Part shown: in pieces, positions 1 to 39,389 of the stretch
How the letters are laid out: each line of letters begins with the position of its first letter
Position numbering within the stretch: the stretch's first letter is position 1
Origin: a virus
Reading direction: 5' to 3' (one strand)
IMG/VR virus record: IMGVR_UViG_3300044618_000956
Span: 1 to 39,389 of that record
Length of the DNA: 39,389 bases
Made by a program: the position numbers and the translations under genes
The notes under the pieces: generated by a model
What the model was told of the DNA's origin: nothing
Seen by the model: the letters and a program-made list of their open reading frames with translations, nothing else
Databases searched by the model: none

Positions 1-875
1 ACGATCTTGGCCAGTTCCTTGATGCCCTTGCCGCTCACCGCATGGTAGTCAATCACATGGATTTCGTTGCGTAGCACCTGATACCACCAAATCGCCGTAT
101 CATCGCGGTATCCCAGGTCCCAAGCCGTGTATGTCGGCAGGCTCGGATCATAGTCCACCTTGCCAATGCGCTTCTCATCATTGGCAAGCCGCATTTCAAG
201 GCCATAAAACGCGCCCAGGATCGCCGCCTCAAAGCTACACTCGTATTCTTGCTCATACTGGTCCTTGGACAACTGCCTGCGATTGTCCTCCAACTCCTCC
301 TCTGGCAGAATCTTGCTCTCCGATGCCTTCAGGATCAGATGATGCCACTGTTTAGGGTTCATCCTGGCCGTCTGTAGCACTTCCCAAAACTGGTTCTTGC
401 CCTTTGGCGTGCCCCCAAACACCGCCCAGCCCTGCTTATCCGACAATGCAGGCCGAATGACGTTACCCCAGACGCTCGGCCTGAAGTCGCCATACTCATC
501 CATATAGACGCCATCAAAGCCCAAGCCGCGCATGGCGTCAGCGTTATCCGCCCCGAACAGCCGAATCCGACTGCCATTGATCAGGTCCACCTGAAGTTCA
601 GCCTCATTGACCGATTTCAGCAGCGGCCTCGCATACCGCTTCATGTAGTCCCACGAAATCGACTTGGCCTGACTGCGATACGGAGCCACATAGCCATACA
701 GGCCCGTGCCGGTCGTATTCAACGCCGCGTGTTTGATGATCTCGTTGACCGCCGCGACCGTCTTGCCCGCCCGGCGATGCGCTACAAGGCAGGACCAACG
801 CTGTGTGCGTTTATGAAACGGTAGGAACGCCTTACGAGGGGCGTAGTCCAAAACTATTTCGCGTCGGTTGACCAC
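1..875 (-). CDS. terL: Terminase large subunit, N-terminal and central part (runs off the left edge)
   Basis: This is the motor ATPase and nuclease that cuts concatemers and pumps DNA into the prohead through the portal. Read from a GTG at 873-875, the chain shows a Walker A (HRRAGKT, about residues 33-39), a Walker B (VYMDEYGD, about 124-131), the GTPKGKN coupling motif near 155 and the start of the RNase H-like nuclease domain (DLGYRDDT, about 253). The frame is open to base 1, where it is cut after IKELAKIV. The C-terminal continuation is at 38949-39389. The GTG is chosen because a GGAG lies about 11 bases upstream; a TTG at 849-851 is the alternative. The start overlaps terS by 22 bases, as usual for translationally coupled terminase pairs. 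Identity is secure from the motif series. Confidence 0.95.
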   Translation of the reverse strand, partial: MVNRREIVLDYAPRKAFLPFHKRTQRWSCLVAHRRAGKTVAAVNEIIKHAALNTTGTGLYGYVAPYRSQAKSISWDYMKRYARPLLKSVNEAELQVDLINGSRIRLFGADNADAMRGLGFDGVYMDEYGDFRPSVWGNVIRPALSDKQGWAVFGGTPKGKNQFWEVLQTARMNPKQWHHLILKASESKILPEEELEDNRRQLSKDQYEQEYECSFEAAILGAFYGLEMRLANDEKRIGKVDYDPSLPTYTAWDLGYRDDTAIWWYQVLRNEIHVIDYHAVSGKGIKELAKI

Positions 876-1132
876 TTGATAGACAACTCCACAGGCCCCT
901 CATCAGCGCCCGTATGCTCCTGGCGGGCCAGCTTGGGAACATAGTATTCCAGAAGGTCCGTGAAACAGGCAAACGCGACCTTCGGGCCATCACGCTCGTA
1001 AATCTCATCAAGCCACAATTCAAGCTTGTTCGAGTTCTTGCCGATGAAGTCAGCAAGGTTCGTGCGGACTGCCTGGAGTTCCGCCTTGGGGGGACGCCCG
1101 CCTTTGCCGTGTTCCGCCTTGAACTTGGTCAT
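854..1132 (-). CDS. terS: Terminase small subunit
   Basis: A 92-residue protein directly upstream of terL and overlapping it. The small subunit recognises the packaging site on phage DNA and hands it to the large subunit. Visible features are a basic N-terminus with a GRPPKAEL segment (residues 12-19), which is common at the start of the HTH region in this class of small terminases, then a helical core (about 20-70, including DGPKVAFACFTDLLEYYVP) and an acidic tail. The length suits the compact small-terminase type. The assignment rests on position plus this architecture. It is the first gene of the long leftward late unit; the dyad and TATAAT-like box about 50 bases upstream may drive it. 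Confidence 0.82.
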   Translation of the reverse strand: MTKFKAEHGKGGRPPKAELQAVRTNLADFIGKNSNKLELWLDEIYERDGPKVAFACFTDLLEYYVPKLARQEHTGADEGPVELSIKWSTDAK

Positions 1133-1176
1133 GGGGGATAGATACCGTCGAAGGCGGGATTGTGCAAGGCCATTGC

Positions 1177-1211
1177 TGTTGCATTATACGCAACATTGCA
1201 AATTGGGAAAA
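1177..1211 (-). promoter_or_regulatory. Candidate late promoter with overlapping dyad operator
   Basis: On the minus strand a perfect TATAAT lies at 1188-1183, about 50 bases upstream of the terS start. It sits inside an inverted repeat, TGTTGC (1177-1182) / GCAACA (1190-1195), so a bound regulator would cover the -10 box. The -35 region (about 1206-1211) is poor, which would suit an activated late promoter. This is the only good -10 box upstream of the late genes that I noticed; activity is an inference. Confidence 0.35.
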
Positions 1212-1340
1212 AATTCGTGGGGAGGGGCTGACAGCCACAGCCCTACCCCCCCACCGGGATCGATAGGGGGGGGCCTATTGAGAATGCCTCGCAATGGCAC
1301 ATGAGCGGCCGCGTCGTTGTGGGCCCGGACGCAAGGCGCG

Positions 1341-1480
1341 CGTCACACACATGAGTGCATGGCCTAGCCTCACACACATGGCGCAAGGGCTAGGCTAGGT
1401 CGCGTCGCATGATGCTAGCCAGCGCGTCACATGGCGCTGCATGGCTCACACAATGGCAGGAAGGGGCATACCCCTAGCCG
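1341..1480. repeat. Cluster of short CACACACATG and CTAGCC/GGCTAG repeats
   Basis: The 10-mer CACACACATG occurs at 1344-1353 and 1371-1380. Related variants follow: GTCACATGGC near 1427 and CTCACACAATGGC near 1445. Interleaved are CTAGCC or its complement at about 1364, 1390-1399 (GCTAGGCTAGG), 1414 and 1473. The spacing is irregular, so this is not a tandem array. Such clusters next to terS can be small-terminase binding sites (pac/cos-like); that function is inferred only from location. Confidence 0.4.
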
Positions 1481-1590
1481 GATAGCGCGGGCCGTCTGAC
1501 AGCTTGATCGCGGCACCACAAATGCGGGGCGCGTGGCCAGTCGATCCACCCTCAATCCTGGCCCCAATACACGCCGTGACGATCAGGACA

Positions 1591-1835
1591 TACACACCCA
1601 TTACATGGGGTGTGTATTTGTGTCACGCTTGGCGAAAACGCTACAAAACGGACAAAGGATTTTGATTTATTCAACAAAATCAATGGGGAAAAAACGGGCT
1701 CCATTTCAAATCAGACAATTGGGGCTTGTCACGCTAGGGGTCAAGCGTGACAGAAAAAAAGGGCCAAAAATGGGAGTTTTGTAGGGGCGGGCGAACACCC
1801 CTTATCACGCCTAGCCGCCCACCAATCACGCTGTA
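1591..1835. repeat. TCACGC iterons flanking an AT-rich stretch (candidate origin)
   Basis: The box TGTCACGCT occurs at 1621-1629 and 1727-1735, with an inverted copy AGCGTGACA at 1744-1752, so the last two form a 9-bp stem. Weaker copies are TATCACGCCTAG near 1804 and AATCACGCTG near 1825. Between the first two boxes lies an AT-rich segment (about 1635-1700) with a GATTTTG (1658-1664) / CAAAATC (1675-1681) inverted repeat. At 1591-1599 / 1608-1616 there is a separate TACACACCC / GGGTGTGTA hairpin. Repeated boxes plus an AT-rich element resemble an initiator- or repressor-binding origin region; the function is inferred. Confidence 0.4.
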
Positions 1836-1872
1836 TATAAGATACAACATATGCTTAGCCCTAAATTAAAGG

Positions 1873-1901
1873 CACGAAAAAGCCCGGCTTGTGACCGGGC
1901 T
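1873..1901 (-). terminator. Rho-independent terminator of the two small minus-strand genes
   Basis: AGCCCGG (1881-1887) and CCGGGCT (1895-1901) form a 7-bp GC stem with a 7-base loop. On the minus strand the stem is followed by TTTTTCGTG, a proper U-tract. It lies about 25 bases past the stop codon at 1926 and would separate this small transcript from the late promoter region. Confidence 0.75.
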
Positions 1902-1925
1902 AAGTCGCGCCAGGATTGAAGCTGG

Positions 1926-2099
1926 CTAGGCTTGCCTGTTGAGGCTAACCAAATGATCCAAGGCGGTAACGACTTCATAACCAGCCTTAGCGGCTTTTTC
2001 GGCATTGCGCCTGTTAAAGACTTCCGCAATGGCCTTGCCGTCGCGCCGGATGATCCAGCTACCACAATGCCGGGGAAGTTCTGGAATTGAAGCTTGCAT
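1926..2099 (-). CDS. Small unknown protein (57 aa)
   Basis: Not recognised. The start ATG at 2097-2099 has a GGAG about 9 bases upstream, placed within the end of the preceding gene, which argues for translational coupling. The product has a WIIRRDGKAIAEVFNRRNAEKAAKAGYEV segment like the small single-sheet phage proteins that begin with a two-strand hairpin followed by a helix. An upstream in-frame ATG (2136-2138) would add 13 residues but would lie inside the neighbour and has no better ribosome site. The terminator at 1873-1901 ends the transcript. Probably an early accessory protein; no function can be given. Confidence 0.6.
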   Translation of the reverse strand: MQASIPELPRHCGSWIIRRDGKAIAEVFNRRNAEKAAKAGYEVVTALDHLVSLNRQA

Positions 2100-2103
2100 C
2101 GGT

Positions 2104-2262
2104 TCAGGCTCCAATCGGATTTGCGTTGAATTCGTCATGCAGGTCGGAAGCCAGCTTATCATAAGCGCCCTGGCCTAGCACGGAGTCGAAAGCCTCGCGC
2201 AACGTCATGCCCTCCGCAATGCGCGAAAGGATCATCTGGCTAATGGCTTGCGTCTTAGTCAT
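2104..2262 (-). CDS. Small unknown protein (52 aa)
   Basis: Not recognised. The ATG at 2260-2262 follows a strong AGGAGAAAACGAC ribosome site, the same leader used by several rightward early genes, so this is very likely translated. The product is mostly helical (AISQMILSRIAEGMTLREAF, about residues 6-25) and acidic at the end. It is the first gene of a two-gene leftward unit that diverges from the rightward early operon at 2420. Such tiny immediate-early products often bind host proteins, but nothing in this sequence shows that. Confidence 0.65.
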   Translation of the reverse strand: MTKTQAISQMILSRIAEGMTLREAFDSVLGQGAYDKLASDLHDEFNANPIGA

Positions 2263-2419
2263 GTCGTTTTCTCCTCTGTCGACAACCAACCCTATCACCC
2301 CCCTACACCCCGTCAATCCACATAATTCCACTTTTTTGCAATTATCCCTATTGCATTACGAATCGCCCTAGGGCATGGTCTGGTCATAGGCCAATCACGG
2401 CCAGGACGGAGAAAACGAT
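2263..2419. promoter_or_regulatory. Divergent control region of the early genes
   Basis: The 157 bases between the leftward 2262 gene and the rightward 2420 gene must hold promoters for both directions. Visible items are TTGCAATTATCCCTATTGCAT near 2336-2356, two TTGCA/TGCAA boxes resembling those around the terS dyad, and a TGTCGACA palindrome at 2277-2284. No clean -35/-10 pair can be defined by eye. Confidence 0.4.
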
Positions 2420-2599
2420 ATGACCTTTAAGGAGTATTCCAACGGCTGGTGCGTCTATTTCGACAAGCTTCGCAATGGTTGGTATGAAACCTATGTGCGA
2501 GACGCGCGGGGCGAAATGCACGACAAAATGCGTTGCGACACTTACGCCGGGGCGCGTGAGTATTACCGCGCGTTCCAGGCTATCGCTAAAAACGCCTAA
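2420..2599 (+). CDS. Small unknown protein (59 aa), first gene of the early operon
   Basis: Not recognised. The ATG at 2420 is preceded by GGACGGAGAAAACGAT, the recurring early-gene leader. The product is rich in aromatic and charged residues (NGWCVYFDKLRNGWYETYV, about 8-26; then a TYAGAREYYRAFQAIA helix). This strand-then-helix pattern is typical of very small phage accessory proteins. The reading frame has balanced coding composition and ends in TAA at 2597-2599. It opens the rightward early operon. Confidence 0.65.
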   Translation: MTFKEYSNGWCVYFDKLRNGWYETYVRDARGEMHDKMRCDTYAGAREYYRAFQAIAKNA

Positions 2600-2627
2600 C
2601 CCTCAACACAACGCCGATAACCGGCCC

Positions 2628-2657
2628 AAGGCGGGAGCGCACAGCGTGGCCCGCCTT
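2628..2657 (+). other. Intergenic hairpin
   Basis: AAGGCGGG (2628-2635) pairs with CCCGCCTT (2650-2657) over a 14-base loop, between the first two early genes. No T-run follows, so it is not a simple terminator. It may be a partial attenuator or an mRNA-stability element. Confidence 0.35.
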
Positions 2658-2683
2658 AAGGCTGCAAAATAGGAGATTGCACA

Positions 2684-2863
2684 ATGTCTGCTGGCGACCT
2701 TGAACGCCTAATCGCCATTGAACGCGATATCGTGAAACTCACGATTGGCGCGGCCAGCCTCTATCCTGGCACGGCCAAGGCGCGAAAGGATCTGGAGCGC
2801 GCCGATAAGCTGTCCCTGGAGTCCGCCAAGATTTTCAAGCGGCTTTCCGCCCGCTTGTCCTGA
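2684..2863 (+). CDS. Small helical protein (59 aa)
   Basis: Not recognised. The ATG at 2684 follows a good AGGAGATTGCACA ribosome site. The product is almost entirely helical, with a charged heptad-like region (AKARKDLERADKLSLESAK, about 31-49), so a small helical bundle or coiled coil is likely. The gene is separated from its neighbour by a hairpin and from the next gene by 21 bases containing another AGGAGAAAACACA leader. Confidence 0.6.
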   Translation: MSAGDLERLIAIERDIVKLTIGAASLYPGTAKARKDLERADKLSLESAKIFKRLSARLS

Positions 2864-2884
2864 ACCCTCATAGGAGAAAACACA

Positions 2885-3241
2885 ATGCGTAAATCTGAAT
2901 TGCTTGATCATTGGGCAAGCCTAAAGCCAGGGCTCCCCCTCAAGCCGAACGCCATTCACAACCGGCATAAGGGCTCAACATACGGCCATGACGGTATCAG
3001 GATTGAGGGCTCGCCAGAATTCATTGACTCGATCCTTTCCCGCCTCCAGGACCTGCTAGCCTATGAGAACGCGGACACGCGGCTAGGCGTGGCCTATGCC
3101 CAAGTGTCAGCCAAGCCCGGTAAGGATCACTCCGGCGGCGACCATGTATGCTACGTCAAGTTTCACGAACGCGGCGATGAAGCCAAGATTGCCAACCGCG
3201 CATTTGGTGAAGTCACCTTCAAGCGCCCTCGCGCCGCCTGA
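2885..3241 (+). CDS. Conserved phage hypothetical protein (118 aa)
   Basis: Function unknown. The ATG at 2885 has the AGGAGAAAACACA leader. The NRHKGSTYGHDGIRIEGS segment (about 26-43) followed by an EFIDSILSRLQDLLAYEN helix and then YAQVS-like strands is a pattern I associate with an uncharacterised protein family seen in phages of Proteobacteria. No catalytic motif is evident. It is a well-expressed-looking early gene with typical codon use. Confidence 0.65.
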   Translation: MRKSELLDHWASLKPGLPLKPNAIHNRHKGSTYGHDGIRIEGSPEFIDSILSRLQDLLAYENADTRLGVAYAQVSAKPGKDHSGGDHVCYVKFHERGDEAKIANRAFGEVTFKRPRAA

Positions 3242-3267
3242 TAGCCCATCAATCCAGGAAATTGCAC

Positions 3268-3537
3268 ATGACTGACTACGCCCCCGGCCCATGGCACGCT
3301 CACAAAACCGGAATCGTGACGTTCTACGGAACGCGACGGATTCAGGTTGCCTCCGCTCGTCAACCCCTTTTCACCGCCGAATGTCAGGAAGCCAACGCCC
3401 GCCTGATCGCCGCCGCGCCTGAATTGTTGGCGGCCTTGCAAGCCGTGGCGGATTATTGGGCGGGCGGCGACGTTCCAGAAGTCTTGGATACGCAAATGCG
3501 CGCCGCCATCGCCAAGGCTACCGGGGGGCAATCATGA
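3268..3537 (+). CDS. Conserved phage hypothetical protein (89 aa)
   Basis: Unknown function, but the ANARLIAAAPELLAAL stretch (near residues 43-59) is a widely repeated signature of small phage proteins that begin with a short GPW-containing beta region. The ATG at 3268 is chosen over the one two codons upstream because AGGAAA sits at the right distance from it. The stop overlaps the next start (ATGA), so the two are translationally coupled. Confidence 0.7.
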   Translation: MTDYAPGPWHAHKTGIVTFYGTRRIQVASARQPLFTAECQEANARLIAAAPELLAALQAVADYWAGGDVPEVLDTQMRAAIAKATGGQS

Positions 3538-3695
3538 CCCCCCGTCAGATCCTATCCCACGCGATAGAGGAGGCCGTCACGTTCGGAGACATTCCCGCGC
3601 CACTAGAGCCCGCCGTGATGACCGCCGCGTCAATGCTGCCCGATAGCGTCCTGGATTGTTTCGTTCGGCAATGCCGCCTAGCGGAGCGTCGCTAG
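3534..3695 (+). CDS. Small unknown protein (53 aa)
   Basis: Not recognised. It starts in an ATGA overlap with the previous gene, behind a GGGGGG purine tract, and ends where the next gene starts at a GTG sharing one base with its TAG. The product is a short, mostly helical protein with two hydrophobic helices and a basic Arg-rich end (RQCRLAERR). Coupled translation in both directions supports a real gene. Confidence 0.55.
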   Translation: MTPRQILSHAIEEAVTFGDIPAPLEPAVMTAASMLPDSVLDCFVRQCRLAERR

Positions 3696-4039
3696 TGCCG
3701 CGACAGTCACCGTCAACATACACACCGGAGGATGACGCGCTGTTAGTGTCTATGCGAGCGCAAGGCCTCTACTGGACCGAGATAGCGGAGGCCCTGGCGC
3801 GTTCGTTTAACAGCGTCAAAGGCCGTCATAGCCAGCTTACCAAGACAGGCGGGCGGTCCAATAGCGTGTCGATCAATCCGCACGACTTCGGCAAGCAATG
3901 CGAGCGCCACGCGCAAGCCGTCATGCGGCATGGCGGCTTTGCGGCCTTCACTGACAATGGCGACAAGCGCGGCGCGTTCGGCATTTGCGGGCCGCTTGTG
4001 TGGCCCAAAAAGATTGCGATAAGTGCAAAAAGGGGTTGA
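3695..4039 (+). CDS. GcrA/Myb-like HTH DNA-binding protein (paralogue 1)
   Basis: The N-terminal 45 residues form a tri-helical HTH: YTPEDDALLVSMRAQGLYWT, then EIAEALARSFNSVKGRHSQL. This aligns with three other proteins in this operon (at 4494, 5599 and 8402) through the pattern W/Y-T-x-x-x-D-x-x-L, then IA, then a recognition helix ending GR-x-x-x-L. The last 65 residues are not recognised. The GTG at 3695 is chosen because it overlaps the upstream stop (TAGTG) and has a GGAG 10 bases before it; an ATG at 3671 would add 8 residues but has no ribosome site. Role inferred: transcription control of phage or host promoters. Confidence 0.65.
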   Translation: MPRQSPSTYTPEDDALLVSMRAQGLYWTEIAEALARSFNSVKGRHSQLTKTGGRSNSVSINPHDFGKQCERHAQAVMRHGGFAAFTDNGDKRGAFGICGPLVWPKKIAISAKRG

Positions 4040-4092
4040 TTTGTAATTCGCCCCCGTCTACCGTCAATCATCGCTTCAGAGGAGAAAACGCG

Positions 4093-4488
4093 ATGTCTAC
4101 CGAAACCAACCACGCCCGCGACAATGCCCACGCTTGGGCGCAAACGATTGCCGATATGGTGGCCGCGCTTGCCGCCGATGCCGGATGCGATGACGCGCAA
4201 GAAGCTATCCAAGAGGCCCCGCTTTCCGTTGACGTGCGTTCGGGCTGGTATTGCCCCGGCATGTTAGCGGAGCCCGTCGAATATCAAATCCTTCTGTCAA
4301 CGGGCGGCCCCGCGCTTCGCATCACCGGCCAGCTTGGCGCACACGGCGAGGCGGGCACCGCTCACATGGAATATCAGGATTGGGGCACTCCCTGGACCCG
4401 CTACCATCCCCCGCTCCACAGTGAATTGTTTGACTCGCACAACGCGGACGTTCTGACCTTCGCTCAACAATTCTATTTTGCGGAGTGA
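4093..4488 (+). CDS. Conserved phage hypothetical protein (131 aa)
   Basis: The ATG at 4093 is preceded by AGAGGAGAAAACGCG, a strong ribosome site. The chain has an N-terminal helical, acidic half and a C-terminal half with LLSTGGPALRITGQL (about 70-84) and MEYQDWGTPW (about 96-105). I recognise this STGGPAxRI ... YQDWGTPW pattern from an uncharacterised protein recurrent in Proteobacteria phages and prophages. No enzyme motif is visible. Its TGA is followed after 5 bases by the GcrA-like gene, so the two are probably co-translated. Confidence 0.7.
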   Translation: MSTETNHARDNAHAWAQTIADMVAALAADAGCDDAQEAIQEAPLSVDVRSGWYCPGMLAEPVEYQILLSTGGPALRITGQLGAHGEAGTAHMEYQDWGTPWTRYHPPLHSELFDSHNADVLTFAQQFYFAE

Positions 4489-4493
4489 GGGTC

Positions 4494-5009
4494 ATGCCCT
4501 GGTCCGAAGCCCAAGACGCGACGATCCTACGCCTACAATCGGAGGGCTACAGCGCCTCCGAGACGGGCAAGGCCGTAGGCGTCACCCGTAACGCAGTCAT
4601 CGGTCGCCTGTATCGTTTGCGGGCTCACGGCCAAGGCTTGCCCGCTAGGGTTCATCCACCGCGCCAAGAGCCCAAGCCCAAGCCCGCCAAAGCCCCGCGC
4701 TTCCCCAAGGACAAGCCGGTTATGCGGACTATGGCGGAAAACATAGGCCCGCCACCCACGGCCAAGGCGGAACGCAAGCCTTGGCGTGAGGCCATGCTAG
4801 AAGCCTTCTCGCCCCTGCCTGACTCACAGCCGGTGCTATGGTCCCAACGTGGCCGTGCGGCTTGTGCGTGGCCTGTAGGCGGCGACGGCGAAGGGCTAAT
4901 CAGTTGCGCCATGCCCACCGATGGCCGTAGCTATTGCGCCCATCATCACGCGCTTGCGTATGTCCAGACAAAGCGGCTTGATCCTAGGAAGTTTAGGAAG
5001 TTCGCATGA
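4494..5009 (+). CDS. gcrA-like: GcrA family cell-cycle regulator homologue (paralogue 2, full-length)
   Basis: A 171-residue protein with both hallmarks of GcrA, the alphaproteobacterial factor that binds sigma70 RNA polymerase and methylated GANTC promoters. Residues 1-45 are the HTH (WSEAQDATILRLQSEGYSAS, then GVTRNAVIGRLYRL at 29-42), the VTRNAVIGR core being nearly diagnostic. Residues 46-100 are a Pro/Lys-rich linker. Residues 121-156 carry the C-terminal motif: CAWPVGG (C124), C138, YCAHHHALAY (C148, H150-H152). The ATG at 4494 follows GGAGTGAGGGTC; a GTG at 4485 in frame is the alternative. It overlaps the next gene by ATGA. Role inferred: redirecting host transcription. Confidence 0.8.
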   Translation: MPWSEAQDATILRLQSEGYSASETGKAVGVTRNAVIGRLYRLRAHGQGLPARVHPPRQEPKPKPAKAPRFPKDKPVMRTMAENIGPPPTAKAERKPWREAMLEAFSPLPDSQPVLWSQRGRAACAWPVGGDGEGLISCAMPTDGRSYCAHHHALAYVQTKRLDPRKFRKFA

Positions 5010-5602
5010 GAGTTCTTGTCGCCTGCGAATATAGCGGGACCGTTCGCAATGCGTTTACGGCCCGTGGACATGACGCCTGGTCATGTGACTTGCTGCCAAG
5101 CGAGGACAGATCAGAACGCCATATTATCGGGGACGCCTTGACCCTGCTTGGCGATGGCTGGGATTTGCTTATCGCACACCCGCCATGCACCAGGCTGTGC
5201 AATTCTGGCGTCCGTTGGCTCTTGACACCGCCGCCAGGCAAGACCGCCGACCAGATGCAGCGCGAACTGCAGGAGGGCGCGGCCCTGTTCTCGGCTTTCT
5301 GGAACGCACCCATTGACCGGATCGCCGTTGAAAATCCCGTCATGCACAGACACGCTAAAGCCCTGATCGAGGGCTACCAAGCCCCGGCGCAATCGGTTCA
5401 GCCTTGGCAGTTCGGCCACGGCGAGTGCAAGCGCACCTGCCTCTGGCTCAAGAACCTCCCGCCGCTGATCCCCACCGACGTTGTTGAGGGCCGGGAACAG
5501 CGCGTCCATCGTATGCCGCCTGGCGCGGATCGCTGGAAGGAGCGTTCGCGCTTTTACTCAGGCATTGCCGCCGCAATGGCGGATCAATGGGGGCAAGCAT
5601 GA
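5006..5602 (+). CDS. Short DNA cytosine-C5-methyltransferase-like protein
   Basis: A 198-residue Rossmann-type protein. The N-terminus VLVACEYSG (3-11) matches the SAM-binding start of C5-methyltransferases, HPPCT (58-62) is in the place of the catalytic Pro-Cys loop (motif IV), and VENP (108-111) replaces the ENV of motif VI. A PWQFGHGECKRTCLWLK segment (133-149) is typical of this short phage family, usually annotated only as DNA methyltransferase. There is no separate target-recognition domain, so target and even the base modified are unknown. It overlaps both neighbours by 4 bases and lies 1.4 kb before the QueD/DpdA-like genes, so a DNA-modification role fits. Confidence 0.7.
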   Translation: MRVLVACEYSGTVRNAFTARGHDAWSCDLLPSEDRSERHIIGDALTLLGDGWDLLIAHPPCTRLCNSGVRWLLTPPPGKTADQMQRELQEGAALFSAFWNAPIDRIAVENPVMHRHAKALIEGYQAPAQSVQPWQFGHGECKRTCLWLKNLPPLIPTDVVEGREQRVHRMPPGADRWKERSRFYSGIAAAMADQWGQA

Positions 5603-5841
5603 CCGACCGTCTAGCCCGCGCCACGGCTTCCCTGAAAGCCCTGTATACCGACCCGGTGCAGAAGGCGAGGCTTATGGAGGCCCGCCACGGCGCGGCATTG
5701 TGGACGGGAACGGAAGATGAATTGTTGTTGTGGTATAGAAAATATGGGTTTCCTAACGCCTGGATAGCCCAACACTTAGACCGAACAACCAACGCGGTTA
5801 TTGGCCGCTATCACCGACTTATGAAGGAGAAAACAAAATGA
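5599..5841 (+). CDS. GcrA/Myb-like HTH protein (paralogue 3)
   Basis: An 80-residue protein whose C-terminal half is an HTH of the same type as the GcrA-like proteins nearby: WTGTEDELLLWYRKYGFPNA, then WIAQHLDRTTNAVIGRYHRL (about 58-77). The recognition helix TTNAVIGRYHRL closely copies the TRNAVIGRLYRL of the full-length homologue. The N-terminal 38 residues are helical and unassigned. The ATG at 5599 overlaps the upstream TGA and sits after GGGGGCAAGC. Probably a small transcription factor, or one that competes with the longer paralogue for sites. Confidence 0.7.
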   Translation: MTDRLARATASLKALYTDPVQKARLMEARHGAALWTGTEDELLLWYRKYGFPNAWIAQHLDRTTNAVIGRYHRLMKEKTK

Positions 5842-5939
5842 CCTATCTGAGACTTGCTTTCGAGTGCCTGTTCACGATTGGCGCGTTCTTGGCCTTTGCT
5901 TTGCTGGCCGTCACGTTTGCCGCGATTGTGGGGGGCTGA
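5838..5939 (+). CDS. Single-pass membrane mini-protein (33 aa)
   Basis: The ATG at 5838 overlaps the previous stop by 4 bases and follows AAGGAGAAAACAAA. The product is one hydrophobic helix (about residues 6-31, FECLFTIGAFLAFALLAVTF core) with a Gly-Gly end and almost no soluble part, so it should insert in the inner membrane. Function unknown; possibilities include a superinfection or host-membrane effector. It is not near the lysis genes, so a holin role is unlikely. Confidence 0.55.
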   Translation: MTYLRLAFECLFTIGAFLAFALLAVTFAAIVGG

Positions 5940-5943
5940 TTAG

Positions 5944-6138
5944 ATGACCCAGACAAAATACTTTGTCATTCGCTATAACGGCGAAAACCCGGAATTGCAT
6001 ATGGCAACCAATTTCCTGAATGACGCCCGCGATGAGGCCCAACGCGCCGCCCTGTCTTGCCCCCAAACCCGCTTTCTGATCGCCACTGAAACGCAATCCG
6101 TTGTGGTTCAAACTCAAGTAAACTGGACAGATAAATGA
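5944..6138 (+). CDS. Small unknown protein (64 aa)
   Basis: Not recognised. The ATG at 5944 lies just after the mini-protein's stop, and the gene ends in an ATGA overlap with the next. The product starts with a TKYFVIRYNG strand and ends with a TRFLIATETQSVVVQTQV double strand around a central helix (ATNFLNDARDEAQRAA), a plausible beta-alpha-beta fold. Only its operon position can be used; no motif is visible. Confidence 0.6.
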   Translation: MTQTKYFVIRYNGENPELHMATNFLNDARDEAQRAALSCPQTRFLIATETQSVVVQTQVNWTDK

Positions 6139-6449
6139 CCGAGCAAGAACGTATAGACAAGATTAACCAGCTTCGCATTCGTCACGCCGAAGCACAAAAG
6201 TTGGCCGACCGCGCACAAGATAAGTATATGATCGCGGCGGCAAATGCGGTTCGCATTCGTAATGCCCTGGAGGATTTGCTTGCGGAGGCCTGGATCAATT
6301 GGGTGGACGGCGACAGCCCACCGCCTGCGAATGCACGGGTTGAGGTCCGCTCGCGGAACTACGTCAACCGGGTTGGCCTGGCAGGCGCTTTTGAGTGGCA
6401 CACTGGGGAGATTATCCGCTATCGCTTTGTTGAGGAGACTGCACGATGA
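6135..6449 (+). CDS. Unknown protein with N-terminal coiled coil (104 aa)
   Basis: Not recognised. Residues 1-50 are a long charged helix, probably a coiled coil (ERIDKINQLRIRHAEAQKLA onward). The second half is a small beta domain starting at about AWINWVDGDSPPP and containing VEVRSRNYVNRVG and the aromatic IIRYRF end. It is coupled to both neighbours by ATGA overlaps. Function cannot be assigned. Confidence 0.6.
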   Translation: MTEQERIDKINQLRIRHAEAQKLADRAQDKYMIAAANAVRIRNALEDLLAEAWINWVDGDSPPPANARVEVRSRNYVNRVGLAGAFEWHTGEIIRYRFVEETAR

Positions 6450-6865
6450 CCAATGAAGAACTGGACAAGGCCCGGGCTAATAAGGCTTGGGAAATTCGAT
6501 ACGTTGAAACAAAGCCAACAAATGATTCAATAGCCCAAATCGCCGCCCGCCTAGCCCGCGAAGGCTGGACCCCGCCGCCGCCGGTTGACCCGGATGTGTT
6601 GGCGTATCGGGAGTGGGAGTCCCTCCAAGGCCACCGCGATCACGGGGAAAAAGTGCTTGCCGGGGAATGGGACCAAAGCGTCGCCGCAATCGGCTACCTC
6701 GCCGGAGCCCGCATGGCCCGAGAACAGGAGCAGGAACGGGCGAAGGCGCTGGAGGCTGGAGTGTCCGACGCCATCGCATACGTCGAGTTTCAGCGGCCCA
6801 ACGCCGTTGACCTAGATCAACTGCTTCTCGCGCTGCGCAATCTGCTCAAGGGGGCTGACCAGTGA
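6446..6865 (+). CDS. Unknown helical protein (139 aa)
   Basis: Not recognised. The first 60 residues are soluble and mixed, with a PPPPVDPDVLAYREW segment; the rest is helical, with a Gln/Glu-rich stretch (ARMAREQEQERAKALEAG) and a C-terminal DQLLLALRNLL helix. The YREWESLQGHRD.G.KVLAGEWD arrangement resembles a recurring phage segment found in small proteins of unknown function. Both ends overlap neighbours by 4 bases, so it is part of the coupled block. Confidence 0.6.
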   Translation: MTNEELDKARANKAWEIRYVETKPTNDSIAQIAARLAREGWTPPPPVDPDVLAYREWESLQGHRDHGEKVLAGEWDQSVAAIGYLAGARMAREQEQERAKALEAGVSDAIAYVEFQRPNAVDLDQLLLALRNLLKGADQ

Positions 6866-7023
6866 ACCGAGGCTGGCTGCTCAACGACATCCTCCGCGCC
6901 ATCTTCGGCCAGCCCAAACCCCGCCGCGAGCCGCTGCAACTGCCCGATGACCAGAACTATGGCGGGCCTGAACGGCGCTTCGATGGCTGGCCTAACACGA
7001 CATGGAAAGCGCCGTGGCTGTGA
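6862..7023 (+). CDS. Small unknown protein (53 aa)
   Basis: Not recognised and easily missed. A GTG at 6862 overlaps the TGA of the previous gene (GTGA), after a GGGGGCTGACCA tract, and the frame stays open to TGA at 7021-7023. The product begins with a helix (WLLNDILRAIFG) and continues into a Pro/Arg-rich, probably extended tail ending in Trp-rich WPNTTWKAPWL. Continuity of the 4-base-overlap pattern on both sides is the main support. Confidence 0.5.
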   Translation: MNRGWLLNDILRAIFGQPKPRREPLQLPDDQNYGGPERRFDGWPNTTWKAPWL

Positions 7024-7331
7024 CCTTGCAATGGGCAGATGCTCACCTTTCGTCAGCTCACCGAAACGCTGCCGGAAAACTGCACGGCCACACTTGGCGG
7101 GTTCGGGCCTTCTGGCCGCATGACGGAACGGACGTTCTGGAGCGGCAACGGTTGCTGCGGAAATGGGCGTCTGCCCTAGATCACCGGGAACTGCCCGCGC
7201 ATCTGACCCTATCCGAAGACCTCGCGGGCCACCTGGGCGCTGCCGTCAAGGCTTGCCGCGTTGAGGTATGGCGCGAGGCGGAAGGCTTGGGGGCTGTGTG
7301 GATTGCACAAACAAAGGAGATCGAAATATGA
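7020..7331 (+). CDS. queD-like: QueD-like / 6-pyruvoyl-tetrahydropterin-synthase family protein, catalytic Cys replaced
   Basis: A 103-residue T-fold protein. QueD makes 6-carboxy-tetrahydropterin, the second step to preQ0 and queuosine. Numbered from the GTG at 7020, the zinc ligands H14 (SSAHR), H22 and H24 (KLHGH) are present, as are the LDH pair (D53-H54), the SED acid (about E66) and a WRE near residue 85. In Escherichia coli QueD the catalytic Cys directly precedes GRLHGH; here that place is Ala (A18 of AAGKLHGH), so classical QueD chemistry is doubtful. The GTG makes a GTGA overlap like its neighbours; an in-frame ATG at 7002 would add 6 residues. It is coupled to deoxyribosyltransferase-like and DpdA-like genes, which points to deazaguanine DNA modification. 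Confidence 0.72.
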   Translation: MTLQWADAHLSSAHRNAAGKLHGHTWRVRAFWPHDGTDVLERQRLLRKWASALDHRELPAHLTLSEDLAGHLGAAVKACRVEVWREAEGLGAVWIAQTKEIEI

Positions 7332-7717
7332 CCACGCTTTACCTATGCGGGCCGATCAATGGCTGCACGGACGAACAGGCAACGGGCTGGCGCGAGCATG
7401 TCAAAAGCCTTTGGGCAGGCGAAACCCTGGACCCTATGCGGCGGGACTATCGCGGCAAGGAAGCGGTCGCCTATCGGGACATCGTGGAACTCGACAAGAT
7501 CGACATTCAGCGATGCGACGCGGTTTTGGTCAGCTACGACAAGCCGAGCGTTGGAACGTCAATGGAAGTGCTGTTTGCGTGGCAGATCGGGAAGCCGGTT
7601 GTGGTCGTCGCTGACAGCAAGACAACGATCTCCCCTTGGTTGCGATACCACGCGCACAGGATCGTTGGGGACTATGAAACTGGCGTTGCCGTCGCGGCTG
7701 AACTCTCTCGCGAATGA
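7328..7717 (+). CDS. Nucleoside 2-deoxyribosyltransferase-like protein
   Basis: A 129-residue flavodoxin-like protein. YLCGPING (5-12), the WR at 21-22, CDAVLVSYDKPSVGTSMEV (63-81, with E80 in the place of the family's catalytic Glu) and PWLRYHAH (103-110) match the short nucleoside 2-deoxyribosyltransferase-like family. Classical members swap the base on a deoxynucleoside; many phage members are uncharacterised and could be hydrolases acting on (deoxy)nucleotides. It starts in an ATGA overlap and its stop overlaps the start of the DpdA-like gene. Context suggests work on a modified purine (deoxy)nucleoside or on nucleotide pools; that is an inference. Confidence 0.75.
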   Translation: MTTLYLCGPINGCTDEQATGWREHVKSLWAGETLDPMRRDYRGKEAVAYRDIVELDKIDIQRCDAVLVSYDKPSVGTSMEVLFAWQIGKPVVVVADSKTTISPWLRYHAHRIVGDYETGVAVAAELSRE

Positions 7718-8400
7718 CGATTCACTACCACGGCACCCCGATTACCCCAAACGAAGTGCTTTTAAGCATTTCTGGCCGTAATTTTTGCGTGTCTCACGCT
7801 AGGCCAGATCAAGTCAAAACAGTTCATGCAATTGGTCAGTCCGTGATGCTGGACAATGGCGCTTTTTCTAAACACACTACGGGCCGGCAAACGAATTGGA
7901 CAGCATACTATTCTTGGTGTGACCAATGGCTAGACTATCAAACAACTTGGGCCGTAATTCCAGACGTGATTGATGCTGGAAGCCAGGAACAGGACGCGCT
8001 AATTCGAGAATGGCCGCACGGCCAGCGCGGCGCTCCCGTATGGCATACGGGGGAGCCTATTTCTCGGCTTCTTGCCCTATGTGACGCATGGCCCCGTGTG
8101 TGTGTAGGCTCTACAGACGAGCATTGGCAGGTTTTAGGCCCTGCATGGCGTAGGCGTATGGATGAGGCGTTTAATGAACTTGCGAAGCGCCATAAGCGCA
8201 TTCCTTGGCTGCATATGTTGCGGGGAATGCAACTGGCCCTGCATCATTATCCCTTCTCCAGCTTGGACAGCACAGACATAGCCCGCAATCATCACCTAAT
8301 CCATAATTCTGCTTTGGCTATGGCTACGCGGTGGGACGCCGCGCAATGCCCTCCGCGATGGGAAATTAAAGCCCAACAACAAGATTTGTATGGAGACTAA
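7714..8400 (+). CDS. dpdA-like: DpdA-like DNA guanine transglycosylase
   Basis: A 228-residue TGT-superfamily protein. DpdA enzymes swap guanine in DNA for a 7-deazaguanine base. SVMLDNGAFS (43-52) corresponds to the TDSGGFQ loop of tRNA-guanine transglycosylase, so D47 is the expected general acid/base. FSSLDSTDIARNH (181-193) corresponds to the DCVxPTRN segment, so D185 is the expected nucleophile. The WAVIPDVIDAG, CVGSTDEHW and MLRGM segments complete the barrel pattern of short phage DpdA-type proteins. The C-terminal CxCxxC zinc site of TGT is absent; only one Cys (C212) remains there. It ends a trio coupled by 4-base overlaps. A different substrate or product cannot be excluded. Confidence 0.72.
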   Translation: MTIHYHGTPITPNEVLLSISGRNFCVSHARPDQVKTVHAIGQSVMLDNGAFSKHTTGRQTNWTAYYSWCDQWLDYQTTWAVIPDVIDAGSQEQDALIREWPHGQRGAPVWHTGEPISRLLALCDAWPRVCVGSTDEHWQVLGPAWRRRMDEAFNELAKRHKRIPWLHMLRGMQLALHHYPFSSLDSTDIARNHHLIHNSALAMATRWDAAQCPPRWEIKAQQQDLYGD

Positions 8401-8401
8401 A

Positions 8402-8644
8402 ATGGCTGGTCGCCCGGTATCTTGGACGCCCCAGGAGGACGCTACCCTTTGCGCCTTGCGGCAAGAGGGCTATACTGCTCGACAGATCGCGCAAGAAATG
8501 GGCAAGACCCGGAGCGCGGTGCTAGGTCGAATCTACAGGCTACAGGCGAAAAAAGATGTTCGAGTGGGGATATCTTCCCAAGAGGGACAAGCGTCCAAAC
8601 CAGCACAGGCTGACGCCGGAACAGATGGCGGAAGGCCGCTATAA
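8402..8644 (+). CDS. GcrA/Myb-like HTH protein (paralogue 4)
   Basis: An 80-residue protein with the HTH at the N-terminus: VSWTPQEDATLCALRQEGYT (6-25), then ARQIAQEMGKTRSAVLGRIYRL (26-47). It is the closest of the small paralogues to the HTH of the full-length GcrA-like protein. The remainder (about 48-80) is Gln/Ala/Gly-rich and looks disordered. The ATG at 8402 is 2 bases from the DpdA-like stop with GGAG six bases upstream. The last 89 bases overlap the next gene in another frame, so part of the tail may be a by-product of that overlap. Confidence 0.65.
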   Translation: MAGRPVSWTPQEDATLCALRQEGYTARQIAQEMGKTRSAVLGRIYRLQAKKDVRVGISSQEGQASKPAQADAGTDGGRPL

Positions 8645-8927
8645 GGGCAGCAAGTCCAGCAAAGGAAAGCTACGCGGCGACAGGGTGTATTATCAAGCCC
8701 TGATCGCTTTGCGAAAGGACTACTCGACAACTAACACCAAGGCCGCGCAACAGTGGGTTAAAGACAACCCCGAGGAATTTAGCCGCATATGCAGGGAAGC
8801 CGCATACAAAGCCTGGGAAGAAGGCGGGCCGATGCGTAAGGCCGTTAGCCGGAACAAAATAAAGCGAGCGATGGCGTTGCGCGGAGACTCGAAAGCGTAT
8901 AAAAGACCTCCGCGAGTTGAGAGATAG
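8556..8927 (+). CDS. Unknown basic protein (123 aa), last gene of the early operon
   Basis: Not recognised. The frame opens at an ATG (8556) inside the preceding HTH gene; a shorter start at 8625 is possible. The product is rich in Lys, Arg and Gln, with a helical middle (VYYQALIALRKDYSTTNTKA, about 44-63) and a very basic C-terminus (KAVSRNKIKRAMALRG, about 94-109), so nucleic-acid binding is possible. It ends 15 bases before the operon's terminator. The overlap of 89 bases with its neighbour is unusually long for this operon. Confidence 0.55.
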   Translation: MFEWGYLPKRDKRPNQHRLTPEQMAEGRYKGSKSSKGKLRGDRVYYQALIALRKDYSTTNTKAAQQWVKDNPEEFSRICREAAYKAWEEGGPMRKAVSRNKIKRAMALRGDSKAYKRPPRVER

Positions 8928-8941
8928 ACATTTTCCTCGCC

Positions 8942-8985
8942 GCCCCGTCGCCTGTCCTCTCCTCCAGGCGGCGGGGCCTTTTTTA
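8942..8985 (+). terminator. Strong rho-independent terminator of the early operon
   Basis: CCCCGTCGCCTG (8943-8954) pairs with CAGGCGGCGGGG (8965-8976) over 12 positions with one G-T pair and a 10-base loop, followed by CCTTTTTTATG. It lies just past the last rightward early gene and against the 3' end of the convergent primase-helicase gene. There is no U-tract in the other direction, so it acts on the plus strand only. Confidence 0.9.
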
Positions 8986-10866
8986 TGCCTTTTTCCAGGC
9001 GTCGGTCCCGGCGCGGCGAACGTATCCAGCATTCACCAGCTTCATAAGCGAGCGCCTGACGCCTTGGCGGGCAGTCGCCGCGCTGCATTCCGCTTCGTCT
9101 CTGATTGCGTTTCGCATGTCGTCCTCCGACACGATCTTGCCGCTTTCGAGTAGGTTCATTAACACAATGTCATACTTGCTGGTCTTGCCGCCCGCCGCCC
9201 GTAGCGCATCGTTATAGGTCGAAACCAGGGACGACGCGGGCTTGCCCTTCTTGTTCACGCCAAGCGGCATAGGCTCCATTGTAAAATACATGTCCTCCAG
9301 CCTATCCCCATCCTTTTGCTTGGCGACCGTGACGCGAGCCGTTGGAGCTTCGGGATCAGGCTTGAACACGCCTAGCAGGAAGTCCAAGTTTGCCATCATG
9401 GCAGACGAGCCACGCGGCCTGTCTGACGCATTGTGGCCGGTATGGTGGATGATGATAGCGGAGCATCCGAACTGTGCCCGAACGTCCGTATTGATGGCGC
9501 GGATATAGGATGCAATGTCGTTCGATGAATTTTCATCGCCCGCGAACGTTTGAGATAGCGTGTCGATCACGACCAGGGCGGGCTTCACCTTCATTCGGTG
9601 CATGGCCGCAACCAACGCTTCTAACTGCTCCTTCACAGTCAGAATAAGCGGTGTCGTCACTAGCCAAATGTCGTCGGAGATCGGCAAGCCGTGGTGCTTA
9701 TGCCAAGCCTGAATCCGCCGATAGATACCCGCGCCGCCTTCGGAAGCCAGATACAAGACCGGGGCCTTGCGCGTTTCCTTGCCGATAAAGTCCATCCCGT
9801 TTGCCATATGGCAGCACAGGTCGATGGCGATGAACGACTTGAACGTGCCAGACGCACCGAAAATCATGCCCACGGCTTGTTCGGGGATCAGGTCATCCAC
9901 AATCCAGTCAATGTCTTCATACTCGCGGCCAACATCGTTAGCCGTTCGGATCAGTTCGCCGGGCTCAAAAGCGGGCTCCGGGGCAAATTTCTGAGCGCCA
10001 TGCACCAGCCGTGGGATTTCTTGGACACGGGCCTCCCAGCGCCGCAATTCCGGCCCTTCAGGGGGCTTCCCGGCCTGCATGAGCCCGGTGACCATCTCAA
10101 CGGTTGTGTCGGGCCTCACGCCCTCGCTAGTGAGCCTAGCGGTCAGCTTCAAAAGCGGATCATGATAGCTACGCTCATCCAGATTTGGCGTAACCAGTGC
10201 CTCAACAAGCTGTGCGGCATTGGACCGTGGCTTTAGTTCGCGCCGTAGCGGGACCACCGTTTCAGAGCGCAATCGGTCAAGGTTGATGCCAAAAACCATG
10301 CAGGCATCGTCCAGGCTATAGACCCGCTGTGCGTCAAATTGCCGCAGTTGCGCCGCAAAGGCACCGCTAGGCCGCTTCTTCGTGTTCGCGCCTTGTGGAA
10401 GCCTGACATACCGAATCAGGTTGTTGCCCGACGCATCCGCTTTAACGAGTCCGTCCAGGGCCATTGCCTGCATGATGCGGTCGATCAATGCCGGGTCGCG
10501 AGCATCGGGATCATCCGCGTCGATCAGACAGCCAATCTGGAACTTGCCCGGTGAGGTTTCGATTACATAACTAGGGTGCGCCCCCAAGCCGGTCATGTCG
10601 GCATCGTCGGCTACGAGAACGCATAGCCTGTGAAAGTGTGTCTTACGCCGCGCAATCTCCTTGCCCTTCATGGCAGAGACGCAGAAGAAATTGTTATCTT
10701 CCGACCGGCTGTTAATTAGCCGCTGTTGGGCCTCAGTCGCCCGCCATGCTTTGCCGCCCCACATTGTGACATCGGCGGCATTCGGGTCGGCGCGAAAGCT
10801 AGTCGTCCAGCCGTAGCCGTCGCCCAAATCGCCATAGACGTGTTGCAGAAACTCGCTGTTGTCCAC
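8983..10866 (-). CDS. Replicative primase-helicase (RepB-like primase fused to RepA-type helicase)
   Basis: A 627-residue protein. The N-terminal part is a RepB/DNA-primase-like domain (HRLCVLVADDAD about 79-90, with acidic metal-site residues; PSYVIETSPGKFQIG about 98-112). The centre is a RecA-fold helicase of the RepA/AAA_25 type: Walker A GASGTFKS (337-344), Walker B ALVVIDT (430-436) and HHTGH (474-478). The last 70 residues look like a winged helix. It should unwind and prime phage DNA while host DNA polymerase III extends, since no polymerase gene is present. The start is a GTG at 10864-10866 with AAGGG upstream, just behind the HTH gene, forming a two-gene leftward unit. Confidence 0.85.
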   Translation of the reverse strand: MDNSEFLQHVYGDLGDGYGWTTSFRADPNAADVTMWGGKAWRATEAQQRLINSRSEDNNFFCVSAMKGKEIARRKTHFHRLCVLVADDADMTGLGAHPSYVIETSPGKFQIGCLIDADDPDARDPALIDRIMQAMALDGLVKADASGNNLIRYVRLPQGANTKKRPSGAFAAQLRQFDAQRVYSLDDACMVFGINLDRLRSETVVPLRRELKPRSNAAQLVEALVTPNLDERSYHDPLLKLTARLTSEGVRPDTTVEMVTGLMQAGKPPEGPELRRWEARVQEIPRLVHGAQKFAPEPAFEPGELIRTANDVGREYEDIDWIVDDLIPEQAVGMIFGASGTFKSFIAIDLCCHMANGMDFIGKETRKAPVLYLASEGGAGIYRRIQAWHKHHGLPISDDIWLVTTPLILTVKEQLEALVAAMHRMKVKPALVVIDTLSQTFAGDENSSNDIASYIRAINTDVRAQFGCSAIIIHHTGHNASDRPRGSSAMMANLDFLLGVFKPDPEAPTARVTVAKQKDGDRLEDMYFTMEPMPLGVNKKGKPASSLVSTYNDALRAAGGKTSKYDIVLMNLLESGKIVSEDDMRNAIRDEAECSAATARQGVRRSLMKLVNAGYVRRAGTDAWKKA

Positions 10867-10869
10867 GGG

Positions 10870-11106
10870 TTAACCCTTGAACAGCGTTTCAAGGCTGATC
10901 TTTATTTTATGTTGCTCTGCATAATCTAGGATGGGCTTCCAATACTTAAGCGGAACCTTGCCGCCAGAGCCCTTTTTACTTGTGGGTTGCAACCACCGCG
11001 ATACGGTAGATGGATAGGTGTTCAGGATGGTCGCGGCCTTGGTGACGCCGCCGAGCATAGTGACGACATCGTATGCGGGCTGTTCACGCCCTCGGATCGA
11101 ATTCAT
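10870..11106 (-). CDS. Small HTH regulator (Cro/YdaS-like)
   Basis: A 78-residue protein with an excellent AAGGAG ribosome site 8 bases before the ATG. MLGGVTKAATILNTYPSTVSRWL (about 17-39) is a helix-turn-helix, and the continuation GGKVPLKYWKPILDYAEQH is the usual second part of small phage Cro/YdaS-type regulators (a VP.K motif followed by a helix). It is the first gene of the leftward primase-helicase unit and faces a rightward unit, so it probably binds the 11107-11231 intergenic region and adjusts both transcripts. Which way it acts cannot be told. Confidence 0.7.
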   Translation of the reverse strand: MNSIRGREQPAYDVVTMLGGVTKAATILNTYPSTVSRWLQPTSKKGSGGKVPLKYWKPILDYAEQHKIKISLETLFKG

Positions 11107-11231
11107 GGGGAAATCTCCTTTCACACACACTAGGCCCGGAAGCGCATTTTCTGCAATAGCGATTTGTGCAAAAAATGTCTGGACACGCCAAACGGGGGCG
11201 ACTAGGGTTCGGTCATTGGAAGGAGAAACCA
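11107..11231. promoter_or_regulatory. Divergent control region between the HTH/primase unit and the recombination unit
   Basis: These 125 bases separate two strong ribosome sites pointing in opposite directions, so both promoters should lie here. It contains CACACACACTAGG (about 11122), TGCAATAGC (11152-11160), TTGTGCAAAAAATG (11164-11177) and a split TGTC/GACA palindrome near 11177. The CTATTGCA box on the minus strand also appears in the other divergent region near 2349, so a shared regulator is possible. Confidence 0.4.
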
Positions 11232-11621
11232 ATGTCAAACCGTGAAACAGCCCTGGAGGCCCTCGCCTCCGCATGGGTGAAAGCCAAGACCGCCGAAATC
11301 GAAGCCAACGCCCATCGCGTCGCAATCGAAGCCGACATCATCGCCATAACCGGAGCCAAGGAAGAAGGCCGCGAAACACACACCCTGCCCACGCACAAAA
11401 TCACCGTCATCGGAAAGCTGACCTACAAAGCCGAATTTGAGCCGCTGCACGAACTCACCGAACAATGGCCCGAGCAATTCCAAGTCATCAAATACGAGCC
11501 CAAACTGAACGAGCCGCAAATCCGCAAAATCCGCGAAATGCGCCCCGATCTTTACCGCCAAATGTCCGAACACATCACCGTCAAGCCAGCCAAAACCGGG
11601 ATCACCGTCGATGTCCTTTGA
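11232..11621 (+). CDS. Conserved phage protein of the recombination module (DUF7173-like)
   Basis: A 129-residue protein with a classic GGAAGGAGAAACCA ribosome site. The first half is a long helix (ALEALASAWVKAKTAEIEAN, about 7-26) with EADIIA, followed by an HTLPTHKITVIGKLTYKAEF hairpin and a C-terminal helix region (PQIRKIREMRPDLYRQM). Small proteins of this layout sit immediately upstream of Sak4-type ATPases in many phages. No catalytic residues are evident; a helper role in recombination is inferred from position. It overlaps the next gene by 11 bases. Confidence 0.65.
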   Translation: MSNRETALEALASAWVKAKTAEIEANAHRVAIEADIIAITGAKEEGRETHTLPTHKITVIGKLTYKAEFEPLHELTEQWPEQFQVIKYEPKLNEPQIRKIREMRPDLYRQMSEHITVKPAKTGITVDVL

Positions 11622-12339
11622 CCTCAAATCCATCCGCAAATCCGAAGCCATTGCCGCCCCCCGCGTCATGCTCTATGGCGTGGAGGGGATCGGCAAGACC
11701 ACCTTTGCCGCCGGGGCTCCCAACCCTGTCTTCATTCTGACCGAGGACGGCCTGGGCTCGCTTAAGGTCGATCACTTCCCGATTGCTCGTTCGTCTAATG
11801 ACGTTCTGGAGGCTATCGGGACGCTCTACAGCGAGGCGCACGAATTCCGCACCGTGGTCCTAGACTCAGCCGACTGGCTTGAGAACATGATATGGCAGGA
11901 AGTCGAAGCCAAGCATGACGCCAAAGACCTCGCCTATGGTAAGGGTGCGGTGCTGGTGACAAACCGCTGGCGGGAAATTCTGGATGGCCTCAACGCCCTC
12001 CGCAATGACCGCAAGATGGCCGTCATCGTGATCGCGCATTGCGCCATCAAGCGTTTCGACAGCCCCGAAGTCGAGCCCTATGACCGCTATCAGCCCAAGC
12101 TACAGGATCGGTCTAGCGCCATCCTGCGGGAATGGGCCGACGCGGTGCTGTTCGGCAACTACAAGACCCTCGTCAAGAAAGACGACGTTGGGTTTTCCAA
12201 AACCAGCAATCGCGGGATTTCGACCGGCGAAAGGTTGCTCTACACCAATGAGCGCCCCGCCTACATGGCGAAAAACCGCTATAGCCTTCCCGACCATATC
12301 CCTATGGCCTGGGATGAATTCGAAGCCGCAATCAACTAA
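11611..12339 (+). CDS. Sak4-like RecA-fold ATPase (single-strand annealing/recombination)
   Basis: A 242-residue P-loop protein: Walker A GVEGIGKTT (23-31), Walker B TVVLDSADWLE (81-91) and a VIVIAHCAIKRF strand with H143 in the sensor position. This is the AAA_24/Sak4 layout, an ATP-dependent single-strand annealing protein that works with a phage ssDNA-binding protein. The downstream DUF669 gene is that usual partner. The start ATG (11611) overlaps the preceding gene, with a weak GGGAT ribosome site, so coupling is likely. Confidence 0.85.
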   Translation: MSFDLKSIRKSEAIAAPRVMLYGVEGIGKTTFAAGAPNPVFILTEDGLGSLKVDHFPIARSSNDVLEAIGTLYSEAHEFRTVVLDSADWLENMIWQEVEAKHDAKDLAYGKGAVLVTNRWREILDGLNALRNDRKMAVIVIAHCAIKRFDSPEVEPYDRYQPKLQDRSSAILREWADAVLFGNYKTLVKKDDVGFSKTSNRGISTGERLLYTNERPAYMAKNRYSLPDHIPMAWDEFEAAIN

Positions 12340-12353
12340 GGAACCAGAAAACC

Positions 12354-12848
12354 ATGCCTGCAATCGACTTTGACGTTACCGCCTATGAGCCACAGCCCAT
12401 CCGCTCCGGTTGGGAACCGCTGCCTCCCGGCGACTATACCGCCTGCGTGACTTCCACCGAAGTCAAGCCGACCAAGGCGGGCAACGGGGAGTATATCGAA
12501 CTCACCATTGAGATCATGGACGGGGACTTTTCCGGTCGCAAGATTTGGGAACGCCTGAACATCAACAACCCGTCCGAACAGACGGTCCAGATCGCCCGGT
12601 CGCAGCTTAACCAGCTTGCCACCGCGCTAGGCCAAGTCCCGCTGAAGGACACGGATCAACTGCTTGAGATTCCGTTCACCCTGACGCTGGACATCGACCG
12701 CAAGGACACCACGCGCAACCGGGTCATGGGCTATTCGTCCGCGTCATCGGCTCCGCGTAAGGTGGTGACGAGTCCAACCAAAAATTACTCTGGTTATGAA
12801 GTTTTGAACGTGCCCACAAGCCCCGCTAAGAAGCCCTGGGAGAAGTAA
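12354..12848 (+). CDS. DUF669 ssDNA-binding-like protein
   Basis: A 164-residue protein: WEPLPPGDYTACVTSTEVKP (20-39), then GEYIELTIEIMDGDFSGRKIWERLNI (about 45-70), then QTVQIARSQLNQLATALGQ and an RNRVMGYSS strand, followed by a low-complexity tail. This is the DUF669 pattern (LPPGxY, GRKIWERLN, ARxQL), an OB-like protein that acts as the ssDNA-binding partner of Sak4-type recombinases. The ribosome site is AAGGAACCAGAAAACC. The C-terminal ends in acidic/basic PWEK rather than a typical acidic SSB tail. Confidence 0.8.
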   Translation: MPAIDFDVTAYEPQPIRSGWEPLPPGDYTACVTSTEVKPTKAGNGEYIELTIEIMDGDFSGRKIWERLNINNPSEQTVQIARSQLNQLATALGQVPLKDTDQLLEIPFTLTLDIDRKDTTRNRVMGYSSASSAPRKVVTSPTKNYSGYEVLNVPTSPAKKPWEK

Positions 12849-12850
12849 GC

Positions 12851-13876
12851 ATGGTCGCGGTGCCCGAGCCTGTGAGGACCACAGCGAAAGAGATTTACGC
12901 TTGGTATGAGCAACAGAAGGAGGAACACAGAGAACATCTGGGGGCCTCACAGATCGGGCACCAATGCGACCGCTACCTTTGGTATGTGTTCCGGTGGGTC
13001 AATCTGCCTACGTTCAACGGACGCCTGCTAAGGCTATTCGGAACGGGCAAGCGCGAGGAGCCGCGTGTTTACGAGGAACTGCGTGGGATAGGCGTTGAAC
13101 TGCATACCGAGGATAGCGGTAAGCAGATCGAATGCCGGGATGCGTCGGGTCATTTCGGTGGCTCCATTGACGGGATTGGGCGAGGCTTTCCTGAAGCGCC
13201 TAAGACCTGGGCCATCCTTGAAGTCAAAACCCACGGGTCCAAGTCGTATCATGAGGTTGCCAGTAAGGGCGTCGAGACGGCCAAGCCGCAGCATTATGCA
13301 CAGATGCAGACTTATATGCGGCTCATGAACGTCGAGCGAGCCCTGTATTTCGCCGTCAACAAGGACACCGATGAGATTTACGTCGAGTGGGTCCACTACA
13401 ACGAGGCTGACGCCAAGACGCTACAGACGCGGGCGACGTATATCATTGCGCGGTCAACGCCGCCTGAACGCTTCAGCAATGACCCGGCGAACTGGGTCTG
13501 CAAGATGTGCGACTTCTATAAGACCTGTCATCACGGTGGCTGGCCTGAAGCGAATTGCCGCACTTGCTCGCATTCAACGCCTGTTGATGGTGGGCAATGG
13601 ACCTGTGGTTTACATAGTAAAGTGTTGACCGCCGACGACCAGCGCAAGGGTTGCGGGGATCATGTGTTCATCCCGCCGCTTGTCCCGGCCACGCCTGTTG
13701 ATGGCGGCGTGAACTACGTCGAGTATGAGGCCAAGGACGGAACCACGTTCAAGAACGGTCCAGGGCATACCCTGAGCGCCAGCCTGTCCAACTCGACCAA
13801 AGCTACCAAGCTAAAGCGTAAGGCCGTCGGGGATAACAATGGCGTTCCCTTTGACGACCCGATCCCTTTTGACTAG
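12851..13876 (+). CDS. PD-(D/E)XK exonuclease with Cas4/AddB-like cysteine pattern
   Basis: A 341-residue nuclease. The PD-(D/E)XK core shows GSIDG (104-108, D107), ILEVKTH (122-128, E124 and K126) and the downstream helix Gln in AQMQTY. One Cys in GHQCDRYLWY (C39) plus WVCKMCDFYKTC (C217-x2-C220-x5-C226) reproduces the four-Cys iron-sulfur layout of Cas4 and AddB. A second group, C236, C239, C252 and C268, follows and looks like a zinc knuckle. It should resect DNA ends to give ssDNA for the Sak4/DUF669 pair upstream. The ATG at 12851 has a GGGAGAAGTAAGC ribosome site, two bases after the previous gene. Confidence 0.8.
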   Translation: MVAVPEPVRTTAKEIYAWYEQQKEEHREHLGASQIGHQCDRYLWYVFRWVNLPTFNGRLLRLFGTGKREEPRVYEELRGIGVELHTEDSGKQIECRDASGHFGGSIDGIGRGFPEAPKTWAILEVKTHGSKSYHEVASKGVETAKPQHYAQMQTYMRLMNVERALYFAVNKDTDEIYVEWVHYNEADAKTLQTRATYIIARSTPPERFSNDPANWVCKMCDFYKTCHHGGWPEANCRTCSHSTPVDGGQWTCGLHSKVLTADDQRKGCGDHVFIPPLVPATPVDGGVNYVEYEAKDGTTFKNGPGHTLSASLSNSTKATKLKRKAVGDNNGVPFDDPIPFD

Positions 13877-13914
13877 GCAGAGCGTGACTGCCCTACAAAC
13901 ACGCGGAGGACGAC

Positions 13915-14271
13915 ATGACCGGACGCATGAGCAGGAACAAGGGCGCTCGCGGCGAAAACGAACTTGCCAAGCTGCTATCGGATGAACTCGGCTTTGTGGT
14001 CAAGCGCAAGCTAGGTCAAGCCCGAGACGGTGCCGACGACATTGAAGTCGGACCCTACCGCATCGAATGCAAGCGCCAGGAGACACTTGCCATCATGAAA
14101 TGGTGTCGTCAGGTGGAAGCCTGCACGAAGCCCGGCGAAATCCCGACCGTCATCTTCCGCCAGAACGGGGGGACGTGGCGCGTAGTATTGCGGCTCGAAC
14201 ACTTTCTCCCATTGCTGCGTGAGCATCTGGCAGAGTTGCCATCGCCACCGCCTTCGCCTGAACCTCTCTAA
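13915..14271 (+). CDS. Holliday-junction-resolvase-like PD-(D/E)XK nuclease
   Basis: A 118-residue protein: SRNKGARGENELAKLL (6-21, E14), GADDIEV (39-45, D41/D42) and YRIECKRQE (48-56, E51 and K53), the E-D-ExK arrangement of archaeal Hjc-type and phage resolvases. It should cut branched replication or recombination intermediates before packaging. The ribosome site is CGGAGGACGAC. Its last 122 bases overlap the convergent endolysin gene antisense, leaving no room for a terminator between the two units. Confidence 0.8.
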   Translation: MTGRMSRNKGARGENELAKLLSDELGFVVKRKLGQARDGADDIEVGPYRIECKRQETLAIMKWCRQVEACTKPGEIPTVIFRQNGGTWRVVLRLEHFLPLLREHLAELPSPPPSPEPL

Positions 14272-14740
14272 CCCGGCGCTCCCAGCCCTTGCCAAATGAC
14301 GGCCAATGCGGAAGCGCCTTGAGGAACCGCAGACGCTCGCCGCAATACCGCTGAATAAGCCCCTCGGAAGCCCGTGCAGCGGCAATCGTGGCCGGGCCTA
14401 TCATCCCGTCCGTCACAACGTCCAAGGTCGCCTGTAGCACCTTAGAAGCCCGCATGACGCCGCTGTTCACCGCGTAGTCAAACACGGCATAATCCAGGCC
14501 GGATGGCAGATCGTCACAGCGGCACTTGTCCCAATAGTTGCGCTTGTAGAGCGGGCCAACGTCATCAGGCGTAAGCTGCTTCATTTCGCCTTCAGTCACC
14601 GTCTCGCCGGTATAGGCTTCCCATACCTTCTTGGTGACGCCTAGCATCGTCGCCCCGCCAGGATCAGCCGGGTGTTTCGAGAAGCCGCCCTCGTGCTTCA
14701 GGACAAGACGTAGAGAACCGGGAAAATTTGAGGCTACCAT
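14150..14740 (-). CDS. Endolysin: GH108 N-acetylmuramidase with peptidoglycan-binding domain
   Basis: A 196-residue lysozyme. LKHEGGF (14-20) holds the catalytic Glu (E17) of glycoside hydrolase family 108; DPGGATMLGVTKKVW (26-40) and YWDKCRCDDLP (69-79) are family segments. Residues about 92-160 match the PG_binding_3 domain (VNSGVMRASKVLQ; GMIGPATIAA; WERRVREV). No signal peptide or SAR anchor is visible, so release needs the holin. The ATG is at 14738-14740, overlapping the Rz1 stop (ATGGTAG); more distal starts would lie within Rz1. The last 40 residues lie antisense to the resolvase gene and beyond the usual domain end. Confidence 0.88.
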   Translation of the reverse strand: MVASNFPGSLRLVLKHEGGFSKHPADPGGATMLGVTKKVWEAYTGETVTEGEMKQLTPDDVGPLYKRNYWDKCRCDDLPSGLDYAVFDYAVNSGVMRASKVLQATLDVVTDGMIGPATIAAARASEGLIQRYCGERLRFLKALPHWPSFGKGWERRVREVQAKAVAMATLPDAHAAMGESVRAAILRATSPRSGGR

Positions 14741-14982
14741 AGCTTCCACCAAGGCTTTTGCTTCGGGACTTCGACCAACTTCACAAGGCCCGCCCGTTTG
14801 GCCTCGCAATCTTGTAACGCGACTTCCTGCCTAATGCTGAACACGGCAAGGTCGCCAATGGATTTGACAGGTGTATCAGGACCGATACAGGGTTCAAGGA
14901 ACGGTTTCGGGATTGTCAGGACTGGCGGGCTTTTCGCCGCGCAACTGGTCAATACCATCGCGCCAAGCAGACAGAACGTCAT
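14734..14982 (-). CDS. Rz1: Rz1-like outer-membrane spanin lipoprotein
   Basis: An 82-residue protein starting with a lipoprotein signal: a short hydrophobic stretch and a lipobox LTSC (11-14), so the mature form begins at C14, tethered to the outer membrane. The mature part has Pro-rich segments and several Cys. It is read in a different frame from Rz and starts within its 3' end (89-base overlap), the classical nested Rz/Rz1 arrangement. With Rz it would bridge and fuse the two membranes in the last step of lysis. Confidence 0.75.
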   Translation of the reverse strand: MTFCLLGAMVLTSCAAKSPPVLTIPKPFLEPCIGPDTPVKSIGDLAVFSIRQEVALQDCEAKRAGLVKLVEVPKQKPWWKLW

Positions 14983-15232
14983 CGGGCACAGGCGTCTCAG
15001 CCTTGGGCGATTCCTTGATCCGAACGGTGGCTGCATTGCCCTTCTCCCGAATGATAACGGTCCTGCTGTTGTAGGCTTCCAAAGCCTCCAGGGCCTTTTG
15101 GTTGGCCCTGGCTTGCGCCACAGCCTCCGCAGTCTTGATACGCTCAATATGGGCCTGCCTGTTCGCCCACACAGCCCACGCCCCTGCAATCAGGACAAAG
15201 GCAATCTCAGCAAGGATGACGTATTGTCTCAA
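14894..15232 (-). CDS. Rz: Rz-like inner-membrane spanin
   Basis: A 112-residue protein with an N-terminal membrane segment (about 5-22, VILAEIAFVLIAGAWAVW) and a periplasmic helical/coiled-coil region (about 28-75, IERIKTAEAVAQARANQKAL onward). That is the i-spanin layout. The start is a TTG at 15230-15232 that overlaps the holin stop (TTGA). The Rz1 lipoprotein frame begins inside its 3' end, which supports the call. Confidence 0.8.
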   Translation of the reverse strand: MRQYVILAEIAFVLIAGAWAVWANRQAHIERIKTAEAVAQARANQKALEALEAYNSRTVIIREKGNAATVRIKESPKAETPVPDDVLSAWRDGIDQLRGEKPASPDNPETVP

Positions 15233-15483
15233 CTGATAATGTCCCTGACTTCAGCCGCCGTCTGGATAGCCTCGCGCTTGATCCGCGTGAGATCAACCAA
15301 TGTCGCCCCGGCCATGTAGACAAAGGCCAGGAGTATGTTCGCAAAGGCCAGAGCCAATGCAATCCACTTCAGCGCGTCCGGTTCGTCCAGCTTGGACACA
15401 ATCCAACAGATCGTCGCCGTGTTCACGCCCATGAACAGGAACGTAAACAGACGGCGCCAGAACCATTGGATTTCCTTTGTCAC
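15229..15483 (-). CDS. Holin candidate (two transmembrane segments)
   Basis: An 84-residue membrane protein with two hydrophobic helices (about 11-30 and 40-63) separated by a short charged loop (KLDEPDALKW) and a charged C-terminal helix. Its place directly before Rz, Rz1 and the endolysin makes a pinholin/holin role likely. The start is a GTG at 15481-15483 that overlaps the upstream TGA by four bases (GTGA); a longer upstream frame exists but lies in the phosphoesterase gene. I do not recognise a specific holin family. Confidence 0.65.
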   Translation of the reverse strand: MTKEIQWFWRRLFTFLFMGVNTATICWIVSKLDEPDALKWIALALAFANILLAFVYMAGATLVDLTRIKREAIQTAAEVRDIIS

Positions 15484-16427
15484 ACCGCATCCCCACGGAA
15501 ATAGGCCACGCCGTCTATGACTTCGCATAGTTCAGGCGGAAGCATCATGCCATCCCTGAACGTCAAGACTGCAAAGCCCGAAGTCCAAGGTGTAGCATTG
15601 TTTTCCAGATACTCAAATTGCGGACCTAAAGGATCGGCCAGGGTGCCAGTATCCACGCCCCACCGTCTGCCCGTATAGTCAGCCCAAGGCGTCACAGCGA
15701 GGCGATGCAAGTGCCCCGTGACCATAGACAGCCCGCCTTTCAGTGTATTGTTGTAGGCGGCATGAACGCCGTTGGCCTGTCTATGCTTGACCATGACCGA
15801 CCCATTGATGCGGATAGACCAAGCCATTTCCCATTCTGGGAACCGATCCGCCAAGCGTTCCACGACGCCCTCATATTCGGCGGCATTGACGACCATCGCC
15901 CGGTCGAAACGGGCATCATGGTTGCCGATATTCCAATCCAAGGGGTTTCCCCGAACGGCAACAAGCGCAATCTCGTGCATTCGCTCAAGGCAGGCGTCCA
16001 ATTCTTCCTTGACGGATGGGGGCTGTCCCCAGCCATGCGGATCATGACGGCTGATCCGTGCGCCGTCGAAGATGTCACCATTGGCAATGACGCGGGCGGG
16101 CTTCAGCCGCTTAATGAGTTTGAGCAGCGCCTCGTTTGCGGGCGTTCGGCCACCCGGCCAGAAGTGTGCGTCAGAGAAGACAATGACATGGCCGTTAATG
16201 ACCTCCGCCGTCCGCTCACGGACATAGGACCAGGACTGTGTGTAGGTGGATTGTATGACGCCCGCGAGATTGACGGGATGAGTCTCAAGGACGATTCCGC
16301 GTTCGGCCATATTCTTGCGGCGGCGGTAAACTTCGCGGGGCTGGACGCCCATCATGCGGGCTAGGACTGAAGGTGAACATTTGGCCTGTTGCCAAGCGGC
16401 GATGAATTCATCGTCAGAAAGTGCCAT
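15480..16427 (-). CDS. Metallophosphoesterase with N-terminal HTH
   Basis: A 315-residue protein. Residues 5-45 look like an HTH (FIAAWQQAKCSPSVLARMMG, then REVYRRRKN). The rest is a calcineurin-like phosphoesterase: SDAHFW (85-90), NGDIFD (116-121), GNHD (168-171) and GHLHR (238-242), all metal-ligand motifs present. Phage members with this HTH-plus-phosphoesterase layout are known but their substrate (nucleic acid, protein phosphate or cyclic nucleotide) is not. The ATG follows AAAGGATAAGG. It sits between a tail/membrane gene and the lysis set, an odd place for a nucleic-acid enzyme. Confidence 0.8.
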   Translation of the reverse strand: MALSDDEFIAAWQQAKCSPSVLARMMGVQPREVYRRRKNMAERGIVLETHPVNLAGVIQSTYTQSWSYVRERTAEVINGHVIVFSDAHFWPGGRTPANEALLKLIKRLKPARVIANGDIFDGARISRHDPHGWGQPPSVKEELDACLERMHEIALVAVRGNPLDWNIGNHDARFDRAMVVNAAEYEGVVERLADRFPEWEMAWSIRINGSVMVKHRQANGVHAAYNNTLKGGLSMVTGHLHRLAVTPWADYTGRRWGVDTGTLADPLGPQFEYLENNATPWTSGFAVLTFRDGMMLPPELCEVIDGVAYFRGDAV

Positions 16428-16429
16428 CC

Positions 16430-16609
16430 TTATCCTTTCAGGATGTTGCTACCTACGAGCAAGGCGCATCCCGAAACAAAGACGACGCCTATGAACCAAA
16501 ACACCCGTTGGGCAACTGACCGGCCAATCTGTTCATACACCTTGATGATGGCCTTTTCAGCGGCCTTGTCAGCAATGTGTTCAATCTCAGCGTCAGACAG
16601 AAGGGACAT
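16430..16609 (-). CDS. Small membrane protein (59 aa)
   Basis: The start ATG at 16607-16609 is 17 bases inside the end of the preceding gene and the TAA lies two bases before the phosphoesterase start. The first 33 residues are a charged helix (SDAEIEHIADKAAEKAII), then one membrane segment (about 35-55). Being next to the lysis genes it could be a second holin, an antiholin or a membrane-tethering protein; the topology (single C-terminal anchor, N-terminus in the cytoplasm) does not decide. Too short to be recognised by family. Confidence 0.6.
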   Translation of the reverse strand: MSLLSDAEIEHIADKAAEKAIIKVYEQIGRSVAQRVFWFIGVVFVSGCALLVGSNILKG

Positions 16610-16973
16610 CGGTAGTGACTTTCACCCAGGATTGATTTGGTTCGTCCCACATATACCAATCACCATCATTCGGCATAGGAATAGGTGCTACCCAATCGCA
16701 AGTTTCTGCATCAAGAGCCCAACTTGGATACGGCTGAGGCGTAATAAAAGCGTTACGTTGCTCATCAAACGAGTATCCCACGCCTGCATACCTCTTACGC
16801 TTTGAGCCGCTATAGCTAGTCTGAGCCCACCGCGTATCAGCGCCGAATAGCGACTGGCAGAAGGCAATGCCCTTGGCCTCAACCTCATAGCCGTCAACGC
16901 TTGTATCCGCGTTGTTAACGACGATGACGCGCAGGACGATGTTGTTTTGGTCGAGTTCAGCGAAATGAGCCAT
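16593..16973 (-). CDS. Conserved phage protein (tail-associated, 126 aa)
   Basis: The chain starting MAHFAELDQNNIVLRVIVVNN, with KGIAFCQSLFGADTRWAQTS (about 34-53), a YAGVGYSFDEQRNAF region and PYPSWALDAETCDWVAP (about 81-97), belongs to a conserved protein family found in many phages, including cyanophages and pelagiphages, that is encoded among tail genes. Its exact role is not known. The ATG at 16973 is used; a longer frame would run into the glycine-rich gene. Confidence 0.72.
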   Translation of the reverse strand: MAHFAELDQNNIVLRVIVVNNADTSVDGYEVEAKGIAFCQSLFGADTRWAQTSYSGSKRKRYAGVGYSFDEQRNAFITPQPYPSWALDAETCDWVAPIPMPNDGDWYMWDEPNQSWVKVTTDVPSV

Positions 16974-16975
16974 GA

Positions 16976-17842
16976 TTAGAACGTGATTGATCCTGAGCCA
17001 GTCCATTGATAGATGCGGTATCCACCGGACGTTGAAACGCTAGGGGAGCCTGTGGTGGAAGTGGCAAGCGGGTAAACGTCAGAGTATCGGATGATAACGA
17101 TACCGGAGCCGCCGCTGCCGCCGGCTTGCACATCGCCGCCACCGCCGCCTCCGCCACCGCCGCCGCCCCTATTAGCCACCCCATTACCGCCAACCTCGGA
17201 TGGGTCTCCGCCTTTTCCGGCATTACTTCCGCCAGTCCCCCCCGTAATTCCATATCCGTCTCGAATGCCGCCCCCGCCGCCGCCCGCGTAATTTACGGAT
17301 GATCCAGAAATTGACGAGGCTTGAGCAGAGCCACCAAAGCCCGCTACATCGGATGATGCAGGGGGGGAGCCCGCTGATCCCTTACCACCACCACCGCCGC
17401 CGCCAGCCAAGTCAGAAGCAGCTCCGTTGTTCCCGTAGGATGCGTTTGTCGCCGTTCCCGCAGAGCCAGTCCAGGCGGCCCCACCGCCCGATCCACCGCC
17501 GCCGCCGTTGCCGCTCCACGCAGAGCCAAAGCCTCCGCCTTCCGCTGTAATGGACGAAAATACGCTATCCGTCCCCTTTACTCCACTTGAAGTAAAAGAC
17601 GCAGACCCCCCCGCCCCGCCGCCGCCGACTGTAACGGTAATTGATACTCCAGGAGTAACGGCGAATCCTGTAGAAGTGCGGTAGGCCCCAGCCCCGCCAC
17701 CCCCGCTTCCAATAGTTTGCGCCGCCCCGCCGCCGCCGCCGCCGCCGACAACCAGATATTCAACATTTGGCGTGGTTGAAACTCCCCCAAACATGCCCCA
17801 ACCACGGACAGCAGCGGTAGCGCGGGTTGATTGCAGGGGCAT
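16976..17842 (-). CDS. Glycine-rich tail-tip/adhesin-like protein
   Basis: A 288-residue protein. After VEYLVVGGGGGGG (about 28-40) come long Gly-Gly runs broken by Ser/Ala/Asn segments, ending with SGIVIIRYSD (about 246-255) and an SGGYRIYQWTGSGSITF tail. Glycine-rich beta-roll or polyglycine-II-like domains of this kind, with the VxYLVVGGGGGG opening and GSGIVIIRY end, occur in phage receptor-binding and tail-tip proteins. It is adjacent to the fibre protein upstream and the tail-associated protein downstream. The overlap TGATG links it to the fibre gene. Confidence 0.7.
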   Translation of the reverse strand: MPLQSTRATAAVRGWGMFGGVSTTPNVEYLVVGGGGGGGAAQTIGSGGGGAGAYRTSTGFAVTPGVSITVTVGGGGAGGSASFTSSGVKGTDSVFSSITAEGGGFGSAWSGNGGGGGSGGGAAWTGSAGTATNASYGNNGAASDLAGGGGGGGKGSAGSPPASSDVAGFGGSAQASSISGSSVNYAGGGGGGIRDGYGITGGTGGSNAGKGGDPSEVGGNGVANRGGGGGGGGGGGDVQAGGSGGSGIVIIRYSDVYPLATSTTGSPSVSTSGGYRIYQWTGSGSITF

Positions 17843-18645
17843 CAGGCGAACTTTGTCTGGGCAGCCAACGCGGTAAAGGTCGCCGCGCCAGTCTTAACAA
17901 TCGTGATGGTGTAAGCGTCAATCGACGAAGCATTGCCCGCAGTTGGGGCCAATCCGTTTTGCCACTTAGGCGTAATGCCATTGCCATCAATCTGAAACGC
18001 CGACTGGTAATACGCCGTGCCGCCGTTCGTCACAAGGAACACAATCGTAATGCTCTCACCCGTCACCATGAGCGCATTGAGCGATGTCGTGCCATTGCCA
18101 CGGACGTTCAGCGTCCAGTTTCCAGAGGCGTTCGTGGTGTAATACAGGACCGACTGCGTAGTCACATCGTAGGCAATCGTCCCCGTCGCCGCTGTGGCGC
18201 TGATCGTCACGCCCTCCAGGGCATTGTAAAGCTTTGCAGCCAATGCCGATGTCGCGCCCGAAAACGTCTGTGTGGCCGTGAAATTGGTCGCCACGGTCGG
18301 AGAAACGTAATCCGTGCCCGCCGTAGCCGCCGTAGCCGCAGACGATCCGTTGGCCTTCACAAGCCCCGTAATGCCCGTCACGGTCAATGCCGACACCGTA
18401 GCCGCAGCGCCGAACGACAGCGCATCGCCCGCCAGCGTAGCCGCGCCCACGTTGGTCAGCTTGAACCCACCAAGCGGGATATTGGCCGTGGGTGTGCTTT
18501 GCCCGTTTCGGGTCAGGCAGGTGCTAAGTCCCGTCGCAAGGTCAGCCGTGAGCGCATTGAACGCCGTCGCACTGATAATCGTGTTCGGGACGACAGGTTG
18601 CCCCGCGCTGTTGATTTGGAATGTGCCAGAGCCGTTGAATGACAT
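17842..18645 (-). CDS. Tail fibre-like structural protein
   Basis: A 267-residue Ala/Thr/Ser/Gly-rich protein, with segments such as GFKLTNVGAATLAGDALSFG and GDALSFGAAATVSALTVTG and an N-terminal SFNGSGTFQINSAGQPVV. The NIPLGGFKLTNVGAPT...D-type motif is common in phage tail fibres and the low-complexity repeats suggest a trimeric beta fibre. It precedes the glycine-rich protein in the same operon. Host-range role is inferred. Confidence 0.7.
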   Translation of the reverse strand: MSFNGSGTFQINSAGQPVVPNTIISATAFNALTADLATGLSTCLTRNGQSTPTANIPLGGFKLTNVGAATLAGDALSFGAAATVSALTVTGITGLVKANGSSAATAATAGTDYVSPTVATNFTATQTFSGATSALAAKLYNALEGVTISATAATGTIAYDVTTQSVLYYTTNASGNWTLNVRGNGTTSLNALMVTGESITIVFLVTNGGTAYYQSAFQIDGNGITPKWQNGLAPTAGNASSIDAYTITIVKTGAATFTALAAQTKFA

Positions 18646-20699
18646 TATTCGCCCTTTATAGTCCTAGCTAATTGGTTGCCTAAGGCTTCAGCGCCAAAGC
18701 GAACACTTGCAGCAGACCCAAGAACAAGAGCGCCCCACTTTAGGGCCTCATTTCGCGCTTTTTCGACGCCCATAGCCTTCTCAGTTGCGGCAATGTCACT
18801 CAGGAATTTTGCATATTCATCTTGGGTTATTTTGCCGTTCACCAAAAGCTTCTTGGCAACCGAACCAGCCTTAGTCAACACTTCTTGAGGCTCGGCAACC
18901 TTTAGACCTTCAAAGTCAGCAACCGCCTCAAGCCCAATCTTTTGAGCCTTGTCCGCTTCCTTGATTGCCGCCGCCTCGCCCTTAGCTGCCGTCTCGGCAG
19001 CCTTGGTCCTAGCCTTGCCAAAGCCCGTGAATGCCTCGGCCCGCGTTCCGGCAAGCTTGGCATCATTCAGCCTCTGAAGATGCTGCTGCACGGCAACCTT
19101 CAATTCAGGATCGGCAGCTAGCGCGTCTTCAAACTTGGTATTCTGGCCCAACTTGGCAATAACCGCGTCATAGTCGAGCGGCGCACCGTCGGGGCCAACC
19201 ATCGCGGCCTGAACTTCATCACGCAGGAATTGCTTTTGGGCTTGAGGCCCGGCCAATGCGCCGACTTGTTCAACAGCCTCACGGCCACCTGCCATGACCT
19301 TGCCAGGCACGTTAGCGGCAAAGGTATTGGGCACGGACGTTTCGCCCTGGACGCCCGACAGCGCCTTGCCTAGCCGCGTGTTGTCGTAGGGCTCAAGAGC
19401 CTGAAGCCCGGCCTTCCAGTTGGCCTGAACTTCACCGCGAGCCGCGCCAACGTAATCGTCTAGGACTTGGCTAACCCGACCATACATGTCACGGGCAAGA
19501 TGGTTTGGGACGCCCTCGAAACCAGTGGGGACGCCGTTGAACGATTCCCCAAGGCGACGACGCAAATTGTCCAGCGCCTCAAAAGTGGTCTTAAACGTGC
19601 GGACGTATTTGTCGCCAACCTTGGACACCGATCCTGGGTCAATCTCGCTGGCAGCGCGAGCCTCAGCCTCGCTGATAAGAACACGACGATCCTTAATCGC
19701 CGTCTGCACGGCATTGAGGATTCTGCCTTCTTCTGGTGTAGGCAGCGCGGTCGCCGTGGCCGAAGTGCCGGGATTAGGCGTAATGCGTTGTGTGACTTCG
19801 CCAAGCAGCGTTTTGGCAGACGGAAGGTCCGAAATGAACTTGCCTGCCGCCTCATTGTCGGCAACCACCAGATCAGCGGCTTCCCGCAAAACCTTGTCCT
19901 GAGAAACCTGGTTCTCATAGATTTTGCTACGGGCAGCAACCGTAGCGTCCCGAACGGGAGCCCCGCGCTCGCTCAGGGTTTTAACTTCTCCGACGCGAGG
20001 AGCCGGTAGCGCCGCCTTGGCTTGAGCCTTGGTAGCCTTGCGCTCAAAGCCAGACGCGGCCAAGGTATCGGCTTCGCTTTGCGCTCTTAGGGCGGCGGCG
20101 CGTTCTTGGGCCGTAGCGCGGGCCGCAGCAGCCTCGCCGGTCTCACGCTCAAGCATGGCGGCGGTGCGAGCGCGAGCGGCTTTTACACCGGGGCCAGACT
20201 TAGCAAACAGTGCGTCAGCAAGCGCCTTGGCCTTTGGGGCGACATATGGAGCCGCAGCCTTAGCGCCAATGCCCAGGACTTCGCCCACAAGCCTACCAGC
20301 GGGCGCGGCGATTGCATTAGACGCCACATCGCCAAGGACTTGCTTGCCCTTGCTAATCGCAGTTTCCCCCTGACGGCCACGGCCACGCAGGGTTTGAACA
20401 ACGTCAAACGCTTGGCTTCCAATGCCGCCGCCAAGGCCAGCCGCGCCCGCCTCAAGGGCAATGGCCGCAGGCGTAAGAGCGCCGCCACTAAGCACGGTTC
20501 CGCCAACAGCAGCGGGCGCGGCGGCAACCATGCCAAGCCCCGCCCCTGCGGCAGTCATTAGTGTGCGACCGTTTTTGTCGAACCAACCTTGTTCTTGAAC
20601 GCCCGCAGCCTCAAGCAATTCGGCCTGAGTAGCGCCAGGGGGGCCTTGGACCTTGTAGCGTTTACCGCCGTATTCAAAGGTGTATTGTTTATCGGCCAT
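18645..20699 (-). CDS. Large internal/ejection-type virion protein
   Basis: A 684-residue protein. The N-terminal 35 residues (TFEYGGKRYKVQGPPGATQA) resemble a small domain shared by phage internal proteins. Residues about 47-97 are Ala/Gly-rich and hydrophobic. The rest is a long Ala/Lys/Glu-rich helical region, including an AAARATAQERAAALRAQ coiled-coil stretch. Such layouts are typical of proteins ejected into the cell with the DNA. I do not see a lysozyme or transglycosylase motif. It overlaps the following gene (TAATG) and is coupled to the preceding one. Confidence 0.65.
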   Translation of the reverse strand: MADKQYTFEYGGKRYKVQGPPGATQAELLEAAGVQEQGWFDKNGRTLMTAAGAGLGMVAAAPAAVGGTVLSGGALTPAAIALEAGAAGLGGGIGSQAFDVVQTLRGRGRQGETAISKGKQVLGDVASNAIAAPAGRLVGEVLGIGAKAAAPYVAPKAKALADALFAKSGPGVKAARARTAAMLERETGEAAAARATAQERAAALRAQSEADTLAASGFERKATKAQAKAALPAPRVGEVKTLSERGAPVRDATVAARSKIYENQVSQDKVLREAADLVVADNEAAGKFISDLPSAKTLLGEVTQRITPNPGTSATATALPTPEEGRILNAVQTAIKDRRVLISEAEARAASEIDPGSVSKVGDKYVRTFKTTFEALDNLRRRLGESFNGVPTGFEGVPNHLARDMYGRVSQVLDDYVGAARGEVQANWKAGLQALEPYDNTRLGKALSGVQGETSVPNTFAANVPGKVMAGGREAVEQVGALAGPQAQKQFLRDEVQAAMVGPDGAPLDYDAVIAKLGQNTKFEDALAADPELKVAVQQHLQRLNDAKLAGTRAEAFTGFGKARTKAAETAAKGEAAAIKEADKAQKIGLEAVADFEGLKVAEPQEVLTKAGSVAKKLLVNGKITQDEYAKFLSDIAATEKAMGVEKARNEALKWGALVLGSAASVRFGAEALGNQLARTIKGE

Positions 20700-21424
20700 T
20701 ACTGCACATCTTCAACAGAAATGACTTTGAACCTAGGATTGCCTTGAGGCTTTGACTCCGAAATGCCCGGCCTTGGAATGTTTTTCTCAGACCAATCCGC
20801 CCACCAGCCTATGAAAGACTGTCCACTAGCATTTTTTGCAGACGGAGAGCCAAGCCGATTAGCCCAAGCATTCAATGCGCCCTCATAAGCCTTGGACCTA
20901 ACTCCGGTCCACTCCATGAGTTTCACAATGCGCTGGTTTTCCTCTCGCGTCTTTCCGGGGTCAACCTGTTGCTCCCGAAGAAACTTAACGTCCTTGTCGG
21001 AAATTGCGCCCTTCAGTTTATCAAGGTCGCCAAAGACGCCCTTTCCGCCAAGTCGCTTGACGGTGCTGAGATTAGTAAGGTCTTGAAGGCCGGATTTTGG
21101 AATTGAGCCCAAAGCGCCAAAATAAGCCCCAGGACCAGTATAGGTTTGATTGAGCAATGGGCTAATTTCTTTGGCCCGATCAATTGTGTCAGAGCCCTGC
21201 AAAGCGCCAGCTTGAGCCTGAGACGTTAGTTCGCTATCACGAACCGCAAGGTCTTTACCGGCTTGGGTATTATAAACTCTGCCGCCAATCTGTTGTTGAA
21301 TAAGGTCCCCACTGGCAACAGGGCGCGGGCCGGGCGTAGCCGGGGCTGTAGGCGCGGCGGTGCCAGCTACGCGAGCGCGGAGCGCCCTGAGTTCCTCCAA
21401 CGACATTTTGCTAAGGTCGGTCAT
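20699..21424 (-). CDS. Unknown virion-associated protein (241 aa)
   Basis: Not recognised as a named family. Residues 1-25 are a charged helix (LSKMSLEELRALRARVAG), followed by a Pro/Ala-rich linker, then a soluble helical domain containing NLSTVKRLGGKGVFGDLDKL and a C-terminal GWWADWSEKNIPRPG segment. It sits between two ejection-type proteins in the same operon, so a role in the virion interior or in DNA ejection is inferred. The N-terminal helix plus linker may anchor it in the particle. Confidence 0.6.
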   Translation of the reverse strand: MTDLSKMSLEELRALRARVAGTAAPTAPATPGPRPVASGDLIQQQIGGRVYNTQAGKDLAVRDSELTSQAQAGALQGSDTIDRAKEISPLLNQTYTGPGAYFGALGSIPKSGLQDLTNLSTVKRLGGKGVFGDLDKLKGAISDKDVKFLREQQVDPGKTREENQRIVKLMEWTGVRSKAYEGALNAWANRLGSPSAKNASGQSFIGWWADWSEKNIPRPGISESKPQGNPRFKVISVEDVQ

Positions 21425-21426
21425 GA

Positions 21427-22422
21427 TTAGCCTCCCGCAGCCAAGATTGCAGCGTCAATCTCTTTAAGCGTAGGAACTCTTACGGGGGCCGGTCCACCGC
21501 CACCCGATCCACCGCCCCCACGCGGAGCAATGTAAGACATCTTGCGCTGGCGGTCGGTATACATTTGCCAAATCTGCTTTTCGCCCTCAGACAGCGGTTC
21601 GCCATTGGCAACCTTTTGGGCCACAAGGCCAATGACGCCTTCGGGCGACTGGATTGGCACAGGTGGCTTAATGGCATTCCTGAACGCCGGATTGTCGCTT
21701 AGGCCCATTTCAGCAGCCATCATCTGCTGCTTTTGCTCATCCGTCGCATCAAGGCCCATAATCGCCTGAACCTTTCGGTCACGATCCTCTTGCGCCTGCA
21801 TGGAAGCTTCCATGTCCGCATACATCTTCGGCGCAATGCTTTCCAGATACGGGTTCCCGCTCATGGTTGCATCCATAAGCATCTGCTGCTGTTCTTCGGG
21901 CGAGCGAGCGCGGCTCTGGAGTTCAGCCGGGACTTGCCGCATGTCGGACATCTGAGGCGCGACTTCAGGGCCTTGCGGCATAGGCATAGGCTGTGCCGGG
22001 GCCATAGGCGGCGGCGCTTGTGGGGCCGACATCTGTTGCGCTTGTTGAGGCATGAACGATTGTCCCGCCTGCTTCAGCCGGTCGATAATCCCGGTCTGTT
22101 CAGGCTGGAAGTTCGGCGGCGCGATGAAACGATCCTGGGGCGTCTCTTGCTTCAGGCCCTTTACGAAGTCCATAGCCTCAGTGCGAGCCTTGGCGCGGCC
22201 CGCAGCAATGGCTTCATCGGCCTTTGCCTCCTTGCGATTCGCAGCATAGCCAGACAACGCCCTAGCCAGCACTTCCGCGAAAGGAATAGGGGCCTGAATG
22301 CCGTTGTATGACTGGACCTGAATGGGCGAGGTCGATTGTTCACGCAAGGCCGCTGCTAGGCGCTTCTGGCGTTCAGCGGCCTCTTGTGTGGCCCTGTAAT
22401 CGGTAAGGCTGACTTGCGGCAT
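21427..22422 (-). CDS. Unknown Gln/Met/Pro-rich virion-associated protein (331 aa)
   Basis: Not recognised. The first 70 residues are helical and charged (ATQEAAERQKRLAAALREQ); then comes a Gln/Met/Pro-rich low-complexity section (about 120-175) and a helical C-terminal half with repeated MYADMEASMQAQEDRDRK-type stretches. The layout suggests an extended internal or tail-interior protein. Its ATG overlaps the stop of the S74-domain gene (TAATG). It is coded next to two other large virion proteins. Confidence 0.6.
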   Translation of the reverse strand: MPQVSLTDYRATQEAAERQKRLAAALREQSTSPIQVQSYNGIQAPIPFAEVLARALSGYAANRKEAKADEAIAAGRAKARTEAMDFVKGLKQETPQDRFIAPPNFQPEQTGIIDRLKQAGQSFMPQQAQQMSAPQAPPPMAPAQPMPMPQGPEVAPQMSDMRQVPAELQSRARSPEEQQQMLMDATMSGNPYLESIAPKMYADMEASMQAQEDRDRKVQAIMGLDATDEQKQQMMAAEMGLSDNPAFRNAIKPPVPIQSPEGVIGLVAQKVANGEPLSEGEKQIWQMYTDRQRKMSYIAPRGGGGSGGGGPAPVRVPTLKEIDAAILAAGG

Positions 22423-24386
22423 TACAGAGCCCCGTAGTTGACCATATAGAAGCCGTCGTCGCGCATAGTGACGGCTTCAGGTTTCACGTGCAACACTTCT
22501 TGCGCCATCACGCCGCGTTCGCGATGACCGTCAATGTCATACTCATAGACACCAACGCCGTTGGCATGTGTGCCCACGCGCTCAATGTTGGACTTCAGGC
22601 GCATATCGCTGGTGAAGCTAAACATGCCCATGCCAGCCCCGGCAACGCTACCAAGCGCCGCCATATTGGCATTACGAGCCGCCATCTGTTGACCGTAAAC
22701 GTCCATGCCATACTTGGCCTGATCGCCCGCCGCCTGATAGACCGGAGCCGCATTGACGTTCGCACCCGTGTAGCCCTGGAATTGCGGGTTCTGGATTTGC
22801 GATGCACCCATGAGCGCCGTGATCTCGTTAAGAGGCTGTGACCGGAGTTGCAGAGCGCGAGCAAGGGCCTGATCGGAAGCCATATTGCCGAATTGAGCGC
22901 CCTGCATGTTCTGGTTGTATTGTTGCGCCGCCGCTGAGTTATACAGCCCGGCAATATTTGCAGCTTGCCCATAGTTCTGCTGCATCGCAGCATTGTTCAT
23001 GCCTTGGGCGCTCATGGCGTTAGCAAGGTTTGCGTTTACAGCATCGTTCTGCATTTGCTGTGCCGTTGCGCCCTGTCCAAAGTTTTGACCAATCGCAGCG
23101 TTCTGCATTTGCTGTGCAGTTGCGCCTTGGCCAAAGTTTTGGCCGATGGCCTGATTTGTAAGTTGCTGAGAAGTGACACCGCGACCGAAGTTTTGATTGA
23201 TGGCGTCGTTTTGCGAGTTCTGCGCCATAAGCGCATTGCGCATATTCTGGTCAATTGCTTGATTGCGAAGTTTTTGCGCCTCAAGACCTTGGTTGAAGTT
23301 CTGAAACACAGCCGCATTCTTGAGTTGCTGTGACGACAGCCCTTGACCGAAGTTCTGGCCGATGGCCTGATTGCTGACTTGAAGCGCCGCAAGTCCTTGG
23401 CCGAAGTCCTGGCCGAGCCCTTGGTTATAGAGCCCCGCCGCTGTAGCCGCCTGTCCAAAGCCCTGCTGGTTAGCCGACATGTCAAGACCAATGCCCTGCA
23501 TGGCGGCTTGGGTGAACATGTCGTTTTCTTGCTGGCCCTGCTGCTCCATAGCCCGGTTGTAGGCTTCGGTGCCGGGGCGGAAGCCCTGATTGACCAGTTG
23601 GGTCCGCAGGCCCTCGCGCTGGCGCTGCATCTGAGGCGCGAGCCGTTGCAGGATAGCCTGCTGACCTGTCATCCCCGCATTGACCGGCATATTGGCGACG
23701 CCGGACAGGTTCAGGTTGCGTTGCGCCGAACCATACTTCGCGTCCCGCATACCGGAAGCCAAGCCAAACTCATTGGCGTTGATGGCGTTTGCAAGGCCAA
23801 AATCGCCCGCGCCAAGGCTACGGGCCTGTTCAAAGTCGCCGTAGTTGATGCCCCTGGATTGACCGTAATCGTTCGGATTGACGCTACCCGCCTGTCCGTA
23901 GGCATTAGGATTGACCGCCCCGGCCTGTCCGTAATCGCCCGCATTGACGCCACGGTTTTGTCCGAATTGGTTTGCATCAACGCCTTGCGCCATGCCGTAT
24001 TGGCCCATCGTCGGGCCATAATTCAGGGCAGGGCCTTGATTGAACGAGGTCTGAATTCCGGGGCCTTGGTAGTCGAAAGGCGTTCCGAGAATCTTTTGCG
24101 CGTTGGCAACGCCCTGGCTTCCGAGGTCGGCAAACTCGCGCTGCACCCGCTGCTGTGCATTCAACGCGGCTTGCGCGTCAGGCGTGAGCGTCTGCGTAAT
24201 CGTGGGCTTCGGCATATTGGGATCGCTCATATCCCAACTGACGGTTTGGTTCCCATACGGGCTGATGATGTTAGGATTGCTGATGCCAGCCGTCTGCAAG
24301 CCCGCGTTAAGGTTGGCTTGCCCCTGTGCTGTAGCCGCCGCCGCGTAATCAGGCGCGGGGGGCGGTGCTGGCGTTTTCTTTCCCAT
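22422..24386 (-). CDS. Repeat-rich virion protein with C-terminal S74 autoprocessing domain
   Basis: A 654-residue protein. Two repeat blocks stand out: seven 11-residue units (about 135-211, e.g. AVNPNAYGQAG) and about ten 18-residue units (about 321-500, e.g. NQAIGQNFGQGLSSQQLK). At the C-terminus, SDMRLKSNIERV (593-604) and GVMAQEVL (625-632) are the intramolecular chaperone peptidase_S74 motifs: the Ser593-Asp594 pair normally cuts off the chaperone after it has trimerised the fibre. The domain is short (about 65 residues). The ATG has an AGGGGACAGAT ribosome site. It may be a fibre, needle or ejection-conduit component. Confidence 0.75.
   Translation of the reverse strand: MGKKTPAPPPAPDYAAAATAQGQANLNAGLQTAGISNPNIISPYGNQTVSWDMSDPNMPKPTITQTLTPDAQAALNAQQRVQREFADLGSQGVANAQKILGTPFDYQGPGIQTSFNQGPALNYGPTMGQYGMAQGVDANQFGQNRGVNAGDYGQAGAVNPNAYGQAGSVNPNDYGQSRGINYGDFEQARSLGAGDFGLANAINANEFGLASGMRDAKYGSAQRNLNLSGVANMPVNAGMTGQQAILQRLAPQMQRQREGLRTQLVNQGFRPGTEAYNRAMEQQGQQENDMFTQAAMQGIGLDMSANQQGFGQAATAAGLYNQGLGQDFGQGLAALQVSNQAIGQNFGQGLSSQQLKNAAVFQNFNQGLEAQKLRNQAIDQNMRNALMAQNSQNDAINQNFGRGVTSQQLTNQAIGQNFGQGATAQQMQNAAIGQNFGQGATAQQMQNDAVNANLANAMSAQGMNNAAMQQNYGQAANIAGLYNSAAAQQYNQNMQGAQFGNMASDQALARALQLRSQPLNEITALMGASQIQNPQFQGYTGANVNAAPVYQAAGDQAKYGMDVYGQQMAARNANMAALGSVAGAGMGMFSFTSDMRLKSNIERVGTHANGVGVYEYDIDGHRERGVMAQEVLHVKPEAVTMRDDGFYMVNYGAL
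22887..23426 (-). repeat. Ten tandem 54-bp units (18-residue repeats) in the S74-domain protein
   Basis: Each unit follows N-x-A-x-x-Q-N-x-x-x-x-x-x-x-Q-x-x-x, with some neighbours over 80% alike by eye. The copies around 23030-23145 are the most alike. The repeats are in frame in one gene, so they build a regular Asn/Gln-rich fibre or beta-solenoid. They offer substrate for slippage and length variation. Confidence 0.75.
23754..23984 (-). repeat. Seven tandem 33-bp units (11-residue repeats) in the same protein
   Basis: Seven units of 11 residues from about residue 135 to 211, with the pattern (G/A/S)-(V/I/L)-N-x-x-(D/A/E)-(Y/F)-(G/E)-(Q/L)-x-x. They are more diverged than the 54-bp units but keep the aromatic residue at the same place in each unit. 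Confidence 0.65.
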
Positions 24387-24792
24387 ATCTGTCCCCTAGG
24401 AACCTACAATCTGACTTCTTCATCGTGAGCAATAGAATGTCGCCATTCGGTTGCGCGTCTTTGATTCGGCATTCTTCGGCAAACCCCATGCGAGTTACCA
24501 TCCGAATGCTTTTGTCATTGTCCGACCAAACCGGCACAATGATCTTGTCTACATTACACACATTGAACGCATAATCGTAGATGGCAAACAGATAGAGGCG
24601 GTTTAATCGTCCGTCGATTGCAATGTGGCAAACCAAAGATTTGCCGTTCCAATCCGTGTAAACAACGCCCGCTACAATCCTGCCATCCCTGACCAGTCCA
24701 ATCGCATTTGACCTTGACGGGTTGTAGCCCGAGCCCAAATGTTCACTTACCCAATACCCGATTTCGGGTCCGCTCGCTATATGCCAGCCCAT
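24349..24792 (-). CDS. GNAT-type acetyltransferase-like protein
   Basis: A 147-residue protein starting at the ATG 24790-24792, inside the end of the previous gene. NAIGLVRDGRIVAGVVYTDW (29-48) gives the first beta-hairpin; an LFAIYDYAFNV helix, KIIVPVWSDN and then SIRMVTRMGFAEECRIKD (91-108) match the N-acetyltransferase core and the GF-E motif near its end. A weak acetyl-CoA site can be guessed only. Such proteins occur among tail genes of many podoviruses, with unknown targets; a virion-protein or host-surface acetylation role is a guess. Its 3' end overlaps the next gene by 38 bases. Confidence 0.65.
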   Translation of the reverse strand: MGWHIASGPEIGYWVSEHLGSGYNPSRSNAIGLVRDGRIVAGVVYTDWNGKSLVCHIAIDGRLNRLYLFAIYDYAFNVCNVDKIIVPVWSDNDKSIRMVTRMGFAEECRIKDAQPNGDILLLTMKKSDCRFLGDRYGKENASTAPRA

Positions 24793-26348
24793 CCGGTTTG
24801 ATACACCACATCTGTTGAAGCCCATTCAATCTGGACGCCCTGGCTTGACGACTTGAATTGCAGTCCACCGCAATAGCCAATGCCGGTGACGCCCTGCCAT
24901 TGGTTCGTCATCACCAAGCCAGCGCCCCAATAGCCAACGTCCCACAACGACACGTCCCATGTAGCGGCATTCGCTACAGAGAACGACAGCGGGGCCGGAT
25001 TGGCCGTAACGTCAAAGTCAGTGTTCATGCCCACGAAGATCGAAGGCGACCCGTTGGTGAACAAACTGTAACGTGCCCGCGTGAAATACTTTTTGACGCC
25101 CCGGCTACCGAAATAGTTGAACGCCTGGATAACGCTTGTCTCAATGTCAGCTCCGTTGTCGGCATAGGTCTCATCCCACGCCAAGCCAACAATCCCGTTG
25201 CCGCCAAAGTATGCGTCGTCCTCGTAAATCTCCCAGCAGTTCGCAGCCCAGCCCTGAAACTGGCACCATGACTTTGTGATGGTGTTCATCACATATTGCT
25301 CTTGAGAGCCAAGTGAGACAGGCACGTTGATCCAAACGGCATTGTGCTTGGCGGTGTATGTGATCTGCCAGCCGATAGACGTATGGTCCCCGCCATAAGC
25401 GGTCGTAGCCGCCGTAATCGCGCCCTGTATCTTGTCTGACAGCGCCACACGCGGATCAAGGCGACTGCTTTGCAGGGACGACGCCATTGGGACCAAGCCG
25501 TCATAGGTGAGGACCAGCAAGTCACCGCCCCACTTCAGCATACAGCGTTGACCGATGGGCGAACCCAGCTTCCACACGCCGATCAGAGCAAACGTGTTAG
25601 CGTTGGATGGGTCTGTGCCGCTCCACAAGATAACCTCGCCCTCGCTCGTAATGAACGCAAGGTTGTCATCCACGCCGTAGCCCGCGTCGATAGTCCAGGT
25701 GTCGAGGTCCACCAGATGCCCGCCGTGTCGGGCAATCGCGGTCATTTCCAGCTTCTGCGCCGTGCCATAGATGGAGTCCGTCGGCAGATACCAAGCGTTC
25801 AGCGTGTTCTTTTCGATGAACCACAGCCGGTTCTTGAACAGCACCACGTTGATAAGATCGCTTGTCGTCACTCCGAAAATCTGAGTTCCACCGCTGCCCG
25901 TCGAAATGCTTGTCCAAGTCGTCCCGTCATACAGGCCGGGCTCGTTAGCGCCGTTGACCGCGACAAGGTAACTACCCGCGCTCGTCGTGATGTTAACGTG
26001 TTCCCATACGCCGCCCGACAGCCCCGTCACCAGCGGAGCGCCGACAGGGCCGCTTGACGTTACATCGTAAAGCTTGCCGGTGTCCGTCACCGCAAACAGT
26101 TCCGTAACCGGCCCCGCCGCATAAGTCATGAGCGACTGCACCTGACCATCAAGGCCGGTCGCGTGTTCGGTGTATCCGCCACGCAAAACCGCGCTGGAGA
26201 CGGTCGGGAACATGTTGACCATCGTCACCGCGTCCATCGCATCCATATTTGCCAGCGAGTCACGGGCGTTCCAGCCCCCGACAGGTGCGGGCAGGGATTC
26301 GACTTGCGCCGAAGCCCTCTGAACCAATGTGCGAGGCGAGAAGCCCAT
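24777..26348 (-). CDS. Tail stabilisation / tail tube B-like protein
   Basis: A 523-residue protein that opens with LPAPVGGWNARDSLANMDAMDAVTMVNMFP (about 19-48), the PxGGWNxRD start common to phage tail-stabilisation proteins of the P22 gp10/T7 gp12 type. The rest is a beta-propeller-like succession of W/Y/G-rich strands (GKLYDV, LVAVNGANEPGLYDG, FKNRLWFIEKNTLNAWYLP). It would form the tail tube or knob below the adaptor ring. The order adaptor then this protein fits. The ATG is at 26346-26348 behind the adaptor stop. Confidence 0.78.
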   Translation of the reverse strand: MGFSPRTLVQRASAQVESLPAPVGGWNARDSLANMDAMDAVTMVNMFPTVSSAVLRGGYTEHATGLDGQVQSLMTYAAGPVTELFAVTDTGKLYDVTSSGPVGAPLVTGLSGGVWEHVNITTSAGSYLVAVNGANEPGLYDGTTWTSISTGSGGTQIFGVTTSDLINVVLFKNRLWFIEKNTLNAWYLPTDSIYGTAQKLEMTAIARHGGHLVDLDTWTIDAGYGVDDNLAFITSEGEVILWSGTDPSNANTFALIGVWKLGSPIGQRCMLKWGGDLLVLTYDGLVPMASSLQSSRLDPRVALSDKIQGAITAATTAYGGDHTSIGWQITYTAKHNAVWINVPVSLGSQEQYVMNTITKSWCQFQGWAANCWEIYEDDAYFGGNGIVGLAWDETYADNGADIETSVIQAFNYFGSRGVKKYFTRARYSLFTNGSPSIFVGMNTDFDVTANPAPLSFSVANAATWDVSLWDVGYWGAGLVMTNQWQGVTGIGYCGGLQFKSSSQGVQIEWASTDVVYQTGWAGI

Positions 26349-27253
26349 TACCGCCCGTATCCACTGTCAGGAATGTTGTCGTAGCCGATCAGGATGTTTC
26401 CAGGGCGCGGCGCAAAGGAGAGGTTCGCGGACGAAGTGTCCTGTGCAATCGCCGTATCCAGTTCGGTGTAATAGTCCCGATACAGGGCCGTGGTGTCGAA
26501 GCCCTTGGCTTGAAAATACTTCAGCTTCGTGTTCAGCACCATAACCCGGTCGGGATAGATGCAAGTATCCGTGTCGAGCGTAAAACTGGTCTTCGGAACG
26601 CCAGCGGCGCTGCGAGCCCAACTATTGCTGCGATACTCAAAGCTAAGGTTTTCAGCCGTCGAAAGCCCCGGCCAAATCTGGAAATAGTCGCCATACAGAC
26701 GCCACCGAATGCGCGGGCCTGTGCTGATATAGCCACTCAGCAGCCATTCCCACTGTTGGGCGTTCTCCGGGCCGAGCATTTCCCAATGCTTGCTCTTGTC
26801 CCACTGTGTGCGAGGAACAATGGCGTCGTAGTCAGCCGGGAAGTCGTATTTGACCTTTTGGAAATAGATGGTGCCGCCGGTCGCCGCGTCTTGCGGGAAA
26901 GCCGACAGCGTGACCTGTGTGAGCGAATCTACGCTTTCGATGAACGTGCCGTTTGGCAGGCCCAAGCCCACGGCCATATAGGTCGTGTCGAGCCCAGCGG
27001 TGGACGGAATGCCCGTAACCGTCCTTGCCGCCGTTGTGTAGGTGCCCGTAGTGGTCGTGAATTCCGTGAAGAAGGAATGCGCGGCGGTAAGCCTTCGCCA
27101 GTCAGCCTTTCGGAGCAGTTCGTATCCCGATGCGTTCATCAACGCGAGAAGCTGAACTACGTCCTGATTAGCGTTACCGGCAACCGACGCAGGCGTCGAA
27201 ATGCCTAGTTCATTTGTGACCTGAGTCACCAACTGGAGCATTGTCGATGGCAT
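26348..27253 (-). CDS. Head-tail adaptor / tail tube A-like protein
   Basis: A 301-residue protein. The N-terminal helical part (LQLVTQVTNELGIS; DVVQLLALMNASGYELLRKADWRRL, about 30-54) is the signature of gp4/tail-tubular-A-type ring proteins that sit under the portal. A beta-rich C-terminal half follows, with YPDRVMVLNTKLKYF and a YYTELDTAIAQ helix. Position between a capsid-module protein and the tail-tube protein agrees. It overlaps the preceding gene by 44 bases; an internal ATG at 27241 is an alternative start. Confidence 0.75.
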   Translation of the reverse strand: MPSTMLQLVTQVTNELGISTPASVAGNANQDVVQLLALMNASGYELLRKADWRRLTAAHSFFTEFTTTTGTYTTAARTVTGIPSTAGLDTTYMAVGLGLPNGTFIESVDSLTQVTLSAFPQDAATGGTIYFQKVKYDFPADYDAIVPRTQWDKSKHWEMLGPENAQQWEWLLSGYISTGPRIRWRLYGDYFQIWPGLSTAENLSFEYRSNSWARSAAGVPKTSFTLDTDTCIYPDRVMVLNTKLKYFQAKGFDTTALYRDYYTELDTAIAQDTSSANLSFAPRPGNILIGYDNIPDSGYGR

Positions 27254-27791
27254 TTACCGTATCTTCCTTCCTGGGGCGTCCAGGGCCTCGCCGCTCGCTC
27301 AAGATGGCCTGCATCTGCTTCTTGAGTTCGTCAATTTCGGCCTGTTGGGCGCTGATCTTGCTTTCTGCTTCCGCGTTGTTCTTGCCGGTGAGATAGGCGC
27401 GGGCACGTTCCCGAAGTCCCGCAGCCCCCATTCCGATCCGCTGAAGCTGCGCGTCCGTCGAAGTGGCAACCTGTTCGACCGTCTGGAACTTCAGGATTTG
27501 CAACTCAGCCTGTTGCACTTCGCTAAGGTCATCTGGTCGCTCTTGACGCCACCGCGACAGCGGGACGCCAATCAGCATTGCAACTTCGTCGGAACCCCTC
27601 ATCTGGAAAGCGAGCCATTGGCGCGGGAACCGCATCTTGTGATCGTCGTTGGCAAACGTCTCAATGACGTTCGTTTTGTCTCCAGGGGTCATAATCCTGA
27701 CGAAAGGCCGTCCCTTGTAGGGGTCGTTTTCGTATTCATAAAACTCAACGAAAAGATGGGTGTCCGAGTTGTGGACATCGCTATCCAGCAT
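27210..27791 (-). CDS. Conserved phage protein with HhH-like segment and AT-hook-like tail (193 aa)
   Basis: An uncharacterised family next to capsid genes. Residues 31-62 (VRIMTPGDKTNVIE, then RFPRQWLAF) are the conserved core of this phage family. Residues about 105-134 (VEQVATSTDAQLQRIGMGAAGLRERARAYL in outline) resemble a helix-hairpin-helix. A coiled coil (about 141-165) and a GRPRK AT-hook-like motif (171-175) follow, so the C-terminus could touch DNA. Function unknown; perhaps a head-completion or DNA-contacting virion protein. Confidence 0.65.
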   Translation of the reverse strand: MLDSDVHNSDTHLFVEFYEYENDPYKGRPFVRIMTPGDKTNVIETFANDDHKMRFPRQWLAFQMRGSDEVAMLIGVPLSRWRQERPDDLSEVQQAELQILKFQTVEQVATSTDAQLQRIGMGAAGLRERARAYLTGKNNAEAESKISAQQAEIDELKKQMQAILSERRGPGRPRKEDTVNAIDNAPVGDSGHK

Positions 27792-27794
27792 GAA

Positions 27795-28151
27795 TTACGC
27801 TCCGAGATGTGAAAGCCAGACGGTCGGGGAGAAGCCGAAGAAGATGCGCTCCTTGCCCGTTGCAATAGCAACAGACGCGCTGCCGTCGATGGTCGTGCCC
27901 GCGATGGGATAGACCGTCAGCGAGTTTGCGCCGCTGTTGAACACGACAACCATAGCGCCCATTTCGGCGGGCGGAAGCTTGACGCCGGTAGATGCGGCGG
28001 TGGTCGTTACGTTGTTGAGAACCGCGCTCAGTTGCAGAGCATCGGCGGTGGTGGAGCCGGTAGCGGTCAGACTGTTGGCCGCATCGCCGCAAATGACTTC
28101 GGTAGAAAGCGGAGCATTACCAGCCGCCAGAACACGCGAGGGAATCGCCAT
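27795..28151 (-). CDS. Small beta-rich structural protein (118 aa)
   Basis: Not recognised as a named family. The chain is a run of Thr/Ala/Ser-rich strands (GDAANSLTATGSTTADALQL; VVVFNSGANSLTVYP), followed by GTTIDGSASVAIATGKERIFF. This VYP.GttIdg.as...atg....f.. order is a common signature of small phage head or head-fibre proteins. The ribosome site AAAGGGCTTAACA is clear. Position between a head-type protein and the DUF115 gene supports a capsid decoration role. Confidence 0.65.
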   Translation of the reverse strand: MAIPSRVLAAGNAPLSTEVICGDAANSLTATGSTTADALQLSAVLNNVTTTAASTGVKLPPAEMGAMVVVFNSGANSLTVYPIAGTTIDGSASVAIATGKERIFFGFSPTVWLSHLGA

Positions 28152-28153
28152 TG

Positions 28154-29479
28154 TTAAGCCCTTTCTTTGGCTTGGACGTAGAAGGTAGCATACGGAAAGG
28201 GGGTGTCCCCGTCATGGTTCCTATATAGCACATCGTATCCTGCAAATTGTTCTTCCCACCATTCGACGGGGAAAACCGATAGATGCAGGGGATGCCCTAT
28301 CAAGGAGCCCATATTGTCATGAAACATGGCAATCTTAAAGAAGCACTTGTCAACACAATCCATAATGTTTCGGATCGTGTCCGCAACCTTTTCAGGTTCA
28401 ATATGCTCCATGACATCTGTGCAATAGCCAATGTCGGCACTTACCTTCATTGACATAGGCTCGGTCAGGTCTGCGTAGACAAACGGAAACTGTCCCCGCA
28501 GATCAAGGCAGTTATCTGCGAAGTCCACGAATATGACATCGCAGTTGGTAAGTTTGTTGACCGCCAAGCCACCGCGCCCGGTGCCACAGCCGAAGTCCGC
28601 AATGATGTCCAAGAAGTGCGGCTTAGTGACTTCGGCAAATTCAGCGGCAAAGTTCTCGCCTGGGGACATGATGCGGTAGGAGTCAAACTCCCACATCTTG
28701 CGGTATTTTTCTTCCTCAGTCATAGGCTGCGCGGCCAGACGCATCTGGTTCATCACTTCCATGATGAGCCCGTCCGAATCGACCGTAATGACGCAGCCAA
28801 GGTCGATCAGGTTGTTGCAGACATCTGGGAACAGTTCGGCTTGCCGCGCCATAGTCAGGCTGGACGTAAACACCTTGCCGCCAAGCGTCACCTTGCACAG
28901 CGGTTCCGTCGCATTGATTGGCTGTTCGTAGGCGTGTCCAAGGCTTGCGCGGTGCGATGAGTCATAGCCGAACAGATGCAGCTTCCTGAAGCCCATCGTG
29001 TAAGCGAGGCACATGGACGACAGCCCTACGGTCGTGCCACCGCCGATAAGGGCATAATCATCGTCGTGGGCGGGCAAATGCTCCTCAATGCCGTCAATGG
29101 CCGGATGCCATATAAACGCGCTCCCCAGCACGTTAAAAATGGCCGGGTCGCACTGTGAGGCGATGAGATACTTATGCGCGTTGCCGATCAGCACGATATT
29201 GCCGGGCCGCGCATCAAGAATGACCTGATAGTCAGGGATGATGCCGTTCTTGCTCAAGAACGCAGCCGCGCCGTTCAGGGCAAAAATCGTCTGCCCTAAA
29301 GCCTTGCGCTTCCTGATTGTGGGTAAATGTTCCTGGAGCGATGGACCGCCGCCAACAATGACCGCGTGTCCGTCATGCGCTTCGAGCATCTTGATCCAGG
29401 ACCGATGCTTGCGCGAGTTCTCGCTAATGTTAGCGAAAAGAATGTCGTCGTTCGTATTGCAGAGAATTTCGATTTCCAT
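28154..29479 (-). CDS. DUF115 / class I methyltransferase fusion protein
   Basis: A 441-residue fusion. Residues about 35-240 are a DUF115 (Maf/MptE-like) domain: VIVGGGPSL (40-48), YALIGGGTTVGL (142-153) and a LFGYDSSH segment (169-176). DUF115 is known in motility-associated Maf proteins (flagellin glycosylation) and in archaeal pterin pyrophosphokinase relatives. Residues about 255-441 are a SAM methyltransferase: DFGCGTGRGG (295-304) and VDFAD (318-322), with DVMEHI later. No clear Shine-Dalgarno precedes the ATG. Such a two-enzyme protein among capsid genes is unusual; it could modify a virion glycan, or a host surface one. Confidence 0.75.
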   Translation of the reverse strand: MEIEILCNTNDDILFANISENSRKHRSWIKMLEAHDGHAVIVGGGPSLQEHLPTIRKRKALGQTIFALNGAAAFLSKNGIIPDYQVILDARPGNIVLIGNAHKYLIASQCDPAIFNVLGSAFIWHPAIDGIEEHLPAHDDDYALIGGGTTVGLSSMCLAYTMGFRKLHLFGYDSSHRASLGHAYEQPINATEPLCKVTLGGKVFTSSLTMARQAELFPDVCNNLIDLGCVITVDSDGLIMEVMNQMRLAAQPMTEEEKYRKMWEFDSYRIMSPGENFAAEFAEVTKPHFLDIIADFGCGTGRGGLAVNKLTNCDVIFVDFADNCLDLRGQFPFVYADLTEPMSMKVSADIGYCTDVMEHIEPEKVADTIRNIMDCVDKCFFKIAMFHDNMGSLIGHPLHLSVFPVEWWEEQFAGYDVLYRNHDGDTPFPYATFYVQAKERA

Positions 29480-29482
29480 ATG

Positions 29483-29510
29483 AAATGGGGGAGAGTTGCC
29501 CCTCCCCCAC
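29483..29510 (-). terminator. Hairpin after the structural gene and before the DUF115 gene
   Basis: TGGGGGAG (29486-29493) and CTCCCCCA (29502-29509) form an 8-bp GC stem with an 8-base loop, 6 bases upstream of the ATG at 29479. On the minus strand a TTTCAT follows: a short U-run, so it could be a partial terminator after the abundant capsid transcript. It also covers the only SD-like purine run (GGGGGAGGGG) before the start codon, so it may limit translation of the fusion gene. Confidence 0.45.
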
Positions 29511-29515
29511 CCGTC

Positions 29516-30067
29516 TTAGGTGATCCGGCCTTGCATATGAGGCCGATTAATCACGATGGCAACGGTAGTCGTAGCAGAGGCCACGGTAGCAGCATTGGCC
29601 GAACGTGCGCCAAGGATTTCCTTGCCAGACGAAGAAGCCGCAACCTTGCCCGCCGAAGTGACGCCAATGGCGACAGTCGGGTTAATGCGGACACCAACCG
29701 TCTTGGCCGCAACGGCGGTGCCAGCAATCTGATACCAAGAGAACTTGGTGGCAGAAGTGTTAGCAGCCATTGAGATAGCCACGGGACGCGCCTGATTGGC
29801 CGTAACCGGAGTCAGGGCGGTTTCGTAGGTCGTGCCGTTGTAGGTGACGATAGAGCCTACGGCGGTGCTGGCCACGCCCTTGAGAAGGATGAATTCACCC
29901 TCCCCGTAGGTAGGGTCAAAACCACGAACAATCTGGCCCAGCACGTAAGGCGGGGTCGGAATGACGGTGGTGGAGCCGTTGGAGACGCTGGCGGGCGAAA
30001 GCACGCCATCGTCAATCTGATCGACTTGCTGAAGGCCCAGCTTGGGTTCGTCAAAAGTGTAAGCCAT
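29516..30067 (-). CDS. Structural protein after the major capsid gene (decoration-like, 183 aa)
   Basis: A 183-residue Thr/Ala/Val-rich beta protein. Segments such as VLGQIVRGFDPTYGEGEFIL (about 42-61) and VGSIVTYNGTTYETAL (about 70-85) are typical of phage head-decoration or fibrous accessory proteins encoded after the major capsid gene. Its place between the capsid gene and a hairpin, with the strong AAAAGGGAACGATC ribosome site, suggests high expression. Family not firmly recognised. Confidence 0.65.
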   Translation of the reverse strand: MAYTFDEPKLGLQQVDQIDDGVLSPASVSNGSTTVIPTPPYVLGQIVRGFDPTYGEGEFILLKGVASTAVGSIVTYNGTTYETALTPVTANQARPVAISMAANTSATKFSWYQIAGTAVAAKTVGVRINPTVAIGVTSAGKVAASSSGKEILGARSANAATVASATTTVAIVINRPHMQGRIT

Positions 30068-30082
30068 GATCGTTCCCTTTTC

Positions 30083-31084
30083 TTAGGCGATGAGGACGCC
30101 TTGGAACTGAGAGCCCGAGCAGGTCATGTTGCCTGCCCAGCCGATCAGTTTCACAATGGCGTCTTGGTTGACGGACTGACGCTCACCGCCGATGGGAACA
30201 AAGTTCCGGTCAGCGTGCGGGCGGAAGTGCAGATACTTGGTGTTCAGGAACCACATGTGGTTCGCCGTAGCCGAAGCACCGATACCACCGTCAAGCACAA
30301 CGTCGGAGGCCATGCCCGCGCCGTAATACTTGAGGGAGGCGAAGCCAGCGCCAGCCATGCCCGAACCGGAGTCCGAAATGCGCTGGATAGCCTGGAGCGA
30401 CTGGAGATAGAGGCGGTAATAGTTGTTATCCGCCACGATCAGGTCGGGCTTGTCGGTGCCACGGATCAGTTGAACGGCCAGAGCATCCATGTAGGCTTGG
30501 ATGTTGGAAGCCGAGACAGCCGCGCCGCCGTTGGTCACGCCAGAGAACGACTTGGGCTGCCAGAAGGACCAAGTGGCGCGGTTAATGCCGCCGTAGGTGC
30601 CCGAGGTCGGAACGTCAGGAACAGCCGCGCCGAGGCCGGTAATGTTCTTGCCGCTGTTGCCGGTGCCATCAAGATAGATGTCGCCGCTCATGCGGTTCTG
30701 AAGTTGGGCTTCAGCGACCGACATACGACCATCAAGCAGATCAATGATGGCTTCCTTGCCGCTGTTCTGGATCATTTCGAGGCCCGAAATGGTCACAGCC
30801 GAAGCGTATTGGGTGATGCCGAATTGAGCCGCCGAAATGGGCGAGTTCTGGGACACGTTCAGCGTTTCGTAGCCGGAATAGCTGTTCGTGTTGTTGGACG
30901 AAGCGTCGTTATACATGATCTCTTGCAAGATCACGTTACCGCCGGAGAACGTCTTGACGTTCCCGCGTTCCTTCAGGCGACGCAGAAGGGCATTGTTGTT
31001 GGTGACGTTATCAGCAAGTTCACCGCTGCGGCTTTGAATATTCGTCGCAATGATGTCGCTGACAGCAGAGTTAGCATAAGCCAT
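30083..31084 (-). CDS. Major capsid protein
   Basis: A 333-residue protein directly after the scaffold, with the best ribosome site in the region (TAGGAGGCAAGCC), consistent with very high expression. The chain has an N-terminal helix-rich arm (NNNALLRRLKERGNVKTFSGG, about 29-49), an ENVILQE/YSGYETLNV beta region, a long helix segment (AQLQNRMSGDIYLDGTGN) and a C-terminal WFLNTKYLHFRPHADR strand set. I read this as an HK97-fold coat protein of the podovirus type by position and overall layout. No protease motif for head maturation is seen. Confidence 0.82.
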   Translation of the reverse strand: MAYANSAVSDIIATNIQSRSGELADNVTNNNALLRRLKERGNVKTFSGGNVILQEIMYNDASSNNTNSYSGYETLNVSQNSPISAAQFGITQYASAVTISGLEMIQNSGKEAIIDLLDGRMSVAEAQLQNRMSGDIYLDGTGNSGKNITGLGAAVPDVPTSGTYGGINRATWSFWQPKSFSGVTNGGAAVSASNIQAYMDALAVQLIRGTDKPDLIVADNNYYRLYLQSLQAIQRISDSGSGMAGAGFASLKYYGAGMASDVVLDGGIGASATANHMWFLNTKYLHFRPHADRNFVPIGGERQSVNQDAIVKLIGWAGNMTCSGSQFQGVLIA

Positions 31085-31110
31085 TGGCTTGCCTCCTAAT
31101 CAGGGTTTCA

Positions 31111-32046
31111 TCAAAGACGGTCTGCCGCGTCACTGAATTGAGCGAGCAACATGGACCGCCTGTCTTGCGCGTTGGTAGCCGTCTGAACCCTGGGTGTAGA
31201 AGTCCGAACACTTACCGCTGCTGCCTTGGCAGACTTTGCCGCCAGATCGGCGGCTTTCCTCTTGGCGGCTTCAGCGGCGGCTTGTTGGCCTTGCTGCACT
31301 CTTTCAAAGAGGTCGTTGTCAAGACGGACAGCCTTATCATAGGCGTCCTGTAGTGTGCTTGCGACGCCGCTCTGTAGGAGCGTAATCATCGTAGGCTTTG
31401 CATCTTCAAAGAATTCCGCTTTTGACGAAAATTCCTGAATCTCAGCCTGAAGCGTCTCATTCTTAGCCGCTTCCTGCTGTTGCTTCCATCCCACAACTTC
31501 GTTTCGGAGTCCATACAACTCTTGTTGAAGCTGTGAAATATATGGATCGACCGGCATTTCTTGTTGGAAATCGCCCGTGTCACCAAGATTGACGCCATAT
31601 TGTTGCGCCAATTGGTTGAGGTATGCCCGCTTCTGTTGCGGGCTTCCATACCTGAGATTGTGGTCTGCATCCATCAGAGCGCCAACGGCGGTGGGAAGGT
31701 CCACGCCTAAGCCCTGGATAGTCTGCATGTAAGGTTCAGCGACCTTTTGCATCTGTTCGGCCAATTGAGCCTTGGTCTTCAGGGGCTCAATGCCAGCACG
31801 CATTTCGTCTTCGCGCTGCCAGATGTATTCCTGCACCTTGGGATCAACGGTATCCCAGGGCTCGGAATAGTCCTTCTTCCAACTGGAAGGCGGTTTGGCC
31901 CAAATCTTAGGTTCTTCGGGCTCTGCTTCTTCCTGCGTTTCTACAGGAACGGAATCTTCTTGCGGGGTTTCCGCTTCCTCAAACTGCTGCAACAGCAAGT
32001 CGCGGCGGTCAACGGCTTCTTCGGTGGGTTGCTCTTGGGTGTCCAT
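31111..32046 (-). CDS. Scaffolding protein
   Basis: A 311-residue acidic, almost wholly helical protein: an acidic Glu/Pro-rich N-terminus, then WAKPPSSWKKDYSEPWDTVDP (about 49-69), a long coiled coil (QQELYGLRNEVVGWKQQQEA, onward) and a basic Ala-rich C-terminus. Such layout plus its place directly upstream of the major capsid gene define the scaffold. The ATG at 32044-32046 is used; a TTG at 32058 overlapping the previous stop is the alternative start. Confidence 0.78.
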   Translation of the reverse strand: MDTQEQPTEEAVDRRDLLLQQFEEAETPQEDSVPVETQEEAEPEEPKIWAKPPSSWKKDYSEPWDTVDPKVQEYIWQREDEMRAGIEPLKTKAQLAEQMQKVAEPYMQTIQGLGVDLPTAVGALMDADHNLRYGSPQQKRAYLNQLAQQYGVNLGDTGDFQQEMPVDPYISQLQQELYGLRNEVVGWKQQQEAAKNETLQAEIQEFSSKAEFFEDAKPTMITLLQSGVASTLQDAYDKAVRLDNDLFERVQQGQQAAAEAAKRKAADLAAKSAKAAAVSVRTSTPRVQTATNAQDRRSMLLAQFSDAADRL

Positions 32047-32054
32047 TCGCAAAC

Positions 32055-32411
32055 TCAAATGCCCTTCTTTAGCTGCTTGATAATCTTGTTTGCCTGACGA
32101 TCAGACATATCACTAAGCTGCCTTGTGATTGTTTCGCGCCGATTTGTCTTTGGCGCAACTATTTTCGTCTCCATCTTCTCGTTTCCGATTTCGATGCAGT
32201 TGTTGCGCCTCAGAAATTCGCGATGCTCTGCGCGGCCACTAATCATCTTGCCGTCAATCATGTTCTGATAGGGCTCAATGTCGCGGATGACCATTGGACG
32301 CGCAAGTTCGGACTGATTAGGCGGTTCGTAGTCCTTGCGGAGATAGACCAGTTCGCCGTGTTCATATTCGGCAAGCAGTCCTTTTTTGTCCCAAACGGCT
32401 TTGTATTTCAT
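32055..32411 (-). CDS. Conserved phage protein upstream of the scaffold (118 aa)
   Basis: Function unknown. It has IRDIEPYQNMIDGKMISGRA (about 42-61), then EHREFLRRNNCIEIGNE, a core I recognise from an uncharacterised family encoded before the scaffold or capsid gene of many podoviruses. It ends with a basic Ser/Lys/Gln helix (DRQANKIIKQLKKGI). It starts in an ATGA-type overlap with the preceding gene and overlaps the scaffold frame at its stop. Confidence 0.7.
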   Translation of the reverse strand: MKYKAVWDKKGLLAEYEHGELVYLRKDYEPPNQSELARPMVIRDIEPYQNMIDGKMISGRAEHREFLRRNNCIEIGNEKMETKIVAPKTNRRETITRQLSDMSDRQANKIIKQLKKGI

Positions 32412-33040
32412 AGCAGCAACAGAATTTCCTCGTCGTCCATGTCGATATAAGCGTTCCAGAGCCTCTGGACAGCATCAATGTTGCGGATCAGTTTGTCGTA
32501 GTCGATGCGCGGGCTTGTGACAGATGGCGCTGCTTTGGCAACCGTGAATTCCTCCACGATCTCCTCAACGATTGGGTTTTTGCCTTCAACCAGGGCCTCA
32601 AACGCGGCAATAACGTCGTCACGGCGCTTCTTGCGCTCATTGCGATCAGCGGCAAAGCGCCGACGCAGCCTATCGCCATCGTGGGTATCAAAATCGACAA
32701 TCGGAACGCCTGAGAACAACAGGCTCGCGTCGTTTCCGTTGTAGCTATACACACCGCCTTCAGCCGTCAGCACAAACGCGCCAGCAGCCGTATAGGTCAA
32801 GTTGGCATTGTTGCCGCTGTATGAGTAGGTGCCGCCGTCAGCCGATAGAACCCGCTTAAACAGCAGATTGGCGTTGTTGCCGCTGTAGCTATAAGTCCCG
32901 CCGTCCGCTACGAGCGTGAAGGCTCCAGCGGTCGTATAAGTCAGCGTGGCATTGTTGCCGCTATAGGCATACACCCCGCCGTCAGCGGACAAGACATAGT
33001 TGCCGCTGCTACCACTTTGAAGCAGCGTTAGAAGCGTCAT
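32408..33040 (-). CDS. Protein with four ADGGxYxYSGNxAxL repeats (210 aa)
   Basis: Not an enzyme family I recognise. Residues 17-107 hold four copies of a 17-residue unit, L-x-A-D/E-G-G-x-Y-x-Y-x-G-N-x-A-x-L, separated by short linkers. Residues 108-210 are a charged helical half (RRRFAADRNERKKRRDD; FEALVEGKNPIVEEIVEE). The repeat type is one seen in phage virion proteins and tail-type structural proteins. The DNA repeats lie at 32720-32992. A tail- or capsid-surface role is inferred from the module. Confidence 0.65.
   Translation of the reverse strand: MTLLTLLQSGSSGNYVLSADGGVYAYSGNNATLTYTTAGAFTLVADGGTYSYSGNNANLLFKRVLSADGGTYSYSGNNANLTYTAAGAFVLTAEGGVYSYNGNDASLLFSGVPIVDFDTHDGDRLRRRFAADRNERKKRRDDVIAAFEALVEGKNPIVEEIVEEFTVAKAAPSVTSPRIDYDKLIRNIDAVQRLWNAYIDMDDEEILLLL
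32720..32992 (-). repeat. Four imperfect repeats coding ADGGxYxYSGN units
   Basis: Four 51-bp units at about 32942-32992, 32864-32914, 32798-32848 and 32720-32770, each coding a 17-residue beta-hairpin-like motif. The spacing alternates between 15- and 27-base linkers. Units 2 and 3 are the most alike. Confidence 0.65.
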
Positions 33041-33043
33041 GGA

Positions 33044-33328
33044 TTAAATCCGATTGGGGCGGTCGTATTGGCCGGGACGCTTGCCCTCGTCCTTCTCAAG
33101 GGCCTTTTCGCAATGATGCGGGTCGATCCAATCCAAGATACCGCACAGCACACAGGCGAATTTGCGGCCCCGCCTGTGGTCCTTGGCAATCCGGCTGCTG
33201 ATCGTTTCATCTTCATCGCCGCCAAAGATGACGTTCAAAAGCTGATCCGAGGCCACAAAGAGACGCCTGAAATACGTCAGGATTGGCTTGCCGGGGACAT
33301 AGGTTTGCGGAGTCTCAAACTCTTTCAT
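33044..33328 (-). CDS. Conserved small phage protein (94 aa)
   Basis: Function unknown. It opens with a KPILTYFRRLFVASDQLLNV segment (about 14-33) and then has FGGDEDETISSR (about 35-46), followed by CVLCGILDWIDPHHCEKALE (about 59-78) with three Cys and two His. This ISSR...C.LLD..DPxHC layout recurs in many podoviruses and in siphoviruses of Proteobacteria. The Cys/His set may bind metal. It overlaps the preceding gene in ATGA. Confidence 0.65.
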   Translation of the reverse strand: MKEFETPQTYVPGKPILTYFRRLFVASDQLLNVIFGGDEDETISSRIAKDHRRGRKFACVLCGILDWIDPHHCEKALEKDEGKRPGQYDRPNRI

Positions 33329-33744
33329 GGCGCTTGATTCCGAAGGATTTGCGCGGCGCGGCCAGGAGCAAGATAGCCCGCCTCCTCAAGTGCGGGCAGG
33401 CCAGCCAAAACGTCCGGGTCATTCAGCCGAACAACGGGCGCTTGATCGAGTTTGTATTGATAGACGGCAACGGCTGGAACAGTCTTAGCGGCCTCAAGAA
33501 GCCCGGCAAGTTCGTCGTGGGTAAACAGGTTGATGAAGTCGGTCTTGTTCAGTTCCAGAGGATCGGATGCCGGATTTGAGATGCGTGCCAGCACAATCGC
33601 CGCGCATTCTTCGGCTTCTGCTTGCGTCATAGGCTCATGTCCCGGCTTATCGGGATGGTATTCTTGCCGAACAATGGGCCAGCCATTTTCAAGGATGGCA
33701 TAAGCCCACCGGGTATCGACCTGATAGACTTCGGGCGTAAACAT
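33325..33744 (-). CDS. Unknown phage protein (139 aa)
   Basis: Not recognised. The middle (NPASDPLELNKTDFINLFTH, about 57-76) and a C-terminal RLNDPDVLAGLPALEEAGYL stretch look like helical domains; the start is TPEVYQVDTRWAYAILENGW. The gene begins in a TAATG junction with the beta-propeller protein. Its place in the head module suggests a head-assembly or minor head protein. Only the operon context supports a role. Confidence 0.6.
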   Translation of the reverse strand: MFTPEVYQVDTRWAYAILENGWPIVRQEYHPDKPGHEPMTQAEAEECAAIVLARISNPASDPLELNKTDFINLFTHDELAGLLEAAKTVPAVAVYQYKLDQAPVVRLNDPDVLAGLPALEEAGYLAPGRAAQILRNQAP

Positions 33745-35438
33745 TAGATCAGAACCATCCGCTGAAGTTGCGCCGAGGTGTTGGAGAGGTAGGTGATGAA
33801 GTTGAGCGATTTGCCGTTTGTCGGGTCGTAATACTTATCGAACAGCAGGCGAGCGCCCGAAATGGCCGTGGACTGAGTGATGTTGTTGGTCGTAAGCGGA
33901 ACCATTTCGTTCTTCGCCACGTTGAACATGAAGAACCGGCCTGTGGCGTCCTTCTGCCCGTAGATTGTGCCGTTCCAGTCAGCCCAGGTTGAGCCGGTCG
34001 TGAAGGTCTCCGAACCCACATAGGTGATGCCGGAATACCAAGTGTTCGCCGCGATGTCGTAAACGTCGAGGGTGCTGGCTCCCGCAGCCCGGAACGAGTA
34101 GATAAAGCGCCCGTTCTGCCTGAGAACGCCACCGGGGCCACCTGCAGAGCCCGCACCGTTCCACGCAATGTCGGGGACGTTGGCGATCCAGCTGCCAGAC
34201 GTTCCCGCGCCCGCAGCGCCACCGCGAGCCGCGACAGGCGAGATGGTCGCCCAGGTGTTGCCGCTGATGCTGTATTTGAACAGCGTGACCGCCGCGCCAC
34301 CGAGGAACCAGAAGGCGTTGTCGTCGGGCTCGATCACATACCGCGTCGTGGAATCGAAGGCCGTTGTGACAGCACCGAAGGTCAACGCAGAGGTCGTGTT
34401 CGCCGTGATGACGGAGGTTTGGCCCGCCCCGGTTCCGGCCACGGCACGGACCTGTTGCCCGATCCACTGAGAGGCCGTCCAAGGCGTGCCTGTGCCCGCC
34501 GTGATGGTCGTTGTGGAGCCTGCGGAGGCGACGTCCGACCAGAGCCCGCTGATCTCGTATTCGCTGGTCGCATCAGGTGCCGTGCCCCAAGCCGCGTCAA
34601 CCGTCAGGATGGTGGCGGTGTTGGAGACAACATAGCGATACTGGCCTGCGCCGGTTCCGCTGATGATGGTCACCATGCGCCGGGCAAAGCAGTTCACTTC
34701 CCAAGAGCGCGTGGCGTCCGTCAGGGTCGAGGCCGCGCCCGCCGAGGCCGTCCCGAGTTCGACCACGGTTTCCTTCGCCGGGGTGCCGATCAGGCAACCC
34801 TCGTTGGCCGTGATGGCGGGGCCGGAAGCGACCGAGCGCGAGGTCCAGGCGTTCGTGGCGTAGTCGTAGTAATTGAAGCCGCTGGTCGCGCCGGGGACGT
34901 AAAGCCAGAAGCGGCCCGTGAACAGTTGGATGACGCTGGTATTGTCGAAGGCGACAGCATAGGTGTCCACCGTGCTGAACACGGCATTGGCCCCGACGGC
35001 GTTGGCGCGGATGAAGCCTTCAAGGCCCCGGTTGGTTCCCGCCGTCACGCGGAAGCGGTAGCCGCCCACGTTGCGGGCCATCGTCAGGGTCGAGGTGAAG
35101 CTGTTGGTCGTGCCCGCCGATGCGGTGAAGGACGGGCCGACCGGGTGAACAAAGCCCGCAGCGCCCGCACCATAAGTGCCCGCCGAGCCCGAGTTCGGCA
35201 GTTGCGCGAAGGCTTCTTCCTGCTTGTTATACCAGTAGATAGCCGACACGCCCGTCACGTAATAGGCTTGACGGCCAACGTCAGTGGGAAGGTTGGGCAC
35301 AAGCCCTTCCGTCTGCCCGAGGTTCAGGTGGTCGCCCACGAAGATCGTGCCCGCAGCGGACGTGACCGGGGCGGGAGTAAAGACGGGCTCCCAAATCTTG
35401 CGGTGAACCTTCTTGCGGAGATTGAGTGTCAGCGACAT
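33744..35438 (-). CDS. Large beta-propeller-like structural protein (564 aa)
   Basis: A 564-residue Thr/Ala/Gly-rich protein of repeated beta blades with Kelch-like WxxxS and RFxxxFN strands: IYWYNKQEEAF (about 67-77), FNYYDYATNAW, then LFKYSISGNTW, and later LDVYDIAANTW. The repeated xLxxYDxxTNxW pattern indicates a propeller. It may be a capsid-surface or host-contact protein; phages of this group often encode such a propeller near the portal. GC content of this gene looks higher than of its neighbours and it carries long antisense open frames for that reason. Confidence 0.7.
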   Translation of the reverse strand: MSLTLNLRKKVHRKIWEPVFTPAPVTSAAGTIFVGDHLNLGQTEGLVPNLPTDVGRQAYYVTGVSAIYWYNKQEEAFAQLPNSGSAGTYGAGAAGFVHPVGPSFTASAGTTNSFTSTLTMARNVGGYRFRVTAGTNRGLEGFIRANAVGANAVFSTVDTYAVAFDNTSVIQLFTGRFWLYVPGATSGFNYYDYATNAWTSRSVASGPAITANEGCLIGTPAKETVVELGTASAGAASTLTDATRSWEVNCFARRMVTIISGTGAGQYRYVVSNTATILTVDAAWGTAPDATSEYEISGLWSDVASAGSTTTITAGTGTPWTASQWIGQQVRAVAGTGAGQTSVITANTTSALTFGAVTTAFDSTTRYVIEPDDNAFWFLGGAAVTLFKYSISGNTWATISPVAARGGAAGAGTSGSWIANVPDIAWNGAGSAGGPGGVLRQNGRFIYSFRAAGASTLDVYDIAANTWYSGITYVGSETFTTGSTWADWNGTIYGQKDATGRFFMFNVAKNEMVPLTTNNITQSTAISGARLLFDKYYDPTNGKSLNFITYLSNTSAQLQRMVLI

Positions 35439-35440
35439 TT

Positions 35441-35935
35441 TCAGACCTGAATGTTAGCGTAGATGTGCTGCGGCAGTGATGCCGGGTGATATTGCTGCGA
35501 CTGCGCCACGACCAAATGATTGCTGGTCGAAAAGGTCGGGGAGGAACCGCCAGCAGTCGTTTGCGGCGAGTTACCGGCGATCTGGTTGACGTTAACTGGC
35601 GCATTGTTCTGGATCGTGACTTGGAAATCCGCCTGTGTAGAGTTCCGAACCGTGAGCGACGGCGCGCCTGCCGCCGAACCCATCTGCCACACCGAACGCA
35701 GGATCATTGCGATGGTGTTCAGCAACTCTTGCGTATAGGCGTTTTCCTCCACCACCGACCGGACCAGCATGGCGAGTTCGTTGCCGACCGGATCGGCTGT
35801 CCCGCCTTGAGCGTCGCCCTGGTTTACACCGTCGCCGCCAAGCGCAAGCTTTAGGCGCTGAAACAGGACACCGCCGATGTCGTCGGCGGCGACCGTTGCG
35901 CCAACCCCAGGTGTATAGCCTACGTTGTCAGCCAC
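35441..35935 (-). CDS. Conserved phage protein (164 aa)
   Basis: Function unknown. The first 80 residues start with VGYTPGVGATVAADDIGGVLFQRLKL, a widespread motif of phage virion proteins in this module (PGxGAxVAxDDIGGxxxQRxKL), followed by helices (NELAMLVRSVVEENAYTQEL). The C-terminal 60 residues are Asn/Gln/Ser-rich and probably disordered. The start is a GTG with an AAGGGGGGAATC ribosome site. It lies between the propeller and another structural protein. Confidence 0.7.
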   Translation of the reverse strand: MADNVGYTPGVGATVAADDIGGVLFQRLKLALGGDGVNQGDAQGGTADPVGNELAMLVRSVVEENAYTQELLNTIAMILRSVWQMGSAAGAPSLTVRNSTQADFQVTIQNNAPVNVNQIAGNSPQTTAGGSSPTFSTSNHLVVAQSQQYHPASLPQHIYANIQV

Positions 35936-35945
35936 GATTCCCCCC

Positions 35946-36344
35946 TTACGACAGCGTTATCGCAGCGCCCGTGAAGTCCACGGTGAAAGTCTCCGTGTTC
36001 GCCATCGTGATGCTGGAGCCATAATCCCACCACCCAACAAGCGGGTCGCCTGCAACGGTGTCGTCGTAAAGAACGACATAGCGAAACGGACCTACACTTC
36101 CCGATGCCGTCATAACCAAGTCGGCAAGCACAAGCGTATAGGTTCCCGATGCCTGCGAAGAACTTGTAGTCGAGACGTTGCGCGACGACAGGTTGGTGTA
36201 GGAAATCTGCGTAATATCCGTCAAAACGCTATTCGACGCGATGGGAGCGGTGTCTGTCAGGGCAATCACAAATTGGTCGGAGGCAAGATTTGCCGCCTCC
36301 ACCATTGTTTCGGCCCATGCGTTGAACTTGTTATATGTGGCCAT
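35946..36344 (-). CDS. Conserved phage structural protein (132 aa)
   Basis: A beta-rich 132-residue protein. Segments DQFVIALTDTAPIASNSVLT (about 23-42), TYTLVLADLVMTASG (about 68-82) and FRYVVLYDDTVAGDPLVGWW (about 87-106) form a conserved pattern (F...L...AP......DI..I........Y.L...D....A....FRY.VLY.DT......LIGWWDYG) known from many phages and prophages, where its exact role is unclear. It sits right after the portal in transcription order, which suggests a head-surface or decoration part. Confidence 0.72.
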   Translation of the reverse strand: MATYNKFNAWAETMVEAANLASDQFVIALTDTAPIASNSVLTDITQISYTNLSSRNVSTTSSSQASGTYTLVLADLVMTASGSVGPFRYVVLYDDTVAGDPLVGWWDYGSSITMANTETFTVDFTGAAITLS

Positions 36345-36351
36345 TGCTCAC

Positions 36352-38625
36352 CTATTGGATGCTTGGGCGCACGATTTCGACGCCAACGGCGCGTCCATCG
36401 GGGCCACGAATAAGACGCTTGGGAGCGGTCAATTGCTCAACGGCATTGTCCAGCCGGTCCACAATGTCCGATTGGCGGTTCAGCATGTCGTTGTAAGTGG
36501 CCGAAACAACTTCCATGACTTGCTTAAGCGTTTCGCCAATGTCCTCCATCGCCGTCTTGTTATCTTCGAGCAACGGAAGATCAGCCCCAGGATTGGCACT
36601 AATTCTGGCTACCATGACCTTAGTGTCAGCGTCAAGCCGCGCCTTGGCGTTTTCAAATTCCTCTTTTTGAGCCATTTCGCGCATCTTCATTTGCGCGTCA
36701 AACTCTTGCTTTTGGCGCTGAAGGTCCATCTGCATTTGCATCTTCATCTGCTCAATCTGCGTATCGGCCTGAATGCGGGCCTGCTGCATTTGAGAGTCTA
36801 GCTGCATCTTCATCTGTGCCGCCTGTTGATCGGCCTGCATCTTCATTTGAGCGCCCTGCTGTTCCGCCTGGACCTTCATCATTTCAGGATCGGGTTGCGG
36901 ATTTTGGGCTTGTTCAGCCTGCTTTTGCTCCAGCTTCTGAAGTGCCACGTCAATGACGCCCTCAATAGTCCTGGCCTGCTTGAACGAGCCAATGGCAAAC
37001 TGCATGACCTTCATGAGCATTGGCGTTAGTTCGGGCACCTGCTGCCCCGCCGTCACGGCCTCACGCAAGAAGTTGCCAAACGCACCGATAAACTCAATGC
37101 GCTCCTGCTTCATTTGCTGTTCGTCAAGCTGAACAAGGCTATCCGCCGCAACCTCAATACGGAAATTCCGCAGCGGATTGGACTTTAGCAATTGCAGGGC
37201 TTGCGGGATCATCTGCTGGTCTTCGGGCGACAACTGCTGTGCCGCCGCGTATTGCAAAATGGTTTCCTCTTGGAATTGCGAACAGATGATCTGTGCCTTG
37301 AGCCGGATCAGTTCGGTCGCAAACAGCGCCACGGACTCCTGCATGGCGCGAAGCCTGAGCCCGGCATACTGGCCCTTGATTTGCTGTGCCGTGGCCGTCT
37401 CACTTGCCGCCGTCTGGCCGCGAATGATGTCCGAAATACCCGTGATCTCGTAAATCTGGCCCTTGATCTGTGCCTGGGCCTGATAGCACTGGATCAGGGT
37501 CGCCGCGATGGCGTCGATGGGCAGAAGGTCAATTGTCCCTTTAAGGCCACCTTTCTCGCTAAAAGCAGCCCATTTGTCCGTAGGGATCAAGGTATTGTTG
37601 TCGCCCTCAGTCAAAAGCCGCTGAAGAGCGGGCTGCGAGGCGTCATAGATACCGCGAACGCGAAGCGCCTTGATCAAACCATCAATGCGGTCTGTCAGGA
37701 TATCCAGTTCGTTAGCCTGATCCTGATACAGCACGAAATCAGGAATCGGGACTAGGCTATCCGTGGTCGTGGTCGCATACAGCGGCTTGGCGCACGGAAA
37801 GAAGCCCTCAAGGTTAAGCGGATCGGCTACCTCATCCAAGATTTCAGGGTGAGACTCACTTAGCCAGTAGACCTTTTGCGTTTCGCTGTCCCACAACTCG
37901 CAAATCTTGGCTTGGTCCGCACTCTTGCTGGACTGCCCATATTTCGTAAGCCCTTCAGGCGTATCGTTGGTCGGAATCTTGCGGGCAAGTTCATCCCCAA
38001 ACCGCTCCCTCAACGCCGCCTTGGACATATAGACCCAGCGCCAAACCTGGGTAACTTCCTCCCAAGTCCGCGCCACGTTATGCCCGAAGTCGCGCCAATG
38101 CACATAGTCGGTCGGCGCACACTCGTATTCGATGGCCTCTTGCGGCTGGTTATCGCCCTCGTCGTCAACGTCTTCCGTTATCTGGAATCCGTCCTCGGGC
38201 CTGCCAACTTCGATAATGTGCGGGTCATAGCGCACCCAAGCCACACCGCGACCGCCAAGAAAACGATCTTCGACCGCATTCTTCATGGCCGACCGGAAGT
38301 CGGGATAATGCTCAATCTCGTAGTCCAAGGCGCGTTCAATCAGCAGGCTCGCCACCCGGCCAACCGGATCATGGTCCGCGAAGCGCCTGGATACGTCCGC
38401 TTTTGGCAGACGCGAAAACACCGCAGGCACGAGCGTCTGCACGTTCGACCACAGCACGTTAAACCGGGCGGCTTCGGAACTCGACGCCCCGTTCGTGCGG
38501 ATATCATCGCGGTAGCGGCGGATGATCTTGGTCGAGCGCGATTCCCACTTGGTGAACTCGCGGTTGTATTGCCCGATGATGTTCAGGTATTTTTGCAGCG
38601 CGGGAGTAACAGGCAGTTCAGCCAC
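36352..38625 (-). CDS. Portal protein
   Basis: A 757-residue portal, the dodecameric ring at the DNA entrance that docks the terminase. The N-terminal WESRSTKIIRRYRDD and FNVLWSNVQTLVPAVFSRLPKADVS (about 55-79) are the usual podovirus portal start, followed by LIERALDYEIEH and DRFLGGRGVAWVRYDP (about 123-138). The middle, with ITGISDIIRGQTAASETATAQQIKGQ (about 396-421), is the classical portal crown-wing region. Residues about 575-690 are a Gln/Met/Lys-rich coiled coil (QMKMQ repeats), the barrel extension. A GTG start has AGGGG upstream. This is one of the surest assignments. Confidence 0.92.
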   Translation of the reverse strand: MAELPVTPALQKYLNIIGQYNREFTKWESRSTKIIRRYRDDIRTNGASSSEAARFNVLWSNVQTLVPAVFSRLPKADVSRRFADHDPVGRVASLLIERALDYEIEHYPDFRSAMKNAVEDRFLGGRGVAWVRYDPHIIEVGRPEDGFQITEDVDDEGDNQPQEAIEYECAPTDYVHWRDFGHNVARTWEEVTQVWRWVYMSKAALRERFGDELARKIPTNDTPEGLTKYGQSSKSADQAKICELWDSETQKVYWLSESHPEILDEVADPLNLEGFFPCAKPLYATTTTDSLVPIPDFVLYQDQANELDILTDRIDGLIKALRVRGIYDASQPALQRLLTEGDNNTLIPTDKWAAFSEKGGLKGTIDLLPIDAIAATLIQCYQAQAQIKGQIYEITGISDIIRGQTAASETATAQQIKGQYAGLRLRAMQESVALFATELIRLKAQIICSQFQEETILQYAAAQQLSPEDQQMIPQALQLLKSNPLRNFRIEVAADSLVQLDEQQMKQERIEFIGAFGNFLREAVTAGQQVPELTPMLMKVMQFAIGSFKQARTIEGVIDVALQKLEQKQAEQAQNPQPDPEMMKVQAEQQGAQMKMQADQQAAQMKMQLDSQMQQARIQADTQIEQMKMQMQMDLQRQKQEFDAQMKMREMAQKEEFENAKARLDADTKVMVARISANPGADLPLLEDNKTAMEDIGETLKQVMEVVSATYNDMLNRQSDIVDRLDNAVEQLTAPKRLIRGPDGRAVGVEIVRPSIQ

Positions 38626-38637
38626 GATTAGCCCCTA

Positions 38638-38952
38638 TCAGGCGGAAAACACGCCAATGGCAAGCACTTCAACGCCCGCGCCGGTCGTCACTTGCCACGC
38701 CCCAACCTGAGACACGGCGTTCAACTCAATGTTGTAGACGCCGATGCCGTCGCCAGGGCTGTTCCGCAGCACAGTATGCGCAGTTCCCGTGCCGTCTTTA
38801 ATTTGCACCTGAGCGGTCGCCGCCGTCGCGACCGTGCAGACAAGCCGATGAAGGTAGTCACCCGCAGCGCCCGTTCCGCCAAGAACCTGATTGGTTTGGC
38901 TGACAGCTACGTGCTCGTATTGATAGCGATAGGGGTAATTGACGCCGCTCAT
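38638..38952 (-). CDS. Small conserved structural protein between terL and portal (104 aa)
   Basis: The ATG at 38952 overlaps the terL stop (ATGA). The 104-residue chain (YPYRYQYEHVAVSQTNQVLGG, then GAAGDYLHRLVC and VYNIELNAVSQVGAWQVTTG in outline) matches a recurring phage beta-sandwich protein of unknown role that is often placed near terminase and portal. It may be a small decoration protein. The ribosome site AAGGCAACGGAT lies inside the terL end. Confidence 0.7.
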   Translation of the reverse strand: MSGVNYPYRYQYEHVAVSQTNQVLGGTGAAGDYLHRLVCTVATAATAQVQIKDGTGTAHTVLRNSPGDGIGVYNIELNAVSQVGAWQVTTGAGVEVLAIGVFSA

Positions 38953-39389
38953 ATCCGTTGCCTTCTCTGGCGCGGCCTGGAGGCCCACATGTCATTCAAT
39001 GTAGCCGAGTTTTCTTCGCCAACCAACAAAGTATGTGGATTGTGCGTCTTTTTCTCTGAAAACTGGTGTTTATTCCACGAAATTGCCAGCATTCTCATCG
39101 CATCTGCCGGATGCGAGCACCAGTTGTGCTTGGGCGTGGGCCTAAAAGCCTTCTTATCCTCATCATATTCACGCTCATACTGCCTCAGAGCCTCAATGCC
39201 CTCATAGCACCTCTTTTCGTCAAACCAGCAAATCGGCAAGGTCTTACGAACCGCCTGAATACCGTCCTGAAGGCTCAAATCGGGCACAATCGCCATGTTT
39301 TGCAGCCCAAGATACTCCCCAAGCTGCTCAATGATGCTCTTGCCTTCCGCCGCAAGGGTCTTGGCCTTGGCGTCATGCGGCAAAAAGTG
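38949..39389 (-). CDS. terL: Terminase large subunit, C-terminal part (enters from the right edge)
   Basis: The first codon at 39389 starts HFLPHDAKAK, the conserved PHD motif that holds a catalytic Asp of the terminase nuclease; SHPADAMRM further on is the last nuclease Asp motif. The 146 residues end with TGA at 38949-38951. They complete the protein whose N-terminal 291 residues lie at 1-875. The pieces are not in frame if the ends are simply joined: two bases are left at base 1, so 1 mod 3 bases are missing. By comparison with other terminases roughly 8-14 residues should lie between KIV and HFLPHD. Confidence 0.93.
   Translation of the reverse strand, partial: HFLPHDAKAKTLAAEGKSIIEQLGEYLGLQNMAIVPDLSLQDGIQAVRKTLPICWFDEKRCYEGIEALRQYEREYDEDKKAFRPTPKHNWCSHPADAMRMLAISWNKHQFSEKKTHNPHTLLVGEENSATLNDMWASRPRQRRQRI

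Follow-up and report, generated by a model that had tools for sequence, protein, structure and literature searches.

Genes of the capsid block

The stretch of DNA analyzed here (the window; 39,389 nt) is a single IMG/VR virus record that encodes a portal, a major head protein, DEC (our name for its virion structural protein), tail proteins, a terminase, and replication genes. Since the terminase lies at one end of the window and the portal at the opposite end, the layout suggests a circularly permuted near-complete genome; a search for direct repeats of ≥40 bases at the window ends (window 1-39389) found none. In the capsid block, the gene order is major capsid protein (MCP), DEC, an enzyme in which a DUF115 domain is fused to a methyltransferase (DUF115-MT), S118, P193, and tail (Table 1). 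An earlier note on this DNA had described such a fusion inside the capsid gene block, between two virion-type genes. We recovered exactly this open reading frame with both Pfam domains and found it directly after the MCP and DEC genes. The virion-type neighbor, by contrast, was confirmed on the upstream side only, because the profile match of downstream S118 stayed below the cut-off, whereas DEC belongs to a PHROG of virion structural proteins.

Table 1. Features of the capsid block in the window.
Feature	Position	Strand	Basis
Fusion of DUF115 (Maf/MptE-like) to a class I SAM methyltransferase, 441 aa	28154..29479	minus	Pfam, AF2 model, fold matches
DUF115 domain of the fusion, residues 1-248	28736..29479	minus	Pfam, alignment, 5mu5 fold match
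Methyltransferase domain of the fusion, residues 249-441	28157..28735	minus	Pfam, alignment, fold matches
Major capsid protein (MCP)	30083..31084	minus	PHROG 9953 'major head protein', E 8e-105
DEC, predicted capsid decoration protein, proposed acceptor, 183 aa	29516..30067	minus	PHROG 29386 'virion structural protein'; Mx8 homologue; weak gpD-type fold matches
S118, 118-aa protein downstream of the fusion	27795..28151	minus	Weak Phage_depo_C match below cut-off; linkage control

Residues 16-175 of the fusion matched the MptE-like family PF01973, formerly DUF115 / Maf_flag10 (E 1.1e-19, 71.2 bits vs a gathering score of 34.6), and residues 293-376 matched Methyltransf_25 (E 5.5e-6, 27.4 bits vs a gathering score of 27). 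A scan of viral contigs yielded 54 loci, and full-length relatives at 43-99% identity were present in about 50 other virus contigs. In an alignment of 17 sequences, more than 80 residues were invariant across the fusion; invariant motifs were GxGPS (43-47), DAR (89-91), GYD (171-173), and H182 in the DUF115 domain, and DFGCGTGRG (295-303), which contains SAM motif I (GxGxG) of class I methyltransferases, and DVMEHI (355-360) in the methyltransferase domain. Both domains are under purifying selection (dN/dS 0.11-0.16 for the DUF115 domain and 0.06-0.09 for the methyltransferase domain). The full-length relatives, the invariant residues, and the low dN/dS together argue that the reading frame is not a chance one.

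The DUF115 domain resembles the central domain of Maf glycosyltransferases

The AlphaFold2 model of the fusion reached a mean pLDDT of 79 and a pTM of 0.57. Its residues 10-245 matched the Maf glycosyltransferase 5mu5 (Z 20.5, 220 residues, rmsd 3.4), with the match covering Maf residues 244-503 alone, i.e. the central domain, and residues ∼250-441 matched many class I methyltransferase folds (Z 15-18); the list of fold matches was dominated by the methyltransferase domain, so that other families are possible for the DUF115 part. By sequence, Maf was likewise the closest solved relative of the DUF115 domain (E 1.7e-12), and an HMM alignment placed the region of the invariant H182 against the histidine-bearing RHHSKQ of Maf. 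The assignment to DUF115, which the earlier note had named as the point on which its reading could be refuted, was thus borne out by the PF01973 profile as well as by the fold and sequence matches to Maf.

The Pfam name MptE-like points to another reading, namely a pterin or nucleotide pyrophosphokinase joined to a small-molecule methyltransferase. Archaeal MptE (6-hydroxymethyl-7,8-dihydropterin pyrophosphokinase, HPPK) indeed has the Pfam family and the fold in common with the fusion, and the model of the DUF115 part matched the M. jannaschii enzyme 8sd5 with Z 15.9. We nevertheless consider this reading very unlikely, since Maf is closer than MptE (E 0.002) in sequence as well as in fold and the scanned window ORFs included no pterin gene. 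MptE also has a different context and no fused methyltransferase.

Maf flagellin glycosyltransferases such as that of Magnetospirillum (5mu5) and CbMaf (PMC11339370) carry PF01973 as their central domain. According to PMC11339370, this domain has been likened to the sialyltransferase Cst-II, and Maf enzymes put nonulosonic acids O-linked on surface Ser/Thr of flagellin. The fusion has the fold of this central domain only; the Rossmann-like N-domain and helical C-domain of the three-domain Maf architecture are absent, the remainder of the protein is the methyltransferase, and the neighbor is a capsid gene. Among the scanned window ORFs we found no flagellin or nonulosonic-acid genes near the fusion and no other sugar gene. 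Because the N- and C-terminal domains and the flagellar context of Maf are missing, the DUF115-methyltransferase fusions are not full members of Maf.

DEC is a predicted capsid decoration protein

The Mx8 homologue of DEC is annotated 'major virion structural protein'. A fold search with the low-confidence model of DEC (pLDDT 57) gave no significant match and none better than E 0.2; the top matches were weak (E 0.2 to 1.7) and mostly to capsid decoration or capsid proteins, including lambda gpD, phage 21 SHP, Sf11, TW1, YSD1, and T1. We took these weak matches as no more than a lead; DEC is predicted to be a capsid decoration protein on the exterior of the shell. In fusion-bearing phages DEC has an N-terminal arm rich in S/T/P (SPASVSNGSTTVIPTPP in the window), which is shorter in Mx8 and which we regard as a candidate modification site.

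The enzyme occupies a modular slot

The order MCP-DEC-enzyme was kept in the sufficiently long contigs among the viral loci L001-L050, and the same slot was also found in MAGs. In one of these (L219), from a member of the Isosphaeraceae (Planctomycetes), the whole MCP-DEC-fusion-tail block lies within a contig of 649 kb, likely as a prophage, which gives a lead to the host.

When variants of the slot were surveyed by a scan with the MCP as query, the DUF115 domain was found with the same methyltransferase, alone next to DEC (several loci), within a protein of 655-684 aa that combines an N-terminal glycosyltransferase region with DUF115 and Methyltransf_24, or with a glycosyltransferase-like gene and a methyltransferase after it, joined in some loci by a GT8 gene (Pfam; PHROG glycosyltransferase). 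The glycosyltransferase-like genes of 275-283 aa had weak profile support. The slot is thus modular, with glycosyltransferase and methyltransferase partners exchanged; such swapping at a single site would point to natural selection for virion surfaces that vary.

The nearest sequenced relatives by MCP (51-55% identity) have the Mx8-like podovirus head module with homologous MCP and portal; these are Myxococcus phage Mx8, Stenotrophomonas phage BUCT555, and Bradyrhizobium phage ppBjS10J-1. DEC is also present in Mx8, and the enzyme is absent from all three. Among close relatives of the window phage, several slots with neither DEC nor DUF115 carry in place of DEC an ORF of 88-98 aa that aligns to roughly the first 113 DEC residues and nowhere else. 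Long slots that lack both (L188, L202, L205, L173) contained fibre-like or unassigned proteins and, by eye, no evident sugar enzyme. A DUF115 subtype of 258 aa (L118:8494-9270, L101, L099, L085, L115) carries KRFTG at the site of the HAY motif and has lost the conserved histidine.

DUF115 co-occurs and co-diverges with DEC

Among 157 complete slots, DUF115 was accompanied by full-length DEC in 69 and never occurred without it, while 28 slots had DEC only and 60 had neither; after thinning by MCP the corresponding counts were 36, 0, 21, and 35. The 28 slots with DEC only make up the Mx8-like branch, so DEC does not need DUF115. On the MCP tree (106 rows) the presence of DUF115 changed at least 8 times, and full-length DEC changed in the same way in all four well-supported independent pairs (median p 0.125, which is the best value attainable with four pairs, with 0.05 out of reach). 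DEC was also just upstream in 18/18 DUF115-MT loci that had been fetched by the methyltransferase alone and had upstream sequence, not all of these being independent. The KRFTG subtype of DUF115 occurred only with a DEC subtype of 157-162 aa, which is shorter than the DEC subtype of 177-183 aa.

In partial Mantel comparisons with MCP distance removed, DUF115 followed DEC at 0.71, compared with 0.30 for the tail gene, 0.30 for P193, and 0.20 for S118, values whose p-values leave shared ancestry partly in place. Within one DEC subtype the value for DUF115 and DEC was 0.76-0.80, against 0.27-0.40 for other neighbors, and within the methyltransferase fusions DUF115 followed DEC at 0.78 and its own fused methyltransferase domain at 0.53. 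This evidence of co-divergence is strong but indirect, because shared ancestry partly remains and because the same signal would arise if DEC and enzyme were exchanged together as a block.

Such block exchange is the core of a second reading, in which the enzyme modifies another virion protein (major capsid or tail) and DEC is linked to it only because the two genes move together. DEC does adjoin the enzyme gene, and the reversed fusions described below sit beside other structural-type genes. On the other hand, S118 adjoins the enzyme on its other side and co-varies far less, and DUF115 was never found apart from full-length DEC; we therefore regard this reading as unlikely. S118 itself was set aside as the main target because it is also present where DUF115 is absent and co-varies weakly.

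A third reading takes the DUF115 domain as a non-catalytic binding or targeting module for a methyltransferase that methylates a virion protein directly. The 258-aa subtype without the histidine would fit it, and DUF115 tracks DEC more closely than its own methyltransferase domain does, as expected of a targeting module. However, GxGPS, DAR, GYD, and H182 are invariant throughout the fusion family, DUF115 adjoins DEC in several loci without this methyltransferase, and other glycosyltransferases accompany it in the slot, which makes a purely targeting role very unlikely.

Split and reversed pairs occur beside other capsid genes

The earlier note had suggested a survey of phage genomes for the same fusion. 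Its full-length relatives were in uncultured viruses (the ∼50 contigs above). In a collection of 50,697 phage records, searched by tblastn with the fusion and with two of its relatives as queries, no sequenced phage carried the fusion. The sole match was to the methyltransferase half in ctUtU524, a siphovirus with a different MCP (PHROG 247), in which a methyltransferase gene (41% identity) and a separate DUF115-like gene lie side by side directly after the MCP. Split DUF115/methyltransferase neighbors were also seen, by eye, in the head-tail blocks of L321 and L324. In L321 (739-2467) the DUF115-like and methyltransferase genes are consecutive with a P-loop/sulfotransferase-like gene (MIFVTGCARSGTT, by eye), possibly a further modification step.

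Fusions in the reversed order, methyltransferase-DUF115 (∼475 aa; L232-L311), had at least 230 candidate virus loci, and they were also present in the MAG loci L222:4448-5872 and L223:2168-3616, in the latter after an MCP of PHROG 267. Most of the reversed fusions lie among small structural-type genes, have a 152-aa protein resembling PHROG 644 and a protein carrying PTAGALVLAGQAP-type repeats downstream, and adjoin neither MCP nor DEC. Against sequenced phages their match was confined to the methyltransferase half.

The earlier note had further proposed that the fusion may add or methylate a sugar on the virion or the host surface. Of these two targets, the virion appears the better supported, through the co-occurrence and co-divergence with DEC, and the host surface seems less favored. 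An enzyme acting on a host surface glycan could change the receptor or exclude superinfection; serotype-altering phage glycosyltransferases are known (PMC12619734), and in ctUtU524 the DUF115-like gene has a weak match to a PHROG named alpha-2,3-sialyltransferase. Yet at all loci of its family the DUF115-MT enzyme lies within the capsid block, and its divergence follows that of a virion protein. Enzymes for host glycans are usually found elsewhere, among early or lysogeny genes, and a host target is in our judgment quite unlikely.

A proposed role in capsid glycosylation

Taken together, the fusion is probably a Maf-type glycosyltransferase plus methyltransferase that is encoded with the head genes and decorates the capsid-surface protein DEC. 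The DUF115 domain would take a sugar from the host nucleotide-sugar pool, possibly CMP-nonulosonic acid as with Maf, the donor being host-supplied, and would transfer it to Ser/Thr of the adjacent DEC, much as Maf O-glycosylates Ser/Thr of a self-assembling surface protein. The fused methyltransferase would then methylate the sugar or the modified site, leaving the surface of the capsid with a capped glycan. We infer catalysis, this order of steps, the kind of sugar, and the role of DEC as acceptor on the outside of the capsid from the genes and models described above, and likewise a benefit to the phage through shielding, stability, or attachment. Surface decoration or shielding is just as likely a function as adsorption; in the environment, the benefit could speculatively be host attachment or protection from grazers or proteases instead of antibody shielding.

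This explanation is also favored by the recurrence of the pair, split or in reversed order, next to MCPs of unrelated families (PHROG 247 and 267). Counting against it are the loss of the conserved HAY histidine in the 258-aa subtype and the position of most reversed fusions away from MCP and DEC. More tentatively, and with somewhat less than even confidence, we suggest a modular capsid-glycosylation system that is widespread in environmental phages, in which an acceptor-recognizing DUF115 core co-diverges with a gpD-like DEC while its partners are swapped, fused in both orders, or split beside several unrelated capsid genes, resulting in serotype-like variation of the virion surface.

Virion glycosylation has been reported for mycobacteriophages (Che8 gp110, Corndog gp38, and Myrna; Freeman et al. 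2023, cited in PMC12363180 and PMC12619734), in which proteins of the capsid and the tail tube were shown to be modified and the glycans shield against antibodies. The DUF115-MT fusion would be a variant of this known process, in which a phage-encoded enzyme is likewise proposed to act on its own virion. It differs in its DUF115-type enzyme, in the methyltransferase fusion, and in the decoration protein as the proposed target. A literature search for DUF115/MptE-like proteins in phages returned nothing relevant, nor did it return a DUF115-methyltransferase fusion in a capsid block; a matching BREX paper was rejected, its domain being DUF1156, and a paper on Mx8-related podoviruses (PMC10386132) did not discuss decoration or glycosylation. 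If the proposal is correct, virion glycosylation reaches beyond mycobacteriophages into a large group of phages that are uncultured and mostly environmental, a Maf-type domain is at work outside flagella, and enzyme and substrate form a named pair. Since the enzyme co-diverges with DEC, the target is directly testable.

Standalone relatives of the methyltransferase domain (∼200 aa, 31-43% identity) were also present in L221 and L224-L228, from MAGs labelled Chlamydia, Chlamydiae, or Parachlamydiales, and the one in L227 lies on a contig of 1.17 Mb.
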